From positions 51,998 through 115,997 of the forward strand of contig JAFXXU010000045.1 of NCBI GenBank assembly GCA_017542125.1: a stretch of 64,000 nt of DNA, given 5' to 3'. Below are positions 1-64,000 of this stretch, piece after piece (the stretch's first letter is position 1; every line of letters begins with the position of its first letter). Under the pieces are notes generated by a model, which worked only from the letters and a program-made list of their open reading frames with translations, was not told the origin of the DNA and searched no databases. A program made the position numbers and the translations under genes. The DNA comes from Ruminococcus sp. Lineage in GTDB: Bacteria > Bacillota > Clostridia > Oscillospirales > Ruminococcaceae.

Positions 1-263
1 GTCTGCGGCTTTTTAAGGGAAGAACGGGCTCTTCCGACAGCCGCGGCCTTCTTGCCCTCGGGGAGCTTCAGCCTTCTTGCCGACCCCTGCTTCTTCCCGC
101 CGAGCTCGGCGGCGGCTTTATCCAGGGGGATGCCTCTGCTCCTGACCTTCTTCGATGATCTTTTTTCTGTCATTAGGTAATACGCACCTGCGCACGCAAA
201 ACTGCGGCAGGCGCTGCTATGCTCCTTCCGTATTGGTTTCGATTTTTCCGTTACAGCTTTCAT
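1..263 (-). CDS. Lys/Arg/Ala-rich basic protein, C-terminus off the window
   Basis: An open frame on the minus strand runs off the left edge. From ATG at 263 it gives about 87 residues; a second in-frame ATG at 173 gives 57. The translation is rich in Lys, Arg, Ala and Gly (for example KAAAELGGKKQGSARR), which would suit a nucleic-acid-binding or ribosome-associated basic protein, but no family is recognised. Neither start has a convincing ribosome binding site. A strong minus-strand promoter lies at 376-404, which supports a real transcript. The function is unknown, and the frame could also be a chance opening in GC-rich DNA. Confidence 0.35.
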   Translation of the reverse strand, partial: MKAVTEKSKPIRKEHSSACRSFACAGAYYLMTEKRSSKKVRSRGIPLDKAAAELGGKKQGSARRLKLPEGKKAAAVGRARSSLKKPQ

Positions 264-375
264 AAGCGGGCTCTCTGCCCAGTAGGAACGCTTTTAATAG
301 TGTTTGTTTGGTGGGTCGTACGTTCCCGTATGAAGCCGCCGTGGCGGCATATTCCGAACAAATAAATCTACATCT

Positions 376-404
376 ATTTTACTATCTTTTCCCTCTCTTG
401 TCAA
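376..404 (-). promoter_or_regulatory. Sigma-A type promoter
   Basis: Read on the minus strand, TTGACA (399-404) is followed by a 17-base spacer and TAAAAT (376-381). It points left towards the basic protein at the window edge and sits in the gap after the 483-2681 gene. Confidence 0.7.
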
Positions 405-482
405 GCAGATTAGGTCGGTTTTTGAAATTTTAAAGCTGCGGGGTCCGGGCGGCTGCAAGCCGCCTGATACGCGCCGCCTATA

Positions 483-2681
483 TCAGTCCAAATTTCCGTA
501 CAGTTCTCTCAACTTTGCCGTGATCTCCTCACAAAGCGACGCCGCGGTCTCGGCACTTGTCCCCTCTGAGAACACCATAAAGCCCCGGCTGCCCTTGACA
601 GGTCTCACCACAGCCCTGCCGCCTCCCCTGACTACCTCTGCGCCGTCCCCGACGGCAGCAGCGCCGAAATGCTCGGGAGAAAGCTCCCTGCGGGAGGATA
701 CTCCCACGAACCGCTGCGAACAGTAAAACCGGGGTATCTCCGAGATGACTTCCTCAAAGGGCTTGCCCCGCTTGGCGGTGATCATCGTTACAAAAGCCGC
801 CAGCGCCAAACCGTCCCGGATGAACAGATTGTCAAGTGAGGCCGCACAGTCACGGGCTTCGCGGTCACCCTCCCCGTCGGAGGAGGTGAAATACCGCAGC
901 AGCCGCCCGCCCTCCTCCTCGGCAAGGCTGTCCGCCGCAGAGGGGAATTCCAGCGGAACCGCCACCGTCTGGCCGCACTCAAAGCAGTTCTTCATCACCA
1001 GCATAGCCAGACGCTCGTGCATAACATATCCCAGGCTGTGAGAGTAAGCCGAACAGGACATCCCGTCGTGAGAGATGTTGAAGATCAGCCTCTCCCCCGT
1101 GCTTTCGGCGTTTGCAGCGAAGATCTCATCCCCCAGCCGCTGGATGGAGCGGTCGGGGCAGCGAATAGAGGCGCAAAGCCTGGCCTCGCTGCCCGAGACT
1201 ACCCGCCTGAGCCAGTCAACATACAGCTCCCGCACCCCCGAAAGCTCCGCAGACCTGCTGCGGTCGGATAAAGCCGCCGTCCGCAGCGAGACACCTGTAT
1301 ACGCCCGCTCTATCGCCTTTTCGGTTTCGGAGACCAGGGGCAGACCGCCCTTGCTCATAAGCGAGACCGTCTCCCCAGCCCTGCCGGTAACATAACATCC
1401 GCAGAGCAGCGAGCAGCGTGTGAGGGCAAAGGCCAGCAAGGGCTTGCTCCCCTCGCCGAGGTCAAGCACACGGCAGCCTCCCGCAGTGAGCCCCGTCCGC
1501 AGGCAGTCGGAGAACGCCTCCGAACCCGGTGACGCGCTTCTGCACACCGCAGCTATGCTCCCCCTCGGAAGTGCCGAGGCCACTGCTTCTCCGAACCTTA
1601 TAAGGGACGAAGGTGCCGTCCGCAGAGGGAAGGAGCAGCTCCCGTCGTCGCCGATGCAGGCTGCCGGCACGTTCCCCTCGGTCACATCCTCGCAGAGGTA
1701 CGCCCCCTCCCCGGCGGAGCATTCAGCATATACCGCCACGCCTGCACAGAGAGCGGCACCGTCCCCGATACAGGCATCCACGCCTGCTGCCGAGCCCTCG
1801 CCCAGCCTTACCGAAGCCCCAAGAGAGGCTCCGTCCAACACCGCAGCCCGTTTAAGCTCCGAGTGCGCCCCGATGACCGCTCCCCGGCCGATAATGCAGC
1901 CCTCCACCCTGGCTCTGCGCTCGATCAGCGTGTTGTCATCAACAGAGGTGTAGGGGCCTATCACCGCTCCGGGGGCGACAGTCACGTCCCTGCCGATATA
2001 TACCGGCGGGATGAGCCTCACCCCGCTGAATTTCCTGCCGTCGGCGGTGTAGACCCTTTCCGGGAATGCCGTGACCCATTTGGGCATGGCCCTGTCCAGC
2101 AGGTAGGCCTGATACTCGCAGAGCGCCTGGACATCCGTGAACCTGAAGGACTTGTGAACGGCAGCCGATGCCGCCTTCTCCTCCAGGCGGGAGAGGATTT
2201 CCGATAGTGAGCCGCAGCCGGATATATCAGCCCCCTCCGGGAGGGCTATACCTCCCGCAAAGCCGAAGCTGCCCTTTTCCTCCCCGATGAGCCGCCGGCA
2301 GAGCTCATCCTCCTCAGTCTCGCTCCCCACCGGCTCGGAGCAGGTCAGCAGAGTCAGCCCCTCCGAGGCGATAAGTGCCTCAAAGCCCGCAGGATAGCCG
2401 TATCCGTCCCCCAGGAGCAGCAGCCGCTCCCCGGCTGACAGCTCACCCAGCTGCTCCGGCTCGCAGACGGTCAGCGAGGCTGTACCCTTATAGCTTTCCG
2501 CAAATTCTCTTACCTCTCTGAGATGTGCCGTGCAGCAGAGCAGCACCTCCCCGATGCCCGCTTTGCTCAGCTTTTCTATGGTGATAAGGGCAAGCTCCCT
2601 GCCCGCTGTTCTTATCAGCCCCACCGCTCTCCCCAGAGGGTCAAGGCTGCTTCCGTCCGTGAAAAATATGACTGCTTTCAT
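483..2681 (-). CDS. Degenerate nucleotidyltransferase / left-handed beta-helix / phosphomannomutase-like fusion
   Basis: The 732-residue protein has the three-part layout of mannose-1-phosphate guanylyltransferase/phosphomannomutase fusions. Residues 1-205 look like a nucleotidyltransferase fold, 222-335 are hexapeptide (left-handed beta-helix) repeats such as YIGRDVTVAPGAVIG, and 355-732 resemble the alpha-D-phosphohexomutase superfamily. All catalytic signatures appear lost. The N-terminus (MKAVIFFTDGSSLDPLGRA) lacks the GGxGTRLxPLT...KP loop. The mutase phosphoserine SASHNP is replaced by VTGRAG near 431-436. The DGD metal loop is replaced by ISHDGMSCSA at 536-545. The start follows AAAGGAGG at good spacing. 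It may be a regulatory or scaffold pseudoenzyme in sugar-nucleotide metabolism; activity should not be assumed. It is transcribed alone, downstream of the tyrS terminator. Confidence 0.75.
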   Translation of the reverse strand: MKAVIFFTDGSSLDPLGRAVGLIRTAGRELALITIEKLSKAGIGEVLLCCTAHLREVREFAESYKGTASLTVCEPEQLGELSAGERLLLLGDGYGYPAGFEALIASEGLTLLTCSEPVGSETEEDELCRRLIGEEKGSFGFAGGIALPEGADISGCGSLSEILSRLEEKAASAAVHKSFRFTDVQALCEYQAYLLDRAMPKWVTAFPERVYTADGRKFSGVRLIPPVYIGRDVTVAPGAVIGPYTSVDDNTLIERRARVEGCIIGRGAVIGAHSELKRAAVLDGASLGASVRLGEGSAAGVDACIGDGAALCAGVAVYAECSAGEGAYLCEDVTEGNVPAACIGDDGSCSFPLRTAPSSLIRFGEAVASALPRGSIAAVCRSASPGSEAFSDCLRTGLTAGGCRVLDLGEGSKPLLAFALTRCSLLCGCYVTGRAGETVSLMSKGGLPLVSETEKAIERAYTGVSLRTAALSDRSRSAELSGVRELYVDWLRRVVSGSEARLCASIRCPDRSIQRLGDEIFAANAESTGERLIFNISHDGMSCSAYSHSLGYVMHERLAMLVMKNCFECGQTVAVPLEFPSAADSLAEEEGGRLLRYFTSSDGEGDREARDCAASLDNLFIRDGLALAAFVTMITAKRGKPFEEVISEIPRFYCSQRFVGVSSRRELSPEHFGAAAVGDGAEVVRGGGRAVVRPVKGSRGFMVFSEGTSAETAASLCEEITAKLRELYGNLD

Positions 2682-2737
2682 AAAAGCACCTCCTTTCGGT
2701 CAGTATTGCCCCGCCGCAAAGGAGATATTCGCCCCCA

Positions 2738-2772
2738 CAGACAAAGAAGACCCGCCGGTATTACCCGGCGGG
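2738..2772 (-). terminator. Rho-independent terminator of the tyrS operon
   Basis: On the minus strand an 8-bp GC stem (CCCGCCGG/CCGGCGGG, 2751-2772) with a short loop is followed by TCTTCTTTG. It lies 15 bases past the tyrS stop. Confidence 0.75.
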
Positions 2773-2786
2773 CGTGGTGATCGCTG

Positions 2787-4004
2787 TTATACCTTGGTGA
2801 TCTTGTGGAACACCTTCTTGCCCTTCTTTACGATAACGGGCTTTATAAGGTCTACAAGACCCTTGGGGTCGGTGAATTTGACATCGTTGACAGAAATGCC
2901 GTTCTGGGTGACGAGCCTTCTAGCCTCACTGGTAGAGGGAGCAAGCCCTGTCTTTACCAGCAGATCGAGTATGCCGATCTTGCCGTCGGTGAGTTCAGAA
3001 GCAGGGAGCTCGGTGGTGGGCATATCAGCGCTGTCGGTGCCTGCACCGAAGATAGCCTTTGCAGCGTCAAGAGCCTTCTGAGCCTCCTCCTCGCCGTGGA
3101 CGAGCTTGGTCAGCTCAAATGCCAGCAGCTCCTTGGCCTTGTTGAACTGTGCGCCCTCCATAGTCCTCTCCATCTCCTCGATCTCCTCGATGGGAACGAA
3201 GGTGAGCATTTTCAGGCACTTGATAACATCGGCGTCGCCCACGTTTCTCCAGTACTGGAAGAACTCATATGGCGAGGTCTTCTCGGGGTCGAGCCATACG
3301 GCGCCCTTTTCGGTCTTGCCCATCTTCTTGCCCTCGGAGTTGAGCAGCAGGGTGATGGTCATAGCGTGAGCATCCTTGCCCAGCTTCTTGCGGATGAGCT
3401 CGGTGCCGCCCAGCATATTGGCCCACTGGTCGTCGCCGCCGAACTGCATATTGCAGCCGTAATCCATAAAGAGCTTGTAGAAATCGTAGCTCTGCATTAT
3501 CATGTAGTTGAACTCAAGGAAGGTGAGGCCGCGCTCCATTCTCTGCTTGTAGCACTCGAAGGTCAGCATCTTGTTGACCGAGAAGCAGGCGCCCACCTCT
3601 CGGAGAACGTCGATGTAGTTCAGATCGAGGAGCCAGTCGCCGTTATTGACCATAAGAGCCTTTCCGTCCGAGAAATCAATGAAGCGGCTCATCTGCTTCT
3701 TGAAGCACTCGCAGTTATGCTCTATGGTCTCCTTGGTGAGCATCTTGCGCATATCGCTCTTGCCCGAGGGGTCGCCGATCATACCGGTGCCGCCTCCTAC
3801 AAGGGCAATGGGCTTATTGCCGGCCATCTGCATCCTCTTCATCAGGCAAAGCGCCATGAAGTGGCCTACATGCAGGCTGTCGGCTGTGGGGTCAAAGCCG
3901 ATGTAGAAGGTAGCCTTGCCGTTGTTGATCATATCGCTGATCTCTTTTTCGTCAGTTACCTGTGCGATAAGGCCGCGCCTTGTCAGTTCTTCGTAAAGTG
4001 TCAT
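2787..4004 (-). CDS. tyrS: Tyrosyl-tRNA synthetase
   Basis: A class I aminoacyl-tRNA synthetase that charges tRNA-Tyr in the cytoplasm. The 405-residue length is normal for bacterial TyrS. The HIGH-like signature HVGH is at residues 45-48, followed by the TyrS-type [14 protein letters not shown] loop. The KMSKS-like loop reads KKMGKT at about residue 230. A C-terminal S4 RNA-binding domain is visible (residues ~340-400, with [14 protein letters not shown]). ATG follows ACGGAGG. It is the last gene of a leftward run that begins with a T-box leader whose specifier codon is UAC (Tyr) at 5850-6090, which fits tRNA-Tyr-dependent control even though three genes lie between. It is 55 bases downstream of the cupin gene. 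Confidence 0.97.
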
Positions 4005-4059
4005 TTTAATATCCTCCGTATAATTTATTATCTTGTTTTATCTTATTCTTTCCGTGGAC

Positions 4060-4398
4060 TCAGACTATCCGCTTTCCGCCGAAAGCGTGGATCGTCCTTG
4101 TTCCCTTTTTGACACGTCCGTGATGCGGGGTGCGCTTCGGGATAAGCAGCTCATCCCCCGAGTGAAGGATATGCTCTTCGCCGTCAAAGATCTCAACATA
4201 CTCCCCCGATACGCAGAAGACATATTCATCGAACTCGTGGATGTTCTCCTTTGACTCTCTGTCTGAGAAATACGTCCAGACGCAGATCTGGCTGCCGTCC
4301 TTGGCTTCGTAATAGTAGCCGTCGATATCCGGGGTGTTCTGCTGGCTGCTGTCGATGCGGTTCAGGCTGTTTTTCATAAAATCCGGGAAATCATTCAT
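4060..4398 (-). CDS. Small cupin-domain protein
   Basis: This 112-residue protein has a single-domain cupin pattern. A metal-site motif (HEFDEYVFCVSGEYVEIFDG) is followed about 20 residues later by GDELLIPKRTPHHG. The His and Glu residues of motif 1 and the His pair of motif 2 would coordinate a metal. Small cupins of this kind act as isomerases, dioxygenases or ligand sensors, and the substrate cannot be read here. It starts 3 bases after the preceding stop, with GGAGGG upstream, so it is cotranscribed with the membrane-protein gene and tyrS. The cellular role is unknown. Confidence 0.8.
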   Translation of the reverse strand: MNDFPDFMKNSLNRIDSSQQNTPDIDGYYYEAKDGSQICVWTYFSDRESKENIHEFDEYVFCVSGEYVEIFDGEEHILHSGDELLIPKRTPHHGRVKKGTRTIHAFGGKRIV

Positions 4399-4401
4399 CC
4401 T

Positions 4402-4875
4402 TTATCCCTCCGCCTCTTTCTTATGCTGCAAATGTATCCCTATATGTCCTATCCCGAGTATCACCGAGCCTATCAGCATCGGAAGGTTCCCGCCGTAGAC
4501 CGAAAGCAGAATGAATGCCAGCACCGGCAGCGTCGCCCCCGCAACCGGTATTCCCAGGATGGAGGAGTACATATCCTTCATCGTCTTCTCGCTGCGGAAA
4601 TACCTCACCCAGTAGATCTCGTAAAGCACCATCAGCAAAAACGATGCGAGCAGCACCGCGCTCCAGGGCCTTATGCTGCGGATGTTGAATTCCGAGAATA
4701 TCAGGCAAAGCCCGCTTACCAGCACCTCGCCGATACGCTCGAAGCCCAGCAGCACCTTGTTCTCGCCCGCGGCGTATTTCTCATAGTCCTCGGGGAGGTT
4801 CCGGCTCCATATGATATTGGGGGTAAAGAGCATTATCAGATATATGAGCCCCACATAGGAAAACCCGAGGGTCAT
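4402..4875 (-). CDS. Multi-pass membrane protein of unknown function
   Basis: The 157-residue protein is largely hydrophobic, with about four to five predicted transmembrane stretches: residues ~5-20, ~50-65, ~70-90, ~108-125 and ~130-148. It ends in a basic/acidic tail. No catalytic motif is apparent and the family is not recognised. The ATG overlaps a TGA (TGATG) of an 18-codon open frame just upstream (4875-4931), which has its own GTG. That short frame may be a leader or a gene remnant. The gene lies in the T-box/tyrS operon. Confidence 0.75.
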   Translation of the reverse strand: MTLGFSYVGLIYLIMLFTPNIIWSRNLPEDYEKYAAGENKVLLGFERIGEVLVSGLCLIFSEFNIRSIRPWSAVLLASFLLMVLYEIYWVRYFRSEKTMKDMYSSILGIPVAGATLPVLAFILLSVYGGNLPMLIGSVILGIGHIGIHLQHKKEAEG

Positions 4876-4931
4876 CAGGGCTCACCCTTTTCATAGATCA
4901 CAAGCTCGTCGGGCGAACTCATATCTATCAC
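4875..4931 (-). other. Eighteen-codon open frame, possible leader or gene remnant
   Basis: A GTG at 4929-4931 preceded by GAAAGG opens a frame encoding VIDMSSPDELVIYEKGEP. It ends in a TGA that shares one base with the ATG of the next gene. The arrangement is that of translational coupling. The composition looks protein-like, so this could be a relic of a lost gene. Support is weak. Confidence 0.25.
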
Positions 4932-4951
4932 GACCTTTCAAAGCATTAATC

Positions 4952-5836
4952 TTATCTCATATCGATCGATTCTTCCGTGGGGATGCCGCTCTCTTTGAGG
5001 GCCTCAAAGGCCAGCTGGACGTTCAGCTTCGAGAGATGCACCTTGCTGATCTGTGGAGCTGTTGGGGAATCGGGGTTGCGGTAGAAGTTGATGAAATACA
5101 TCTCGGAATCCGAGCCCACAGCCTTGCCGTTGAAGTAGGTGCCTCCCACCACGTCTGCACGCCTTGCGAGGATGATATCCGCCCGCTTTATGGGGATGAT
5201 CTCACCGGGAGTGATCAGAGTTATAAATTCATCACCGATGCTTACGGCGTTACCGCAGGCACCGACGATCTTCGAGCCCATATAACTGCGCTCCAAGCGC
5301 TCATAGTCCGGGCGGTCGGAGAGCTTAAGGTAAAAGCGCCTGGCTTTCAGCCCGAACAGCCCCGATGCTGCCAGATACAGCAGTATGATTATGCCGCCTA
5401 TTACAATATACTTGACACCGGGTTCCCCGTTGCCCTCACGCTCCTCTGCGAACAGGACGATGAGTATAAGTCCCAGCAGGAGTGCTCCCAGCAGTTCAAG
5501 AGCGATAGCCGGGCTGCGGTAGCGGGCGATAAGGTCGCTTTTCATATCCTTCTTAGGGGAGCCGGGCTGATGCTTCTCTGCAAAACGCTGATACCTGCGC
5601 TCACCTGCGGCAGTACGGAACAGCTGCCCTGCCCGGAGCTCATCGGCGGTCTTGAAGGACTTCACATTATCCCGGTGCTGCCAGTAGCTGATAAAGAATA
5701 TCACCACCAGCATTATCAGCGCTATAGGCACACATATATACCATTCTATTCCCTGAGCGACACCAAGCCCGATGCTTATAAGCACCGCGATGGATGCTAT
5801 ACCCGCATTCACAAGAACTTCCTTCAAAGCTGTCAC
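4952..5836 (-). CDS. Membrane protein with C-terminal cytoplasmic domain (YcxB-like layout)
   Basis: The 294-residue protein has two hydrophobic pairs: residues ~10-50 and ~108-165. They flank a basic loop, and a soluble C-terminal region from ~170 follows, with short strands such as GDEFITLITPGEIIPIKRADI. The layout recalls YcxB-like membrane proteins; this is a weak structural resemblance, not a family assignment. The listed start is GTG at 5836, which overlaps its own AAGGGG. A TTG at 5827 lies at better spacing from that ribosome binding site and is a likely alternative. It is the first gene after the tyrosine T-box, so its expression should rise when charged tRNA-Tyr is scarce. Nothing in the sequence shows it to be a tyrosine transporter. 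Confidence 0.75.
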   Translation of the reverse strand: MTALKEVLVNAGIASIAVLISIGLGVAQGIEWYICVPIALIMLVVIFFISYWQHRDNVKSFKTADELRAGQLFRTAAGERRYQRFAEKHQPGSPKKDMKSDLIARYRSPAIALELLGALLLGLILIVLFAEEREGNGEPGVKYIVIGGIIILLYLAASGLFGLKARRFYLKLSDRPDYERLERSYMGSKIVGACGNAVSIGDEFITLITPGEIIPIKRADIILARRADVVGGTYFNGKAVGSDSEMYFINFYRNPDSPTAPQISKVHLSKLNVQLAFEALKESGIPTEESIDMR

Positions 5837-5844
5837 CCCTTATC

Positions 5845-6090
5845 AGAAAAGCCCCCCGACGCGCAGAGCGTCAGAGGGCGAATATATCGCGGTACCACCT
5901 CGGTTTACGGGACATTGCCCCGCCTTTGAACGTTTTAACGCAGCGCCTGCGGACCGCCTTTGCAGATGCTCTGCTTTCTCGGCAGCCTGCTCCTCCGGTG
6001 TATTCGCCTGCGGGCTTCCTCGCCCTCACAGCTGCCGGGCGCTCTCTTTGCTCCGCTTCGCAGGTTACTTATCCGTGATCACAGCATTTT
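5845..6090 (-). ncRNA. T-box riboswitch, tyrosine (UAC) specifier
   Basis: On the minus strand the antiterminator T-box core AGGTGGTACCGCG lies at 5888-5900. It is followed by a competing terminator hairpin (about 5849-5880) and TTTTCT. In stem I, AAGTAA (loop E 5' side) precedes CCTGC, which pairs with GCAGG. The 3' side then reads CGAATACACC, placing UAC in the specifier position. AGAGAG and AGGAA elements of distal stem I are present. The UGGU bulge would pair with an ACCA tRNA end, consistent with the A discriminator of tRNA-Tyr. The leader therefore senses uncharged tRNA-Tyr and controls the 5836-2787 operon that ends in tyrS. Confidence 0.93.
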
Positions 6091-6103
6091 ATGTATTTAG
6101 GGT

Positions 6104-6132
6104 ATTATAACACACCTGCGCACTTTTGTCAA
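6104..6132 (-). promoter_or_regulatory. Consensus promoter of the T-box operon
   Basis: TTGACA (6127-6132) and TATAAT (6104-6109) with a 17-base spacer are exact consensus on the minus strand. The -35 box overlaps the TGA stop (6129-6131) of the upstream kinase-like gene. Confidence 0.9.
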
Positions 6133-6725
6133 GTCTCGGAGGCCTTGACCATATCGCAGATAGTCCTGACACAGCCCTCGATCCCCAGAGACGTGCTGTT
6201 GAGGCACACATCGTAGGTCAGCATCGAAGACCAGTTCTGGCGGGTGTTGACGTTGAAGAAATCCCCCCGCTTCTTATCGTAGCGCTTCAGGCGGGAATCT
6301 ATCTCCTTATAGGGGATGCCGTGCTCGTCGGCAGCACGGGCTGCGCGGCTCTCGTGGTCGGCGTAGATGTAGACCTTAAGCGTGGGGGTAAAGCTCTTTA
6401 AAATATACCCCGCACATCTGCCGACTATAACGCAGGGACCCTTGCGTACGATCTCGGTGATGATCTTCGTCTCGGCGGCAAAGACCTTCTCGTAGGCATC
6501 GAGGCTGCTCTCACGCCTGAGCATAAGGGTGCTCTTTATCGGATTGACTACCGATTCCTCCATAGCTGCCACATCCTCGGGGGACATTCCGATGCGCTCC
6601 GCTGCCATATCCACCAGCTCGTGGTCGTAGCAGGGTATTCCCAGCATTTCGGCCACGCGCCTGCCGATCTCGCTGCCTCCGCTGCAATACTGCCTCTCGA
6701 TAGCCACTACATTTATCTTTGCCAT
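6129..6725 (-). CDS. Cytidylate kinase-like family protein
   Basis: The 198-residue P-loop-fold protein belongs to the cytidylate-kinase-like group common in Clostridia. The N-terminus reads INVVAIERQYCSGGSEIGRRVAEML, where the degenerate phosphate loop is GxxSxGxEIG-like. The sequence PCVIVGRCAGYIL and a lid-type Arg cluster (ESRAARAADEHGI...RLKRYDKKRGDFF) follow. True Cmk proteins are about 225 residues with GPAGAGKST, so substrate specificity here is open. AAAGGAGG precedes the ATG. It has its own promoter (6765-6793). Its stop codon lies inside the -35 box of the T-box promoter. Confidence 0.8.
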   Translation of the reverse strand: MAKINVVAIERQYCSGGSEIGRRVAEMLGIPCYDHELVDMAAERIGMSPEDVAAMEESVVNPIKSTLMLRRESSLDAYEKVFAAETKIITEIVRKGPCVIVGRCAGYILKSFTPTLKVYIYADHESRAARAADEHGIPYKEIDSRLKRYDKKRGDFFNVNTRQNWSSMLTYDVCLNSTSLGIEGCVRTICDMVKASET

Positions 6726-6764
6726 ACAAAAGCCTCCTTTTTATCAAAGATATTATCCATATCC

Positions 6765-6793
6765 ATTATAACAAAGCCGCGGGGCAAAGTCAA
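6765..6793 (-). promoter_or_regulatory. Promoter of the cytidylate kinase-like gene
   Basis: On the minus strand TTGACT (6788-6793), a 17-base spacer and TATAAT (6765-6770). It is back to back with the promoter of the rightward SDR gene. Confidence 0.75.
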
Positions 6794-6820
6794 TTACAGT
6801 ATTATTACAACTCCCCCGTC

Positions 6821-6849
6821 TTGCAATTTGCGGCGGGATATGGTATGAT
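6821..6849 (+). promoter_or_regulatory. Promoter of the SDR gene, very short leader
   Basis: TTGCAA (6821-6826), a 17-base spacer and TATGAT (6844-6849). The predicted start point (~6856) falls inside the GAGGTG ribosome binding site (6855-6860) of the ATG at 6867, so the mRNA would be nearly leaderless. Confidence 0.65.
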
Positions 6850-6866
6850 AATGGCGAGGTGATAAT

Positions 6867-7595
6867 ATGAGAACTGCACTTGTGACCGGCGGCTCGGGAG
6901 ATATAGGCGCGGCGGTATGCCGCAGGCTGGCCTCCGAGGGCTTCGCCGTTGCGATAGGATATAATAAGAACGAAGCCTCTGCCTCCTCCCTCTGCGCAGA
7001 GCTGCGTGAGAGGGGCTGCACAGCTATGATCGTAAGGCTCGATCTCTCCGACCCGGCTTCGGCGGAAGAGGGATACGGACGAGTGAAGTCGGAGCTGGGG
7101 GCTCCGGAGGTGCTGGTCAACAACGGCGGCAGGGCTCACATCGGGCTGTTCACCGATATGACCGACAGCGAGATCGACGATCTCATCCGCACGGATCTTA
7201 CCGGGGCAATGCAGCTTTCACGCCGGGCGGCTGCGGATATGGTCAAACGGGGCAGCGGACGGATAGTCAGCATCACCTCCGTATGGGGAGAGGCGGGCGC
7301 CTCCTGCGAGACGGTCTACTCCGCGGCTAAGGCGGGGCTCATAGGCTTTACCAGGGCTCTCGGCAAGGAGCTTGCCCCCGGCGGGATAACCGTGAACTGC
7401 ATCAGCGCCGGGATGATCGACACTAAAATGAACGCTGCCCTTTCCGACGAGGACAAGGCAGCGATAGTTGATGACATCCCCATGGGCAGGATGGGCACCC
7501 CTGACGAGATAGCCTCCCTGGTCTCATTTCTCTGCTCGGAGGGGGCGGCATATATCACCGCCCAGTGCATCCGTGTTGACGGAGGCTGGATGTGA
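6867..7595 (+). CDS. Short-chain dehydrogenase/reductase (FabG-like)
   Basis: A 242-residue NAD(P)-dependent oxidoreductase of the classical SDR family. The TGGSGDIG dinucleotide-binding motif is at residues 7-14. VNNGG is near 89-93. The catalytic Ser is in SITS (about 138), and YSAAK (about 151-155) supplies Tyr and Lys. It ends in the usual IRVDGGWM. It resembles 3-oxoacyl-ACP reductases, but it is not beside other fatty-acid genes, so its substrate is uncertain. It is monocistronic: its own promoter is upstream, and a hairpin with a downstream T-run follows at 7617-7652. Confidence 0.9.
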   Translation: MRTALVTGGSGDIGAAVCRRLASEGFAVAIGYNKNEASASSLCAELRERGCTAMIVRLDLSDPASAEEGYGRVKSELGAPEVLVNNGGRAHIGLFTDMTDSEIDDLIRTDLTGAMQLSRRAAADMVKRGSGRIVSITSVWGEAGASCETVYSAAKAGLIGFTRALGKELAPGGITVNCISAGMIDTKMNAALSDEDKAAIVDDIPMGRMGTPDEIASLVSFLCSEGAAYITAQCIRVDGGWM

Positions 7596-7616
7596 AGCAG
7601 TAAACAGCGAATAAAG

Positions 7617-7658
7617 AACGGCAGCAGTACGATTTTTTGTACTGTTGCCGTTTGTTTT
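7617..7658 (+). terminator. Hairpin terminator, copy 1 of a repeated stem-loop
   Basis: A 14-bp stem, AACGGCAGCAGTAC and its near-perfect complement (one G-U pair), encloses a T-rich loop (7617-7652). TGTTTTT follows on the plus strand. An almost identical hairpin occurs at 21881-21916. It lies between convergent genes. Confidence 0.75.
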
Positions 7659-8572
7659 TATTTCCAGAGCTTTTCGGGGTAGGCGCCGTTCTTTATGAGC
7701 TCGCCTATGGAATCGGCTACTGCCTGCCTGTCCTCCTTATAGGTGACGCCGAACCAGCGGTCGTGGCTCTCCAGGAGAGTACACTCAGCCTCGCCGTTTT
7801 TGAGCAGGCCGTCGATCATAATGGGGAGCAGGGATTCTGCGGTCTCGCTCTCGTCGTTCTGGCAAAGGAACCTTTCAAACTCCTCCTCCAGCTTATCCAT
7901 AAACTCGGGGGGGCAGCCCCACATATTCATTGATACGCGGCTGTTCTCGTCCAGCTCCGAAGTCTCCTGCTTGCCGCAGAGCACCTTGCCGTCCTCGCGC
8001 CTGATATTGTAGGTCTCGGTTATGCTGACCAGCTTGCTGCTGTCGTCAACGCTGCAAACGCCTCTGGTGACAGCACCGTTCTCGGAGAGGGTGTTTTTCA
8101 GGATGAAGCCCGCCATGCAGAGATCCATCTTACCGCCCTCAAGAGGCTCACGCTCCGAGGTCAGATAGTTGTAGAGCTCAACAAAGGCCTGCTTGCCGTA
8201 ATAGTCGTCGGCATTGATCACCGCAAAGGGCTCCTTGACAGCGTCTCTTGCGCAGAGGACTGCGTGGCAGGTGCCCCAGGGCTTTTTGCGCACTATCTTC
8301 TTATGCTCCTCGGGGATATCGGTGGTCTCCTGGAACACATACTGCACGTTGATGTGCTTGGAGATCCTGCCGCCTATACGGTCGATGAACTCCTGCTCGA
8401 TATCGTGCCTGATGATGAATACTATCTTATTGAAGCCTGCCGCGATAGCATCGTAAACGGAATAGTCCATAATGATCTCATTGTCGGGGCCGACGGGTTC
8501 GAGCTGCTTAATACCCCCGCCGTAGCGGCTGCCTATGCCTGCTGCCATTATAACAAGTGTGCAATCCTTCAT
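7658..8572 (-). CDS. Sugar nucleotidyltransferase-family protein
   Basis: The 304-residue protein begins CTLVIMAAGIGSRYGGGIKQLEPVG, the GxGxR...K signature of nucleotide-dependent sugar-1-phosphate transferases. It contains INADDYYG, where the acidic pair would bind the metal and nucleotide. KPWGTCHAVLCARD matches the conserved GTxxAxxxA region. It belongs to the NTP_transferase superfamily, and the sugar substrate cannot be assigned. The ATG follows GAAGGAG. Two promoters lie upstream (8624-8652 and 8718-8746). Unlike the fusion protein at 483-2681, the catalytic motifs are intact. Confidence 0.85.
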   Translation of the reverse strand: MKDCTLVIMAAGIGSRYGGGIKQLEPVGPDNEIIMDYSVYDAIAAGFNKIVFIIRHDIEQEFIDRIGGRISKHINVQYVFQETTDIPEEHKKIVRKKPWGTCHAVLCARDAVKEPFAVINADDYYGKQAFVELYNYLTSEREPLEGGKMDLCMAGFILKNTLSENGAVTRGVCSVDDSSKLVSITETYNIRREDGKVLCGKQETSELDENSRVSMNMWGCPPEFMDKLEEEFERFLCQNDESETAESLLPIMIDGLLKNGEAECTLLESHDRWFGVTYKEDRQAVADSIGELIKNGAYPEKLWK

Positions 8573-8623
8573 AATATTTCTCCTTCGTTTTCACTCCGCG
8601 CCGATACGCCAGCTTCTGAAACT

Positions 8624-8652
8624 ATCATAGCATACTGCGTATCTGCGGTCAA
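8624..8652 (-). promoter_or_regulatory. Proximal promoter of the nucleotidyltransferase gene
   Basis: On the minus strand TTGACC (8647-8652), a 17-base spacer and TATGAT (8624-8629). Confidence 0.55.
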
Positions 8653-8717
8653 TGCTCTTATTGCCCCGATATCATCAAATATTGCTCAGACCTCCGGGGC
8701 GGCAGAGCATCTGTCTT

Positions 8718-8746
8718 ATTATACCTTATTTTTCCGATTAAGTCAA
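8718..8746 (-). promoter_or_regulatory. Distal promoter of the nucleotidyltransferase gene
   Basis: On the minus strand TTGACT (8741-8746), a 17-base spacer and TATAAT (8718-8723). It gives a leader of about 140 bases and forms a tandem pair with the promoter at 8624-8652. Confidence 0.7.
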
Positions 8747-8776
8747 GGAGGCTTCTCTATGCACAGTTCACAATGC

Positions 8777-8971
8777 ACAATGCACAATGAAGGAGTGCGC
8801 CTGCGGCGCACAGGATGCGCATCCGCGCAGACTGCCGTGTGCAGATCTGTTAACTTGTGCAGCTATACCCGGTTAGCTGTATAAAACACCGAGCGTCCAG
8901 ATATCAACATCTATGGTGTCCGAATGGACATAAAATCTGCGCAAAGCGCCGATACCTTCATTGTGCATTGT
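8777..8971. repeat. MITE-like element with 17-bp perfect terminal inverted repeats
   Basis: ACAATGCACAATGAAGG at 8777-8793 is repeated in perfect inverse orientation at 8955-8971. The 195-base interval carries further GC hairpins (GTGCGCctgcgGCGCAC just inside the left end) and no coding capacity. Short CACAATG-type motifs continue outside the left end. It lies between the nucleotidyltransferase promoters and the citrate synthase-like operon. Related fragments occur near 21866-21975 and 34043-34059. Confidence 0.65.
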
Positions 8972-9001
8972 AAATTGCAAAAGTGCATTGCTGGCCCCCT
9001 C

Positions 9002-9030
9002 TTGACAACCGCTCCGTATTCGTGTATAAT
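9002..9030 (+). promoter_or_regulatory. Consensus promoter of the citrate synthase-like/gntR operon
   Basis: TTGACA (9002-9007), a 17-base spacer and TATAAT (9025-9030), exact consensus. The -10 box is overlapped by the palindrome at 9024-9045. Confidence 0.9.
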
Positions 9031-9045
9031 TGTATACAATCATAC
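9024..9045 (+). promoter_or_regulatory. Palindromic operator, probably for the GntR protein of the same operon
   Basis: A 22-base near-perfect inverted repeat with an exact ATTGTATACAAT core (9029-9040) covers the -10 box. FCD-type GntR regulators commonly bind TTGTATACAA-like sites, and the second gene of this operon encodes such a regulator. Autorepression is therefore the simplest reading (inference). Confidence 0.75.
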
Positions 9046-9069
9046 AGTTATACAAAGGAGCAATGTCTT

Positions 9070-10470
9070 ATGAGCAGTGTAATGCCTAATATCAGCCTGA
9101 GTCAGGGAACAAATCTTCTGGAGTTCGACCCCTACGAGTATGAGCTCCAGGATGTGGCGCAGCCGGAGCTTTTCAGGGAGATGTTCCCCTATTCCGAAGT
9201 GCCGAAGACCGCCTACAACTACCGCCACGTTCCGATGAATATGCCGGAGAATATCTTCATCACCGACACCACCTTCCGGGACGGGCAGCAATCCAGAGCC
9301 CCCTACACCGCCGATCAGATGGTGCAGATCTACAAGCTGCTCCACCGCCTGGGGGGAGAAAAGGGCATCATCAGGCAAACGGAGTTCTTCGTCTACTCCA
9401 AAACAGACCGTGAGGCGCTGGAGCGCTGTATGGATCTGGGCTTTGAGTTCCCCGAGATAACCACCTGGATACGCGCATCAAAGGCCGATTTTGAGCTGGT
9501 GCGCAATATCGGCGTAAAGGAAACCGGCGTGCTGGTCTCCTGCTCGGATCACCATATCTTCAACAAGATGGGTCTCACCCGCCGTCAGGCGCTGGACAAA
9601 TACCTGGGCATCGTCAAGGAGTGCATCGCCGCTGGACTGCGTCCCCGCTGCCACTTTGAGGACATCACCCGCGCCGACTTCTACGGCTTTGTGGTACCCT
9701 TTGCCATAGAGCTCCGCAAGCTCTCGGACGAAAGCGGAGTTCCCATAAAGATCCGTGCCTGCGACACTATGGGCTACGGCATCCCCTACCCCGGCGTTGC
9801 GCTGCCGCGAAGCGTTTCGGGTATAATCTACGGCTTGCAGCACTATGCAGGCTTCACCTCGGATATGCTCGAATGGCACGGCCACAACGACTTCTACAAG
9901 GGAGTGGTCAATGCCGCCACCGCCTGGCTCTACGGTGCGGGAGCAGTAAACTGCTCGCTGCTGGGCATAGGTGAGAGAACGGGCAACGTCCCGCTGGAGG
10001 CTATGGTATTCGAGTATGCCTCCTTAAAAGGCACACTTGACGGTATGGACACCCGGGCTATCACCGAGATAGCCGATTACATAGTCAACGAGACCAATTA
10101 CGATCTTCCCCCCATGACGCCATTCGTCGGCAAGAGCTTCAACGTAACAAGGGCGGGCATCCACGCCGACGGGCTTATGAAGGACGAGGAGATCTACAAC
10201 ATCTTCGACACCACTGCCCTGCTGGGGCGTCCTCCCCTTGTGGCCATCAGCGCCACCTCCGGTCTGGCGGGGATAGCCTGCTGGATAAACAACTACTACC
10301 GCCTGGAGGGGGACAAGGCTGTGGATAAGAAGCACCCCTGCATCGCTAAGATGAAGGAGTGGATCGACAAGGAGTACGAAAACGGCAGAGTGACCGTTAT
10401 CAGCGACGATGAGCTGGAGGCTCTGATGAAGCTTTACGGCCGCGAGATACTTGACAGGAGGGCAAAATGA
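9070..10470 (+). CDS. DRE-TIM metallolyase, probable Re-type citrate synthase
   Basis: The 466-residue protein is of the HMGL-like (isopropylmalate/homocitrate/Re-citrate synthase) superfamily. The signature DTTFRDGQQSRAPY carries the R-D-GQQ version of the DRE motif, and EWHGHNDF supplies the HxH metal ligands. TGNVPLEA is also conserved. The N-terminal extension and GQQ form match my recollection of Clostridial Re-citrate synthases, which make citrate for glutamate synthesis in anaerobes without Si-citrate synthase. 2-Isopropylmalate or homocitrate synthase remains possible. ATG at 9070 with AAAGGAG is preferred over an upstream in-frame start at 8983, because that one lies before the promoter. 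Its stop overlaps the next ATG (ATGA). Confidence 0.8.
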   Translation: MSSVMPNISLSQGTNLLEFDPYEYELQDVAQPELFREMFPYSEVPKTAYNYRHVPMNMPENIFITDTTFRDGQQSRAPYTADQMVQIYKLLHRLGGEKGIIRQTEFFVYSKTDREALERCMDLGFEFPEITTWIRASKADFELVRNIGVKETGVLVSCSDHHIFNKMGLTRRQALDKYLGIVKECIAAGLRPRCHFEDITRADFYGFVVPFAIELRKLSDESGVPIKIRACDTMGYGIPYPGVALPRSVSGIIYGLQHYAGFTSDMLEWHGHNDFYKGVVNAATAWLYGAGAVNCSLLGIGERTGNVPLEAMVFEYASLKGTLDGMDTRAITEIADYIVNETNYDLPPMTPFVGKSFNVTRAGIHADGLMKDEEIYNIFDTTALLGRPPLVAISATSGLAGIACWINNYYRLEGDKAVDKKHPCIAKMKEWIDKEYENGRVTVISDDELEALMKLYGREILDRRAK

Positions 10471-11174
10471 TCCTTGATGCCGATGCAGGCTCGCTGAGGA
10501 TAAGAGTGTTCAATTCCATTGAGAACGCTATCTTAAACGGCGAGTATTCCGACGGCGAGAGCCTTAACGAGCTGAAGATCTCCAAGGAGCTGGGGGTCTC
10601 CCGCACGCCGGTAAGAGAAGCCCTTATGCAGCTGGAGCTGGAGGGGCTGGTGCGGAGCATACCCAACAAGGGCGCAGTAGTCGTGGGTGTATCCGAGCAG
10701 GACACCCGTGATATCTACGAGATAAGAGTGAGGATAGAGGGCCTTGCGGCACGCCTTGCCGCCGAGAAGATGACCCCGGAGGAGGTCCGGGCGCTTGAAA
10801 AGATCGTAGAGCTCCAGGAGTTCTATCTGATGAAGAACGATACCGAGCAGATCTTCCGCCTGGATACGGATTTTCACAAGATAATCTACGATGCCTCCCG
10901 GAGCCGTCCGCTGAGATTTATGCTCTCGAATTTCCATAACTATATCAAGAAGGCCAGAGATATCTCGGTACAGGCCGCGGGCAGAGCCGAAAAGACCGTA
11001 GCCGAGCACCGGGCCATCCTGGACGCTATCAGGGAAGGCAAGGGCGAGCTGGCGGAGCGCCTCACCGCCGAGCATATAATGAACGCCGAGCGGAACCTTT
11101 TCGCTGAAACAGAGGACGTCCTGCAGGAACGAAAGGAAAAAGATGGAGAAGGAACTGATCACGATCTCGGGTGA
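10467..11174 (+). CDS. GntR-family transcriptional regulator (FCD domain)
   Basis: The 235-residue regulator has an N-terminal winged helix at residues ~10-75 (ELKISKELGVSRTPVREALMQLELEGLV, typical GntR). An all-helical FCD ligand domain follows. Its likely metal ligands are visible in DTDFHKIIY, AEHRAIL and AEHIMNAERN. The start overlaps the preceding stop by 4 bases, so it is translationally coupled to the citrate synthase-like enzyme. The FCD ligand is often a carboxylate, which would suit citrate or a related metabolite (inference). It probably binds the palindrome at 9024-9045. Its 3' end overlaps recD2 by 32 bases. Confidence 0.92.
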   Translation: MILDADAGSLRIRVFNSIENAILNGEYSDGESLNELKISKELGVSRTPVREALMQLELEGLVRSIPNKGAVVVGVSEQDTRDIYEIRVRIEGLAARLAAEKMTPEEVRALEKIVELQEFYLMKNDTEQIFRLDTDFHKIIYDASRSRPLRFMLSNFHNYIKKARDISVQAAGRAEKTVAEHRAILDAIREGKGELAERLTAEHIMNAERNLFAETEDVLQERKEKDGEGTDHDLG

Positions 11175-13383
11175 GGTCGATGCGATACAGCACAAAAGCA
11201 AGGACTCGCAGTTCGGGGTCATAATACTGCTCTGCGAGGGCAAGCTGGTGACTGTGGTGGGTGAGCTCGGCAGCGTCGAGGAGGGTGAGGACATCACCTG
11301 CACCGGCTACTACACCGATCACCGGGTCTACGGCGAGCAGTTCCGCTGCGTGACCTGTGAGCGGACGCTGCCCACCAAGCACGCGAATATGATAAAATAT
11401 CTGGCGGGATCCTTTGAGGAGATCAAGCTGCGCACCGCCAAGAACATAGTGAACCGCTACGGCGACGATACCTTCGATATGATCGAGAACGACTTTGAGA
11501 AGCTGACAGAGTTCGGCGGGCTGAGCATCAAGCAGGCGAAGAAGATCTCGGAGAAATTCCGCGAGACCTATGCTCTGCGCTCTCTGATAAACAGCTTTGC
11601 AAAGTATGCCCTGCCCACCCATACCGCTCTGAGCGCCTGGAAGGCTCTGGGCAGCGACGCTGCGGAGATCGTTGACCGCAACCCCTATGTGCTCACGAAG
11701 GAAAGCATCGGTGTGGATTTTGAAAAGGCTGACAGGATCGCCTCGAAGCTGGGGCTCGACCCTGCCTCGGAGCAGAGGATAGCCTCGGGCATAAGCTACG
11801 TCCTGCGCCGCTTTTCAAACGACGGCCACTCCGCTATGCCTCTGGAGCGTCTTGAGACTGAGTGCTGCTCCTTCCTGGGGATAGAAAAGCTCCGCTTCGG
11901 GCAGGTGCTGGATGCGGAGGCTGAGGATAACAACATATATCTCTATTACAAGGGGCGCGATGCCTTCGTTATGAGCGCCGACCTCTACACCGCCGAGGAT
12001 TACATCGCCAGGCGGCTTTCGATAATGAGCGAGATATCCTACGACAGCGAGGTGGATTTCTCGGAGGTCATAGACCTTGCGGAGCAGGAGAACGGCATAG
12101 AGTACGAAGATACCCAGCGCAAGGCGATAAACCTGGCGCTCTCAAAGGGCTTTCTCATCCTGACGGGAGGCCCCGGCACAGGCAAGACCACCACCTTGAA
12201 CGCTATACTCTCGCTGTTTGAGCAGCAGGGCATGAGCGTTATGCTCGCAGCCCCCACAGGCAAGGCGGCAAAGCGCCTCTCAGACCTTACGGCTCATGAG
12301 GCCACGACTATCCACCGCCTGCTGGGGGTAAAGCCCCCCGACGGCCCGAAGATCTCATTTATCCACAACGAGAACGATCAGCTGGACTGCGATGTGCTGA
12401 TAATCGATGAAATGTCGATGGTGGATTCCTGCCTGTTTGAAGCCGTGCTGCGGGCGATAAGCGTCACCTGCAAGCTGGTGCTTGTGGGGGACTCGGATCA
12501 GCTGCCCTCAGTGGGTGCCGGGAACGTGCTGCACGATATAATCGAGAGCGGCGTGATGCCCGTGGTGACCCTGACCGAGATATTCCGTCAGGCGCAGCAG
12601 AGCATGATAGTCACCACAGCCCATAAGATAATCCGCGGGGAGCAGCCCGACCTCACCGACCGCTCGGGGGACTTCTTCTTTATGGAGCGCCGGGAATACA
12701 ACGAAGCCAGGACGCTGGCAGCCGATCTGGTGGAAAAGCGTCTTCCCGACACCTACGGCTATGACAGCTTCAACGACATCCAGGTACTTTCCCCTACAAG
12801 GCAGGGGCCTGTGGGGACGGCGGAACTCAACCGTCTGCTCCAGGAGAGGCTCAACCCCAAGGCCGCGGGCAAGTCTGAGGTGGTGATGCCCTTTTGCACC
12901 TTCCGCAAGGGGGATAAGGTGATGCAGACCAGCAACGATTACGACATCACCTGGAAAAAGATCGACGACGAGGGCAAGACTGAAGAGGGCGCAGGCATCT
13001 TCAACGGCGACATCGGGGTTATCACCGCTGCCAACAAGGTGCTGCGGACCCTGACCATAGATTTCGACGGCAGGGTCGCCGTATATCAGGCAGATATGCT
13101 GCAAAATCTGGAGCTGGCCTATGCCGTCACCGTACACAAGAGCCAGGGCAGCGAGTTTGAAGCGGTGGTGATGGTGCTCCCCGAGGGGTACGATCTGCTC
13201 TGCTACCGCAACCTGCTTTATACGGGCGTTACCAGAGCCAAGAAGCTGCTGGTCATCATCGGGTCGGTACGGCAGTTTAGGCGGATGATCGAGAACGACC
13301 GCAAGACGCTGCGCTACACCTGCCTCAAGGAGATGCTCACCAGCAGCGATCAGCTGGGCATTGAGGATATACCTGACGAATAA
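11143..13383 (+). CDS. recD2: RecD2-type ATP-dependent DNA helicase
   Basis: A 746-residue SF1B helicase (5'-3') acting in DNA repair in bacteria that lack RecBC partners. An N-terminal OB-like region and helix-hairpin-helix segments (residues ~80-200) are followed by Walker A GGPGTGKTTT at about 343-352. Walker B is DVLIIDEMS near 416, GDSDQLPSVGAG is motif III, and the C-terminal motif is AYAVTVHKSQGSEF. Length and domain order fit RecD2. ATG at 11143 lies inside the gntR reading frame, giving a 32-base overlap. It is part of the rightward operon that ends with the Nudix gene. Confidence 0.95.
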   Translation: MEKELITISGEVDAIQHKSKDSQFGVIILLCEGKLVTVVGELGSVEEGEDITCTGYYTDHRVYGEQFRCVTCERTLPTKHANMIKYLAGSFEEIKLRTAKNIVNRYGDDTFDMIENDFEKLTEFGGLSIKQAKKISEKFRETYALRSLINSFAKYALPTHTALSAWKALGSDAAEIVDRNPYVLTKESIGVDFEKADRIASKLGLDPASEQRIASGISYVLRRFSNDGHSAMPLERLETECCSFLGIEKLRFGQVLDAEAEDNNIYLYYKGRDAFVMSADLYTAEDYIARRLSIMSEISYDSEVDFSEVIDLAEQENGIEYEDTQRKAINLALSKGFLILTGGPGTGKTTTLNAILSLFEQQGMSVMLAAPTGKAAKRLSDLTAHEATTIHRLLGVKPPDGPKISFIHNENDQLDCDVLIIDEMSMVDSCLFEAVLRAISVTCKLVLVGDSDQLPSVGAGNVLHDIIESGVMPVVTLTEIFRQAQQSMIVTTAHKIIRGEQPDLTDRSGDFFFMERREYNEARTLAADLVEKRLPDTYGYDSFNDIQVLSPTRQGPVGTAELNRLLQERLNPKAAGKSEVVMPFCTFRKGDKVMQTSNDYDITWKKIDDEGKTEEGAGIFNGDIGVITAANKVLRTLTIDFDGRVAVYQADMLQNLELAYAVTVHKSQGSEFEAVVMVLPEGYDLLCYRNLLYTGVTRAKKLLVIIGSVRQFRRMIENDRKTLRYTCLKEMLTSSDQLGIEDIPDE

Positions 13384-13395
13384 GGAGGGACAGCC

Positions 13396-13863
13396 GTGGA
13401 GGGCTACATAATGGAGCTGCGTAAGCTGGTGGGGCACCGCACTCTGCTGCAATGCGCGGCAAGCGTGATAGTCGAGAACGACAAGGGGCAGGTGCTTCTG
13501 GGCAGGCGCTCCGACAACGGCCGCTGGGACTACGCAGGCGGCTCCATAGAGCTGGACGAGCGGGTGGAGGATTGCGCCGACAGGGAGCTCTATGAGGAAA
13601 TGGGGCTTCACGCCGAGGCTCTGGAGCTGTTTATGATAAGCTCGGGCCCTGAGACCCACTACATCTACCCCAACGGGGACGAGGTCTCAAATGTGGAGAT
13701 AGTCTACATCTGCCGGGAGTGGAGCGGCGAGCCTTCCGCCCGGGACGGCGAAATGACCGACCTGAGGTGGTTTAACATCTCCGAGCTTCCGGAGGATATC
13801 TCCGAGCCGGTGATGCCGGTGATAAACGAATATGTTGAGATGAGAAAAAAGAGGGCCGAATGA
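13396..13863 (+). CDS. Nudix hydrolase
   Basis: A 155-residue Nudix-fold pyrophosphohydrolase. The box G-x5-E-x7-REL-x-EE-x-GL is complete (G49 to L71; REL at 63-65, EE at 67-68). The substrate cannot be deduced; a nucleoside diphosphate linked to another moiety is general for the family. The GTG start at 13396 follows AAGGAGGG at ideal spacing; an in-frame ATG at 13411 is an alternative. It lies 12 bases after recD2, so it is operonic. Its last codons form part of a bidirectional terminator. Confidence 0.9.
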   Translation: MEGYIMELRKLVGHRTLLQCAASVIVENDKGQVLLGRRSDNGRWDYAGGSIELDERVEDCADRELYEEMGLHAEALELFMISSGPETHYIYPNGDEVSNVEIVYICREWSGEPSARDGEMTDLRWFNISELPEDISEPVMPVINEYVEMRKKRAE

Positions 13864-13876
13864 TCTGCCCTCTTTT
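13847..13876. terminator. Bidirectional terminator between Nudix gene and glmM
   Basis: AAAAGAGGGC (13847-13856) pairs with GCCCTCTTTT (13867-13876). T-runs occur in both directions, and the stem overlaps the Nudix stop codon. The flanking genes are convergent. Confidence 0.8.
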
Positions 13877-13895
13877 AGTATTCATTTTTTAGCTG

Positions 13896-15281
13896 TCAGA
13901 TCGCGTGTCCCTTTGCCTTGATAACGTCAACCACCTTATCCACAAGGCGCTGACAGGTATCCTCGGACTGAGCCTCGACCATAACTCTTACCAGAGGCTC
14001 GGTACCGCTCTCGCGGACCAGTATCCTGCCCGACTGACCCAGCTCCTCGGCAACAGCCTCAACAGCGTTGACCACATCGGGATCGTCCTGGGCGGCTCTC
14101 TTGTCCTTTACCTTGACGTTGACCAGCACCTGGGGGTAAACGGTCAGCGGCTCGGCAAGCTCCGAGAGCTTCTTCTTGCGGGCAAGCATTACCTCCATGA
14201 TCTTGAGGCTGGTAAGGATGCCGTCGCCGGTGGAGGCATACTTGGAGAAGATGATATGCCCCGACTGCTCGCCGCCGATACGGCAGCCGTTCTTGATCAT
14301 ATATTCGTAAACGTACTTGTCGCCCACCTTGGTCTTGGCGTAGTCGATGCCGAACTCGTCAAAGGCCTTGTAGAGGCCGAAATTGGACATTACGGTGGTA
14401 ACAACTGTGTTGTTGATGAGCTTACCCCGCTCCTTCATATATCTGCCGTAGATGTAGAGGATATGGTCGCCGGTGATGACATTACCCTTTTCGTCCACGC
14501 AGAGGCAGCGGTCGGCATCGCCGTCGTAGGCAAAGCCCACATCCATCCCGTTATCCACAACATACTTGCAGAGCCCCTCGATATGGGTGGAGCCCGCGTT
14601 GGTGTTGATGTTAGTGCCGTTAGGCTCGGCGTTGATCAGATAGGTCGAGGCGCCGAGAGCGTCAAACACCGACTTGGCGATGTTCCAGGCGCTGCCATTG
14701 GCGCAGTCGAGAGCCACCTTCACACCTCTGAAGGAATACATACCCAGAGAGATAAGATACCCGATATACCTGTTTCTGCCGGAGACGTAGTCCACGGTGC
14801 AGCCGATATGCTCCTTCTCGGCAAAGGGGATATTATCCCACTTCTGACCGAAGACCTCCAGCTCGCCGTCCAGATATGCCTCAACGAGAGTGATGGTCTC
14901 CTCGCTCATTTTCTCGCCGTTGCGGTTGATGAGCTTGATGCCGTTATCGTAGTAGGGGTTGTGGCTTGCGGAGATCATAATGCCGCAGTCGAATTCATCC
15001 ACTCTGGCAACATATGCTACCGAGGGGGTGGTGGTAACGTGCAGCAGATAAGCGTCCGCGCCCGAGGCGGTAAGGCCGCCTACCAGCGAATACTCGAACA
15101 TATAGCTGGAACGCCTTGTGTCCTTGCCTATGACTATCCTTGCAGGCTCGGTATCGCCCGCACGGCGCTTGAGCTCGCCGTAATACCAGCCGAGAAATCT
15201 GCCCACCTTGTAAGCGTGGTCGGCGGTAAGGTTAACATTAGCCTCGCCTCTGAAACCGTCTGTTCCGAAATACTTTCCCAT
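13896..15281 (-). CDS. glmM: Phosphoglucosamine mutase
   Basis: A 461-residue enzyme that converts glucosamine-6-phosphate to glucosamine-1-phosphate for UDP-GlcNAc and peptidoglycan synthesis. It starts MGKYFGTDGFRG, as GlmM proteins do. The phosphoserine loop SASHNP places the active Ser at 106. The metal loop DGDADR is at 253-258, and the C-terminal phosphate-binding RESGTEPLVRVM is intact. It lies downstream of a GlmU-like hexapeptide acyltransferase, which suits a role in the same pathway. Contrast the degenerate mutase domain at 483-2681. Confidence 0.95.
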   Translation of the reverse strand: MGKYFGTDGFRGEANVNLTADHAYKVGRFLGWYYGELKRRAGDTEPARIVIGKDTRRSSYMFEYSLVGGLTASGADAYLLHVTTTPSVAYVARVDEFDCGIMISASHNPYYDNGIKLINRNGEKMSEETITLVEAYLDGELEVFGQKWDNIPFAEKEHIGCTVDYVSGRNRYIGYLISLGMYSFRGVKVALDCANGSAWNIAKSVFDALGASTYLINAEPNGTNINTNAGSTHIEGLCKYVVDNGMDVGFAYDGDADRCLCVDEKGNVITGDHILYIYGRYMKERGKLINNTVVTTVMSNFGLYKAFDEFGIDYAKTKVGDKYVYEYMIKNGCRIGGEQSGHIIFSKYASTGDGILTSLKIMEVMLARKKKLSELAEPLTVYPQVLVNVKVKDKRAAQDDPDVVNAVEAVAEELGQSGRILVRESGTEPLVRVMVEAQSEDTCQRLVDKVVDVIKAKGHAI

Positions 15282-15379
15282 ATCAAAACACTCCCGTTAT
15301 ACTTTTATTCTGCCGTTTTGGCTGTATAAGTTTACTGCTGCCCTCGCCGCCTGCGGCGGCTCGGGGAAATGCGGAAACT

Positions 15380-16042
15380 TTATTCGTGCTTTGCAACTAT
15401 GTCGTCCGGGGCCTTGTAGATGCTGTTCTCAGGCACCACTCCGCGGACCCTTGAAAGGGGATAGATATTTGTGTTGCGCCCCACCACGGTACCCGGGTTG
15501 AGGACGCTGTTGCAGCCCACCTCGACGAAGTCCGCCAGCATAGCTCCGAACTTTTTGAGGCCGGTATCTATGGGGTCGCCCTCGCCCTTGACAGCCACCA
15601 GCGTCTTGTCAGACTTGACGTTGGAGGTTATGGAGCCTGCACCCATATGGGACTTGTAGCCCAGGATGCTGTCGCCCACATAGTTGTAATGCGGGGTCTG
15701 GACGCAGTCGAAGAGGATGACGTTTTTAAGCTCCACCGAGTTGCCGACCACACAGCCGTTGCCTACGAGAGCCGAGCCTCTGATAAATGCGCAGTGCCTT
15801 ACCTCAGTATCGGCACCGATGATGCAGGGAGCACCGAGATAAGCCGTCGGGAAGACCTTGGCGGTCTTGTGTACCCACACCTGGGGCTGCACCTCGTCGT
15901 ACTCGTTCTTGTCGAGCTTTTCACCCAGTAGAATTATAAGCTCCTTGATCCCGCCCAGCGCTTCCCAGGGGTACTCAAAGCCCCGGAGATAATCGGCGGC
16001 AAGGGTATGGCTGAGATCGTACATCTGCGATATTTTAAGCAT
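15380..16042 (-). CDS. Hexapeptide-repeat acyltransferase (GlmU C-domain-like)
   Basis: The 220-residue protein has a helical N-terminus (residues 1-45) followed by left-handed beta-helix hexapeptide repeats (for example AYLGAPCIIGADTEVRHCAFIRG and LADFVEVGCNSVLNPGTVVGRNTNIYP). It resembles the acetyltransferase half of GlmU or stand-alone UDP-GlcNAc pyrophosphorylase-like proteins, but it has no nucleotidyltransferase domain. Its position before glmM supports a role in amino-sugar metabolism (inference). A consensus promoter lies at 16092-16120. The acceptor and acyl group are unknown. Confidence 0.8.
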   Translation of the reverse strand: MLKISQMYDLSHTLAADYLRGFEYPWEALGGIKELIILLGEKLDKNEYDEVQPQVWVHKTAKVFPTAYLGAPCIIGADTEVRHCAFIRGSALVGNGCVVGNSVELKNVILFDCVQTPHYNYVGDSILGYKSHMGAGSITSNVKSDKTLVAVKGEGDPIDTGLKKFGAMLADFVEVGCNSVLNPGTVVGRNTNIYPLSRVRGVVPENSIYKAPDDIVAKHE

Positions 16043-16091
16043 AGCAAAGCCTCTTTCCGGTATTATACGTTATGCGAAAGCATACTAGATC

Positions 16092-16120
16092 ATTATATCA
16101 TATATGATAGCATTTGTCAA
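16092..16120 (-). promoter_or_regulatory. Consensus promoter of the acyltransferase gene
   Basis: On the minus strand TTGACA (16115-16120), a 17-base spacer and TATAAT (16092-16097). The -35 box overlaps the stop codon of the PHP gene, as at the T-box promoter. Confidence 0.85.
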
Positions 16121-16974
16121 ATCCAGAGCCTTATGAACTCCGGCTTTCTCCTGCTGTAGACCGCCGTGTAGCGGAAGCCCGCCTCTTTTGCCAGCTCTGC
16201 GGCTTCTCTGAGACCCGCTCCTATATCGGAGATGCGGTGAGCATCCGAGCCGAGGGTGAGTATCTCTCCCCCGAGGGAGCGGTAGAGCTTCACATATTCA
16301 AGGGTCGGGCTGGGCTGAGCCAGCTTCCGGCGAAGGCCGGCAGTGTTTATCTCTATGCCCCTGCCCCTTTCGATAAGTGTACAAAAAATCTCCCTGATAA
16401 CGTCCTCATATCTGCTCATATCCACCTGTATGCCGTACTCCCCCACTATGCTCCGCAGGGGGTAAGTGAGGTGCCCCAGGATATCGAAATCAGCTGTCAT
16501 GCAGGTCTCCAGCTCCTCGGCAAAGTAATCGTCAAGGAGGGTGTAGACTTCGCTTGTGTCCATTTTATTGTACTCTATCCAGTAGAAGTCCGGCCTGCCG
16601 GCATTCATATGCAGCGAGCCGATGACAAAGTCCAGGCGGGGGTCGGCGGCCATAAGCGCTGCCTCCTTCGGAGCCTGTACCAGCTGCCCCAGCTCGGTGC
16701 CGCAGCGAAGTATAGGATATTGCTCCCGGAGCGCCGTGACCGCTTCGATACTTGCGGGGGCGTACTCCCCTGCCCCGAACATCATACTGTCGTTCTGCTG
16801 ATAGTCGGGATAGCTGCCCTCTTCTGCCGTGAGCCAGTAGTTGCAGTCACAGTGGTCGGTGACAGTCAGGGCGTAAAGGCCCAGCTCCGAGGCTCTCCGG
16901 GCCATTGCTTCAATTGAAGCTTCTCTGTCGGCATCCGGTGAGAAGAAAGAGTGGGTGTGCATATCTGCAAGCAT
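16117..16974 (-). CDS. PHP-domain phosphoesterase, histidinol-phosphatase (HisJ-like)
   Basis: The 285-residue protein starts MLADMHTHSFFSPDADREASIEAM, the first PHP metal motif (HxH). LTVTDHCDCNYW, FVIGSLHMN and the late GSDAHRISDIG complete the metal-binding set. The family hydrolyses histidinol phosphate or related phosphoesters. No histidine-biosynthesis genes are adjacent, so the substrate is inferred only from the family. AAAGGAGCG precedes the ATG. The upstream 360-base gap carries three hairpins. Confidence 0.85.
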   Translation of the reverse strand: MLADMHTHSFFSPDADREASIEAMARRASELGLYALTVTDHCDCNYWLTAEEGSYPDYQQNDSMMFGAGEYAPASIEAVTALREQYPILRCGTELGQLVQAPKEAALMAADPRLDFVIGSLHMNAGRPDFYWIEYNKMDTSEVYTLLDDYFAEELETCMTADFDILGHLTYPLRSIVGEYGIQVDMSRYEDVIREIFCTLIERGRGIEINTAGLRRKLAQPSPTLEYVKLYRSLGGEILTLGSDAHRISDIGAGLREAAELAKEAGFRYTAVYSRRKPEFIRLWI

Positions 16975-16998
16975 CAGTCATCGCTCCTTTCGGTGATT

Positions 16999-17116
16999 AT
17001 TATGGCACAAAAGCGAAGCGTTGTGCCATAATTGCCCGATTCGCAGGGAGTGCCGTTTGCGGCACGGATCTGCGAGGGCTTTATGATAAATATAATATCA
17101 GCTTGCTGATATTATA
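16999..17116. repeat. Three consecutive inverted repeats
   Basis: Hairpin 1 (16999-17032) has 12-base arms ATTATGGCACAA/TTGTGCCATAAT. Hairpin 2 (17041-17075) pairs TCGCAG...TGCCG with CGGCA...CTGCGA. Hairpin 3 (17091-17116) has perfect 12-base arms TATAATATCAGC/GCTGATATTATA around TT. The region is non-coding and lies between the divergent PHP and 55-residue-protein genes. From 17117 to 17240 nothing else is recognised. Confidence 0.7.
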
Positions 17117-17240
17117 GCATATCCCGGGCTGAATGTAAAGAGCGGGGAGCAAACCCCCGCCCCCGTAATATCTTATTAACATCAAACATCAAAAGCGTTA
17201 AAAAGTATTAACAATTTCACAAAAATTCATAATTGCAGTC

Positions 17241-17269
17241 TTGAAATTTGGTTAATATTGTGATATAAT
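17241..17269 (+). promoter_or_regulatory. Promoter of the small-protein/double-rubredoxin operon
   Basis: TTGAAA (17241-17246), a 17-base spacer and TATAAT (17264-17269), in AT-rich surroundings. Confidence 0.8.
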
Positions 17270-17336
17270 ATAGAATAGCAGTAGTATAGGGCTGCTGCAC
17301 AAACAGAAAACAGAAGAAAACAAGGGGTGATCCGCT

Positions 17337-17504
17337 ATGCAGAAGGTATTCTATGTATCCAGAAACAGCGGTGACGGCTCTGCTCCTGATCTTGACCGCT
17401 TCGCGCGGATCGAGCAGCTGAACCGCCTGATCGCGCTCGGGTGGCGCATAACGTCCTTTGTTAACGAGGACAACAACGAATTCTTTATCCTGGAAAAAAG
17501 CTGA
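17337..17504 (+). CDS. Small 55-residue protein
   Basis: ATG at 17337 follows AAGGGGTGA at good spacing, downstream of a clear promoter. The product ([20 protein letters not shown]..., ending [10 protein letters not shown]) has a strand-helix-strand look with no signal or membrane segment. It ends 19 bases before the flavin-reductase/rubredoxin gene, with which it is cotranscribed. No family is recognised. The context suggests a link to redox or oxygen defence, but this is inference only. Confidence 0.75.
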
Positions 17505-17523
17505 GAAAACGGAGGGTACGGCT

Positions 17524-18297
17524 ATGGATATGACCGCTATGAACAAGATCTCCTACGGCCTTTATGTGCTCACTGCAAGATGCGGGAGCTTCTCCAATGG
17601 CTGTATCATCAACACACTGGCACAGGTGACCAGCTCCCCCAACCGGGTATCGGTCACTGTGAACAAATCCAACTACACCTGCTTTATGATCGCTCAGAGC
17701 GGGCGCTTCAATGTCTCGATGATCGACACGACCGCGGGCTTTGAAATGTTCACTCATTTCGGGTTCTCTTCCGGCAGGTGGGAGGATAAGCTCTACGGCA
17801 CCGAATTCAAGTATGCCGAGAACGGTGTTCCCTACATCCCGTACAACACCTGCGCTTATCTTTCGGGGGAGGTAGTTCAGCAGATAGACCTGGGCACCCA
17901 CATTATGTTCATTGCCGATGTCACTGCGGGCGAGGTGCTCTCGGACAACGCTCCGATGACCTATGCCTACTATCACGCCAACGTCAAGCCGAAGCCTGCC
18001 GCAGCTCCCGCTGCGGATAAGAATGAGGTCTCCGGTGAGAGATGGATCTGCAACATCTGCGGATACATCTACGAGGGGCATCTGCCAGACGATTTCATCT
18101 GCCCGCTGTGCAAGCACGGCGCAGCTGATTTCTCCCGCTTGGACGATGCCGCTCCCAAGGAGGAAAAGCCCGCTGAAGAAAGCGGCGAGGAAAAATGGGT
18201 CTGCTCCGTATGCGGATATGTTTACGAGGGAGCATTGCCCGAGGATTTCGTCTGCCCCATTTGCGGGGTCGGCGCTGATGAGTTCACTAAGCTATAA
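17524..18297 (+). CDS. Flavin reductase-like protein with two C-terminal rubredoxin domains
   Basis: The 257-residue protein has an FMN-binding flavin-reductase/flavoredoxin domain at residues ~5-150 and then two rubredoxins. Rubredoxin 1 has Cys 176, 179, 193 and 196; rubredoxin 2 has Cys 227, 230, 244 and 247, both as CxxCGYxYEG...CPxC. The layout extends that of the high-molecular-weight rubredoxin (Hrb) of Moorella, which passes electrons to flavodiiron NO/O2 reductase. A double rubredoxin tail is unusual. ATG at 17524 follows GGAGGG; upstream in-frame TTG at 17458 is rejected because it lies inside the small-protein gene. The role is probably O2/NO detoxification electron transfer in the cytoplasm. 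Confidence 0.9.
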
Positions 18298-18306
18298 GAA
18301 TATTTA

Positions 18307-18340
18307 CGCCCGGGAGCATTGGCTGCCCGGGCGCTTTTTT
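18307..18340 (+). terminator. Rho-independent terminator of the rubredoxin operon
   Basis: CGCCCGGG and CCCGGGCG stems with a loop containing AGCATTGGCTG, then six T. The T-run overlaps the stop codon of the convergent lipoprotein gene. Confidence 0.9.
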
Positions 18341-19256
18341 ATGCGTTGGGATCAAAGGTAAGGCCGTTGTCCTCGGCGATCTTGGTGAGGATCTCTGTAA
18401 CTTCGGCTTCGTCCATTTCTGCGAGCTGCTCGTAGGTGTAGCCCGCAGCGGTCACCATTTCCTCGGTAACGCCGTAGGCTGCCAGACCCATCTTGATGGT
18501 GGCTACCTTATCAAGCTTTTCACCCTGTTTCAGCTCCGTCCAGTCCGTGAGGTCGGGGAGCTCGATCTTGATGTCCTCAAAGGAAAGGCCGGTGACGGTG
18601 AATACCGTCTCACCCGTAGCGGGGAGGTTGCCGGAGACCTTTTTGAGTTCCTTATTCGTGTCGAAATAGTATCTGCACTCATAGCTTCCGCCGTCAATAC
18701 CCAGGTCTATGCTCACATCGGTCTTGTTGACGATAATGGGTATCTCGTACTTCTCGACGATGAGGCCGTCCTCCATTTCGTTGCCGATGAACTTGGCACT
18801 CTCGCTCAGAGCATATGTATTCACGCCCTGCTGCTCCACTGTGGTAGCCTTGCTGACGGTGTAGGTCTTCATCTGGGGCATAAGGTTATATGCCACGCCG
18901 TCTATCTGGCAGACCTCAACGTCGATGCCCATAGTGGTCATCTTCACATAGAGATCCTCGCCGCTGACCTTTACCGACATGGGCGACTCTCCGAACATAG
19001 CGGTCTGGACGGTCCCCTCCAGAGCATATACGCCGCTCTCTATCTTCCTGGTGAACTCCTTGGCATACTCGCCGTTTGTCTCGATGATCTCCTCAGAGGA
19101 ATCCTCTTCCGAGCTTTCGGGAGCTGTCTCGGCAGGAGTGGTGGTAGTCTCGGGAGCCGAGGTCACAGGCGCACCGGATATCTCCTTGCCGCCGCAGGAG
19201 CACAGCAGCATACCCGCAGCAATGAGCGCGAGTGCTGTTGCAGCTGTCTTTTTCAT
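18339..19256 (-). CDS. Secreted lipoprotein of unknown function
   Basis: The 305-residue protein has a lipoprotein signal with lipobox LLCSC and lipidated Cys at 21. A Thr/Ser/Glu/Pro-rich linker (residues ~28-62) is followed by a soluble domain of alternating strands. That domain resembles LolA/LppX-like or DUF-type lipoproteins that read a membrane or lipid state, but no firm family is recognised. The C-terminus has a helical segment (AAYGVTEEMVTAAGYTYEQL). ATG at 19256 follows AAAGGAG; the longer frame to 19382 is rejected because it precedes the ribosome binding site. It is anchored outside the cytoplasmic membrane. Its own promoter is at 19371-19399. Confidence 0.85.
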   Translation of the reverse strand: MKKTAATALALIAAGMLLCSCGGKEISGAPVTSAPETTTTPAETAPESSEEDSSEEIIETNGEYAKEFTRKIESGVYALEGTVQTAMFGESPMSVKVSGEDLYVKMTTMGIDVEVCQIDGVAYNLMPQMKTYTVSKATTVEQQGVNTYALSESAKFIGNEMEDGLIVEKYEIPIIVNKTDVSIDLGIDGGSYECRYYFDTNKELKKVSGNLPATGETVFTVTGLSFEDIKIELPDLTDWTELKQGEKLDKVATIKMGLAAYGVTEEMVTAAGYTYEQLAEMDEAEVTEILTKIAEDNGLTFDPNA

Positions 19257-19370
19257 AGTGTTCTCCTTTCGTTCATTTCCGCCGGAGCATCGGGGAGCCT
19301 CTCTCTGCTCTCTGACCCCTCGCCCCCAGCGATCCTTTTCCATACTGCTGTTTTTGAAACAGCAAAGCAT

Positions 19371-19399
19371 ATTATAACACATCTTTATGAAAAAATCAA
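19371..19399 (-). promoter_or_regulatory. Promoter of the lipoprotein gene
   Basis: On the minus strand TTGATT (19394-19399), a 17-base spacer and TATAAT (19371-19376). Confidence 0.75.
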
Positions 19400-19404
19400 G
19401 TACA

Positions 19405-19440
19405 CGAAAAAAGACACCCCCGGATCACTCCGGAGGTGCC
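19405..19440 (-). terminator. Terminator of the GGGtGRT/NifU-like operon
   Basis: On the minus strand GGCACCTCCGG pairs with CCGGGGGTGTC and is followed by six T. It lies just after the stop of the 19456-20457 gene. Confidence 0.8.
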
Positions 19441-19455
19441 TGAAAAACCGTGATA

Positions 19456-20457
19456 TTACTTGTTCATAGCCTCTTCAACAGCAACTGCGCAGGCAACGGT
19501 AGCACCAACCATCGGGTTGTTGCCCATACCGATAAGACCCATCATCTCAACGTGAGCGGGAACAGAGGACGATCCGGCGAACTGAGCGTCGGAGTGCATA
19601 CGTCCCATAGTATCGGTCATACCGTAGGAAGCAGGGCCTGCTGCCATATTATCGGGGTGGAGGGTTCTGCCCGTACCGCCGCCGGATGCAACAGAGAAGT
19701 ACTTCTTGCCGGCATCTGTGCGCTCTTTCTTATAGGTACCTGCAACGGGATGCTGGAAGCGGGTGGGGTTGGTGGAGTTACCGGTGATGGAAACATCAAC
19801 GTTCTCCTTCCACATAATAGCAACGCCCTCGGTAACATCGTTGGCACCGTAGCAGTTTACCTTAGCGCGGAGGCCGTTGGAGTAAGCCTTGCGGAATACT
19901 TCCTTTACCTCGCCGGTGTGGTAATCCATCTCGGTCTCAACATAGGTGAAGCCGTTAACTCTTGCGATGATCTGAGCAGCGTCCTTGCCGAGGCCGTTCA
20001 GGATAACACGCAGGGGCTTCTTTCTTACCTTGTTAGCCTTCTCAGCGATACCGATAGCGCCCTCAGCAGCAGCGAAGGACTCGTGGCCTGCCAGGAATGC
20101 GAAGCACTCGGTATCCTCTTCAAGCAGCATCTTGCCCAGGTTGCCGTGGCCAAGGCCGACCTTTCTCTGATCGGCAACGGAGCCGGGGATGCAGAAGGAC
20201 TGGAGGCCCTCGCCGATAGCGGCGGCAGCGTCAGCAGCCTTGGTGCAGCCCTTCTTGATAGCGATAGCGCAGCCTACAGTGTAAGCCCACTTAGCGTTCT
20301 CAAAGCAGATGGGCTGGATGCTCTCAACCAGCTTGTAGATGTCAAGACCCTTTGCCTTGCAGATCTCGGCGCACTCCTCGATGGAGCCGATGCCGTACTG
20401 ACCGAGGACTTCAAGGATCTGTTTTTCTCTTCTCTCATAAGATTCAAATAAAGCCAT
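19456..20457 (-). CDS. GGGtGRT-family protein
   Basis: The 333-residue cytoplasmic protein contains the family-defining GGGTGRT at residues 259-265, followed by LHPDNMAAGPASYGM. Several Cys are present (28-33, 51, 63, 71, 89, 118, 202). The family (Pfam calls it GGGtGRT protein, from memory) has no established function. It is the second gene of a two-gene operon with a NifU-like protein, 14 bases downstream, sharing promoter 21212-21240. The pairing suggests a role around Fe-S cluster or metal/sulfur handling (inference). There is no signal peptide or membrane segment. Confidence 0.88.
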   Translation of the reverse strand: MALFESYERREKQILEVLGQYGIGSIEECAEICKAKGLDIYKLVESIQPICFENAKWAYTVGCAIAIKKGCTKAADAAAAIGEGLQSFCIPGSVADQRKVGLGHGNLGKMLLEEDTECFAFLAGHESFAAAEGAIGIAEKANKVRKKPLRVILNGLGKDAAQIIARVNGFTYVETEMDYHTGEVKEVFRKAYSNGLRAKVNCYGANDVTEGVAIMWKENVDVSITGNSTNPTRFQHPVAGTYKKERTDAGKKYFSVASGGGTGRTLHPDNMAAGPASYGMTDTMGRMHSDAQFAGSSSVPAHVEMMGLIGMGNNPMVGATVACAVAVEEAMNK

Positions 20458-20471
20458 AATACTGATCCTCC

Positions 20472-21164
20472 TTATTCCTTTCTGGGGTCAACGATCTTGA
20501 CCGCGTCGGCAACTCTGCCGTACTGACCCTGAGCCTTCTCGAAAGCGGTATTAGCGTCGTCGCCGGCCTTGATGAAGTCCATCATCTTGCCGAAGTTAAC
20601 GAACTTGTAGCCGATGATCTCGTTATCCTCATTGAGTGCGAGGCCGGTGATATAGCCGTCGGTCATCTCAAGATAACGGGGGCCCTTTGCCAGGGTGCCG
20701 TAGATGGTACCGATCTGCGAACGGAGGCCCTTGCCGAGATCCTCAAGGCCTGCGCCTACAACGAGGCCGCCCTCGGAGAATGCGGACTGTGAACGACCGT
20801 AAACGATCTGGAGGAAAAGCTCTCTCATAGCGGTATTGATAGCATCGCATACCAGGTCGGTATTAAGAGCCTCGAGGATAGTTCTTCCGGGGAGGATCTC
20901 ACCTGCCATAGCTGCGGAATGGGTCATACCCGAGCAGCCGATAGTTTCAACGAGGCACTCCTGGATAACGCCTTCCTTAACGTTGAGGGTCAGCTTGCAG
21001 GTTCCCTGCTGGGGAGCGCACCAGCCGATGCCGTGTGTAAAGCCCGAGATATCCTTGATCTCCTTGGCCTTTACCCACTTTGCTTCCTCGGGGATAGGAG
21101 CAGCGCCGTGAGCAACGCCCTGTGCGATAGGGCACATTGTTTCAACTTCGTGCGAATAGATCAT
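20472..21164 (-). CDS. NifU-like iron-sulfur scaffold-like protein
   Basis: The 230-residue protein has a NifU/IscU N-terminal-type core: VQECLVETIGCSGMTHSAAMAGEILPGRTILEAL corresponds to the conserved GC...S...G(K/R)T region (C77, with C70 nearby). Cys 11, 49, 56 and 106 are other candidates. The classical three-Cys IscU arrangement is not complete, and a C-terminal extension (residues ~135-230) is added. It is translated just before the GGGtGRT protein. The function is uncharacterised; Fe-S scaffold or carrier is the working idea. AAAGGAG precedes the ATG. Confidence 0.82.
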   Translation of the reverse strand: MIYSHEVETMCPIAQGVAHGAAPIPEEAKWVKAKEIKDISGFTHGIGWCAPQQGTCKLTLNVKEGVIQECLVETIGCSGMTHSAAMAGEILPGRTILEALNTDLVCDAINTAMRELFLQIVYGRSQSAFSEGGLVVGAGLEDLGKGLRSQIGTIYGTLAKGPRYLEMTDGYITGLALNEDNEIIGYKFVNFGKMMDFIKAGDDANTAFEKAQGQYGRVADAVKIVDPRKE

Positions 21165-21211
21165 TATACAATACTCCTTTCGATTTATGGGCAGAAAAAG
21201 CCCTTATTATC

Positions 21212-21240
21212 ATAATACTACAAAACGCCCTTTAAATCAA
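21212..21240 (-). promoter_or_regulatory. Promoter of the NifU-like/GGGtGRT operon
   Basis: On the minus strand TTGATT (21235-21240), a 17-base spacer and TATTAT (21212-21217). A small GGGC...GCCC hairpin lies in the leader (about 21189-21203). Confidence 0.7.
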
Positions 21241-21290
21241 GTCTTTTTTATAAATTATTTGGGCTCACCGGGAAGCTGCGCCTCTGCTGC

Positions 21291-21319
21291 TTGATTTTTC
21301 CGCATTTATGTAGTATAAT
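21291..21319 (+). promoter_or_regulatory. Promoter of the C_GCAxxG_C_C gene
   Basis: TTGATT (21291-21296), a 17-base spacer and TATAAT (21314-21319). Confidence 0.75.
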
Positions 21320-21350
21320 AGCTTTCAGAACTTTTTACGGAGGCTTTGTT

Positions 21351-21845
21351 ATGGAAAACGGTCACGTTGAGCAGGCGGTAAAGAATTTTGCAGAGGGGAT
21401 GAACTGCGCCCAGTCGGTATTCGCCGCGTTTACCGATGTTACGGGGCTTGACAAGGATACGGCCATGAGGCTGGCCTCCTCCTTCGGCGGGGGGATGGGC
21501 AGGCTGCGGGAGGTCTGCGGCACCTGCACCTCCATGTTTATGATCGTCGGGCTGCTCTACGGCCTCGGGGACGGCTTTACCCACGAGGAAAAGACTGCTC
21601 ACTACAGCCGCATACAGGATCTGGCTGCCCGGTTCAGGGCAAAGCACGGGACCATCGTCTGCCGGGAGCTTTTAAAGGGTCTCGCCGTTACCTCCACACC
21701 CGAGCCGGAGCGCCGGACGGAGCAGTATTACAAGGTCCGTCCCTGCGTGAGATTCGTCCGCACCGCCGCGGAGATACTCGACGCCTATCTTGCCGAGAAC
21801 CCGATCCCCAAAAGAAACGGAAATGTTGACGGGTATGACAAGTAA
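21351..21845 (+). CDS. C_GCAxxG_C_C-family redox protein
   Basis: The 164-residue protein has the pattern of the C_GCAxxG_C_C family: GMNCAQSV (C19), GGGMGRLREVCGTC (C56, C59), CRELL (C104) and RPC (C132). The family is common in anaerobes, is presumed redox-active or metal-binding, and has no defined reaction. ATG at 21351 follows ACGGAGG; the longer frame from 21291 overlaps the promoter and is rejected. It is divergent from the Fe-S-like module at 19456-21164, another Cys-rich system. The repeated hairpin at 21881-21916 follows it. Confidence 0.88.
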   Translation: MENGHVEQAVKNFAEGMNCAQSVFAAFTDVTGLDKDTAMRLASSFGGGMGRLREVCGTCTSMFMIVGLLYGLGDGFTHEEKTAHYSRIQDLAARFRAKHGTIVCRELLKGLAVTSTPEPERRTEQYYKVRPCVRFVRTAAEILDAYLAENPIPKRNGNVDGYDK

Positions 21846-21880
21846 GTAATGCTGGATCCTTTTGAGCTATGCACAATGCT

Positions 21881-21916
21881 AACGGCAGCAGTACAATTTT
21901 TTGTACTGCTGCCGTT
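21881..21916 (+). terminator. Hairpin terminator, copy 2 of the repeated stem-loop
   Basis: A perfect 14-bp stem AACGGCAGCAGTAC/GTACTGCTGCCGTT encloses a T-rich loop. It is nearly identical to 7617-7652, and both follow rightward genes. It is flanked by a TATGCACAATG fragment and a GTCCGC/GCGGAC hairpin. Confidence 0.7.
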
Positions 21917-21926
21917 GCTTTGGATA

Positions 21927-21975
21927 CGTCCGCGAAGCGGACACCTTCACTGTTCACTATTCATTATTCACTGAT
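21927..21975. repeat. GC hairpin plus TTCACT-type repeat fragment
   Basis: GTCCGCgaaGCGGAC is followed by ACCTTCACTGTTCAC and further TTCA-type near-repeats. The architecture (short tandem motif, AAGG, GC hairpin) matches the left end of the 8777-8971 element. It encodes the last residues of the C39-like gene. Confidence 0.5.
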
Positions 21976-22322
21976 TCCGTTTCCCAGAAGAACTTGCGGG
22001 CACACTCGGGGAAATCAGACATTACCCCGTGCTCCGGGTCGTAGAACGTCCCCTCACAGTAGAGAGACCAGTGCCAGCAGCGGGGCGTTTCCAGGCTGAG
22101 AATACACAGGGGAGGGAGCTCGCTTTTATCCCTTACTGCCTTCCTCTCGTCGCTGATGAGGAAGCCCGCTGCCCGCAGGTAGGACTTCATCTCTTTAAGG
22201 TCGGTCTCCCGGTCGTTATTAAGCTCCGAGACCACCTCGGAGACCTCCCTGCCCGTGATCATCGCCAGCACCGCCTGCCCGCACTGGAGGTCGGTGGGCT
22301 CGTGGATGTAGCGTATCCCCAT
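21957..22322 (-). CDS. C39 peptidase-like (papain-fold) small protein
   Basis: The 121-residue protein has the Gln-Cys/His/Asp set of C39-like domains: DLQCGQAVLAM (Q13, C14), CWHWSLYCEGTFYDPEHG (H84, D95). C39 domains cleave double-glycine leaders in transporters, but stand-alone versions like this one have unknown targets, and no transporter is attached. It lies 4 bases downstream of the methyltransferase, so the two are cotranscribed. Its last codons (SVNNE and stop) are made of the dispersed TTCACT repeat, so the C-terminus may have been altered by repeat insertion. Confidence 0.7.
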   Translation of the reverse strand: MGIRYIHEPTDLQCGQAVLAMITGREVSEVVSELNNDRETDLKEMKSYLRAAGFLISDERKAVRDKSELPPLCILSLETPRCWHWSLYCEGTFYDPEHGVMSDFPECARKFFWETESVNNE

Positions 22323-22326
22323 AGCT

Positions 22327-23097
22327 TCACCTGCGCTCCAGAATAATCTTGATATGGGTGTTCTCTTTGAGCTCGATGCCCGTATCCTTTCGCAGCTGCC
22401 AGGAAAGATAAGGCAGCGTAAAGGGCTCGAAATAGCTGATCCTGTACCCGTCGGGGATCATACCGAGCATCTCCTCCACAGATACGGGGAAATAGTTCTC
22501 CCTGACCTCCCGCTCCCAGTTGTTGGTGTACTTGTATTTCAGCAGGAAATGCACCAGCTGCTTCTGGGTGGTGACCCTGCCCCAGATGCTCTCAAAGCTT
22601 TCCAAAAGCTCCGAATAGCCCGAGCGCTTCACCGCTTCAAGCTGAGCCGGGTCGGCAGGCCTGTCCTGAGCGTCGGAGAACATCATATCCCGTATGGCGA
22701 TATATTTGAAGCCGCTGCCAAAGAGCCTCTCCCTGAACTCCTCTATATCCTCCCGGGAGCAGTATGACCAAACCTCGTGGATAACGCTTGAAACGTTTAT
22801 CAGGCTTTTCTCAAAGGGGATATCTATGGCGTTCCAGTCGGTATAGAAGGAGGCCTCTGGGACGTTCTGCTTCGCTGCTTCTATCATTTCCTCGCTGATG
22901 TCATAGCCGATATAGCGGTACTCCGAGCACATAGAGCGCAGCGCCTTTATCAGCTCGCCGTTGGCGCAGCCGAAGTCCACGATATTCTCAAAGGGCTCGA
23001 AGACCTTGTCGATGAAGAACATTTTATCCAGCACCGAGCGCTGCATACGGGTCAGGTACATTTCAAGGTCGGCTATCCTGTTTTCGTCGATATTCAC
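22327..23097 (-). CDS. Class I SAM-dependent methyltransferase
   Basis: The 256-residue protein has the SAM-binding motif I IVDFGCANGELIKAL and a following acidic loop YIGYDISEEMIEAA. The acceptor is unknown. GTG at 23097 follows AAGGAGG at ideal spacing; a frame start at 23121 would put that ribosome binding site inside the coding region. The ribosome binding site overlaps the stop of the upstream beta-CASP gene, so the two are coupled. The helical N- and C-terminal parts suit a small-molecule or protein acceptor, but this cannot be resolved. Confidence 0.85.
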   Translation of the reverse strand: MNIDENRIADLEMYLTRMQRSVLDKMFFIDKVFEPFENIVDFGCANGELIKALRSMCSEYRYIGYDISEEMIEAAKQNVPEASFYTDWNAIDIPFEKSLINVSSVIHEVWSYCSREDIEEFRERLFGSGFKYIAIRDMMFSDAQDRPADPAQLEAVKRSGYSELLESFESIWGRVTTQKQLVHFLLKYKYTNNWEREVRENYFPVSVEEMLGMIPDGYRISYFEPFTLPYLSWQLRKDTGIELKENTHIKIILERR

Positions 23098-23108
23098 GGC
23101 TGTCCTCC

Positions 23109-24692
23109 TTAAGGCTGCCACTTGGAGCAGAGATTTGCTATGGTATCCGCCATCTTGCCCAGCTCCTTGTTTGTGAGCCCCTTGCTGGACTGGACTATGG
23201 CGGTCAGGCGGTCAAGTGATGCCACAAGCCGCTGATAAGCCGTGGAGGGCTTGGCAGTACGGGTGATATAGATAGGCTCCGCCTGAGTGAATTCGCCGGT
23301 GATAAGGTCAAGCTCTGCGCCGCTGAAGGGGCAGTAGGCGTCGAGACCCATATCGTCCCGGAGATGCTGGGTGTACTGCTCCGAGATAGCCCCCTCGCCG
23401 TGGTTCACGAATACCTTCTTGGGTCTCTCCAGGTGGGATATCCACTCGTCGAGTCCGTCCTTGTCGGCGTGCCCGCTGACGCCCGGCAGGATAGTTATCT
23501 CCGCACAGACGCTTATATCCTCGCCGAAGAGCTTTACCCTCTTGGCGCCGTCGCAGAGGGAGCGTCCCAGGGTGGCTGCCGCCTGGTATCCCACGAAGAC
23601 CACGGTGCACTCCTGCCTCCAGAGATTGTGCTTCAAGTGGTGCTTGATCCTGCCCGCCTCGCACATACCGCTGGCTGAGATTATCACCTTCGGCACTCTG
23701 TCGAAGTTTATCGCCCGGGACTCATCGCTGGTGACGGCCAGCTTAAGGTCATCGAACTGTATGGGGTTTATCCCCCTGCTGACGTAGGACATAGCCTCCT
23801 CGTCGTAGCAGGAGCTCTTGTTGCGCATGAATATGCCCGTAGCCTCGATAGCCAGGGGCGAATCCACATAGACGGGGAAACCGTCGTGACCCTTGACCAG
23901 CCCGTGCTCCTTGACCTGACGCAGGAAATAGAGCATCTCCTGTGTTCTTCCCACCGCAAAGGAGGGGATGACCACATTGCCACCCCGGTCAAAGGTGCGC
24001 TGCAGCACCTCCGCCAGTGCCTTGGCATAGTCGGCGGGACGGCTGTGGAGGCGGTTGCCGTAGGTGGACTCCATAACGGCATAATCAGCTTTTTTGAGGA
24101 ACTGGGGATCACGGAGCAGCGGCTGATGCTTGTTGCCGATATCCCCCGAAAAGACGATAACACGGGTCTGACCCTCCTCGGTCAGGGTGAGCTCTATGCT
24201 TGAGGAGCCCAGCAGATGCCCGGCGTCGATGTATCTGACGCTGATACCATCGCAGATATCTACCCGCTCATCGTATGAATGTGGCACCAGCAGACGGATA
24301 GCGCCCTCGGCATCGTTGATGGTATATAAGGGCTCGATGTTGTCCTGCCCTTTTCTTCTTGCCTTACGGGAGCGCCATTCCGACTCGAACTCCTGTATAT
24401 GGGCGGAATCTCTCAGCATTATTGCGCAGAGGTCGGCAGTTGCCGAGGTGCAGTGTATCTCACCCTTGAATCCCCCCGCATAGAGCAGCGGCAGCAGGCC
24501 GGAGTGGTCGATATGGGCGTGGGTGAGCAGCACGAAATCAATGTTTGAGGGCGAAGTAGGCACCTGTGTGTTCTCGTAGACATCCACACCCTGCTCCATT
24601 CCGAAATCCACGAGAAAGCTCTTCCCGCAGGCATTTATATAGGTACAGCTGCCCGTGACCTCGTGGGCAGCGCCGATAAAGCATAGCTTCAT
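23109..24692 (-). CDS. MBL-fold beta-CASP RNA/DNA-processing nuclease-like protein
   Basis: A 527-residue metallo-beta-lactamase superfamily protein. The metal motif HAHIDHSG (HxHxDH) is in FVLLTHAHIDHSGLLPLL. AGHLLGSSS and FSGDIG follow, then the beta-CASP motifs. SASGMCEAGRIKHHL and the final GVSGHADKDGLDEW fit RNA-metabolising MBL proteins of the YSH1/KHSRP-like type. A C-terminal extension of about 70 residues is added. Cellular RNA targets are unknown. The promoter is at 24770-24798. It is upstream of, and coupled to, the methyltransferase gene. Confidence 0.88.
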   Translation of the reverse strand: MKLCFIGAAHEVTGSCTYINACGKSFLVDFGMEQGVDVYENTQVPTSPSNIDFVLLTHAHIDHSGLLPLLYAGGFKGEIHCTSATADLCAIMLRDSAHIQEFESEWRSRKARRKGQDNIEPLYTINDAEGAIRLLVPHSYDERVDICDGISVRYIDAGHLLGSSSIELTLTEEGQTRVIVFSGDIGNKHQPLLRDPQFLKKADYAVMESTYGNRLHSRPADYAKALAEVLQRTFDRGGNVVIPSFAVGRTQEMLYFLRQVKEHGLVKGHDGFPVYVDSPLAIEATGIFMRNKSSCYDEEAMSYVSRGINPIQFDDLKLAVTSDESRAINFDRVPKVIISASGMCEAGRIKHHLKHNLWRQECTVVFVGYQAAATLGRSLCDGAKRVKLFGEDISVCAEITILPGVSGHADKDGLDEWISHLERPKKVFVNHGEGAISEQYTQHLRDDMGLDAYCPFSGAELDLITGEFTQAEPIYITRTAKPSTAYQRLVASLDRLTAIVQSSKGLTNKELGKMADTIANLCSKWQP

Positions 24693-24769
24693 AAAGACAT
24701 CCTCCGTTCCCGCGCCGGGCGCGAAATAGTTTTCGGCTCATGCCGGAGGGCTTACAGCCCTCTTTAATC

Positions 24770-24798
24770 ATTATAACACATTTCATACATTTTTGCAA
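24770..24798 (-). promoter_or_regulatory. Promoter of the beta-CASP/methyltransferase/C39-like operon
   Basis: On the minus strand TTGCAA (24793-24798), a 17-base spacer and TATAAT (24770-24775). Confidence 0.75.
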
Positions 24799-24860
24799 TA
24801 ACAGAAAGCGATTTTTATATATTTTTCCGACAGTCCCGCTTTCCTGTCCGCCGGAGGGTA

Positions 24861-24890
24861 AGAAAAAGCCCCCGCGGCATCCGAAGGGGC
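24861..24890 (-). terminator. Terminator of the cyclophilin gene
   Basis: On the minus strand GCCCC...GGGGGC (24868-24890) is followed by TTTTTCT. Confidence 0.7.
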
Positions 24891-24897
24891 ATATCTC

Positions 24898-25368
24898 TTA
24901 TTCGATGATGACCTTCTTCATTTTCTGCTCGGTCTTGGGTCTGTCGTTGAAGCCAACGGGGGTGTTGGCGATCTCGTCAACCACGTCCATACCCTCTACT
25001 ACCTTGCCGAAGGCCGCATACTGGCCGTCAAGGTGGGGCGCATCCTGATGCATGATGAAGAACTGGGAGCTTGCCGAGTTGGGGTTCATAGCTCTTGCCA
25101 TTGAAAGCACGCCGCGGGTATGCTTTATGGGGTTGGGAACTCCGTTTGCAAGGAACTCGCCCTTGATCTTCTCCTTGGCGCCGCCCATTCCGGTACCCTC
25201 GGGGTCGCCGCCCTGTATCATAAAGCCCTTGATAACACGGTGGAATATGAGCCCGTCATAAAAGCCCTCTTTTACCAGCTTCTCAAAGTTTGCGACAGAG
25301 ATGGGCGCCGCATCGGGATAAAGCTCCAGCTTGATCTTCTTGCCGTTTTCCATTTCGATTACAACCAT
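24898..25368 (-). CDS. Cyclophilin-type peptidyl-prolyl cis-trans isomerase
   Basis: A 156-residue single-domain cyclophilin that speeds proline isomerisation during protein folding. The core motifs IFHRVIKGFMIQGGDP and ASSQFFI are present, with GKVVEGMDVVD near the end. There is no signal peptide, so it acts in the cytoplasm. ATG follows AAAGGAG. It lies 92 bases after the 25461 gene and may be read through from it. It is followed by its own terminator. Confidence 0.95.
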   Translation of the reverse strand: MVVIEMENGKKIKLELYPDAAPISVANFEKLVKEGFYDGLIFHRVIKGFMIQGGDPEGTGMGGAKEKIKGEFLANGVPNPIKHTRGVLSMARAMNPNSASSQFFIMHQDAPHLDGQYAAFGKVVEGMDVVDEIANTPVGFNDRPKTEQKMKKVIIE

Positions 25369-25460
25369 TTGTCATTCTCCTTTATAATAATGATCCCGGC
25401 AGGCTGAAAACCGCCCGGACAAAATACGTCTCCCCGCCCGCAGGCAGGGAGATGCGGTCA

Positions 25461-25988
25461 TCAATACTTATCCTTTGCCTTGGGCAGCTTGCCCATAGCA
25501 TTGAATTTCATCAGCTCGGCGAAATACTCCGCCTCGGGCGAGGGCTTCTTTCTTGCCAGCTTGCCCTCCTTGACAGTGCTGTCGCAGTAGATGAAGTCCT
25601 TTACTCCGTCCTTGACGACGCAGTATATCCTGTCGCACACCGCGAACTCGCCGTTCTCGTCGTAGAGGTTCTTATCAAAGCAGCAGAAGATATCGTGGGC
25701 GATGTCCGAAGCCAGCTTTGTGGTGATCTCATACTGGCTCTGCCCCTGCTCCTTCATCTTATCAAGGTCTGCCTTGAAGAAATCCAGAACAGGCACACCG
25801 TTGACCTCCATCTTCTTGAAGATCCTTGCCAGGCACCTTGCAGCGTCCTCCTCGGTGAGCTTATCCAGGCGGCAGTTCTTGAATTCCAGTATATAGGGCT
25901 CGATGGTGGCATAGAAGAGCTTCTCGTACTGGAAGGGCTTGCCCTTGTCGGCATAGCTGATTATCGGGTTCTCAACATTGATTATCAA
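25461..25988 (-). CDS. Hypothetical protein
   Basis: A 175-residue soluble protein with mixed helices and strands, several Cys (DIFCCFDKN, VCDRIYCVV, FIYCDS) and no recognised motif. It begins with TTG at 25988, preceded by CAGGAG. It follows the 26026-26775 gene by 37 bases on the same strand, so the two are probably cotranscribed and may act together. The paired charged segments and Cys are compatible with a metal- or partner-binding role, but nothing more can be said. Confidence 0.7.
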   Translation of the reverse strand: MIINVENPIISYADKGKPFQYEKLFYATIEPYILEFKNCRLDKLTEEDAARCLARIFKKMEVNGVPVLDFFKADLDKMKEQGQSQYEITTKLASDIAHDIFCCFDKNLYDENGEFAVCDRIYCVVKDGVKDFIYCDSTVKEGKLARKKPSPEAEYFAELMKFNAMGKLPKAKDKY

Positions 25989-26025
25989 ATTCTATCGCTC
26001 CTGATCTGTTGTTATTGCGGGCAGT

Positions 26026-26775
26026 TCAGTCCTGCCTCTTTCTGTCGCCGTACTGCTTCATGAACTCCTCGGTCTTCTTGGCGAGAAGGTCGTCGTTTAC
26101 GGCTGCAATATTCTTATACTCCTTATCCTTGGAGACATCCTTGGCTACCCCCAGCTCGGAGAGACCCTTATCCAGCTCCGACTGCTTGACCTTGTCGATG
26201 TTCTGATACTCGGCATCCTTGGTCTCGTCCTTGGCGACGCCCAGAACGGAGAGACCCTTATCGACCTCGCTCTGATCAACGTGCTCGATATCCAGGTTCA
26301 TAGCCTCTCTGGCTCTTGCCCTTTCGGCTACCTCATCCACCATTTCGGTGATCTTCTGCTCTACGCCCGCATCGTTGGCGGAGTCGATCTCCTTGTTCTC
26401 GTGAGCGGCAAGAAAGCGCTCGTGCTCGATGCGATACTGCTCCTCGAACTCATCCTGTGCGGCAGAGACCTCGTTCTGAGCCACGGGATTGGTATCATAG
26501 TCCTTAGGTGTGAGGACGGGCTTGTTCTTCTGAGCCTCCAGCTCCTTCTCAAGCTCGACCATTTTCTTCTTGATAGTTTCGGGGTCGATAGCGGCGGGAC
26601 CCACCGTCTCCGGCTTTGCCTCATCATACTTCGACTCCTTGATAACAACGGTCTCGCCCGTGGTCTTATTCCTCTTTACCGGGGCGCCCCAGATGTCATC
26701 GGGATTGACCGCAGGCTTTGCTGCAGGTGCGGGGGTGCCGTTGTCGTTTTGCTTTTTATGCCCGAAAAGTGCCAT
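26026..26775 (-). CDS. Charged protein with two 30-residue tandem repeats
   Basis: This 249-residue protein starts MALFGHKKQ and continues with a disordered-looking basic/acidic region and a coiled-coil stretch (residues ~65-160, rich in E, K and A). It then has two 30-residue repeats at 163-192 and 193-222 (QSExDKGLSxLGVAKD...KDxEYxNI in both). No family is recognised. It is upstream of the 25461 gene, with its promoter at 26840-26868, and is divergent from the tail-anchored J-like gene. ATG follows AAGGAGG. A scaffolding or assembly role is possible (inference). Confidence 0.75.
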   Translation of the reverse strand: MALFGHKKQNDNGTPAPAAKPAVNPDDIWGAPVKRNKTTGETVVIKESKYDEAKPETVGPAAIDPETIKKKMVELEKELEAQKNKPVLTPKDYDTNPVAQNEVSAAQDEFEEQYRIEHERFLAAHENKEIDSANDAGVEQKITEMVDEVAERARAREAMNLDIEHVDQSEVDKGLSVLGVAKDETKDAEYQNIDKVKQSELDKGLSELGVAKDVSKDKEYKNIAAVNDDLLAKKTEEFMKQYGDRKRQD

Positions 26776-26839
26776 AAAAAGGTCCTCCTTATATTTGATA
26801 TGGTAGCATTTAGTAAAATTCTCATAATATATTTATTAT

Positions 26840-26868
26840 ATTATACACTATTTTAGGGAAAATTGCAA
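26840..26868 (-). promoter_or_regulatory. Promoter of the repeat-protein operon
   Basis: On the minus strand TTGCAA (26863-26868), a 17-base spacer and TATAAT (26840-26845). The intergenic 26776-27075 is strongly AT-rich and contains one DnaA-box-like TGTGGATAA (26911-26919). A TATAAT lies near 26984-26989 for the rightward gene, but no clear -35 was seen. Confidence 0.7.
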
Positions 26869-27075
26869 TAAGATTTGAATATTTTTTTGAAAAATATTAA
26901 CCGAATAATTTGTGGATAATTTGTAAAGTTAACAATTATTCAATAAAATAGCAACGTTTTGTTATCATATTTCCCGGCTATCTTTGTTATAATTATTAAA
27001 GCATTATGATTAGATTATTTTGTGCCTATTTAATCAAAAGAATTTACCAATACATACTTTAAGGAGGAAATCACG

Positions 27076-28788
27076 TTGCTGAATCAGAAAATAGGTATTA
27101 CAGCTACCGAGCTGTTTGCCTGCAACCCCTTCCGTGTGCTCGGAATAGCCGTAAACACTCCTCAGGCCGATATCGACAAGAGATACAAGCAGTTCCTCAA
27201 TGCTGCTGCCTCGGGCGATACGTCCTCACTCAAAACAGAGTTTGATTTCAATTCTCTGCCCCCCTTCTCCAGAGATGCTGCGGCTCTCAGAACAGCCTAT
27301 GCCAAGCTCGCGAGCAACGGCTACCGCTGCTTCGCTTATGCGGATCCCGCTTTCACCGTTCCTCTCAATATCGACGATGTTGCGCTCAACCTCCGCGATA
27401 TCAGCTGCTATGATTGCTTCCTGAGATGCTATATGTGGCTGGTCATCAATGACCCCGATATGGAAGAGGAGGAGCTGTGGATCCTGCTTGCCAAGTACAT
27501 CGACAGGCTCATCACCGCCTCCCCCGATAAGTTTGAGTATTACTTCGACAGCCGCTTCCCTGCCGAGATGATCGACGGCGCGAAGTCGATTTACCGCTCC
27601 TTCTACGTTACCTTCTCGGAGATCATTCTGCTCCCTCTGAAGGAAATGGTAAGAGGCGCTATGAAGTGCGATACTGCTTCCGATATCCTTACCCTTAAGG
27701 GCATCGACATCAAGCAGGAATTCGTGCCCATCGACATCCCCCAGGCAAATGCCCCCAAGCCGGGCGAGCCTGCCCCCAAGCTGAAGCTGGCTCTCAAGGA
27801 CGGCGATGAGTATTTCGATATCTCCACCGGCCAGATGATGAGCTTCGAGGCTGTTACCGCTGCTAAGGTCGAGAGCAACGTGTTTGCAGAGGCTTCCACC
27901 GCTATCTCCGCTGACGAGATCCTGGAGGAGCCCGATGAGAGCAGCGTTATCCCCGACGAGCCCACCGTAACTCCTCACTACGACGATGACGATGACATCA
28001 CAGGCCGCAAGCCTATGTCCTTCCAGTCTACCGAGAGCTCTGCTTCCACCACCGCTCCCAGAGTTATCAAGCGCCCCGTTAATACGGGCATACTCACCAA
28101 GGAGAGCGCAGAGGGTGCTCCCGCACCTGCCATCCGCAAGCCGGAGCCCAGACCCTTCACCCCCGCACCTTCCGCTCCCGCTGCACCCGCAGCCGATGCT
28201 TCCGATGGCAACGATTCAAGAGTTGTTGCTCCCAGCCTTATGAAGAAGAAGGCCCGCACCTCCCTTATCGACGCAGAAGCTCAGGCAGAGATGCACGACT
28301 CCACCGAGATCAACCTCACCGAGGTCACCGAGGAGGAGGAAGAGGAGCAGAACATCTACACCGCTGCTCTGGTACAGATGCTCCGCGCCAACAAGAGCCG
28401 CAACCAGTTCATGAAGGACGTTGATACCAAGCACGCCTTCAATAACGGCGACACTCTTGCAGCTCCCGCTACCCCCGACCTCAAGATGGACGACATCAAT
28501 ATGAAGACCTATGACCGCACCCGTCTTGATTCGCCCTATGAGGTAGTTGACCGCGGCAGCCAGATGAGCCTTGAGGAGAAGTACCGCAACGTCAAGATCG
28601 ACGATATGCTCAATCCTGCTGTGGGCAACAAGACCCAGCGTGTTCACTACGAGCCGGATGCTATCGAGGAATTCAAGAAGCACAAGGCCAAGAACAAGTC
28701 CAACATAAAGAAGCTGGTATGGTTCTTCATAGTCATTCTCATTATCGTGGCTGCTATTGCAGGTCTTTCGCTTGCAGATCTTCTTTAA
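27076..28788 (+). CDS. Tail-anchored protein with J-like N-terminus
   Basis: The 570-residue protein starts at TTG after AAGGAGGAAA. Residues ~14-45 (ACNPFRVLGIAVNTPQADIDKRYKQFL) look like J-domain helix I/II, but the diagnostic HPD tripeptide is absent. A helical domain extends to ~230. A long disordered Pro/Ala/Ser/Glu region follows (~260-420, including a five-Asp run). The last ~24 residues (VWFFIVILIIVAAIAGLSL) form a single C-terminal membrane anchor. The topology is therefore cytoplasmic with a tail anchor. It is next to, and convergent with, dnaJ of the hrcA operon. The function is unknown; a membrane-linked chaperone adaptor is a guess. Confidence 0.78.
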   Translation: MLNQKIGITATELFACNPFRVLGIAVNTPQADIDKRYKQFLNAAASGDTSSLKTEFDFNSLPPFSRDAAALRTAYAKLASNGYRCFAYADPAFTVPLNIDDVALNLRDISCYDCFLRCYMWLVINDPDMEEEELWILLAKYIDRLITASPDKFEYYFDSRFPAEMIDGAKSIYRSFYVTFSEIILLPLKEMVRGAMKCDTASDILTLKGIDIKQEFVPIDIPQANAPKPGEPAPKLKLALKDGDEYFDISTGQMMSFEAVTAAKVESNVFAEASTAISADEILEEPDESSVIPDEPTVTPHYDDDDDITGRKPMSFQSTESSASTTAPRVIKRPVNTGILTKESAEGAPAPAIRKPEPRPFTPAPSAPAAPAADASDGNDSRVVAPSLMKKKARTSLIDAEAQAEMHDSTEINLTEVTEEEEEEQNIYTAALVQMLRANKSRNQFMKDVDTKHAFNNGDTLAAPATPDLKMDDINMKTYDRTRLDSPYEVVDRGSQMSLEEKYRNVKIDDMLNPAVGNKTQRVHYEPDAIEEFKKHKAKNKSNIKKLVWFFIVILIIVAAIAGLSLADLL

Positions 28789-28797
28789 AAATGCCAA

Positions 28798-28828
28798 AGC
28801 CCGGAGGTTCGCCCTCCGGGCTTTTTTA
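28798..28828 (+). terminator. Terminator of the tail-anchored protein gene
   Basis: AGCCCGGAGG and CCTCCGGGCT stem with a GTTCGC-type loop, then TTTTTT. Confidence 0.9.
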
Positions 28829-28833
28829 TACCG

Positions 28834-28866
28834 AAAAAGCGGGAGAAGCAATTCTCCCGCTTTTTG
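28834..28866 (-). terminator. Terminator of the dnaJ end of the heat-shock operon
   Basis: On the minus strand AAAAAGCGGGAGAA pairs with TTCTCCCGCTTTTT. The hairpin directly follows dnaJ and is symmetrical, so it may work both ways. Confidence 0.85.
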
Positions 28867-28868
28867 TA

Positions 28869-30017
28869 TCACTTGAATTTTTCTTTCAGCTTGTCAAAGA
28901 AACCCTGACGCTTCTGATAGTTCTTATCGGTGAGGGATTCTTCAAAGGCTCTGAGCTTTGCCTTCTGATCCTTTGAAAGGTTCTTGGGTATCTCCACCGA
29001 GACCTTGACGTAATGGTCGCCGCGGTCGGTGCGGTAGAGCTTCTTGATGCCCTTGCCCCTCAGACGGAATACCGTTCCGGCCTGGGTGCCTTCGGGGACG
29101 GTGTACTTCACCTTGCCGTCAACTGTGGGGACAACTATCTCGGCGCCGAGAGCCGCCTGGGTGTAAGTAAGAGGAACATCCGTCCAGACATCGTAGCCGT
29201 CGCGCTCAAAGATAGGATCGGGTCTCACATCCACCCTGATGTGGAGGTCGCCGCTGGGGCCGCCGTTAAGGCCAGCATGACCGCCGCCCTGAATTCGGAG
29301 GGTCTGCCCGTCATCCACACCTGCGGGTATCTCTACCTCTCTGTCCTGGGCATTTCTTACGATGCCCTTGCCCGAGCACTTCTGGCAGGGGGTATCGACT
29401 ATCTTGCCGCGGCCGCCGCAGCGTGTGCAGCTGGCGGTCTGGGAGATATTGCCGAAGGGCGTCCTCTGGGTCACGCGCCTTGTACCCGTGCCCTTACAGT
29501 CGGGGCAGGTCTTGGGTTGAGTGCCGGGAGCTGCTCCCGTTCCGTGACAGTCGGGGCACTGCTCCTGACGGTTGAGCCTTACGTTGACGGTCCTGCCCGC
29601 ACAGGCATCCATAAAGTCGATGGTGACGGAGGTCTCGATATCCGCTCCGCGCCTGGGGGCATTGGGATTGGCGGAGCGCCCGCCGCCGAATGCGGATGAG
29701 AAGCCTCCGAAAATAGAATCGAAGATATCTCCCATATCGGCAAAGCCGCCGAAGCCGCCTGCTCCTGCACCGCCTCCGCCGTATGACGGGTCGAATGCCG
29801 CATGACCGAACTGGTCGTACTTGGCGCGCTTATCGGGATCGGAGAGGACCTCATATGCCTCGTTGATCTCCTTGAATTTTGCCTCGGCTTCCTTATCGTC
29901 GGGGTGAAGGTCGGGATGATACTGCCTTGCCAGCTTACGGAACGCCTTTTTGATCTCGTCCTCACTGGCGGTCTTTCCTACTCCGAGCACCTCGTAGTAA
30001 TCTCTTTTATCTGCCAT
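28869..30017 (-). CDS. dnaJ: Chaperone DnaJ
   Basis: A 382-residue co-chaperone that stimulates DnaK ATPase. The J domain (residues 1-70) carries HPD in [10 protein letters not shown] Gly/Phe-rich stretch (about 80-115) is followed by four CxxCxGxG zinc-binding repeats ([32 protein letters not shown]). The C-terminal substrate-binding domain completes the class I layout. ATG at 30017 ([12 protein letters not shown]) lies 7 bases after AAGGAGA and is preferred to ATG at 30023. It is last in hrcA-grpE-dnaK-dnaJ. Confidence 0.97.
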
Positions 30018-30162
30018 AAGCATTCTCCTTTGTCATAACTGAACAGCCCAACGCCGAAACCTGCTCCGGGTATTTATCATCGCCCCTGCGGGGGGGGGGA
30101 GAGCATTTTTTCGCTCGAATTCAGCGAACGGCTGCATAAATGAAGCCTGCATATAACCTCAC

Positions 30163-30194
30163 CGAACCGCAGGACATTTCTGCCCTGCGGTTCG
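30163..30194. other. Perfect 11-bp stem-loop between dnaK and dnaJ
   Basis: CGAACCGCAGG pairs with CCTGCGGTTCG. No T-run follows on either side, so it is not a standard terminator. It may be an mRNA processing or stability element that sets the DnaK:DnaJ ratio (inference). A run of about nine G lies nearby (~30089-30097). Confidence 0.55.
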
Positions 30195-30231
30195 AGGTCT
30201 TGTATCTTCTGATAGTTAAGTGTTTCCGGGA

Positions 30232-32109
30232 TCAGTCGGCATCTCTGAAGTCGGCGTCAATGACGTCGTCGCCGCCGTGGCTGCCGCCGCCCATGTTGCC
30301 GCCCATATTGCCCATGCCGCCCATGTTGTTGGGATCAAAGCCCTGAGCGCCGCCGGCTGCCTGCTGAGCCTGTGCAGCCTCCTGATAGATGCGCTGAGCT
30401 ACGGGCTGGAAGGCATTCTCCAGCTCCTGTCTCTTGGCCTTGATGGCCTCAACGTCGGTGCCCTTGAGAGCATCCTTGAGAGCGTCTATCTTAGCCTGAA
30501 CGGAGGACTTCTCGTCGGCTGTTACCTTGTCGCCGAACTCGCCGAGAGCCTTGTCGATCTGGAAGCAGAGCTGGTCAGCCTGATTTCTGGCATCGACCTC
30601 TTCCTTCTTCTTGGCATCCTCTGCTGCGAAGGCCTCAGCCTCCTTGACCGCCTTATCTATATCCTCCTTGGACATATTGGTAGAGGAGGTGATGGTGATG
30701 TTCTGCTCCTTGCCGGTGCCGAGATCCTTAGCCGAAACGTGAACGATACCGTTGGCGTCGATATCGAAGGTCACCTCGATCTGGGGGATGCCTCTGGGAG
30801 CGGGAGCGATACCGTCAAGACGGAACATACCCAGTTGCTTGTTATCCTTGGCGAACTCTCTCTCTCCCTGGAGAACGTTGATATCAACTGCGGTCTGGTT
30901 ATCAGCATAGGTGGAGAAGATCTGGGTCTTCTTGGTGGGGATGGTGGTATTTCTCTCGATCATCTTGGTAGCTACGCCGCCTGCGGTCTCGATAGAGAGG
31001 GACAGAGGAGTAACATCCAGAAGGAGCAGGCCCTCCTTCACGTCGCCGCCGAGAACGCCGCCCTGATATGCAGCGCCGAGAGCTACGCACTCATCGGGGT
31101 TGATGCCCTTAAAGGGCTCCTTGCCGATGAACTTCTTAACAGCCTCCTGAACGGCGGGTATTCTCGAGGAACCGCCTACCATCAGTACCTTCTGGAGGTC
31201 GTTAGCGGAAAGTCCGGAGTCGGAGAGCGCCTGTCTTACGGGGCCCATGGTCATCTCGACCAGGTCAGCGGTCATCTCGTTGAACTTAGCCTGAGTAAGG
31301 GTCATCTCAAGATGCTTGGGGCCTGTTGCATCGGCAGTGATGAAGGGCAGAGAGATAGTCGAGGATGGAGTGCTGGAAAGCTCGATCTTTGCCTTCTCGG
31401 CAGCCTCCTTGAGTCTCTGCATAGCCATCTTGTCGTTAGAAAGGTCAACGCCCTCTGCGGCCTTGAACTCTCTGATCATCCAGTCGATGATGCGCTGGTC
31501 GAAATCGTCGCCGCCGAGGCGGTTATTGCCGGCGGTAGCGAGAACTTCGGTAACGCCGTCGCCCATCTCGATGATGGAAACATCAAAGGTACCGCCGCCC
31601 AGGTCGTATACCATTACCTTCTGATCCTCTTCCTTATCGATACCGTAGGAGAGAGCTGCAGCGGTAGGCTCGTTGATTATACGCTTAACATTGAGGCCTG
31701 CGATCTGGCCTGCATCCTTGGTAGCCTGACGCTGAGCGTCGGTGAAGTAAGCAGGAACGGTGATAACTGCCTCAGTTACCTTCTCGCCGAGATAAGCCTC
31801 TGCATCGGCCTTCAGCTTCTGGAGGATCATAGCGCTGATCTCCTGGGGAGTATAGGTCTTGCCGCCCATCTGAGCCTTATAATCAGAGCCCATATGTCTC
31901 TTGATGGAGATAACGGTATTGTCAAAGTTTGTAACTGCCTGTCTCTTGGCTACCTGGCCTACGAGTCTGTCGCCGTTCTTGGAAACGCCGACTACCGAGG
32001 GAGTAGTTCTTGCGCCCTCACTGTTGGGGATAACGACGGCTTCGCCGCCCTCCATTACTGCTACGCAGCTGTTGGTTGTTCCGAGGTCTATTCCTATGAT
32101 CTTTGCCAT
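30232..32109 (-). CDS. dnaK: Chaperone protein DnaK (Hsp70)
   Basis: A 625-residue ATP-dependent chaperone. It starts [22 protein letters not shown] with the phosphate-1 signature. [13 protein letters not shown] and [13 protein letters not shown] are the other ATPase signatures. The substrate domain is followed by a Gly/Met/Asn-rich C-terminal tail ([22 protein letters not shown]). ATG follows AAGGAAGA. It is third in the HrcA-regulated operon and works with GrpE and DnaJ upstream and downstream. Confidence 0.99.
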
Positions 32110-32212
32110 AAGTCATTCTTCCTTTCTTATCAATGCACCGTTCAGCGGTGCTGAAATATTACTTAGTTGTTCTGCCTCACCGCTCCGCGGCTCGGCATGG
32201 ATACGAGCTTCT

Positions 32213-32791
32213 TTACGGATTAGCCACTACCACCATCGCGTACCTGATCACCTTATCGCCGATCTTGTAGCCCTTCTGATAGGTCTGGGCTACGGTATTC
32301 TCACCAAGCTCGGGATCCTCGATCTGGGAGATGGCGTTGGCGATGTTGGGGTCAAAGGGCTGACCTGTGGGGTCGATGATCTCAACTCCCAGCTTGGCGA
32401 TCATATCACCGAACTGCTTGAATATCATCTCTACGCCCTGCTTGTAGGCGAGATCCTCCGTCTCGGTCTGCAATGCACGCTCGAAGTTATCGAACAGCGG
32501 CAGTATCTCCGAAACGGTGTCGCCCCTGACGCTTGCCGAAAGCTCAAGACGCTCCTTGGCGCTGCGCTTTCTGAAATTGTCGTACTCGGCTGCAAGCCTT
32601 AGATACTTGTCGTTTGCTGCCGCAAGCTCTGCTCTGAGCTTATCCTCCTCAGAGGGCTCGGGCTGTTCCTCATCTTCTTTCGTTTGTTCTGCCTCTGCGG
32701 CGGGATCAGCCTCCAGCTGCTCTGCCTGCGCCTCGGCTGTTTCTTCTTCGATCATCTGCTCCTGAGAGATCTGATCTTCATTCTCTGTCAC
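32213..32791 (-). CDS. grpE: Nucleotide exchange factor GrpE
   Basis: GrpE releases ADP from DnaK. The protein has a long charged coiled-coil N-terminus (E/Q/A-rich), the conserved YLRLAAEYDNFRKRSAKER core and the C-terminal beta region VAQTYQKGYKIGDKVIR. The chosen start is GTG at 32791, which follows AAGGAGG at ideal spacing and lies 19 bases after the hrcA stop. An upstream ATG at 32833, inside hrcA, would add 14 residues and is a real alternative. It is second in the operon. Confidence 0.95.
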   Translation of the reverse strand: MTENEDQISQEQMIEEETAEAQAEQLEADPAAEAEQTKEDEEQPEPSEEDKLRAELAAANDKYLRLAAEYDNFRKRSAKERLELSASVRGDTVSEILPLFDNFERALQTETEDLAYKQGVEMIFKQFGDMIAKLGVEIIDPTGQPFDPNIANAISQIEDPELGENTVAQTYQKGYKIGDKVIRYAMVVVANP

Positions 32792-32810
32792 CGCTGCCGC
32801 CTCCTTTTCT

Positions 32811-33842
32811 TTATTTCTTTTCCTGAGTCTCATCGCCGTCGCCTTCCTCCTCGGTGAGCAGCTCGGTGAGCCTCGACGAGAAGTATTCCAGGTAAGGGAT
32901 GAACTTCGCGTAGTCCAGCCTCATGGGGCCCAGGAGCCCGAGAGTACCGATCTGCCTGCCGTCCTTCGAGAAGGGCGCTGCGATCAGCGAAGAGTTGCTG
33001 ATAACGAACCCCTCGCTTTCGGGAGAGAACATCACCTGCAGCCCCGAGAAGCTCTCGTTGACGAAGTGCATCATTTCCCGTTTATTATCAAGGAAGCTGA
33101 TTATCTCAGTCTGGTCGAAATCCTTGCAGGAGAGCAGATTGTTCGCTCCCGCAACGGAGACCTCCTGAGAATTAAACTCCTTTGAAAGCTCCAGAAGCTC
33201 CGACATAAGGGGCGCCAGGGTCATCATATACGAGCCCATAGCTGCCGAGAGATCCTCAAACATCTTGTCGGAAAGCTCATCGACGGATACCCCCTGCAGG
33301 TTCTGCTGCATGAAGTTGTCGAAGAATTCAAGCTGCTCGTGGGTAAGGTCGAACTCCAGGCGGCAGATCTTGTTCTTGATGGTGCCGTTGGAGGTGATCA
33401 TCAGGATTATATACATCCTCTTGCCCGTGGGGATGACCTCAACCTTTGAGATCATAGAGAACTTGGGTGCCTGACTTGCCACCACTGCCGCGCACTTTGT
33501 CAGCTCCGCCAGCGCGAAGGAGGCGCTGTTCACCAGCTCCTGCTCGGTAACGGCGGTATCGGGGATCATACTGTCGAGCCTTGCCTTTTCCTCATCGGAG
33601 AGGCTGTTTTTCTGCATAAGGCTGTCAACGTAGAGCCGGAATCCGTTATAGGTGGGTATCCTGCCTGCGGAGGTGTGGGGCTGCTCCAGATAGCCCTGCT
33701 TCTCCAGCTCAGCCATCTCGTTGCGGATGGTAGCCGAGGAGGCCTTGACCTTATCCATAATGGTCTTGGAGCCGACAGGCTCGCCCGTCGTGATATATTC
33801 ATCGACTATCGCCGTAAGGATCTTCAGCTTTCGGCTGTCCAT
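32811..33842 (-). CDS. hrcA: Heat-inducible transcription repressor HrcA
   Basis: The 343-residue repressor of class I heat-shock genes. The N-terminal winged helix (residues ~1-75: TGEPVGSKTIMDKVKASSATIRNEMAELEKQGYLEQPHTSAGRIPT) is diagnostic. A GAF-like middle and a C-terminal dimerisation region follow (GTLGLLGPMRLDYAKFIPYLEYFS). It binds CIRCE, and a perfect CIRCE plus an imperfect one lie 82-139 bases upstream (33924-33950 and 33901-33927), so it represses its own operon. The family depends on GroE for activity; no groE is in the window. Confidence 0.97.
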   Translation of the reverse strand: MDSRKLKILTAIVDEYITTGEPVGSKTIMDKVKASSATIRNEMAELEKQGYLEQPHTSAGRIPTYNGFRLYVDSLMQKNSLSDEEKARLDSMIPDTAVTEQELVNSASFALAELTKCAAVVASQAPKFSMISKVEVIPTGKRMYIILMITSNGTIKNKICRLEFDLTHEQLEFFDNFMQQNLQGVSVDELSDKMFEDLSAAMGSYMMTLAPLMSELLELSKEFNSQEVSVAGANNLLSCKDFDQTEIISFLDNKREMMHFVNESFSGLQVMFSPESEGFVISNSSLIAAPFSKDGRQIGTLGLLGPMRLDYAKFIPYLEYFSSRLTELLTEEEGDGDETQEKK

Positions 33843-33900
33843 AAGCCCTCGTCCTTTCCCGCTTTACTGCCTGCGTTTTCTACGCCCTGACATCCCGTGA

Positions 33901-33927
33901 TTAGCACTTGAACTTTTTGAGTGTTAG
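33901..33927 (-). promoter_or_regulatory. Imperfect second CIRCE-like element
   Basis: TTAGCACTT-N9-GAGTGTTAG has two to three mismatches to CIRCE and shares four bases (33924-33927) with the perfect element. It probably extends HrcA binding (inference). Confidence 0.6.
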
Positions 33928-33950
33928 CACTCGACCTCTCCGAGTGCTAA
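33924..33950 (-). promoter_or_regulatory. CIRCE operator (HrcA binding site)
   Basis: TTAGCACTC-N9-GAGTGCTAA is a perfect CIRCE inverted repeat, placed directly downstream of the hrcA promoter -10 box. Confidence 0.97.
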
Positions 33951-33954
33951 ATAT

Positions 33955-33983
33955 AGTTTATACCCTTTTTGCGATTTTGTCAA
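33955..33983 (-). promoter_or_regulatory. Promoter of the hrcA-grpE-dnaK-dnaJ operon
   Basis: On the minus strand TTGACA (33978-33983), a 17-base spacer and TAAACT (33955-33960), immediately before CIRCE. Confidence 0.85.
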
Positions 33984-34091
33984 GACCCTTACAGCTATTT
34001 TTTTGACAATTTTATATTTTTTTATTCCGCTGCCCTGCCGCATTGTGAATTGTGCATAAATGGGACCACGATTTTTCGTCCGGGGAGTTCG

Positions 34092-34120
34092 TTGACAAGG
34101 GTAGACAAATATGGTATAAT
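34092..34120 (+). promoter_or_regulatory. Promoter of the reverse rubrerythrin gene
   Basis: TTGACA (34092-34097), a 17-base spacer and TATAAT (34115-34120), exact consensus. A CATTGTGAATTGTGCAT fragment of the dispersed repeat lies upstream at 34043-34059. Confidence 0.88.
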
Positions 34121-34184
34121 TTAAGAACAGGCAGCACAATACTTAGTTTGGCTGCCCACATTTATATCTGAGGAGGTAATTATT

Positions 34185-34736
34185 ATGACTAAGTGGGTAT
34201 GTTCCGTATGCGGTTATATTTATGAGGGAGAAAATCCCCCCGAGTTCTGTCCGCAGTGCAAGGTCCCTGCCGAGAAATTCAACAAGATGGAAGAGGCGAC
34301 CGAGCTCGTTTGGGCCGATCAGCACAAAGTAGGCATAGCACAGGGTCTCGATCCCGAGATCGTTGCAGGCCTCAAGGACAATTTCGCCGGCGAATGCTCC
34401 GAGGTAGGTATGTATCTTGCTATGGCAAGAGTTGCTTACAGAGAGGGCTATCCCGAGGTAGGTCTTTACTATGAGAAGGCTGCCTGGGAGGAGGCTGAGC
34501 ACGCTGCCAAGTTTGCGGAGCTCCTCGGTGAGGTAGTTACCACCTCCACCAAGAAGAATCTCGAGCTCAGATATATGGCCGAGAACGGCGCCTGCGAGGG
34601 CAAGATGAAGATCGCCAAGCGCGCCAAGGAGCTGGGCTACGACGCTATCCACGACACCGTTCACGAGATGGCCAAGGACGAAGCCCGTCACGGCTGCGCA
34701 TTCAAGGGCCTCTATGACAGATACTTCGGCAAGTAA
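34185..34736 (+). CDS. Reverse rubrerythrin
   Basis: A 183-residue peroxide/oxygen reductase of anaerobes. The rubredoxin domain is N-terminal (residues 1-35, Cys 6, 9, 22, 25), followed by the diiron ferritin-like domain with Glu/His ligands in [44 protein letters not shown] and MAKDEARHG. The order is opposite to classical rubrerythrin, so it belongs to the reverse type. It acts in the cytoplasm and reduces H2O2 or O2 with reduced rubredoxin. It has its own consensus promoter and terminator. Confidence 0.95.
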
Positions 34737-34752
34737 GCTGCAATAAAACAAC

Positions 34753-34788
34753 AAAGCCGTACAGGAACGCTCCTGTACGGCTTTTATT
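34753..34788 (+). terminator. Terminator of the reverse rubrerythrin gene
   Basis: AAAGCCGTACAGGA pairs with TCCTGTACGGCTTT, followed by TATTAT. It overlaps the stop of the convergent sortase-cassette gene, so it probably works in both directions. Confidence 0.85.
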
Positions 34789-35764
34789 ATGCTTCCTCGC
34801 CGGATGCTTCGTCGGCTTCGGGGGTCTCTGCATCGGGCTCCTGCTCGACATCCTTGTGCCAATGGGTCTTCTTCCACTGTTTCTTGCAGTAGTTCTTGTA
34901 GAGGACGTGCACGACCTGCGCCGCCACCAGCAGCACCAGACCGATTACCAGCACGATGTTCTGAACGAGTATGATTTTTTTCAGCGAGAGCTCCAGCATA
35001 CCCGTCACCGTCTTGTGGATGTAGGTATTGGTGATAAAGAAGGAGCTGAAATACTCGGTCTTATAGAGATACACGCAGGGTATCAGGAACACCGCCGCCG
35101 AGACTGCCATAAGCAATCCCGCCCAGTAGATAAGGTCTCTGGGATGATGCCTGTCGATTATCACCATTATAACGATCATCAGCACTGCAAGTCCCACAAA
35201 GCCCCAGAAGGCTACGGTGATCAGCCCCGAGTGGTTATGCAGCGTCTTGGCAACACTTGAATCCGAGAATGAGAAGAGCATCATCGTATCAAGGCGGCTG
35301 CTGACCTGGACCTTTGCCATTTTAATGGTGTTATCCAGCAGCTCCCGGTACTCCTTATCCTTTTCGATGCTGCGCTCCTCGGCATCCTTCTCGATGTAAT
35401 CGGTGATGCTCTTTTCGAGGGCGGTGAAATCGTAGGAGTTGGAGGGCTTGGGAGCCTGGCTGTCGGAGATGTACTTGATGGAATCATCCAGCATCTTAAA
35501 GGAGGCAGCGTAGAGATCCTCCTCCTTGATGGGGTCGGTGAACACATTAACGGGGATACCCGTGGCGGCCGAGAGGGAGTCGAAATACTTCACCAGCTCC
35601 TCGTACATCGCCTTGGAGACCTCCCGCTGATCCATAGCATCCTTATATATCTTGGTATCAAGCAGCACATTCTCGGCAAAAGCCGCAGCCTGAGCCAGGC
35701 AGATGAAAATGGCTGTAAACACCGAAAGGATCACCAGCGGGGTATAGTGGTAGAGCTTTTTCAC
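34787..35764 (-). CDS. Membrane protein of the sortase cassette
   Basis: A 325-residue protein with an N-terminal signal anchor, a large extracytoplasmic helical region (residues ~30-180) and three to four further transmembrane segments in the second half (~185-205, ~215-235, ~265-290). A charged, Glu-rich C-tail follows. GTG at 35764 overlaps the sortase stop (GTGA) and follows GGAGGTGG; a longer frame from 35788 is rejected. It is translationally coupled to the sortase. No family is recognised; it may assist sortase or substrate assembly at the membrane (inference). Confidence 0.78.
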   Translation of the reverse strand: MKKLYHYTPLVILSVFTAIFICLAQAAAFAENVLLDTKIYKDAMDQREVSKAMYEELVKYFDSLSAATGIPVNVFTDPIKEEDLYAASFKMLDDSIKYISDSQAPKPSNSYDFTALEKSITDYIEKDAEERSIEKDKEYRELLDNTIKMAKVQVSSRLDTMMLFSFSDSSVAKTLHNHSGLITVAFWGFVGLAVLMIVIMVIIDRHHPRDLIYWAGLLMAVSAAVFLIPCVYLYKTEYFSSFFITNTYIHKTVTGMLELSLKKIILVQNIVLVIGLVLLVAAQVVHVLYKNYCKKQWKKTHWHKDVEQEPDAETPEADEASGEEA

Positions 35765-36507
35765 TTTGCCACCTCCACCTTTTTCCACTGGCGCTCAACG
35801 AGGTCTCCGAGGATCGCTATACGGGTCTTGCTCATTCCGAGCCTGCCGTTGTTCCAGCAGGTATAGGCGGTGAGCCTGTCGTGGCCGAAGGTCGGGTCGA
35901 TGTAGGTCGAGTCGTTCTCATCGAAGGTGACTATCTCGCTGATGATATAGGTCATCTTGACATAGTCGGTCTCAATGACGACTATATCCCCCTCCTTGCA
36001 GCGCGGGAGGTTATAGAAATAGGTATGGTTATGCCCCGCGAGGACGAGGTTGCCCACATTGCCGATATAAACCGAGCCGTTATACCAGCCTATGCCCTTT
36101 TCGAGGACATCAAGCCTGGTACCCGCATAGATGGGTATATCCTTCATCCCGGCATTCTCGCAGGTAAAGGAGCCGTAGTAGTCCCCGTAGTAGGGGTAGA
36201 TCATGGTATGAGTTTCCTCGGTCTCCTCATTAGTGACCTCACGGATCCTGAGCGGAGCGTCATCGGCGTGGTAAATGCTGACCTGCTTATCGCCCTGGGT
36301 CTGTTTATTCTCTTCATTGAACACGAGGTTCAGGTAAGGCTTGAAGTCATTATAAGGCTTCAGGAGCCCCAGCACGAACACACCGCACACAACTGCTAAA
36401 ACCAAAAAAGGTGTGAGAACATATGTAACTGTTCTCAGCACCTTATTCGACTCAGAATGTTTGCGGTGACGAGATCTGCTGTGTTTAACAGATTGTCTGT
36501 CACTCAT
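35761..36507 (-). CDS. Sortase
   Basis: A 248-residue sortase with a single N-terminal membrane anchor (residues ~24-50) and a catalytic domain facing outward. The catalytic set is His 159 (AGHNHTYFYN), Cys 217 (LTAYTCWNN) and Arg 229 (MSKTRIAI). TAYTC replaces the more common TLTTC, which suggests a distinct subclass that cannot be fixed here. It lies between its likely substrate (36540-37127) and a membrane partner (34787-35764) on the same strand. It should cleave a xPTG- or xNTG-type signal and attach the product to the wall. Confidence 0.93.
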   Translation of the reverse strand: MSDRQSVKHSRSRHRKHSESNKVLRTVTYVLTPFLVLAVVCGVFVLGLLKPYNDFKPYLNLVFNEENKQTQGDKQVSIYHADDAPLRIREVTNEETEETHTMIYPYYGDYYGSFTCENAGMKDIPIYAGTRLDVLEKGIGWYNGSVYIGNVGNLVLAGHNHTYFYNLPRCKEGDIVVIETDYVKMTYIISEIVTFDENDSTYIDPTFGHDRLTAYTCWNNGRLGMSKTRIAILGDLVERQWKKVEVAK

Positions 36508-36539
36508 TATTTACTTCACTCCGTAGTTATTGGCAGGAA

Positions 36540-37127
36540 TTAGTTCTCCCTGTTCTTCTTAGCAACTACAACGATGCCGGTACCAGCAAGCATGATAGCG
36601 CAAGCAGCAGCAAATACAGCAGCATTGTTTACGTTCTCACCGGTAGGTGCGGGCTTGTCATCGTCGATAGGAGTCTTCTCGCCGTCAAACTCAACGATTA
36701 CATCGTAGCCGTCGCCGGTAGCTCTCTTCTCGGTAGTGATCTTAACACCGTACTTAGCGCCGGTATCAACGAGAGCCTTGAGAACAGCTTCCTTATCAGC
36801 AGCATCCATACCATGCATCAGAGAAGTTCTCTCGTCAGTAGTGAGGTCAGCAGCCTGCTTGCCCTCGGGGAGATACTTTGTAACGATATTGTTGAAAGTA
36901 TCCTCGATAGCCTTGCACATCTCACCGTACTGCTCGCTGGTGAACTTATCCTGATTCTTCTCAAGGAAGTTGCTCAGCTGCTGAACGTTGTGATCCTGAA
37001 CGCCGCAAGCCTTTGCGGTAGCAACAACGCCCTCCCAGTTAGCGGGAGCAGCAAAAGCGGAAACGCTCATCGTAGCGGCGATAGCAAGAGAAGCAGCAAA
37101 TGCGGTGATCTTCTTAGTCAGTTTCAT
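36540..37127 (-). CDS. Secreted sortase substrate, cell-wall-anchored protein
   Basis: A 195-residue protein with a signal peptide cleaved near AFA|AP (residue 26) and an all-helical central domain (~30-150, repeats of ...FLEKNQDKFTSEQYGEM...). It has a C-terminal sorting signal PAPTGENVNN (PTG at 161-163), then a hydrophobic stretch AAVFAAACAIMLAGTGIVVVA and a KKNREN tail. The motif is PAPTG rather than canonical LPxTG. It is transcribed ahead of the sortase and is its obvious partner. The wall role is unknown. The promoter is at 37179-37207. Confidence 0.85.
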   Translation of the reverse strand: MKLTKKITAFAASLAIAATMSVSAFAAPANWEGVVATAKACGVQDHNVQQLSNFLEKNQDKFTSEQYGEMCKAIEDTFNNIVTKYLPEGKQAADLTTDERTSLMHGMDAADKEAVLKALVDTGAKYGVKITTEKRATGDGYDVIVEFDGEKTPIDDDKPAPTGENVNNAAVFAAACAIMLAGTGIVVVAKKNREN

Positions 37128-37178
37128 TTTTGTATTCCTCCTAAAATATCATTGGCAGATATAAAATCTTACGCTATT

Positions 37179-37207
37179 AGTATAGCACACAGGTATTCAA
37201 ATTGCAA
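37179..37207 (-). promoter_or_regulatory. Promoter of the sortase cassette
   Basis: On the minus strand TTGCAA (37202-37207), a 17-base spacer and TATACT (37179-37184). The rest of the 37128-37680 gap is non-coding apart from the promoter for GH130. Confidence 0.75.
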
Positions 37208-37588
37208 CGTTTTTTTTGCATTCGTCAATATTTTCGGCATTTTAAACAATATAAACTGTAACAGTTTGTAAAATAGTATGCAATTAAAACGATATGTTTG
37301 CTTTATTAACAATATATTCAAGAGTCCCCGAACCGATCACGGCTGCAAAAAGCCTGCAATATCGTCTTTTGGGAGGATTTTACTCGGAGTTCCGGGCGCT
37401 CTCCCCCGCTCCTGGAGACGGTTGGGCATAATCCACAACAACGCTTTACCCTGATATCAGTACACCTGAACGGTAAGCATTATATATAGTATATCGCATT
37501 GTCAGCCCCGAATTGTAAACAAAATATAAAATTTTGAAAGAATACGTTTTCAGGGCTTTCTTAATCGTTTTCTGCTCTTTCGGGGGGC

Positions 37589-37617
37589 TTGCAAATTTTG
37601 AGAAAATGTGTTTTAAT
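37589..37617 (+). promoter_or_regulatory. Promoter of the GH130 gene
   Basis: TTGCAA (37589-37594), a 17-base spacer and TTTAAT (37612-37617). Confidence 0.65.
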
Positions 37618-37679
37618 ATAGCTATGAGGCTGCAAAGCCCCGTAGTGATGGATATTTATATTTGAAAGGCGGAATTTAA

Positions 37680-38678
37680 ATGAACGTGAAGATCATTAAC
37701 GGACAGTCGATCCCGAACATTCCCTGGCAGGAAAAGCCCGCAGAATGCAAAGATGTTATCTGGAGATACAATGCCAATCCCATCATCCCCAGGAACCTTC
37801 TCCCCACATCCAATTCCATATTCAACAGCGCGGTCGTTCCCTTCGAGGGCAAGTTCGCAGGCGTGTTCAGAGTTGACGACAAGGTGAGGAACATGGAGCT
37901 CCACGCCGGCTTCTCCGAGGACGGCATCCATTGGAACATCGACCCCGACAGGATCGTTTTCGAGCAGGCCGACAAGGCCACCGAAGAGGTGAACCAGTGG
38001 GGCTACGGCTACGATCCCCGTGTTTGCTGGATCGAGGACAGATATTGGGTAACTTGGTGCAACGCCTACGGCTGGAAGCCCACCATCGGCGTCGGCTACA
38101 CCTACGATTTCAAGAAGTTCTATCAGTGCGAGAACGCTTTCCTGCCCTTCAACAGAAACGGTGTTCTCTTCCCCAGAAAGATAAACGACAAGTTCGTGAT
38201 GTTCTCCCGTCCCTCCGATTCGGGTCACACCCCCTTCGGCGATATGTATATCTCCCAGTCCCCCGATATGAAGTACTGGGGCGAGCACAGGCACGTTATG
38301 GGACCCCTCAAGGCCTGGGAGTCCAAAAAGATCGGTGCAGGTCCTATCCCGATAGAGACCTCCGAGGGCTGGCTCTGCTTCTATCACGGTGTTCTTGAAA
38401 GCTGCAACGGCTTCGTTTACAGCTTCTCCGCCTGCATCCTTGACAAGGATCAGCCCTGGAAGGTTAAGTACCGCTGTGCAGAGTATCTGCTGAGCCCTCA
38501 GGAGCTTTACGAGTGCGTGGGCGACGTTCAGAACGTTACCTTCCCCTGCGCTACCCTTGTTGATGCCGACACCGGCCGCATAGCTATCTACTACGGCTGC
38601 GCCGACACCTGCGTTTCCATGGCCTTCACCACTGTTGACGCTGTTGTTGACTACGTTAAGTCTCATTCTTCGGTCTGA
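37680..38678 (+). CDS. GH130 beta-mannoside phosphorylase
   Basis: A 332-residue glycoside hydrolase family 130 enzyme that phosphorolyses beta-1,4-mannosyl sugars (mannosyl-glucose or mannooligosaccharide) to mannose-1-phosphate. The family sequence includes [13 protein letters not shown] and the catalytic Asp in [13 protein letters not shown], then [16 protein letters not shown]. Ruminococcus albus has two such enzymes (RaMP1/RaMP2), and this looks like one of them; specificity cannot be told apart by eye. ATG follows GAAAGGCGGA. It is monocistronic and ends in a terminator at 38734-38767. It is the clearest sign of mannan use in the window. Confidence 0.93.
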
Positions 38679-38733
38679 TCTGGCACAATGACCGTCGGAT
38701 GACTTATAAATTTGGAAAAATGAAATGATGCGT

Positions 38734-38767
38734 GAGCCCCCTGACGGATCCTTCTGTCAGGGGGCTT
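38734..38767 (+). terminator. Terminator of the GH130 gene
   Basis: AGCCCCCTGAC pairs with GTCAGGGGGCT and a TTTACGTTTT tail follows. Confidence 0.8.
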
Positions 38768-38854
38768 TACGTTTTGGGTCTTGAGGGGGATGATTATTGC
38801 TGAAAAGTTTAAACTCTCCCCTTGTGTTTTCTCTCCAAGTGCGCAATAATCCTG

Positions 38855-38883
38855 TTGACTATGGGCGGCTTTTGCGCTATAAT
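38855..38883 (+). promoter_or_regulatory. Promoter of pyk
   Basis: TTGACT (38855-38860), a 17-base spacer and TATAAT (38878-38883). Confidence 0.85.
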
Positions 38884-38928
38884 GGTATCAGTAAAGCTAA
38901 GTAATTACCGAAAGGCGTGTTGATTTGT

Positions 38929-40350
38929 ATGAGAAAGACCAAGATAGTCTGCACAATAGGTCCATCTACCGATAACGAGGATGTGCTCCGCGAGCTTATG
39001 CTCTCGGGCATGGATGTGGCGAGGTTCAACTTCTCCCACTCGGAGCATTCGGTCCACAAGCAGAGGTTCGAGCAGGTCCGCCGCATAAGCCGCGAGCTGG
39101 GGCTGAACGTTGCCTGCCTGCTGGATACCAAGGGTCCCGAGATAAGGCTGCGGGATTTCAAGGATCACCAGCCCGTTTTCATCAAGGACGGCGACGATTT
39201 CACCCTAACTACCCGTGAGCTGGAGGGTGACGAAACTATCGCCTCAATAACCTTTGAGCACCTCCCCAAGGATGTCTCCCTGGGATCCAGGATACTGATA
39301 AACGACGGTGTTATCGAGCTTTCGGTGAAATCCATAAACGGCACCGACATTCTCTGTCAGGTCATTCATGGGGGCAAGCTCTCGGATCACAAGGGTATTA
39401 ACGTCCCCGGGGTGAAGCTCTCCATGCCCTACATCTCCGATGCGGATATGGACGATCTGGCCTTCGGCGCGAAGATGGGCTTTGATTTCATCGCTGCCTC
39501 CTTCGTCAGGACGGCTGCCGACGTCATCTATCTGAGAAAATTCACCCAGAGCCTGGGCTGGAACAATCCCCGCATAATCGCAAAGATCGAGAATGCCGAG
39601 GGCGTTGAGAACATCGACGAGATCCTGGAGGCTGCCGACGGCATCATGGTAGCCAGAGGCGATATGGGTGTTGAGATCCCCTTTGAGCAGATCCCTGCGA
39701 TACAGAAGGATCTGATCCACAAGGCTTATAATGCCGGCAAGCAGGTAGTCACCGCGACGCAGATGCTGGAGTCGATGATAACCAATCCCCGCCCGACGAG
39801 AGCGGAGATCACCGACGTTGCCAACGCCATCTACGACGGCACCTCGGCTATAATGCTCTCCGGTGAGACGGCTGCGGGAGCTTATCCCATCGAAGCGGTA
39901 AGGACTATGGCTCTCATAGCCGAGACCACCGAGCAGGATATCGACTATCAGAAGCGCTTCCGCCAGAGGGAGGACTCAAAGAGCGAGTCTGTGACCGAAG
40001 CTATCTCTCACGCGACGGTAACGACAGCTCACGACCTGGGCGCTGCTGCGGTCATGACCGTCACCAAGAGCGGAGCTACGGCGCGTCAGCTCTCAAAATT
40101 CCGTCCCGACTGCCCTATCATCGGTCTTACCACCGACGAGACCATCTGCCGGCATATGAATATGTCCTGGGGCGTGCGTCCTGGTATGATCGAAGAAAAG
40201 ACCAACACCGACGAGCTGATCGAGCACGCCATCGAGGTCTCAAAGAAGCTGGGCTACATAAAGACCGGCGATCTTGTGGTGGTAACTGCGGGCGTACCCC
40301 TGGGGCGCAGCGGAACTACTAATCTTATAAAGGTCGAGACCGTGAAATAA
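38929..40350 (+). CDS. pyk: Pyruvate kinase
   Basis: A 473-residue glycolytic enzyme (phosphoenolpyruvate + ADP to pyruvate + ATP). It begins MRKTKIVCTIGPSTDNED. It carries VACLLDTKGPEIR, IAKIENAEGVENIDEI, GDMGVEIPFEQIPAIQK and AVMTVTKSGATARQLSKFRP, the standard core and allosteric regions. Length matches enzymes without the C-terminal PEP-utiliser domain. ATG at 38929 is the conserved start; an in-frame TTG at 38917 has better ribosome-binding-site spacing but is not supported by conservation. It has its own promoter and terminator. Confidence 0.97.
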   Translation: MRKTKIVCTIGPSTDNEDVLRELMLSGMDVARFNFSHSEHSVHKQRFEQVRRISRELGLNVACLLDTKGPEIRLRDFKDHQPVFIKDGDDFTLTTRELEGDETIASITFEHLPKDVSLGSRILINDGVIELSVKSINGTDILCQVIHGGKLSDHKGINVPGVKLSMPYISDADMDDLAFGAKMGFDFIAASFVRTAADVIYLRKFTQSLGWNNPRIIAKIENAEGVENIDEILEAADGIMVARGDMGVEIPFEQIPAIQKDLIHKAYNAGKQVVTATQMLESMITNPRPTRAEITDVANAIYDGTSAIMLSGETAAGAYPIEAVRTMALIAETTEQDIDYQKRFRQREDSKSESVTEAISHATVTTAHDLGAAAVMTVTKSGATARQLSKFRPDCPIIGLTTDETICRHMNMSWGVRPGMIEEKTNTDELIEHAIEVSKKLGYIKTGDLVVVTAGVPLGRSGTTNLIKVETVK

Positions 40351-40353
40351 CAT

Positions 40354-40396
40354 ATCACCCCGCTCCGGAGGCATATCCGGGGCGGGGATCTTTTTG
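40354..40396 (+). terminator. Terminator of pyk
   Basis: CACCCCGCTCCGGA pairs with TCCGGGGCGGGG; a CTTTTTG tail follows. Confidence 0.85.
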
Positions 40397-40400
40397 CATC

Positions 40401-40428
40401 AAAAAAGCAGCCTATTGGCTGCTTTCTT
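40401..40428 (-). terminator. Terminator-like hairpin downstream of pyrE
   Basis: On the minus strand AAAGCAGCC pairs with GGCTGCTTT and a T-rich tail follows. It lies about 230 bases after pyrE; the intervening 40429-40654 is AT-rich with no clear feature. Confidence 0.55.
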
Positions 40429-40654
40429 GATTGTGTAAAAATTTTGGAGAGGATGAAACGAACTAAGTCGAAAACTTAGCAGTTACATTGTTTCTTTCTA
40501 TTGTTCTACAATTCCCATTATACTCATTTTAAACTTTTTTTCAACAACAGTACAGTTACATTTTACTACAAAACTGTTACAAAATCTTCCTCTGTGCCGA
40601 AACTGCGTGCTATGCGGGAACGGAACACCCTCTCATTATTCAACAACGGCTTTT

Positions 40655-41314
40655 TCAGTATTCAACACCGTAATCTGTGCGGTACTGCTTCATAGCGGGG
40701 AGATACTCCCTGCCCTCAACGATGCCGTCCTCGATAGCCTTGATGATATCGTTGATGTTCACTATGGAATAGACCTTTATGCCGAACTCAGCAAATGCGT
40801 CCTGAACGGCGGAGTTATCCGAGGTGAGGGACTTCTCCATCCTGTCAACGGTGATGACCATAGCGGTGACGTCAACGTCTGCGGCGCTCTTCAGCTTGGG
40901 GAGGGATTCTCTCATAGCCTTGCCGGAGGTCATGACGTCGTCGATGATGATGACCTTCTCGCCGTCGGTAAGGGTCTTGCCCACGAACATACCGCCCTCG
41001 CCGTGATCCTTTGCTTCCTTTCTGTCAAAGCAGTAGGAGACATTGATGCCGTACTTATCCGCCAGAGCGATAACAGCCGAGACTGCAAGGGGTATGCCCT
41101 TATATGCGGGCCCGAACAGGGTCTCAACGGGGATCTTGTTCTCGGCGATGCAGTCGGCATAGAAACCGCCCAGCTTCGAGAGCTGCTCGCCTGTCTTGTA
41201 GTTGCCGCAGTTGATGAAATAGGGCGCCTTTCTGCCGCTTTTCAGGGTGAACTCCCCGAAGGTAAGCACGCCGCTGTCAACCATAAACTTGATAAATTCT
41301 TCCTTGTAGGTCAT
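40655..41314 (-). CDS. pyrE: Orotate phosphoribosyltransferase
   Basis: A 219-residue enzyme that makes orotidine-5'-phosphate from orotate and PRPP in pyrimidine synthesis. The PRPP motif IIIDDVMTSGKA (VxxxDDxxTSG) is intact, and RKEAKDHGEGG is the flexible loop. ATG at 41314 follows AAAGGAG and gives the usual length. The frame stays open upstream to a GTG at 41416 that also has a strong ribosome binding site (AAAGGAGGG). That start would add 34 residues (SIDDYKDRMTSPIGAVRTDP...). It is last in the long ecfA-to-pyrE gene train, 116 bases from the ClpE-like gene. Confidence 0.95.
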   Translation of the reverse strand: MTYKEEFIKFMVDSGVLTFGEFTLKSGRKAPYFINCGNYKTGEQLSKLGGFYADCIAENKIPVETLFGPAYKGIPLAVSAVIALADKYGINVSYCFDRKEAKDHGEGGMFVGKTLTDGEKVIIIDDVMTSGKAMRESLPKLKSAADVDVTAMVITVDRMEKSLTSDNSAVQDAFAEFGIKVYSIVNINDIIKAIEDGIVEGREYLPAMKQYRTDYGVEY

Positions 41315-41430
41315 ATTGATACTCCTTTGCTCTATGGGTTTTCCTGTTGCGGGGTCTGTCCTTACGGCCCCGATGGGTGAGGTCATCCTATCCTTGTAAT
41401 CGTCGATACTGTACACGGCAGAGCCCTCCT

Positions 41431-43719
41431 TTACAGAACATCCAGCATGATCTCGTCGCCCTCGGCGGAGATCCCCACTGCCTTGACGCTGCCCTCGCCC
41501 TTTTCGATAAGCAGCTCGGCTACCTTATCCTCCACCTCGGCACGGATAACGTGCCTGATGTCACGGGCACCCAGCTTGCCGCCGAAGGCCTTCTTAGCGA
41601 TGAGGGCAGTAGCCTTGCTGTCGTAGGCAAGAGTTATGCCGTTCTCGGAGAGGGGCTGCTTCATCTCGTCAAGCATAAGGCCGGCGATCTTAGCATAATC
41701 CTCCTCGGTCAGCGGGTCGAATACCACGATCTCGTCCACACGCCCCAAAAACTCGGGACGCAGGAACTCTCTCAGAGCCTTCATAGCTTTATCCTCAGAG
41801 ATTTCGGCATCGGTCTTGTTGAAGCCCACGCCCGTATCCTTGGAGGTGGAGCCCGCATTGGAGGTCATAACGATAACGGTATTCTCAAAGGAAACGCTCC
41901 TGCCCTGGGAATCCCGCAGGAAGCCCTCGTCAAGGATCTGGAGCATGATGTTCATAACATCGGGGTGAGCCTTTTCGATCTCATCAAAGAGGATGACCGA
42001 ATAGGGTCTGCGGCGCACCTTTTCGGTGAGCTGCCCTGCCTCGTCAAAGCCCACATATCCGGGAGGCGAACCGATGAGCTTTGACACCGAGTGTCTCTCC
42101 ATATACTCCGACATATCGACTCTGATAAGAGGCTCGGTGGCATCGAAGAGCTCCTCGCCCAGGACCTTTACCAGCTCCGTCTTGCCCACGCCTGTGGGTC
42201 CCACGAAGATGAAGGATGCGGGTCTGCGGCGCTTTGAGAGCTGGACTCTCGTCCGCTTTATAGCCTTGGCGACCTTGTCCACTGCCCTGTCCTGACCGAT
42301 TATGCGGCGGGAGAGGGCTTCCTTCAGGCCTCTGATCTTCTCATATTCCGTCTCGACGATCTTGTTGGCGGGGATACCCGTCCACATCTCGATGACCTTG
42401 GAGATATCCGCATCCGTGACCTCCAGCTTGGAGATCACAGCCTCAACCTCCTTGAGCCTGTTTTCAAGGCGGGAGATCTCGGCCTTTTCGGTGGCGAGTA
42501 TCTCATAATCCGGGTCGGACTTCTCTTCGTAACTGCTGACCAGATCCCGGTGCTTTTTAAGCTCGTCGTTGAGCTGATCGAACTCGGTAAGCTCCTTGCT
42601 GCCGATGCTGGCTACGGCGCAGGCCTCGTCCAGCAGGTCTATGGCCTTATCGGGGAGGTAGCGGTCGTTGATATACCTCTCGGAGAGCACAGCGCACATC
42701 CTGATGCAGTGCTCCGAGATGCTCACCCGATGGTGAGCGGTGTAATACTTGGCTATGCCCTTTAGTACGGCTACCGTGTCCTCCACGGTGGGCTCGTTGA
42801 CGGTAACGGGCTGGAAGCGCCTCTCCAGCGCCGAGTCCTTCTCGATATACTTGCGGTACTCCTTGAAGGTGGTTGCGCCGATGACCTGCACCTCGCCTCT
42901 GGAAAGGGCGGGCTTTAGGATGTTGGCGGCGTTCATCGAGCCCTCGCTGTCGCCGGCTCCCACCAGATTGTGCACCTCGTCGATGAACAGGATGACGTTG
43001 CCCTCGCTCTTGACCTCCTCAACGAGGCCCTTGCAGCGGCTCTCGAACTGTCCGCGGAACTGGGTGCCTGCAACGAGAGCGGTAAGATCCAGCAGGTAGA
43101 CCTCCTTATCCTTTATGCGGAAGGGGACGTTGCCTGCGACTATCCTCTGGGCTATGCCCTCGGCTATGGCGGTCTTGCCCACGCCGGGTTCGCCTATGAG
43201 ACAGGGGTTATTCTTCTGGCGGCGGGAGAGTATTTGGATAACACGCTCTATCTCGGTATCCCGCCCGATGATATTATCCAGTTTGAACTCCCTGGCCTTC
43301 TCGGTGAGGTTGGTGCAGTAGTTGTTAAGGAATTTCAGTTCCTTTTTCTTCTCCTTGCGCTCACGGCGGCGGGGAGCATCACCGCTGCCGCCCGGGGCGG
43401 GTCTCTCTGCGGGGGGCTGCTGCCCTCCCGTGAGACCGCCGAACAGCTGGCTGAGGAATCCGGGCATGGTGCCGCTGCCTCCCATCTCAAAGTCGTTGCC
43501 GTCGTTGAGCTCCATGAGCTGATCGGTCATATTCTTTATTTCCTCGTCGGATATGCCCAGCATTTTCTTGAAATCCTCTGACTGGGATATCCCGAGCTCA
43601 CAGGCGCACTGCAAACAGAGCGCCTCATGCTTTTTCTTGGAATGATCCTGGGGGTCGGGCTGCGAGATAAACACCGCAGCGGGACGCTTCCCGCATCTTG
43701 AACACATAACAGGCTCCAT
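41431..43719 (-). CDS. clpE: ClpE-like ATP-dependent Clp ATPase
   Basis: A 762-residue Hsp100 unfoldase. The N-terminal zinc finger (Cys 6, 9, 35, 38) is typical of ClpE and replaces the ClpC repeat domain. Two AAA modules follow: Walker [14 protein letters not shown] and [13 protein letters not shown] middle coiled coil lies near residues 390-460, and the tripeptide GVGFNK is a possible ClpP loop. It unfolds proteins for ClpP. A low-complexity Gly/Pro linker separates the zinc finger and the first AAA domain. It lies between the CvpA-like gene and pyrE. Confidence 0.92.
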
Positions 43720-43770
43720 AGGTCTTGTCTCCTTTCGGGGGTTATTATCTATTTCTTAAGGATCACGGGC

Positions 43771-44643
43771 TCACATCTTGTAGAACAGCCCGAAGAGCTT
43801 GCCGAATAGCAGCGGCTCCTTGAACATATCGCTGTTTGAGATCGCACCGTTCTCGCAGAGCGCGGAGATTATCAGGGCTGCGAGGATAACGTAAAGCACA
43901 CCCTTTACGATACCCAGCGCCAGGCCGAGGGACTTGTTCGCTCCCTTGATTATCGGCAGATGATCGAACACTCCCGCCACGGTGAATACCACCGCCAGCA
44001 GAGCCTCAGCAAGTATGAACAGCACCAGGAACAGCACATATCTGATGATAGTGGTTATCATCTTATCCACAACGTTCTTGACGATATACTCTACGCCCTT
44101 GGCGATGCCGTCCTTGGCGGTGAATGCCCTGACCAGGTCAAAGGCTTTGGCAGAGCTGATATCCAGCTTTGATCCCAGCTCATCGGCATTGTCAAAGCCG
44201 GCGCAGTTAAGGATCAGCTTGCCGAAGCTGTCCGAGAAGTATATATCCGTCTGAACGCGGAGCTTCTCCGCCTCCTCCTTGCTCTTTCCCGAGTCGAGGG
44301 CTGCACGCTCAAAGGCTGTGGGTATGCTGCCCGTATCGCTCAGTATCTTTTTGAGCTCGGCATCGGTCATATCCAGCTTGATGCCGGTCTGCTCCATTGA
44401 TTTCCGGACATCGGCGGTGATGTCGAAGTCCTTCATCTCGTCGCTGATTGCGCTCTCCAGCCTCGGGGCCACGATATTGCGGTAGATAGGCTCACTGGCC
44501 ATATCCGAGACTATCAGCGCGAAGATCACACAGGCTATGGTACCGGCGAGCTTTATCACATAGCGCACAAAGCCCCTCTTATAGCCTATGATCGCGGTAA
44601 CTGCAATGATCGCAAGGGCGATCACATCTATCAGTATTGACAT
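43771..44643 (-). CDS. CvpA-family membrane protein
   Basis: The 290-residue protein has an N-terminal CvpA pattern (DVIALAIIAVTAIIGYKRGFVRYVIKLAG, then a second membrane segment). A long soluble insert (residues ~55-190) is followed by two or three more membrane segments. CvpA proteins affect colicin export or cell-envelope function in other bacteria. The insert makes this longer than Escherichia CvpA (about 160 residues). It is 38 bases downstream of the DUF5711-like gene and cotranscribed. Confidence 0.85.
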   Translation of the reverse strand: MSILIDVIALAIIAVTAIIGYKRGFVRYVIKLAGTIACVIFALIVSDMASEPIYRNIVAPRLESAISDEMKDFDITADVRKSMEQTGIKLDMTDAELKKILSDTGSIPTAFERAALDSGKSKEEAEKLRVQTDIYFSDSFGKLILNCAGFDNADELGSKLDISSAKAFDLVRAFTAKDGIAKGVEYIVKNVVDKMITTIIRYVLFLVLFILAEALLAVVFTVAGVFDHLPIIKGANKSLGLALGIVKGVLYVILAALIISALCENGAISNSDMFKEPLLFGKLFGLFYKM

Positions 44644-44681
44644 AGCTATCCCTCTTTTGTTCCGGGCAGGTCTGTCCGATA

Positions 44682-46220
44682 TCAGGTCTTGAACTTGATC
44701 TTATTTATCTCTCTTCTGCCCAGCATATAGACCGCATCGTCGGCATATACCAGGTCATACTGCCCGCCGTCCACATTGGCGGTGGAAAGCAGGCTGCCGT
44801 CGGGAGCATAGGCGTTGAGCTTAGCCTCCCCCAGGACGAACACCATACCGTCATAGCAGGTTATCTTCACTATACCGCCCAGGTCGTTCTCCGGGGTCTT
44901 GGGGGTCAGGGTAAGATCCTCTGCGCCGAACACCAGCAGCTTCTCGCTCTCGTGACCGATGCCGCTCAGAGCTATGCAGGCGCTCTCGCCGCAGAGCCCG
45001 AATGCAGCCGGTTCGGTGGTGAAGCTGTAGCTGCCTATCACCTGACCGATATCCGAGAGCAGGTAGAGCTTTTCATCGGTTATCGCCCAGATGTTGCCCT
45101 CCTTGTTCTGCCTTGCCTGCATCACGAGGCCCTCCAGGGGCTCGGATACCAGCACGCTGTCGCTCCGTGACATATCCGCGATGCTGACCTTTGAGTACAT
45201 CCTGCCCTCCGACACCGCAAAGGTGGCAAATACGCAGCCTGCGCCGTCATATGTGAAGGAGCTGTCGATTATCTTGTCGCCGTTGCTCCAGTTGTAGATA
45301 ACGGAGCCGTTCTTGTCAAAGACCGTGGCATTGGTGGCGTATCTGTCGTCCTCGGTGACGATAAGGATATCCCCGTTGGCGGAGATACTGCCCATCATCA
45401 CGGTCTCCTCCATACGCTTTTCATAGACCTCGCCTGTCTTGCCGAAGAGCTTGAAGGCCACGCCGCCCAGGTCGTAGAGCAGCATCCTCTTATCCTCGGA
45501 CTTTATCACAGGGTTGCCGTAGTTATGGTAGGAGGTATCACGGAGCTTGCCGTTGGTATCGTAGGTCAGCACATGGCCGCTGTCCAGGACCACCAGGCTG
45601 CCATCCAGCCTGGAAACGGCGGTCGAGGTATCGGTGCCGATATCCAGGGGGAAATTCCCCGTCTGGAACTCACCGTCGTTGACTATGGTATCGTGCTTCT
45701 TGTCGAGTATCCCCTGGAGCTTGGGCATCCAGAGGCCTCTGGTATAATACACCGCTGCGGCTATTATCGTCAGTATCAGCACGATGATGAGACGCTTTAA
45801 GCGCTTGCGGTTTTTCAGCTTGTTTCTCGCCTTGCGGAAGTCGTCCATATCCAGGGCTTCTTCCTCGGAAGGGGGCGGGGGCGGAGGGGGAGCATCCTTT
45901 TTCTTGGGAGGCTCAACGGGGCGGTACTTCTTTCGCTTCTTATCGGCGGCCTCGTTCTGCTTGCCGGCTGCCTTGCTGTCCTTCATCAGCCCGCTTTTTA
46001 CCGAGGGCTCTTCTTTTTTCTTTTTATCCCTGGCGGCGGACTTTTTCTTATCCGCCTTGCGCTCCGCATGAGCCCTCTTGCGCGCCTCTATTTCCTCGGC
46101 GGTGAGGTCCTCTCTGCGGGTATGCTCTATGAGCCTCCGGCGCTCGGAGCCGACCTCCGCACTGCGGCGCCGCTGCTCGCGTTCCTCGGCTGAGAGCTTA
46201 TGCTTATCGTTGCTGCTCAA
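44682..46220 (-). CDS. Membrane-anchored beta-propeller-like protein (DUF5711-like)
   Basis: The 512-residue protein has a highly basic, Lys/Arg/Glu-rich N-terminus with an eight-Pro run (PPPPPPPP). One transmembrane segment at about 140-165 is followed by an extracytoplasmic repeat domain of YDTNGKL, GKTGEVY, DKNGSVI, APDGSLL-type blades. This fits the DUF5711/beta-propeller family of Clostridia. TTG at 46220 overlaps truA by 17 bases and has a weak ribosome binding site. The role is unknown; it sits in the ecfT-truA-clpE run. Confidence 0.8.
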   Translation of the reverse strand: MSSNDKHKLSAEEREQRRRSAEVGSERRRLIEHTRREDLTAEEIEARKRAHAERKADKKKSAARDKKKKEEPSVKSGLMKDSKAAGKQNEAADKKRKKYRPVEPPKKKDAPPPPPPPSEEEALDMDDFRKARNKLKNRKRLKRLIIVLILTIIAAAVYYTRGLWMPKLQGILDKKHDTIVNDGEFQTGNFPLDIGTDTSTAVSRLDGSLVVLDSGHVLTYDTNGKLRDTSYHNYGNPVIKSEDKRMLLYDLGGVAFKLFGKTGEVYEKRMEETVMMGSISANGDILIVTEDDRYATNATVFDKNGSVIYNWSNGDKIIDSSFTYDGAGCVFATFAVSEGRMYSKVSIADMSRSDSVLVSEPLEGLVMQARQNKEGNIWAITDEKLYLLSDIGQVIGSYSFTTEPAAFGLCGESACIALSGIGHESEKLLVFGAEDLTLTPKTPENDLGGIVKITCYDGMVFVLGEAKLNAYAPDGSLLSTANVDGGQYDLVYADDAVYMLGRREINKIKFKT

Positions 46221-46971
46221 CTTTCATCTGTCCTTTATCATAAAAAACTCTGTTCAGATAAAGCCCCTGGGGCTCCACCGTCTTACCCGCCAGGGTGCGG
46301 TCACGGGAGGCTATCAGCTGAGGTATGCTGCCTCGGGGGAGCTTTCCGTCGCCGATATAAAGCAGCGTCCCCACTGTTATCCGAACCATATTATAGAGAA
46401 ATCCGCTGCCCGAAACGGTGAACCTGACCAGCTCGCCCTCACGCCTTACGTCAAAGGCATATATCTCGCGGACGGTATTTTCCTTATCACATTCTGCGCT
46501 GCAGAAGGTCTTGAAATCGTGCTCCCCGATGAAGTCCTTGGCTTCACGGTCAAGGAGCTCCGCATCTATGGGATGCCGCCAGCGCATTGCGGTATCCTTG
46601 TAAAAGGGGTTCTTAATGCTGCTGTTGTGGACGATATACTCATACTCCTTGCCCACGCAGCAAAACCTTGCGTGGAAGTCCTCCGGCATCTCACGGCATT
46701 CCAGAGCCGCGATATCATCCGGCAGCTTGTCGTTGAGGCCGATAACCAGCCCCTGCTCCGGGATAGCCTTATCGGTCTTGAAGCTCATACAGTAATCTCT
46801 GGCGTGGACGCCCGCATCGGTACGGGAGCAGCCGTTGACGGTGACGCTTTCGAAAAGCAGCAGCGAGAGCGCCTCCTCCACCGTCTGCTGGACGGTGACG
46901 GCATTGTTCTGCCTCTGCCACCCGTGATAGGCGGCGCCGTTATACGCAAGTCTTACCAGAAGGTTCCTCAT
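46204..46971 (-). CDS. truA: tRNA pseudouridine synthase A
   Basis: A 255-residue enzyme that makes pseudouridine at positions 38-40 of tRNA anticodon arms. The catalytic Asp lies in CSRTDAGVHARDYC. Other family blocks are RLAYNGAAYHGWQRQ and GSGFLYNMVRITVGTL. truA commonly follows ecfT in Firmicutes, as here. It overlaps the DUF5711-like gene at its 3' end and starts 12 bases after ecfT. Confidence 0.96.
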   Translation of the reverse strand: MRNLLVRLAYNGAAYHGWQRQNNAVTVQQTVEEALSLLLFESVTVNGCSRTDAGVHARDYCMSFKTDKAIPEQGLVIGLNDKLPDDIAALECREMPEDFHARFCCVGKEYEYIVHNSSIKNPFYKDTAMRWRHPIDAELLDREAKDFIGEHDFKTFCSAECDKENTVREIYAFDVRREGELVRFTVSGSGFLYNMVRITVGTLLYIGDGKLPRGSIPQLIASRDRTLAGKTVEPQGLYLNRVFYDKGQMKVEQQR

Positions 46972-46983
46972 AAAGCTAATCCT

Positions 46984-47787
46984 CTAAAAGAATATGTTCA
47001 TTACCACAACGCCCGCTATAAAGGCGGCTACTATGAATATGGCCACGAAGTCCACAAGATGCACTCTGAGCTGCTTCATCCTTGTCCTGCCCTCACCGCC
47101 GTGGTAGCAGCGGCATTCCATAGCCATAGCCAGGTCCTCAGCCCTGCGGAAGGAGGACACGAACAGGGGTATCAGTATGGGTATCAGCGCCCTAGCGCGG
47201 GAGATGAGCCCTCCCGTTTCCAGATCGGCTCCCCTGGCCTTCTGTGCCGACATTATCTTGTCGGTCTCCTCGATCAGCGTCGGGATGAACCTAAGAGCTA
47301 TGGTCATCATCATCGCCAGCTCGTGAACGGGCACTCTTATCTTTTTCAGTGGCGAGAGCAGCCGCTCAATGCCGTCGGTGAGGTCGATAGGCGAGGTGGT
47401 ATAGGTCAGCAGCGAGCTGCCGACGATCAGGCAGATTATCCTGACGGTCATAAAGCCCGCGGTGGACACTCCGTCCTCGGTGATCTTTATGAATTTCCAC
47501 TCCCAGAGCACATCCCCCGTTCTGATGAAGAACAGGTTCAGTATCGAGGTGAGTATTATTATCAGCAGTATGGGTCTCAGGCTCTTCAAGATCATCTTAA
47601 AGGGTATATCCGAGATCAGGAAGCTCACCAGCGTGAATATCACTCCCACAGAGAGCGCATAGACGTTCCCCGCCATAAAGAGCATCACTATGAAGGCGAT
47701 GGTCAGCACCAGCTTTACGCGGCTGTCCATCCGGTGGATGGGGGAGCTTCCCGGGAAATACTGCCCGATGGTTATATCCTTGAGCAA
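46984..47787 (-). CDS. ecfT: Energy-coupling factor transporter membrane protein EcfT
   Basis: A 267-residue integral membrane protein that links the ECF ATPases to vitamin/metal-specific S components. The late coupling segment SSFRRAEDLAMAMECRCYHGG carries the conserved RRAEDLAxAMExRxY. About five to six transmembrane segments are visible. The gene order ecfA-(yoaK)-ecfT-truA is Firmicutes-like except for the inserted YoaK-like gene. It starts 3 bases after that gene. No S component is in the window. Confidence 0.93.
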   Translation of the reverse strand: MLKDITIGQYFPGSSPIHRMDSRVKLVLTIAFIVMLFMAGNVYALSVGVIFTLVSFLISDIPFKMILKSLRPILLIIILTSILNLFFIRTGDVLWEWKFIKITEDGVSTAGFMTVRIICLIVGSSLLTYTTSPIDLTDGIERLLSPLKKIRVPVHELAMMMTIALRFIPTLIEETDKIMSAQKARGADLETGGLISRARALIPILIPLFVSSFRRAEDLAMAMECRCYHGGEGRTRMKQLRVHLVDFVAIFIVAAFIAGVVVMNIFF

Positions 47788-47790
47788 GGT

Positions 47791-48513
47791 TCATTCTCCT
47801 TTTTGTACGGGCGCTTCTTCCTTGTCGTTTTCTTCTTTCTTATCTGCCTTTTCCACATCAATGAACAGCAGTATGAATACCGCTATCAGCTGGAAAATGA
47901 CGAACACCAGCCCGGCTCTTTCCAGCGCGGAGCAGATCAGCGTGCCGATGATGACTCCCACGATAAAGAAGGCTATGATGCCGTAGAGCTTCATCGCTGC
48001 CGAAAGATGCTCGTGATCCTTCTCGTTGATGTAGAGTGAGATATGCTCGGTAGCCGTTCTCAGGTTGCCGGTACACATCGTGGTGGCAAAGCTGATGGAA
48101 TGCACCTTCCGGAAGCTCTCCACCTGCAGCGAGCAGACGAAGGATATCAGCGTATTCGCTATGATATCGTAGCGCCCGCCCACGGGGATATACGTCACCG
48201 CGGCCAGCACCGCAGCCTCGATTATGATTATGTACTGCCGCCAGTGCAGCGAGGAGTTCGCCAGCCGCACCCTGAGCCTGTCGGCCAGCAGGACGCCTGC
48301 CACGAACATCAGTATTGGCATCAGGTACTTGGCGCAGCCCATCCAGTCACGCTCAAAGAAGCGCATACCCAGCAGGACTATATTGCCCGTCTGGGCATTG
48401 GCGAAAACGTGCCCCCTGACAAGGTAGCTGTAAGCATCGAGAAAGCCGCCCGCCGAAGCAAGTATCGCCGCGACCACATAGGTTTCGGACATCTGCCGCT
48501 TGGTAGTCATCAT
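47791..48513 (-). CDS. YoaK-family (DUF1275) membrane protein
   Basis: A 240-residue, six-segment membrane protein. It starts MMTTKRQMSETYVVAAILASAGGFLDAYSYLVRGHVFANAQTGNIVLLGM, the DUF1275/YoaK signature (GFLDAYSY...FANAQTGN). The C-terminus is acidic and lysine-rich. The ATG at 48513 overlaps the ecfA stop (ATGA) and follows CAAGGAGG; an upstream frame to 48747 is rejected. The family has no proven role. Its place between ecfA and ecfT is unexpected and suggests the intended transporter partner is altered (inference). Confidence 0.9.
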   Translation of the reverse strand: MMTTKRQMSETYVVAAILASAGGFLDAYSYLVRGHVFANAQTGNIVLLGMRFFERDWMGCAKYLMPILMFVAGVLLADRLRVRLANSSLHWRQYIIIIEAAVLAAVTYIPVGGRYDIIANTLISFVCSLQVESFRKVHSISFATTMCTGNLRTATEHISLYINEKDHEHLSAAMKLYGIIAFFIVGVIIGTLICSALERAGLVFVIFQLIAVFILLFIDVEKADKKEENDKEEAPVQKGE

Positions 48514-49379
48514 CTGCCTGCCTCCTTGATCGCTGCCAGCTTTTTGAGCAGCAGCTCCCTTCCGAAGCCTACTGTGTAGACATCGTCGCTTATGTCGCAG
48601 CCCATGGCTCTGAGCCGGTTGAATACTCTCGTTATCTGCGGCACCGCCAGGCCCATGCTCTCCAGCTCCGCCGCTCTGTGGAACACATTGGCGGGGGTGT
48701 CGAAGCAGAACACCTTGGCGTTGTTCATAACGAGTATCTTTGAGCAATGCTTGGCAACGTCCTCCATTGAGTGGGATACCAGCATTACGGTGTTTTTCTT
48801 TTCCTTGTGGTACTCTCTGATGAGCCCCAGTATCCTTGATCTTCCCTTGGGGTCAAGTCCCGAGGCAGGCTCGTCGAGGATGAGCACCTTGGGCTCCATA
48901 GCCATAACTCCCGCTATGGCGACGCGCCTTTTCTGCCCTCCCGAAAGCTCGAAGGGGGATTTATGCAGCGTCTCCTCCTTGATGCCAACCAGCTTGGCGG
49001 TCTCCCGCACGCGCCTGTCGATCTCCTCCTCGGAGAGGCCCATATTCTTGGGGCCGAAGGCTATATCCTTATAGCAATCCTCTTCAAAGAGCTGATATTC
49101 GGGGTACTGGAACACGAGCCCCACCTTGAAGCGGACGGCTCTGAGCCTGTTCTTGTCGTCCCAGAGGCGCTCGCCGTCGATATAGACGCTGCCCGAGGTA
49201 GGCTTGAGCAGACCGTTGAAATGCTGTATCAGCGTGGACTTCCCCGAGCCCGTATGCCCGATGACACCGATGAACTCCCCCTCGTCGATGGAGAGATCGA
49301 CGTTATCCACCGCAACCTTGCGGAAGGGGGTACCTTCACCGTAGACATATGATATGCCTTCTGTTTTTATAACTGCCAT
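48510..49379 (-). CDS. ecfA: Energy-coupling factor transporter ATPase (EcfA2-type)
   Basis: A 289-residue ABC ATPase. Walker A is GHTGSGKST (about 41-49), and LSGGQKRRVAIAGVMAMEPKVLILDEPASGLDP is the signature plus Walker B region. The N-terminus ISYVYGEGTPFRKVAVDNVDLSI fits EcfA2. ECF modules usually have two different ATPases (A1 and A2), but only one is encoded here; the second may be elsewhere, or this one may form a homodimer. The promoter is at 49425-49453. It heads the gene train to pyrE. Confidence 0.93.
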   Translation of the reverse strand: MAVIKTEGISYVYGEGTPFRKVAVDNVDLSIDEGEFIGVIGHTGSGKSTLIQHFNGLLKPTSGSVYIDGERLWDDKNRLRAVRFKVGLVFQYPEYQLFEEDCYKDIAFGPKNMGLSEEEIDRRVRETAKLVGIKEETLHKSPFELSGGQKRRVAIAGVMAMEPKVLILDEPASGLDPKGRSRILGLIREYHKEKKNTVMLVSHSMEDVAKHCSKILVMNNAKVFCFDTPANVFHRAAELESMGLAVPQITRVFNRLRAMGCDISDDVYTVGFGRELLLKKLAAIKEAGR

Positions 49380-49424
49380 TATACTTTCCTTCTGTCAGAA
49401 TTGCCTTAAATACCGTATCAAGTA

Positions 49425-49453
49425 ATTATAACATATTTTTCCGGAAAAATCAA
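49425..49453 (-). promoter_or_regulatory. Promoter of the ecfA to pyrE gene train
   Basis: On the minus strand TTGATT (49448-49453), a 17-base spacer and TATAAT (49425-49430). The eight genes downstream are all on the minus strand, with gaps of 0 to 116 bases. Confidence 0.75.
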
Positions 49454-49461
49454 CTGCCGCC

Positions 49462-50028
49462 TTAAGCCAGCTCTACGGCTCTGAGGTTCAGCTCGCGGAA
49501 TTTCTCGGGGATGCGCTTTTGTATGGCGTTTTTCAGCTCCTCCAAGGTCATGCCGAGGGCACCTGTCTTGGCTGCGGCGGCAAGGAGGGCTATATTCAGC
49601 ACCTTGGGGGAGCCGCACTTGGCGCAGATCTCGTCGCCGTCGATGACCACCAACTTCTCCACGTTCTCGGAGAGATATGCCAGCGCCTCGCTGCCGTCAT
49701 AGGATGAACCGGTGAGAGATGCGGTCACAGGCTTTACCGCCTTTTTGTTTACGATGACCGTTCCTCCCCTTTTAAGGTAGGAGATGTTCCTGACCGCCTC
49801 GGCGGGCTCGAAGGCTATTATCATATCTGCGGAGCCCTTGGGCAGCATAGGCGAGTTGATATCCTTGCCCGCACGGACGTGGGAAACAACGCAGCCTCCC
49901 CGCTGGCTCATACCGATAGTCTCGCTGGTGCGGACGCTGTCACCCCTCTCCATAGCGGCAAAGGCTATGAGCTTGGAGGCGAGCACGGTCCCCTGACCGC
50001 CAACTCCGCAAAGCAGTATATTATTCAT
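49462..50028 (-). CDS. iorB: Indolepyruvate:ferredoxin oxidoreductase, beta subunit
   Basis: A 188-residue subunit with the pyruvate/ketoisovalerate oxidoreductase gamma fold: MNNILLCGVGGQGTVLASKLIAFAA, then RTSETIGMSQRGGCVVSHVRAG. It pairs with IorA to oxidise aryl-pyruvates from aromatic amino acids with ferredoxin as acceptor. ATG at 50028 follows GGGAGG and overlaps the iorA stop by one base (TGATG); the longer frame to 50178 is rejected. Confidence 0.95.
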   Translation of the reverse strand: MNNILLCGVGGQGTVLASKLIAFAAMERGDSVRTSETIGMSQRGGCVVSHVRAGKDINSPMLPKGSADMIIAFEPAEAVRNISYLKRGGTVIVNKKAVKPVTASLTGSSYDGSEALAYLSENVEKLVVIDGDEICAKCGSPKVLNIALLAAAAKTGALGMTLEELKNAIQKRIPEKFRELNLRAVELA

Positions 50029-51827
50029 CAGTCTTCCCTCCCGATAGCTTTTACAGGGCAAACCTGAGCGCAGATGCCGCAGCCGTAGCAAAGCCCCGGC
50101 TCGATCGCGGGTCTGCCGTCGGTGAGGACTATGGCCGGGCAGCCCAGCTCCCGGATGCACTTTTTGCAGTTTATGCACTTCTCCGGATCTACGGCGAAGC
50201 GTTTGGCGGGCTTGGTCACGGCTATGCAGGGCGACTTCATTATTATCGCCTTGACCCCCGTGAGAGCCATAGCCTCCCTGACAGCGCTCTCCGCTGCTGC
50301 GAGGTCGAGAGGATCAACAGTTTTGACGTAGGTGCAGCCCACGGCTTCAAGTATCTTCTCTATGGACACCGCCGCACAGACGTCGCCCATCATGGTAACA
50401 CCCGTTCCGGGGTGGGGCTGATGGCCTGTCATGGCAGTGGTGGAGTTGTCGAGGACGATAAGGATTATATCCGTCCGGTTGTAGACCGCATTCACCACTC
50501 CTGTGATGCCCGAGGCAAAGAAGGTGGAGTCGCCGATAAAGGAGAAGTTCACCGTATCCGGTTCGACCCGGTGGATGCCCTGAGCTATGGTAACATCCGC
50601 GCCCATACAGAGGCAGGTGTCCACCATATCCAGGGGCATAGCGTTGCCAAGAGTGTAGCAGCCGATGTCTCCCGAATAGACCGCCTTTATTCCCTTGGTC
50701 GCCTGCTTGACGGCATAGAAGGAGGCTCTGTGGGGGCAGCCCGCGCACAGTACGGGCGGCCTTACCGGCAGCTCCGGCAGCGGGGGCATCTCGGGCTGAT
50801 CAAATTTAATGTCCAAGAATTTGGACAGCACGTCTTTGACGGATTCGACTGTGTTCTCTCCTGCGGGAGCCACGGTGCCGTCCAGCTTGCCGCTTATCTT
50901 CACCTTGAGGCCGTACTTGCCTGCGATATAGGTCAGCGCCCGCTCGATGACCGGGTCAAGCTCCTCGATGCAGACTACCTCGTCCAGCTCTTGGAGGAAC
51001 TCCAGAGCCAGCTTCTCGGGGAAGGGGTTGGGGGTGGATATCTTCAGCAGCTTGTATTCGCCGGCGCCCTCTGCGGAGGAAAGAGCCTCGCAGGTATAGG
51101 CGTAGCTTATGCCGTGGGTGGCGATGCCCTTCCTGCCGGAGCCCGTCAGGGTGTTGAAGCGGTAGGAGGAAAGCTCATCCCCCAGGGCGGGATCGCGCTT
51201 CTCTATCCTGCAATGGTTGAGATAGGAAGCTCTGGGGAAAATGACCCAGCGCTTGGAGTCCTTGACGAAGCCCTCGGGCTTGTGGGGCTCAAAGCTGTCC
51301 CTGACCTCCACTGAGGCGCAGCCGTGACAGACTCTCGTCGTCGGGCGGAAAAGGACGGGGGTGGAATATCTCTCGGAAAGCTCAAAGGCGTCCTGTATCA
51401 TCTGATAGGCTTCCTCCGGTGAGGAGGGGTCGAAGACCGGCAGCTTGGCAAACTGCGCAAAATGGCGGGTGTCCTGCTCGGTCTGTGAGGATATGGGGCC
51501 GGGGTCGTCAGCCGAGACGATGACCATACCGCCCTTCACGCCCACATAAGCAAGGCTCATCAGCGGGTCGGAGGCCACATTCAGCCCCACCTGCTTCATA
51601 GTAACGAGAGAACGGGCTCCCGAATAGGCAGCACCGGCGCCCACTTCAAGTGCGGCCTTCTCGTTCACCGACCACTCAACATAGACCGAGCCCTCCTTGT
51701 TGTTCTTGGCGACGGTCTCCAGTATCTCGGTGGAGGGGGTGCCGGGATAACCCGATACCACGTTGACTCCCGCGTGTATAGCACCGAGGGCTATGGCCTC
51801 GTTGCCCATTAATAATCTTTCAGACAT
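50028..51827 (-). CDS. iorA: Indolepyruvate:ferredoxin oxidoreductase, alpha subunit
   Basis: A 599-residue thiamine-diphosphate enzyme. It starts MSERLLMGNEAIALGAIHAGVNVVSGYPGTPSTEI. The ThDP region GDIGCYTLGNAMPLDMVDTCLCMGADVTIAQG and SFIGDSTFFASGITGVVNAVYN is clear. The C-terminus carries two 4Fe-4S clusters: CINCKKCIRELGCP and CYGCGICAQVCP. ATG at 51827 follows GGAG; an upstream GTG at 51836 is less well placed. The promoter is at 51860-51888. It acts in the cytoplasm on amino-acid-derived 2-oxoacids. Confidence 0.96.
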   Translation of the reverse strand: MSERLLMGNEAIALGAIHAGVNVVSGYPGTPSTEILETVAKNNKEGSVYVEWSVNEKAALEVGAGAAYSGARSLVTMKQVGLNVASDPLMSLAYVGVKGGMVIVSADDPGPISSQTEQDTRHFAQFAKLPVFDPSSPEEAYQMIQDAFELSERYSTPVLFRPTTRVCHGCASVEVRDSFEPHKPEGFVKDSKRWVIFPRASYLNHCRIEKRDPALGDELSSYRFNTLTGSGRKGIATHGISYAYTCEALSSAEGAGEYKLLKISTPNPFPEKLALEFLQELDEVVCIEELDPVIERALTYIAGKYGLKVKISGKLDGTVAPAGENTVESVKDVLSKFLDIKFDQPEMPPLPELPVRPPVLCAGCPHRASFYAVKQATKGIKAVYSGDIGCYTLGNAMPLDMVDTCLCMGADVTIAQGIHRVEPDTVNFSFIGDSTFFASGITGVVNAVYNRTDIILIVLDNSTTAMTGHQPHPGTGVTMMGDVCAAVSIEKILEAVGCTYVKTVDPLDLAAAESAVREAMALTGVKAIIMKSPCIAVTKPAKRFAVDPEKCINCKKCIRELGCPAIVLTDGRPAIEPGLCYGCGICAQVCPVKAIGRED

Positions 51828-51859
51828 TGCTATCACTCCGAATTACAATATACATAGTT

Positions 51860-51888
51860 ATTATATCACATCCCTCCCGAAAAGTAAA
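51860..51888 (-). promoter_or_regulatory. Promoter of iorAB
   Basis: On the minus strand TTTACT (51883-51888), a 17-base spacer and TATAAT (51860-51865). Confidence 0.7.
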
Positions 51889-52008
51889 GTTTCCGGGCAA
51901 AAATTCTGTCATTTTGCCCGCTTCGGGAGGCACTTCACGGTATAACAATAATATGCCCTGCAACCTTGTGTACTTTTACTAAAATAATAAAATATTTATC
52001 CTCTGTTA

Positions 52009-52037
52009 TTGACAATCCGTATTTGAAGTGGTATAAT
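52009..52037 (+). promoter_or_regulatory. Promoter of the 52125 membrane-protein gene
   Basis: TTGACA (52009-52014), a 17-base spacer and TATAAT (52032-52037), exact consensus. Confidence 0.88.
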
Positions 52038-52124
52038 ATATTATGTGCAGATATGACAGCGTTTTTTGACAGAAAACACCGCCCGTAACGGCACTGCGGG
52101 TATGAAATACAGGAGGATTGTGTT

Positions 52125-52634
52125 ATGGCATTTATGCTTTACAAGATCGATGAGGCTATTGACTGCAAGTATATCGTCACCAAGACGCTCAACAAGCAGG
52201 CAAGAGCAGGCTCGCTCATCCACGTTATGGATACGACCGAGACCTCTGACGGCATCATCGTGGATTACAGAGTTACCAAGACCGGTCAGAACTTTGTTAT
52301 AAGGTTCCCTACCGTTAAGGAGTTCTGCAAGTGGTGCAGGCCCGATTCCTTCTTGGCAAGGCATTACGATGCTTTCTCTAAGAAAGAGATAATGAATTAT
52401 ATGAAGATCAAGGACAGAACGGTCACAAGCTTCTGTCTGCCTATCATAGCTGTATCGCTGGTCATCATCTGGATCGCTGCGATCGCATTGATCGGAGGAG
52501 GCGGAGGGATCGTTGTAGGCATCGTATGCTCGCTGATCTCCGTGCTCGGCACCTTGTATATGTTCAAGGTGACAAAGGAGAAGATGCTGGTAAAGCTATA
52601 CGGAAAGGTCAACACCGGCATCTCATTCAAATAG
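52125..52634 (+). CDS. Small membrane protein of unknown function
   Basis: A 169-residue protein with a soluble N-terminal half (MAFMLYKIDEAIDCKYIVTKTLNKQ... with FCKWCRPDS) and two C-terminal transmembrane segments separated by GGGGGIV (~105-125 and ~128-148). No family is recognised. ATG follows CAGGAGG. It is monocistronic, with a consensus promoter and a terminator at 52648-52685. The strong signals suggest it is well expressed. Confidence 0.78.
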   Translation: MAFMLYKIDEAIDCKYIVTKTLNKQARAGSLIHVMDTTETSDGIIVDYRVTKTGQNFVIRFPTVKEFCKWCRPDSFLARHYDAFSKKEIMNYMKIKDRTVTSFCLPIIAVSLVIIWIAAIALIGGGGGIVVGIVCSLISVLGTLYMFKVTKEKMLVKLYGKVNTGISFK

Positions 52635-52647
52635 CGGAAATAAGGAA

Positions 52648-52685
52648 AAGCCCCGGAGCGAACTGCTTCGGGGCTTGTTGTTTTT
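52648..52685 (+). terminator. Terminator of the 52125 gene
   Basis: AAGCCCCGGAGC pairs with GCTTCGGGGCTT, then TGTTGTTTTT. It abuts the stop of the convergent glycosyltransferase gene. Confidence 0.85.
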
Positions 52686-53575
52686 CAGACGTATTCCCTC
52701 ACCTTTTCTGCGGGAGCCGCCTTGACACGTTTTTCTCCGCGCTTTCTCATTCTCAGGTAGAAGCGCCTTGTCACCTTCCAGGGGAGTATGCAGAGCCCCA
52801 GCTGAACGGCGCTGGGAACGATAACATCAAAGGCCGAGCAGAAGCCGCTGCGGTGGATCATCCTGCGGACCTTGATAAAGTTCTTGGTGGACTTGAAGCT
52901 CTTGCGCTTTTTATAATCCGCTTCTGATATGCGGTAGCGCACCAGGGGCTCGGGGATGTTACGGGCTCTTGCGCCCGCTGCCAGCATCCTGACGGCGAAC
53001 TCGTAATCCTCGCACTCATCAAGCTCGGCGTAGCCCCCCACTTCAATAGCTAGATCCCGCCGGAAGGCTAAAGTCTGGCGGCAGAAGGGATTGCGGCGCC
53101 TGGCGTATTTCTGTATCTTATCGCTGCCGGTGGGCATATGCTTCACGCCCACAGAGCGCCCCTCAACAATATCGAAGACCTCGGCAAAGGTGCCGATCAT
53201 ATCAAGGCTGGGCTTGTCGGCAAAGAGGCGCATCTGCTTCTCGCACCTTTCGGGGTAGGAGACATCGTCGGAATCCATACGGACGATTATGGGGCAGGAG
53301 CAGACCTTTATGCCCTCGTTGAGGGCTGCCGCCGCGCCCACATGCTCGTCTATGCGGACGATGCGGAAGCGGTTGCGGTACTCGCTCTCAAAGGACTTGG
53401 CGATGATATTCAGCTCACAGGTAAGGGTGCCGTCACAGACCAGAACTATCTCAGCAGGGGGATAGGTCTGCATCAGCATACTCTCTAAGCTGGTATTGAG
53501 GTTTTCGGGGAGCTCGCGGTCGTAAACGGACATCAGCACCGAATACTCGGGCAGCTCATCATAAAGCTCCTGCAC
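52685..53575 (-). CDS. Family 2 glycosyltransferase
   Basis: A 296-residue GT-A-fold enzyme that adds a sugar to a polymer or lipid-linked glycan. SVLMSVYDRELPENL, the acidic RMDSDDVSYPERCEKQ (DxD-type) and NPFCRQTLAFRRDLAIEVGGY are GT2 hallmarks. GTG at 53575 follows GGGAGGGG; a longer frame to 53617 begins at about the promoter start point and lacks a ribosome binding site. The promoter is at 53627-53655. A role in surface polysaccharide, together with the ligase-like protein at 53776-55242, is likely. Confidence 0.92.
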   Translation of the reverse strand: MQELYDELPEYSVLMSVYDRELPENLNTSLESMLMQTYPPAEIVLVCDGTLTCELNIIAKSFESEYRNRFRIVRIDEHVGAAAALNEGIKVCSCPIIVRMDSDDVSYPERCEKQMRLFADKPSLDMIGTFAEVFDIVEGRSVGVKHMPTGSDKIQKYARRRNPFCRQTLAFRRDLAIEVGGYAELDECEDYEFAVRMLAAGARARNIPEPLVRYRISEADYKKRKSFKSTKNFIKVRRMIHRSGFCSAFDVIVPSAVQLGLCILPWKVTRRFYLRMRKRGEKRVKAAPAEKVREYV

Positions 53576-53626
53576 CGTTACCCCTCCCCCTTTTGTGGCA
53601 AAGACGCTCTGCCACATACTACATAT

Positions 53627-53655
53627 AGTATATCACACGTTTTGTCATATGTCAA
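53627..53655 (-). promoter_or_regulatory. Promoter of the glycosyltransferase gene
   Basis: On the minus strand TTGACA (53650-53655), a 17-base spacer and TATACT (53627-53632). Confidence 0.82.
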
Positions 53656-53711
53656 CAAAATTCTTATATAAACGACATATTTTTTTATCATCCGCCTTAT
53701 AAGTTGTGCAA

Positions 53712-53753
53712 ACAAAACAAAAGCCGCCCAGAGGACTGCATCCCCTGCGCGGC
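53712..53753 (-). terminator. Terminator of the O-antigen ligase-like gene
   Basis: On the minus strand GCCGC...GCGGC with interior pairing, then TTTTGTTTTG. Confidence 0.7.
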
Positions 53754-53775
53754 AGTTTCTTTATGGATATAAGTC

Positions 53776-55242
53776 TTATTTGGCTTTCTTTTTAACAGCG
53801 GTATAGCTCCAGGCAAGACCTATCAGTATGAAGAAGAAAGGCGAGCTGGTTAGAGAGCTGATATTGAAGAAGGCCTGAACGCTGTAAGCAAATATGCCTG
53901 CACATACCGCCGCCCCAGCCCAGCCGACCTCTCCCTTCACAAAGGAGAGCGCAGCCTTGATGGCCTTGAACAGCGAGATCAGCACGAAGAGGCAGTAAAG
54001 CGCCATTGTGATGAAGCCGCGCTGCATTGCAGTGTCGATGTACTCATTGTAGGTCCTGTCGATGGAAGCGCCGTTGGCACTGATGGTGGTCCAGTTATCG
54101 GGGCCTGTACCCAGCAGCGGGTACTGCTCGGCGATATACATACCGTCGTCCCAGAGGTAGGGATATACCCAGCTGTCGGCATCGTCCTTCTGGAGCAGCA
54201 TAAGCATTCTGATGGAGTCGGTGCGGATGACCTCCTCATCCTTCAGCTTGACGTTATCCGTGGCGGCAAGGACGCCCAGAGCGGCTCCCGCAGCGACGAT
54301 GGCGCAGCAGAGGGATATGAGGACGGTCTTTTTGGATACCGCCTCGCCCTCCTCGGGCTTGCTGCTCTTAAGGGCAAACAGAACGGCTATGACAACTATG
54401 GCAAATGCTGCACAGCCCAGACCTATCAGAGCTGTGGTAGTTCTTGTAAACACCGCTGCCGCCGCCATAAGGACAGCAGCCGCACCGCTCAGCAGCTTTA
54501 TCACCGGCTTGGGCGAGAAGGCTGCCGCTGCCAGAGCTGCCGCAAAGCACACGGTAAGCAGGGCTGCAAGAGCGTGAGGCGTCATTGCCAAGCCGTTTGC
54601 CGCAGGGATGCTGACCTTATCATTAAAGGTAAGATTGAGTTCCGAGAACCAGTTAGGGATAGTATCCTTCAGCGCCGGGATGACCTGCAGAATACCTATT
54701 GCCGCATTGACGGAGCCCACGATTATCAGTATCCCGCAGAGACGGTTCCTCCAGCCATCACCGACTACCGTAAAGGCAGCGGCGAAGAAGCCATAGTAGC
54801 CTATAAGGGTGAGGAAACCCTCAGCACGGTCAAGGTAACCGGTCATCGAGGTGGTCATATCCTCACAGGCGACCGCAGAGATCAGGCTCATCACAATGAG
54901 GCCCGCCATTATCAGCAGCGCCTTGTTATCCTTTAAGGAGATCTCCTTTTTCATCTTGCCTATCATAAAAACGCAGAAGCCGAGTATACCCAGGCCGAAC
55001 ATTATAACGCCCGCCCAGTAGATCACCTTGTCGCTCAGATAGTGGGTGAACTCCATGCCGCTGTCTTCTTCGACATAGTCCACCACATTCTTTGTAAGAT
55101 AGTAAGGCACAGCAGCCAGCTCGATGAGCAGCATCGCAATGATGCAGTACATCGCGCAGAGCTTATGCGTACCCTCTTTTGTCAGATTCAATATAAAATC
55201 GGATTTTTCACTTGATCCGAACAAGTGCTTTCTGTCCGCCAT
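53776..55242 (-). CDS. O-antigen ligase/polymerase-like membrane protein
   Basis: A 488-residue protein with about 11-12 transmembrane segments and a large extracytoplasmic loop near residues ~340-410. The motif LGTGPDNWTTISANG after PLLGTG is typical of Wzy_C/O-antigen ligase family proteins. Such proteins join or polymerise lipid-linked sugar chains. It is in the surface-glycan neighbourhood with the glycosyltransferase at 52685-53575 but has its own terminator. The polysaccharide is unknown. Confidence 0.85.
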   Translation of the reverse strand: MADRKHLFGSSEKSDFILNLTKEGTHKLCAMYCIIAMLLIELAAVPYYLTKNVVDYVEEDSGMEFTHYLSDKVIYWAGVIMFGLGILGFCVFMIGKMKKEISLKDNKALLIMAGLIVMSLISAVACEDMTTSMTGYLDRAEGFLTLIGYYGFFAAAFTVVGDGWRNRLCGILIIVGSVNAAIGILQVIPALKDTIPNWFSELNLTFNDKVSIPAANGLAMTPHALAALLTVCFAAALAAAAFSPKPVIKLLSGAAAVLMAAAAVFTRTTTALIGLGCAAFAIVVIAVLFALKSSKPEEGEAVSKKTVLISLCCAIVAAGAALGVLAATDNVKLKDEEVIRTDSIRMLMLLQKDDADSWVYPYLWDDGMYIAEQYPLLGTGPDNWTTISANGASIDRTYNEYIDTAMQRGFITMALYCLFVLISLFKAIKAALSFVKGEVGWAGAAVCAGIFAYSVQAFFNISSLTSSPFFFILIGLAWSYTAVKKKAK

Positions 55243-55271
55243 AAAAAACTCCCTTTCTCCGGGTATATGAA

Positions 55272-55302
55272 AGAAAAAACGGAGCGCAATACAGCGCTCC
55301 GT
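55272..55302 (-). terminator. Terminator of rny
   Basis: On the minus strand AACGGAGCGC pairs with GCGCTCCGTT, then TTTTTTC. Confidence 0.88.
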
Positions 55303-55329
55303 TCAGTGTACGGTTTCTTCCCGAGAGCT

Positions 55330-56895
55330 TTACTTTGCGTATTCTACTACTCGGCTCTCCCTTATCAGGTTTACCTTTACCTGACCGGGATAATCCATTT
55401 CGTCTTCTATTCTCTTTGCGATCTCTCGTGCCACGAGAACCATCTGCTCGTCGTTGATCTTCTCAGGCTGGATCATTATCCTGACCTCACGGCCTGCCTG
55501 GATAGCAAACGACTTCTCAACGCCCTCATAAGAGGTGCAGATCTCCTCCAGCTTCTGGAGTCTCTTGATATAGTTCTCATAGTTTTCGGATCTTGCTCCG
55601 GGTCTGGCTGCCGAAATAGCATCGGCTGCCTGAACAAGTGCGGCAACGACTGTTCTCGTCTCAACATCGCCGTGGTGAGCCTCGATAGCGTGGATGATCT
55701 CCGGGCTCTCCTTGTACTTCTTACATACATCTACGCCGATCTGGACGTGTGAGCCTTCGATCTCGTAGCTAAGGGCCTTTCCGATATCATGCAGCAGACC
55801 TGCTCTTCTTGCAAGCCCTGCGTCGATACCCAGCTCGGATGCCATCATACCTGCAAGGTGGGATACCTCTATCGAGTGGTCGAGAACGTTCTGCCTGTAA
55901 CTGGTACGGTATCTGAGACGACCGAGCAGCTTCACGAGCTCGTGGTTAAGGCCGTGAACATTGCACTCGAGGACGGCTCTTTCGCCCTCCTGCTTGATCT
56001 TGTACTCGACCTCGCGCCTTGCCTTATCCACCATTTCCTCGATTCTGGTCGGGTGGATACGTCCGTCCTGGATGAGCTTCTCAAGAGCTATCCTGGCGAC
56101 CTCACGCCTTACCTGGTCGAAGCAGGAGAGGGTGATGGCCTCGGGAGTATCGTCGATGATAAGGTCAACGCCTGTAAGAGTTTCGATAGTCCTGATGTTT
56201 CTGCCCTCACGGCCGATGATCCTGCCCTTCATTTCGTCATTGGGCAGCGGGACTACGGAAACAGCGGTCTCGGAGACCTGATCGGCTGCACATCTTGCAA
56301 TTGCCAGCGAGATATACTGCCTTGCCTTGGCGTCGCACTCCTCCTTGATCTGCGATTCGTAGTTCGCGATCCTGACGGCTTTCTCGTGGACCAGCTCTCC
56401 CTCGAGGTTCGAGAGGAGATACTCCTTAGCCTGCTCCTTGCTGAACTCGCTGATCTTTTCCAGCATATCCAGCTGAGATGCCTTGATGCGCTCAGCCTCG
56501 GCCACCTTTTCGTCGGCAGTTTTCAGCTTAGCCTGGAGAGCCTCTTCCTTCTTCTCGAGATTATCGAGCTTCTTGTCGATCGTTTCTTCCTTCTGATTGA
56601 TCCTGCGTTCCTGTCTTGAGACCTCGATACGTCTTTCCTTGAGCTCCTTTTCCGTTTCCTGGCGGGACTTATGTATTTCGTCCTTTGCCTCAACAAGAGC
56701 TTCCTTCTTCAAGGTCTCTGCATTCTTCTTTGCTTCGTCAACGATCCTCTCGGCTTCCTTTTCAGCCGAGCCGAATACAGCCTCTGCTTCCTTCTTGCGG
56801 GCTTCCTTGCCCCTCTTGAAGAAAATGAGACCGCTGACTGCAGAACCAACGCCGAAGGCTACTATGGCGATCAGAATTACAATAACCGGACCCAT
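55330..56895 (-). CDS. rny: Ribonuclease Y
   Basis: A 521-residue membrane-anchored endoribonuclease that starts mRNA decay. The N-terminal anchor (residues ~2-25, [19 protein letters not shown]) is followed by a long coiled coil (~25-200, [22 protein letters not shown]...). A KH domain has [30 protein letters not shown], and an HD domain has [15 protein letters not shown] at 56895 follows AGGAGG and gives the usual length; the longer frame to 57054 is rejected. The promoter is at 57081-57109. Confidence 0.97.
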
Positions 56896-57080
56896 AGTGA
56901 TGATTCCTCCTTCTCGTTTAGTTCGCCTGCGCACATCCCTGTCACCGATGCGGCAGACATAATATTGAATTGTAAAGATACAGATAAGCATAATATATTC
57001 TATATCAAAGCCGCCGATGCTCTTAATGTCCAAAAAAACGTACATCAGGGGCAATATATAAAAACATAATGCATAATATT

Positions 57081-57109
57081 ATTGTATAACAAATTGCATC
57101 AATTGTCAA
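57081..57109 (-). promoter_or_regulatory. Promoter of rny
   Basis: On the minus strand TTGACA (57104-57109), a 17-base spacer and TACAAT (57081-57086). The leader is about 180 bases. Confidence 0.75.
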
Positions 57110-57179
57110 GTCTTTATTTAGCTATTTTAACATATTTCGCAGATTTTTTTCAAAAATGCCGCCCGGGAGGGCTCTCTCC

Positions 57180-57208
57180 TTGACAGAAGGATAAAATAGT
57201 GCTACACT
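57180..57208 (+). promoter_or_regulatory. Promoter of the 57241 membrane-protein gene
   Basis: TTGACA (57180-57185), a 17-base spacer and TACACT (57203-57208). Confidence 0.7.
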
Positions 57209-57240
57209 TATCTTGTATCATTCGGAAGGGGGCTGTTCTG

Positions 57241-57555
57241 TTGCGCAGGATATTGGGATTTATCTGTTATGCCATAATGCTCGGGCTCTGCGGGACTGCC
57301 GGATGGTTCACCTACCGCTCCATCCACCAGGACATCTCCTACGAGCAGGGGCTGCTGACCTTTGTTCCGCTGTTTATAGCCTCTTACTGGTTCAGCACCT
57401 TTTTCAGCCAGCTGGTGGCGCCCCGCAAGGAGGAGCTGCTGATAAACAAACGGCTCTATAACGTCCTCTACTGGATATCCACGGTCATATCGCTGGCACT
57501 GATCGGCGCCTGGGGATATCTCGTCATCAGCAAGAAGCTGTATCTCTCATTATAA
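57241..57555 (+). CDS. Small three-segment membrane protein
   Basis: A 104-residue protein with transmembrane segments at about 5-22, 36-52 and 74-94 and short loops (SIHQDISYEQG, APRKEELLINKR). TTG at 57241 follows GGAAGGGGG; an earlier in-frame start at 57199 lies in the promoter. No family is recognised. Monocistronic, ending at a terminator. Confidence 0.75.
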   Translation: MRRILGFICYAIMLGLCGTAGWFTYRSIHQDISYEQGLLTFVPLFIASYWFSTFFSQLVAPRKEELLINKRLYNVLYWISTVISLALIGAWGYLVISKKLYLSL

Positions 57556-57561
57556 AAACTG

Positions 57562-57586
57562 CCCGCAGGCTCTCCTGCGGGTTTTA
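57562..57586 (+). terminator. Terminator of the 57241 gene
   Basis: CCCGCAGG pairs with CCTGCGGG, then TTTTATTAT. Confidence 0.85.
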
Positions 57587-57594
57587 TTATGCAC

Positions 57595-57622
57595 AAAAAA
57601 GCCGCGCCCTTTCGGACACGGC
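57595..57622 (-). terminator. Terminator of the sugar ABC operon
   Basis: On the minus strand AGCCGTGTCC pairs with GGGCGCGGCT and is followed by TTTTTTG. Confidence 0.85.
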
Positions 57623-57637
57623 TTTGTGCTTTTGAAA

Positions 57638-58522
57638 TTAACCCTTTACAGCACCGAGTGCGATGCCGCGGATGATGTACTTCGAGAGAATGAGGTAAAC
57701 AACTACAACAGGGAGGATAGCAAGTACCATGTAAAGGTTCATAACACCTGCATCGGCAACCTGCGGGTTACCTGCGATCTCAGACTTCATAGCCTGAAGT
57801 ACGAGAGGGATGGTCTTCTTGCTCGAGAGGATCATTCTCGGCATGAAGTAGTTGTTCCATGCACCAACGAAGGTGAAGATACCCTGAACGGCGAATGCGG
57901 GCTTGAGTATAGGCAGAACGATCGAGTTGAACGTTCTGAACTCACCGCATCCGTCGATACGAGCTGCTTCAACGATCTCCAACGGCAGCGACGATTCCAT
58001 ATATTGCTTCATAAAGAAGTATACAGCGGGAGCCGCGATCGAAGGGATGATCAGAGGAATAACGGAATCCAGGAGGCCGAAGTTCTTCATCAGTCTGTAG
58101 AAACCGAGAGCGGAAGCCTGAGTCGGAACCATCATTACCAGCAGGATAAAGGTATGAGCAGCTTTCTTCAGCTTGAAATCGTAAACGTGGATCGAATACG
58201 CTGTCAGAGCCGAGAAGTAAACGCTCAGTGCGCAGGACAGAGCTGAGATCAGGAAGCTGTAGCCGAAGGATGCGAAGATGTTACCGTAACGGGATCTTGC
58301 ATCTGAGTCGAACAGGTTCTTGAAGTTATTGCTAAGGTTGTCACTGAACCACCACTCGATACCGGACTGTACCTTACCTCTCGTGGCATTGATTATCAAC
58401 AGATAGAAAGGGAAAAGCGAAATAATGACAAGTGCAACGAGAACAGTATATGCAATTATTCTTCTGATTAGCAAACTTGTCTGGCCGGTGCTTTCGCCGA
58501 CCACATCAGCAGATCTTGGCAT
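57638..58522 (-). CDS. Sugar ABC transporter permease (MalG-type)
   Basis: A 294-residue inner-membrane permease with about six transmembrane segments. The ATPase-coupling EAA loop reads EAARIDGCGEFRTFNSIVLPILKP. The C-terminal YIIRGIALGAVKG is typical of carbohydrate-uptake-1 permeases. It is the last gene of the lacI-SBP-permease-permease operon, 18 bases after the MalF-type gene. The transported sugar is unknown. Confidence 0.95.
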   Translation of the reverse strand: MPRSADVVGESTGQTSLLIRRIIAYTVLVALVIISLFPFYLLIINATRGKVQSGIEWWFSDNLSNNFKNLFDSDARSRYGNIFASFGYSFLISALSCALSVYFSALTAYSIHVYDFKLKKAAHTFILLVMMVPTQASALGFYRLMKNFGLLDSVIPLIIPSIAAPAVYFFMKQYMESSLPLEIVEAARIDGCGEFRTFNSIVLPILKPAFAVQGIFTFVGAWNNYFMPRMILSSKKTIPLVLQAMKSEIAGNPQVADAGVMNLYMVLAILPVVVVYLILSKYIIRGIALGAVKG

Positions 58523-58540
58523 AAATCTTGTCCTCCTTAC

Positions 58541-59488
58541 TTACTTTCTCGCGGGCTTTTTCTTCTTGGGCTTGCCGCTGTTGTCGCTCATGACCTTCAG
58601 CGTCAGGAATCCGAGAATAGCCGAAATGATAAAGATCATTACGCTTATGGCACCAACGGAACCGATAGCGGAATCCTTACCGTTCTGAATGATCATAACA
58701 ACGGTTTTCAGCGAGCCCTTAGGACCGGCCTGATTACCGCCGATGAACTGCGGAACGTCGAACATCTGCAGACCGCCGATCATCGAAGTGATCAGAACGT
58801 AAGCAAGGATAGGCTTGATAAGCGGGATCGTGATTTTCCAGAATGTTTGTGTGGGCGAAGCACCGTCGATCTGAGCGGACTCATAGAGCGAGGTGTCGAT
58901 ACCCATGATAGCTGCCATCAGCATTATGGTCGTATTACCGTACCACATTATGAAGTTGATGAAACCTACTACTCCTCTTGCACCCCAGACCTTTTCGGTT
59001 ATCGCCAAGTCCGAACCCTTATTGAGAAGGGTATCGAGAGCGCCGTTTCTGATACACAGGGTATAGAACAGCAGAGAGATAGCGGATGCCATGATAACGT
59101 TAGGCAGATAGATAACGGTCTTGAAGAAGCCCTGAGCCTTCAGCTTGAGGCGGATATCGGTGAACCAAACCGCGAGTATCAGAGATACAACGATCTGGGG
59201 GATAAAGCCTATCAGCCAAATGATAGCTGTATTGCCGAGACACCTGAGGAACTCACCCTCGGATGAGAGTGCGAACTTAAAGTTATCAAGGCCACAGAAG
59301 CCCTTGTTGATAACGTTAGCATCAGGATTGAAGATATCGGGTGCCATACCCGTATCTACCTTGTAATCAAGCACGCTGAAATAGAAGGTCTGCACCAGAG
59401 GAACAACAGCAAAGATCAGATAAGCTACGAAGAAGGGGATCAGGAATATGTAACCCCATTTTGCATAGCTGATACTTTTTTTCTTCAT
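58541..59488 (-). CDS. Sugar ABC transporter permease (MalF-type)
   Basis: A 315-residue permease with about six transmembrane segments and the EAA-type loop ESAQIDGASPTQTFWKITIPLIKP. A C-terminal basic tail (KPKKKKPARK) follows. ATG at 59488 follows AGGTG. It is preceded by a 114-base gap containing a stem-loop (59533-59569), which may lower its expression relative to the binding protein. Confidence 0.95.
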   Translation of the reverse strand: MKKKSISYAKWGYIFLIPFFVAYLIFAVVPLVQTFYFSVLDYKVDTGMAPDIFNPDANVINKGFCGLDNFKFALSSEGEFLRCLGNTAIIWLIGFIPQIVVSLILAVWFTDIRLKLKAQGFFKTVIYLPNVIMASAISLLFYTLCIRNGALDTLLNKGSDLAITEKVWGARGVVGFINFIMWYGNTTIMLMAAIMGIDTSLYESAQIDGASPTQTFWKITIPLIKPILAYVLITSMIGGLQMFDVPQFIGGNQAGPKGSLKTVVMIIQNGKDSAIGSVGAISVMIFIISAILGFLTLKVMSDNSGKPKKKKPARK

Positions 59489-59532
59489 ATAATACACCTA
59501 CAATACATATTTCAGTCGCTAAAACGTGAATA

Positions 59533-59569
59533 AAAATCGGGGAGGGAGTAATCCTCCGCCCCCCGATCC
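59533..59569 (-). terminator. Intercistronic stem-loop after the binding-protein gene
   Basis: On the minus strand GATCGGGGGGCGGAGG pairs with CCTCCCCGAT, then TTTTTATT. It is likely a leaky terminator or 3' stabiliser that lets the binding protein be made in excess over the permeases. Confidence 0.75.
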
Positions 59570-59602
59570 TTATCTTTGGATTTTAATTATGCTTGTGCAG
59601 AA

Positions 59603-61060
59603 TTAAACCTCAAGGTTGGAATAAACCTGCTTAACGTCGGTCTTGAACTTAGCAAGAGCCTCGTCATAGGTGGAATTGCCAAGGAAGTAATCCTTCATAG
59701 CGCCCTGGAACTTCTCGTTGCAGCCCTGGTCATAAGCAGACAGCTTGTTGCTGAGGTCGATCTTCTCAGCAGCCTCAGTCAGAAGAGCCAGATGGTTCTG
59801 ACCGCCGAGGAAGTCATTCTTGTATCCGCCGTCGATGAGCTTCTTGATAGCAGTCTTGTTGTTGGTGTAGTCCTGCTCGCCCTCAGTGATGGAAGCCATG
59901 ATGTCAGCGTTGCAAGTGAGCTTCAGCATGATATCCTTAACGATGTCATTGTTATCAGCTGTAGCGCAGCCGCAGATCCATGTGCCGCCCCAGAAGTAAG
60001 CCTGAGGACCGGGGCAAGCTCTCCACTCGCCGTAACCGCCGTTGCCGACCTTAGCGTTGGAACCGTCATCCTTGATCTCCTCGTTAACAGTGTTGGGCAG
60101 GAGGGTGAAAGGAATGCCCCAAGTGGAGAAGAAGTAACCGAAGGTCTTACCGTCGATCTTCTGGCCAGCCTTCCAGTTATCATCCCACAGACCGGTCTTG
60201 TTGTTGTAGCCGGCGTCAGTGAACTTCTTGGTCTGCTCAACCCATTCAGTGAGCTTAGGATCGATAGTGATCTTGTTATCGGTAACCCAAGGAGCAGAAA
60301 CGTTGTTGGAGTAGCATCTGTAAGTATCATCGAAACCGGAAACGATAGCGATGCCTTTTTCCTTCAGCTTAGCAGCAGCAGCCTCGAACTTGGTCCAGTC
60401 AGAAAGCTCAGCCTGGATCTTATCGGGCTCATCGGTGCCGAATACATCTCTAGCATATACAGCGTTGTAGAGGAAGAGGCCGGGAGTTGCCTGCCAGGAA
60501 ACGCCCTTCAGAACGCCGTTAGCATCGGTCATAACATCCTTGGTGTACTTGTACTGATCCTTCAGGTCATCATCGGTAAGACCGATGGTAGCCTTAACGT
60601 CAGAAGCAGCAGTACCGTTAACATACTTAAGAGCGTAGTCAGCCTCTACGAGGAAGATATCGATCTTCATAGCGTCGTTAGCCTGAGTGCTCAGAGCCTC
60701 ATCGAGCTTGGTCTGGTAAACGTTACCCTCGTTGGTGTTTACCTCGAAGTGATACTTAACGCCATCCCAGAGAGCGGTGTCTCTGTTGGGCCAGTAATAC
60801 TTCTCAAATCTGTCCTTGAACTCGGTGTTCCAGCAGTAGATGTTAACTACCTTAGCGGAGTCAAGACCATCAAGGCTCTCAGCGTTATCAGCTGCTACAG
60901 CCTCGCCGCCCTTGCTCTCGTCTGCTGCTTTGCTGGTGTTGTCGCCTGCTGCAGAATTGGTGTCAGCAGTGGAGCTAGAGCTGTCGCCGCAGCCTGCCAT
61001 AAGGGTAGCTGCCATCATAACAGCGAAGGAACCAGCAAGTACTTTCTTTAACTGTGCCAT
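59603..61060 (-). CDS. Sugar ABC transporter substrate-binding lipoprotein
   Basis: A 485-residue extracellular binding protein of the family 1 (MalE-like) type. The lipobox LMAGC puts the lipidated Cys at 24, followed by a Ser/Asp/Ala-rich linker. The domain has VNIYCWNTEFKDRFEKYYWPN, an unusually complete N-lobe start. The N-terminal signal is MAQLKKVLAGSFAVMMAATLMAGC. ATG follows AAGGAGG. It is 66 bases downstream of lacI. The sugar is unknown; mannan- or xylan-derived oligosaccharides are possible. Confidence 0.95.
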   Translation of the reverse strand: MAQLKKVLAGSFAVMMAATLMAGCGDSSSSTADTNSAAGDNTSKAADESKGGEAVAADNAESLDGLDSAKVVNIYCWNTEFKDRFEKYYWPNRDTALWDGVKYHFEVNTNEGNVYQTKLDEALSTQANDAMKIDIFLVEADYALKYVNGTAASDVKATIGLTDDDLKDQYKYTKDVMTDANGVLKGVSWQATPGLFLYNAVYARDVFGTDEPDKIQAELSDWTKFEAAAAKLKEKGIAIVSGFDDTYRCYSNNVSAPWVTDNKITIDPKLTEWVEQTKKFTDAGYNNKTGLWDDNWKAGQKIDGKTFGYFFSTWGIPFTLLPNTVNEEIKDDGSNAKVGNGGYGEWRACPGPQAYFWGGTWICGCATADNNDIVKDIMLKLTCNADIMASITEGEQDYTNNKTAIKKLIDGGYKNDFLGGQNHLALLTEAAEKIDLSNKLSAYDQGCNEKFQGAMKDYFLGNSTYDEALAKFKTDVKQVYSNLEV

Positions 61061-61126
61061 AATAAATTTCCTCCTTAAATTTGCATTATATTTGTTGTCC
61101 GCGGCTTATTCCGCGTAACTAAATGC

Positions 61127-62137
61127 CTAAAGCTTCTTAACGGATCCTCCCTCGAGGAACTGTCCGTCAACAGTGATGACCTCCGTAAAGGTCGTCTGGG
61201 GGTTTTCGATCAGAGAGATCAGCTTCCGCGCCGCTGTAGATCCTATTCTCGGAGTATCCTGAGTATAGGTCGTCAGCCTCGGTGAAAGCAGCTGCGAGAA
61301 GGCTATACCGTCGTACCCTACGACCGATATATCATCCGGTACTGACAGGCCGCCGTCCTTGATGGCATTGAGGCCGCCTATCGCCGCATAATCGTCGGGC
61401 ATAAAGATACAAGTGGGAAGCTCTCTGCCCTTCAGCAGCTTTTTAGTGAGCTGGTATGTATTATCGGGATTGCAGTAATCTCCGACCAGCAGCCATTCCG
61501 GTCGGACCTCGATGCCTCTGCTCACGCAAGCCTTATAGAAGCCAGCGAGACGTTTTTCAGCGACAGCCGATTTCTTTCCCTGAATGTATGCGATCTTCTT
61601 ATGACCGCAGTCCACAGCATAATTGAGGAGCTTCTCCATCCCGCTCTCGTTATTTGAGACGATCGCGGTACGGCAGTCAAAGATGTGATCGATCGTAACG
61701 ACGGGTATATCGCCGTTAATCACCTCAAAGACATCAGGTGTTGTGAAATCGGTGCATGCAATAACGATCCCATCAACACTCCGGTACTTACAGTGTTCAT
61801 ACGTTGACATATGCCTGCCGCCGATATCCTTATTACTAATGAACGTGATATCGTACCCCGCAAGCTCAGCCTCCGTCTTGAAGCTGTTGAGCACCTTAGC
61901 GAAGAACTCGTGGGTCAGACCCCTGCCAGCCTCGTCAAGAAACATAACGCCTAGATTGTACGTCCTGTTTGTTTTCAAGGCTCGTGCCTGAGCGTTAGGA
62001 AAGTATCCCATCTCTCTGGCAGTTCTGATAAGCCTTTCACGGGTCGCTTCACTGACATCCTTATGACCGTTGAGCGCCTTGCTCACTGTTGCAACCGAAA
62101 CGCCGCAGCGAGCGGAAATGTCCTTTAACGATACCAA
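61127..62137 (-). CDS. LacI-family transcriptional regulator
   Basis: A 336-residue repressor. The N-terminal HTH (SLKDISARCGVSVATVSKALNGHKDVSEATRERL) is typical LacI. A periplasmic-binding-protein-like sensor domain follows (HEFFAKVLNSFKTEAELAGYDITFI..., ending PRIGSTAARKLISLIENPQTTF). TTG at 62137 follows AAAGGCGGA. It likely represses its own operon via the two AAACGTTT sites upstream (62162-62173, 62209-62216) and is relieved by the imported sugar. Confidence 0.95.
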   Translation of the reverse strand: MVSLKDISARCGVSVATVSKALNGHKDVSEATRERLIRTAREMGYFPNAQARALKTNRTYNLGVMFLDEAGRGLTHEFFAKVLNSFKTEAELAGYDITFISNKDIGGRHMSTYEHCKYRSVDGIVIACTDFTTPDVFEVINGDIPVVTIDHIFDCRTAIVSNNESGMEKLLNYAVDCGHKKIAYIQGKKSAVAEKRLAGFYKACVSRGIEVRPEWLLVGDYCNPDNTYQLTKKLLKGRELPTCIFMPDDYAAIGGLNAIKDGGLSVPDDISVVGYDGIAFSQLLSPRLTTYTQDTPRIGSTAARKLISLIENPQTTFTEVITVDGQFLEGGSVKKL

Positions 62138-62161
62138 TGGTATTTCCGCCTTTCTCTTAAT

Positions 62162-62173
62162 TTAAACGTTTAA
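62162..62173. promoter_or_regulatory. LacI operator, proximal
   Basis: TTAAACGTTTAA is a 12-bp perfect palindrome with the central CG typical of LacI-family sites, downstream of the promoter -10. Confidence 0.82.
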
Positions 62174-62179
62174 GTTAGC

Positions 62180-62210
62180 CTTATACGCTCAAATTACAGA
62201 AGTATCTCAA
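62180..62210 (-). promoter_or_regulatory. Promoter of the lacI-sugar ABC operon
   Basis: On the minus strand TTGAGA (62205-62210), a 19-base spacer and TATAAG (62180-62185), between the two LacI operators. The long spacer makes this a weaker call. Confidence 0.5.
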
Positions 62211-62216
62211 ACGTTT
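62209..62216. promoter_or_regulatory. LacI operator, distal
   Basis: AAACGTTT overlaps the -35 region. Its centre is 45 bases from that of the proximal operator, which would allow a loop or cooperative binding. The rest of 62217-62650 is AT-rich with two ATTTCGGTCA direct repeats and no gene. Confidence 0.7.
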
Positions 62217-62652
62217 CCGTTAATAAAAATATACAATATTTCTTTCTGAATTTCAAGCACTTTTCTGTTTTTTTCTGCTCTGTGTAATAAAATATGGAGA
62301 TGTACACAAATATTAGCGTTTATATCTGTGCATCCTGCTCATATTTTAATGGGTATTGTAACCGATTTGTAACGATTTCAGAGCTTCCGGAGCCCTCTCC
62401 TCCCACCCCGGAAAAGCATTTTTCTACCCCTGAAACGGGGTGGGCAGTTTTGATACTAATTATCTAAAAATGTTGTTTACCCTTGGTGTAAATTTACTAA
62501 ACAATTGTCACATTTCGGTCAAAGACAGCCCTTTTAATCGTTTTCGGACAAATTTCGGTCAGTTCCATATTTCCCCTGTATTTGAGGTCTGAACGGGTCA
62601 TTTCAAGCCATTTACACCTTATATAGTACCCCGCTTCCCTGCCCTGTGACGC

Positions 62653-62686
62653 AAAAATGACCGGCGTATATTTCAACGCCGGCCAT
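62653..62686 (-). terminator. Terminator of the repeat surface protein gene
   Basis: On the minus strand TGGCCGGCGT pairs with ACGCCGGTCA and is followed by TTTTTG. Confidence 0.88.
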
Positions 62687-62695
62687 ATTGATTGA

Positions 62696-64000
62696 TTACT
62701 TCTGCTCTTTTCTCTTTGCGAGAACTATTGCAGCTGCTCCGATCAGCAGAACAGGTGCGAATGCTGCGCCTGCGCCGGTATTGGGAGTCTCGTCGTCGCC
62801 GCCGGGTTTCTTGCCGCCCTCGTCATCGCCGCCGTCGGTGTCTTCACCGTCTCCGTCGGTCTTTCTGCCGTCGTTGTCCTCGCCGCCCTTAGGAGTATCG
62901 TCCTCGCCGTCGGACTTGCCGGGCTTGTCGTCGTCTCCGTCGGACTTGCCGGGAGTATCGTCGCCGCCGTCGGTGCCGTCGCCGTCACCGGGCTTGTCCT
63001 CGCCACCGGGAGTGTCGTCGCCCTCGCCGGGAGTATCGTCGCCGCCGGGATTATCGCCGCCGGCCTCTTCGTCAGAAGACTTCTTGGCATCGCATACCTT
63101 GATCACAAGCTTGCCCTCGGTGCTGTTATCTACCAGATAGTAGCCGTCCTTGTTCTCTGCATCGGGCTGATCCTTCACATCGGTTCCGGTCACGCTGGTG
63201 ATCTTGCCGTTTTCGTCAACAACGAATGTAACTGTAGAGGTTATTACCTTGTACTCGTCGCCGTCTTCGGTGGTGATCTTGTCGCCGGTCTCGGTCAGAG
63301 TATAGGTGCCCTTGCCAAGCTCGAAGGTCTTTTCCTTCTCGTTGGGAGTGGAGGTCCAGGTCAGGGTGAAGTTATTGTCGGTGCCCTTTACTGTGATAGT
63401 AGCGCCGTCGATCTCGTTCTCGCCTGTGATGTCGCGCTTGGTGATTGTTACGCTTGCCTTTTCCTCGGGCTTCTCAGCGTCACATACCTTGATGGTGAGC
63501 TTGCCCTCTGTGCTGTTGTCTACCAGATAGTAGCCGTCCTTGTTCTCTGCATCGGGCTGATCCTTCACATCGGTTCCGGTCACGCTGGTGATCTTGCCGT
63601 TTTCGTCAACGACGAATGTTACGGTAGAGGTTATTACCTTGTACTCGTCGCCGTCTTCGGTGGTGATCTTGTCGCCGGTCTCGGTCAGAGTGTAAGTGCC
63701 CTTACCAAGCTCGAAGGTCTTTTCCTTCTCGTTGGGAGTGGAGGTCCAGGTCAGAGTGAAGTTATTGTCGGTGCCCTTTACTGTGATAGTAGCGCCGTCG
63801 ATCTCGTTCTCACCTGTGATATCGCGCTTGGTGATGGTGATCTGTGCCTTTTCCTCGGGCTTCTCTGCGTCACATACCTTGATGGTGAGCTTGCCCTCAG
63901 TGCTGTTGTCTACCAGATAGTAGCCGTCCTTGTTCTCTGCATCGGGCTGATCCTTCACATCGGTTCCGGTCACGCTGGTGATCTTGCCGTTTTCGTCAAC
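62696..64000 (-). CDS. Sortase-anchored surface protein with tandem repeats, N-terminus outside the window
   Basis: The C-terminal 434 residues of a longer protein; the frame is open to the right edge. It contains near-identical ~130-residue units (ITKRDITGENEIDGATITVKGTDNNF...) that look like SpaA/Cna_B-type beta-sandwich modules. They are followed by an Asp/Gly/Pro-rich linker and the sorting signal TPNTGAG (PNTG at 62774-62785), a hydrophobic segment and KRKEQK. It is probably a wall-attached adhesin or pilin-like protein cleaved by the sortase at 35761-36507 or another one. It is separated from lacI by its terminator. Confidence 0.9.
   Translation of the reverse strand, partial: VDENGKITSVTGTDVKDQPDAENKDGYYLVDNSTEGKLTIKVCDAEKPEEKAQITITKRDITGENEIDGATITVKGTDNNFTLTWTSTPNEKEKTFELGKGTYTLTETGDKITTEDGDEYKVITSTVTFVVDENGKITSVTGTDVKDQPDAENKDGYYLVDNSTEGKLTIKVCDAEKPEEKASVTITKRDITGENEIDGATITVKGTDNNFTLTWTSTPNEKEKTFELGKGTYTLTETGDKITTEDGDEYKVITSTVTFVVDENGKITSVTGTDVKDQPDAENKDGYYLVDNSTEGKLVIKVCDAKKSSDEEAGGDNPGGDDTPGEGDDTPGGEDKPGDGDGTDGGDDTPGKSDGDDDKPGKSDGEDDTPKGGEDNDGRKTDGDGEDTDGGDDEGGKKPGGDDETPNTGAGAAFAPVLLIGAAAIVLAKRKEQK
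63066..64000 (-). repeat. Tandem ~390-base coding repeats
   Basis: Two complete units (about 63066-63455 and 63456-63845) and part of a third (63846-64000) are offset by exactly 390 bases (130 codons). The units are nearly identical at the DNA level, so recent duplication or gene conversion is likely. More copies are expected beyond the right edge. Confidence 0.9.

What the first reader, a model, noticed from the sequence alone, without database searches (positions are those of the whole stretch)
19456..21164. GGGtGRT/NifU-like two-gene module of unknown function
Two Cys-containing proteins, one Fe-S-scaffold-like and one with an invariant GGGTGRT, share one promoter and terminator. The pair is common in Clostridia as far as I recall but has no assigned chemistry. 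The NifU-like core has an incomplete Cys set and extra C-terminal domain, so a new Fe-S or sulfur-carrier reaction is possible. It is the best candidate here for an undescribed system.
Basis: partly seen in the sequence, partly recalled or inferred. Interest (0 to 1): 0.72.

Follow-up and report, generated by a model that had tools for sequence, protein, structure and literature searches.

The report
Iron-sulfur stand-in for enolase
Two uncharacterised neighbouring genes, common in gut and rumen bacteria, most likely make a new iron-dependent enzyme that does the work of enolase, a glycolysis enzyme that many of these bacteria puzzlingly lack.

Summary
In detail: a NifU-like ORF (20472-21164, -) and a GGGtGRT ORF (19456-20457, -) lie 14 nt apart. 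The pair is obligate: of 91 GGGtGRT genomes among 196 of its class, 90 carry the partner. I propose a second, unrelated enolase (2-phosphoglycerate to PEP), with an iron-sulfur cluster on three invariant Cys (C49, C77, C106) of the NifU-like subunit. Evidence: (1) in two genomes of one family the gene order is gap-pgk-tpi-gpmI-[pair]-pyk, the pair filling enolase's slot. (2) Of 163 class genomes at least 90% complete, 29 lack enolase; 28 have the pair, and the exception also lacks PGK. The window's own genome lacks enolase. (3) Iron limitation lowers the pair and raises enolase in C. pasteurianum; in B. thetaiotaomicron the pair falls, the enolase rise is not significant. (4) In five loci a fluoride riboswitch lies upstream, three with crcB exporters downstream; fluoride inhibits classical enolase. 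This would answer the published puzzle of enolase-negative gut bacteria. No activity was measured; no structure could be predicted.

The parts
20472..21164 (-). NifU-like subunit ORF (230 aa), proposed cluster-carrying subunit
   Evidence: weak PF01592; hhalign to canonical NifU prob 94.9 E 4.4e-8; C49, C77, C106 invariant in 131 of 131 rows
19456..20457 (-). GGGtGRT subunit ORF (333 aa), proposed substrate-binding subunit; a sequence orphan
   Evidence: PF14057 E 1.8e-191; no convincing PDB relative by sequence (best E 0.44 and 0.49); no other consistent Pfam match in 40 members
21018..21020 (-). codon of invariant Cys49
   Evidence: sequence
20934..20936 (-). codon of invariant Cys77 (aligned with the second NifU/IscU ligand Cys)
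   Evidence: sequence
20847..20849 (-). codon of invariant Cys106
   Evidence: sequence
19663..19683 (-). GGGTGRT motif (residues 259-265)
   Evidence: sequence; G259, G260, G261, G263, R264, T265 invariant in 134 rows
19412..19441 (-). terminator-like hairpin after the pair
   Evidence: consensus match only
21212..21240 (-). promoter-like site upstream of the pair
   Evidence: 9 of 12; consensus match only

Best explanation
The pair is a two-subunit enolase (phosphopyruvate hydratase, EC 4.2.1.11 activity) unrelated to the Mg-dependent enolase family. Proposed working: the NifU-like subunit holds a [4Fe-4S] cluster on Cys49, Cys77 and Cys106, leaving one iron open; that iron binds the carboxylate/3-hydroxyl of 2-phosphoglycerate as a Lewis acid, as in aconitase- and fumarase-type dehydratases (recalled). 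GGGtGRT binds the phosphate with its glycine-rich loop and invariant Arg/Lys/His set and supplies the base that removes the C2 proton; water leaves C3 and PEP is formed. Not being a Mg enzyme, it would escape the Mg-fluoride-phosphate inhibition of classical enolase (recalled mode); being iron-dependent, it is replaced by classical enolase when iron is short. Shown here: obligate pairing, gene order, enolase absence in genomes with the pair, fluoride riboswitch/crcB gene clusters. Taken from published data: iron response. Inferred: the catalytic activity, the cluster, the division of labour and the fluoride insensitivity.
For: Gene order: L184 and L185 (two genera of one family, another class than the window) read gap-pgk-tpi-gpmI-NifU-like-GGGtGRT-pyk on one strand, where four of four control genomes have gap-pgk-tpi-gpmI-eno (L216-L219); gpmI also lies directly upstream of the pair in L008, L010, L011, L012 of the same family. 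Between mutase and pyruvate kinase only the enolase step is unfilled. Enolase absence: of 196 class genomes GG+ENO+ 55, GG+ENO- 36, GG-ENO+ 97, GG-ENO- 8 (Fisher 9.6e-8); at 90% completeness or more 52/28/82/1 (2.3e-9), the one exception (G430) also lacking PGK. 37 of 44 enolase-less genomes keep PGK. Around PGK in 15 of the 36 enolase-less pair genomes (those whose PGK position was printed and chosen) no eno was found, while gpmI is still there in 10 of 15. Enolase-less pair genomes fall in 19 of 69 families, 12 of which also hold enolase-positive genomes. Own genome: pair yes, PGK yes, enolase no. Iron: C. pasteurianum GGGtGRT 7.1x and its neighbour 2.4-3.7x higher with iron in the early phase, enolase 4.1-4.8x higher without; B. 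theta pair down 11-12.8x on iron depletion. Fluoride: riboswitch upstream of the pair in five loci; crcB-crcB-DUF190 follow the pair in three, a CLC-family transporter precedes it in Persicobacter, the pair comes first after it in Vibrio.
Against: The glycolytic gene order was seen in one family only (six genomes, four genera; pyk follows in two of them), so it may be a single event; elsewhere the pair stands without glycolytic neighbours except single cases. 55 of 91 pair genomes of the class also keep enolase. Permuting enolase loss within families gives p 0.26 (the pair hardly varies inside families); the family-level table gives p 0.002. B. theta's eno entry is one line for three genes, 2.0-7.7x, P 0.144. 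B. proteoclasticus B316 extracts, without eno, showed only very low enolase activity (passages); an oxygen-labile enzyme would fit, but the methods passage seen does not say whether air was excluded, and the pair was not looked for in B316. Two papers favour the methylglyoxal shunt for enolase-less Butyrivibrio. No fluoride riboswitch precedes the pair in the window, in 20 of 20 loci, in 14 of 16, or in L141 and L142. No structure, cluster or activity was determined. The own genome is 90.5% complete, so its missing eno alone could be a gap.
Confidence: 0.85

Rival explanations
1. Fe-S cluster assembly or repair module: the NifU-like protein is a scaffold and GGGtGRT its partner; the link to glycolysis is indirect.
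For: NifU homology; in Collinsella the pair lies after sufCBDSU, with a transposase between; 14 of 91 pair genomes have only a weak PF01592 match, probably the pair's own protein.
Against: A strong canonical match exists in 77 of 91 pair genomes and 96 of 105 others (hand count); the NifU ligands Cys33 and Asp35 are Gln53 and Thr55; the amount falls with low iron together with PFOR and hydrogenase; position between gpmI and pyk; 28 of 29 enolase-less genomes at 90% completeness carry it.
Confidence: 0.05
2. The pair bypasses enolase in another way (for example 2-phosphoglycerate to pyruvate plus phosphate, or activation of an unseen enolase), rather than making PEP itself.
For: Enolase absence and gene order fit any route from 2-phosphoglycerate.
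Against: Pyruvate kinase follows the pair in L184 and L185, so PEP is the expected product; gpmI is kept in the PGK region of 10 of 15 enolase-less genomes.
Confidence: 0.05
3. Enolase-less cells use the methylglyoxal shunt (or another pathway), and the pair merely travels with strictly anaerobic lineages.
For: Proposed for Butyrivibrio; B316 has two methylglyoxal synthase genes (passages); within-family permutation p 0.26.
Against: Shunt genes are incomplete in enolase-less Butyrivibrio sp. LC3010, and lactate made is only the L form; the shunt loses ATP; Endomicrobia lack methylglyoxal synthase; it does not explain gene order, iron or fluoride links.
Confidence: 0.03
4. A fluoride-detoxifying or fluoride-repair protein pair; glycolytic location is secondary.
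For: Fluoride riboswitch and crcB clusters.
Against: No such riboswitch in 20 of 20 loci and 14 of 16; no reason for enolase to be absent where it is present.
Confidence: 0.02

Closest known systems
Enolase (eno; PF03952/PF00113)
   Same: Proposed reaction; place after gpmI; control of eno by fluoride riboswitches is reported (PMC11139923, passages)
   Different: No sequence similarity; proposed iron-sulfur instead of Mg chemistry; two subunits
[4Fe-4S] hydro-lyases (aconitase, class I fumarase, L-serine dehydratase; recalled)
   Same: Three-Cys cluster with an open iron, dehydration of a beta-hydroxy acid: proposed analogy
   Different: No match to such families in the Pfam scans; the cluster would sit on a NifU-derived subunit
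NifU/IscU/SufU scaffolds (PF01592)
   Same: Common core, residues about 33-102, hhalign E 4.4e-8
   Different: Below the Pfam cut-off; only one ligand Cys in register; extra C-terminal part; GGGtGRT partner next to it in 127 of 129 loci
Pfam GGGtGRT family PF14057
   Same: Full-length member
   Different: No function given in the four papers whose passages I read, of nine that name it

Membership tests
GGGtGRT (PF14057) | Full-length profile match above cut-off | tested here: met
   635.6 bits against 27
NifU/IscU/SufU scaffold (PF01592) | Score above Pfam cut-off | tested here: not met
   16.9 against 22 bits
NifU/IscU/SufU scaffold (PF01592) | Ligand set Cys/Asp/Cys/Cys in register | tested here: not met
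   Cys33 to Gln53, Asp35 to Thr55, Cys60 to Cys77 kept, Cys104 outside the alignment
NifU/IscU/SufU scaffold (PF01592) | Common ancestry of the core | tested here: met
   prob 94.9, E 4.4e-8; 43 of 43 members match PF01592 weakly
Enolase superfamily | PF00113/PF03952 match or sequence similarity | tested here: not met
   no such match; no similarity of GGGtGRT to enolase
Enolase activity (functional, EC 4.2.1.11) | Takes the enolase place in a glycolytic gene cluster | tested here: met
   L184, L185; one family only
Enolase activity (functional, EC 4.2.1.11) | Present where eno is absent | tested here: met
   28 of 29 enolase-less genomes at 90% completeness or more; the exception lacks PGK too
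Enolase activity (functional, EC 4.2.1.11) | Converts 2-phosphoglycerate to PEP | not testable with these tools
   no enzyme assay
[4Fe-4S] hydro-lyase | Three invariant Cys available to a cluster | tested here: met
   C49, C77, C106 in 131 of 131 rows
[4Fe-4S] hydro-lyase | Bound labile cluster | not testable with these tools
Fluoride riboswitch regulon | RF01734 upstream of the unit | tested here: not met
   not in window 17000-25000, though present upstream of the pair in five other loci

The most novel reading that the evidence does not exclude
A second, non-homologous enolase exists: an oxygen-labile, fluoride-tolerant iron-sulfur enzyme whose catalytic cluster sits on a subunit descended from the NifU/IscU scaffold, with an orphan partner. 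Anaerobes run glycolysis on it when iron is plentiful and fall back on Mg-enolase when iron is short; many gut species have discarded Mg-enolase altogether.
Probability: 0.75. Interest if true: 0.97.

Novelty: categorically new. Interest (0 to 1): 0.93.

Why it matters
[quoted passage not shown] passages). A named gene pair makes that puzzle directly testable. It would also give a function to a protein reported as highly expressed in chicken caecum anaerobes and seen in rumen metaproteomes, make lower glycolysis of many anaerobes iron-dependent, explain part of a fluoride-response gene set, and show a scaffold protein turned into an enzyme subunit.

Tried and rejected
Fe-S assembly partner: rejected, see rivals. 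Conserved neighbours in general: clustering of ORFs from 125 wide loci (13 dropped because the ORF picker lost GGGtGRT, 112 left; only clusters in 7 or more loci reported) showed only the pair as widely conserved; the glycolytic context appeared only with targeted queries. Known regulator motifs (Rex, Fur, IscR, PerR, CcpN, CymR) upstream of 173 loci, many of them related: Rex-like sites with 2 or fewer mismatches in 11 of 173 against 0.6 in single-base shuffles, not followed further; Fur like chance. Fold comparison: not possible, prediction switched off. GGGtGRT by profile against the PDB: best E 0.49; GGGtGRT against the NifU-like profile: no relation. My home-made fluoride model R1, built from three riboswitches, did not report the own genome's riboswitch and is insensitive. 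Bacteroidota survey: 1 of 148 evenly drawn genomes (the centre itself) has the family; class of G186: 1 of 10.

Full report
What is there. On the - strand, a NifU-like ORF (20472-21164, 230 aa) is followed after 14 nt by a GGGtGRT ORF (19456-20457, 333 aa). A terminator-like hairpin follows at 19441-19412 and a promoter-like site lies at 21240-21212; both are consensus matches only. GGGtGRT is a full-length PF14057 member (E 1.8e-191); the NifU-like protein falls below the PF01592 cut-off. GGGtGRT has no convincing PDB relative by sequence or profile (best E 0.44 and 0.49) and no other consistent Pfam match in 40 members. The own genome has one copy.

The pair is one unit. The script placed the partner directly upstream, same strand, in 127 of 129 GGGtGRT loci; L066 is cut 46 nt upstream and L038 fails only on a start-codon overlap. 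Among 196 class genomes, 91 have GGGtGRT and 91 a strong partner, 90 both; G442 has part of GGGtGRT at a contig start without the partner, G304 a partial partner without GGGtGRT (tally). No ORF is long enough to be a fusion of both. GGGtGRT proteins of 14 other loci are 63-87% identical to the window's, the partners 60-83%. No gene other than the two is broadly conserved beside them.

Residues. In 131 NifU-like rows C49, C77 and C106 are present in all; C56 is missing in L019 and Vibrio. In 134 GGGtGRT rows no Cys is invariant; invariant charged or His residues are R98, H104, H125, E126, E132, R145, K158, D159, R166, E210, E218, R233, H236, K243, R264, D269, D282, R286, D290 and H302 (the window is counted twice in both sets, and many rows are close relatives). 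Against seven canonical NifU proteins the NifU-like profile aligns over 67 columns (prob 94.9, E 4.4e-8): ligand Cys33 and Asp35 become Gln53 and Thr55, Cys60 stays as Cys77. So it shares ancestry with the scaffold core but has a rearranged Cys set. Three Cys with an open iron is the pattern I recall from aconitase-type dehydratases; that this protein holds such a cluster is inference.

Not the usual scaffold. PF01592 matches 187 of 196 class genomes at E 0.001 or better, but in 14 pair genomes the only match is weak (4e-5 to 5e-4), probably the pair's own protein. Counted by hand, strong canonical matches remain in 173 of 196: 77 of 91 with the pair, 96 of 105 without. Eleven of those 14 have a SUFBD-domain protein.

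From fluoride to enolase. Rfam scans at gathering threshold found fluoride riboswitches (RF01734) directly upstream of the pair in L016 and L018, 2 of 16 loci, and in 0 of 20 further class loci. A home-made model run over 184 loci pointed to three more, confirmed by Rfam: Vibrio sp. THAF191d (L139), Persicobacter (L140) and G089 (L187, a wider view of L017); L141 and L142 in the same scan have none. In L187, L188 (wider view of L016) and L189 (of L018) the pair is followed by two crcB genes and DUF190 (Pfam; NCBIfam fluoride efflux transporter for L188; ORFs). In L187 a TauE gene precedes the pair; in L140 a CLC-family transporter (fluoride specificity not tested) sits between riboswitch and pair, with a 466-nt gap before the pair; in L139 the pair comes first after the riboswitch. 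The last three loci were chosen by model hits, so five is not a rate. The own genome's single fluoride riboswitch is elsewhere, before a Na+/H+ exchanger gene. A review (passages) says that fluoride inhibits enolase and that enolase is often in operons under such riboswitches.

Iron. In C. pasteurianum (one section read) GGGtGRT is 7.1x (early) and 2.2x (late) higher with iron and its neighbour 1.6-3.7x, like PFOR and hydrogenase; enolase is 4.1-4.8x (early) and 1.8-4.0x (late) higher without iron. Triosephosphate isomerase and GAPDH are listed as 1.5-1.6x higher with iron. In B. thetaiotaomicron (passages) BT0173-BT0174 fall 11-12.8x (P listed as 0) under iron depletion; the line holding eno rises 2.0-7.7x for three genes with P 0.144, not significant.

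Enolase absence. PF00113 is missing from 44 of 196 class genomes including the window's own, while PGK is present in 183 of 196. Cross-table: GG+ENO+ 55, GG+ENO- 36, GG-ENO+ 97, GG-ENO- 8; at 90% completeness or more (163 genomes) 52, 28, 82, 1. The single exception, G430, lacks PGK as well, so its glycolytic genes may lie in a gap. 'ENO+' includes the marginal match in G367 (E 1.8e-4, below the family cut-off) and several fragments. Enolase-less pair genomes occur in 19 of 69 families, 12 of which also have enolase-positive members; a within-family permutation is not significant (p 0.26) because the pair hardly varies inside families; at the family level p is 0.002. In the printed rows, the three enolase matches with an internal stop (G431 of the window's own family, G432, G420) are all in pair genomes; the list was cut and this was not followed. 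Around PGK, 15 of 15 chosen enolase-less genomes (of 36) show no eno and 10 of 15 keep gpmI there (L208 is cut by its contig end), whereas 4 of 4 controls have gpmI-eno.

Gene order. gpmI also precedes the pair in L008, L010, L011, L012, where no pyk was found in the fetched DNA. All six genomes are of one family. In L083 (Clostridium sp. D43t1) eno itself is divergent from the pair, about 385 nt away; in L095 a pyk-like gene converges on the pair. Between mutase and kinase only the enolase step is missing, and pyruvate kinase needs PEP.

Literature. Nine library papers name GGGtGRT; the four whose passages I read give no function, five I saw only in the listing. Enolase-less bacteria are an open question in the passages read: B. 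[quoted passage not shown] A 2023 review says it is still unclear how B. proteoclasticus carries out glycolysis without it. Two papers prefer the methylglyoxal shunt, which the review and one strain's gene set speak against. A comparison within Butyrivibrio would miss the pair if both enolase-positive and -negative strains carry it; that is my inference. Searches for an iron-sulfur or otherwise alternative enolase and for fluoride riboswitch with NifU listed no prior assignment that I could recognise; subscription papers and preprints are largely not held.

Verdict. I am fairly sure (0.85) that the pair supplies the enolase step, less sure (about 0.75) of the iron-sulfur mechanism. Nothing biochemical was tested.

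Noticed in passing
L162, L163, L192, L193, L132-L134, L136, L137; also G457, G466: The 3' end of the GGGtGRT gene looks like an integration site: copies of 72-95 nt spanning it (93.5-100% identical) lie downstream in L162, L163, L192 and L193; Phage_integrase (PF00589) was found in 8 of 9 nearby ORFs tested (not in L192); all seven IMG/VR hits carry the gene within about 2 kb of a contig end.
   Followed up: partly
window 21336-21845 (+): Divergent neighbour is a C_GCAxxG_C_C putative redox protein (PF09719, E 1.4e-34); only the window was looked at.
   Followed up: no
window 17524-18297 (+): Flavin reductase domain fused to two rubredoxin-like domains (PF01613, PF21349).
   Followed up: no
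upstream regions of 173 pair loci: Rex-like sites (2 or fewer mismatches) in 11 of 173 against about 0.6 in single-base shuffles; many loci are related. Possible NADH control of the pair.
   Followed up: no
G000:C54:2688-2775 (L194): The own genome's fluoride riboswitch precedes a Na+/H+ exchanger gene.
   Followed up: partly
class genomes G270, G337, G346, G358, G369, G389, G395, G404, G432, G440, G484: Pair genomes without a strong canonical NifU match but with a SUFBD-domain protein in an open frame of about 310-347 aa: these may run a minimal SUF-like system.
   Followed up: no
L083 5622-6902 (-) and 7287-8999 (+): eno and the pair are divergent neighbours about 385 nt apart, which would suit reciprocal control from one intergenic region.
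   Followed up: no
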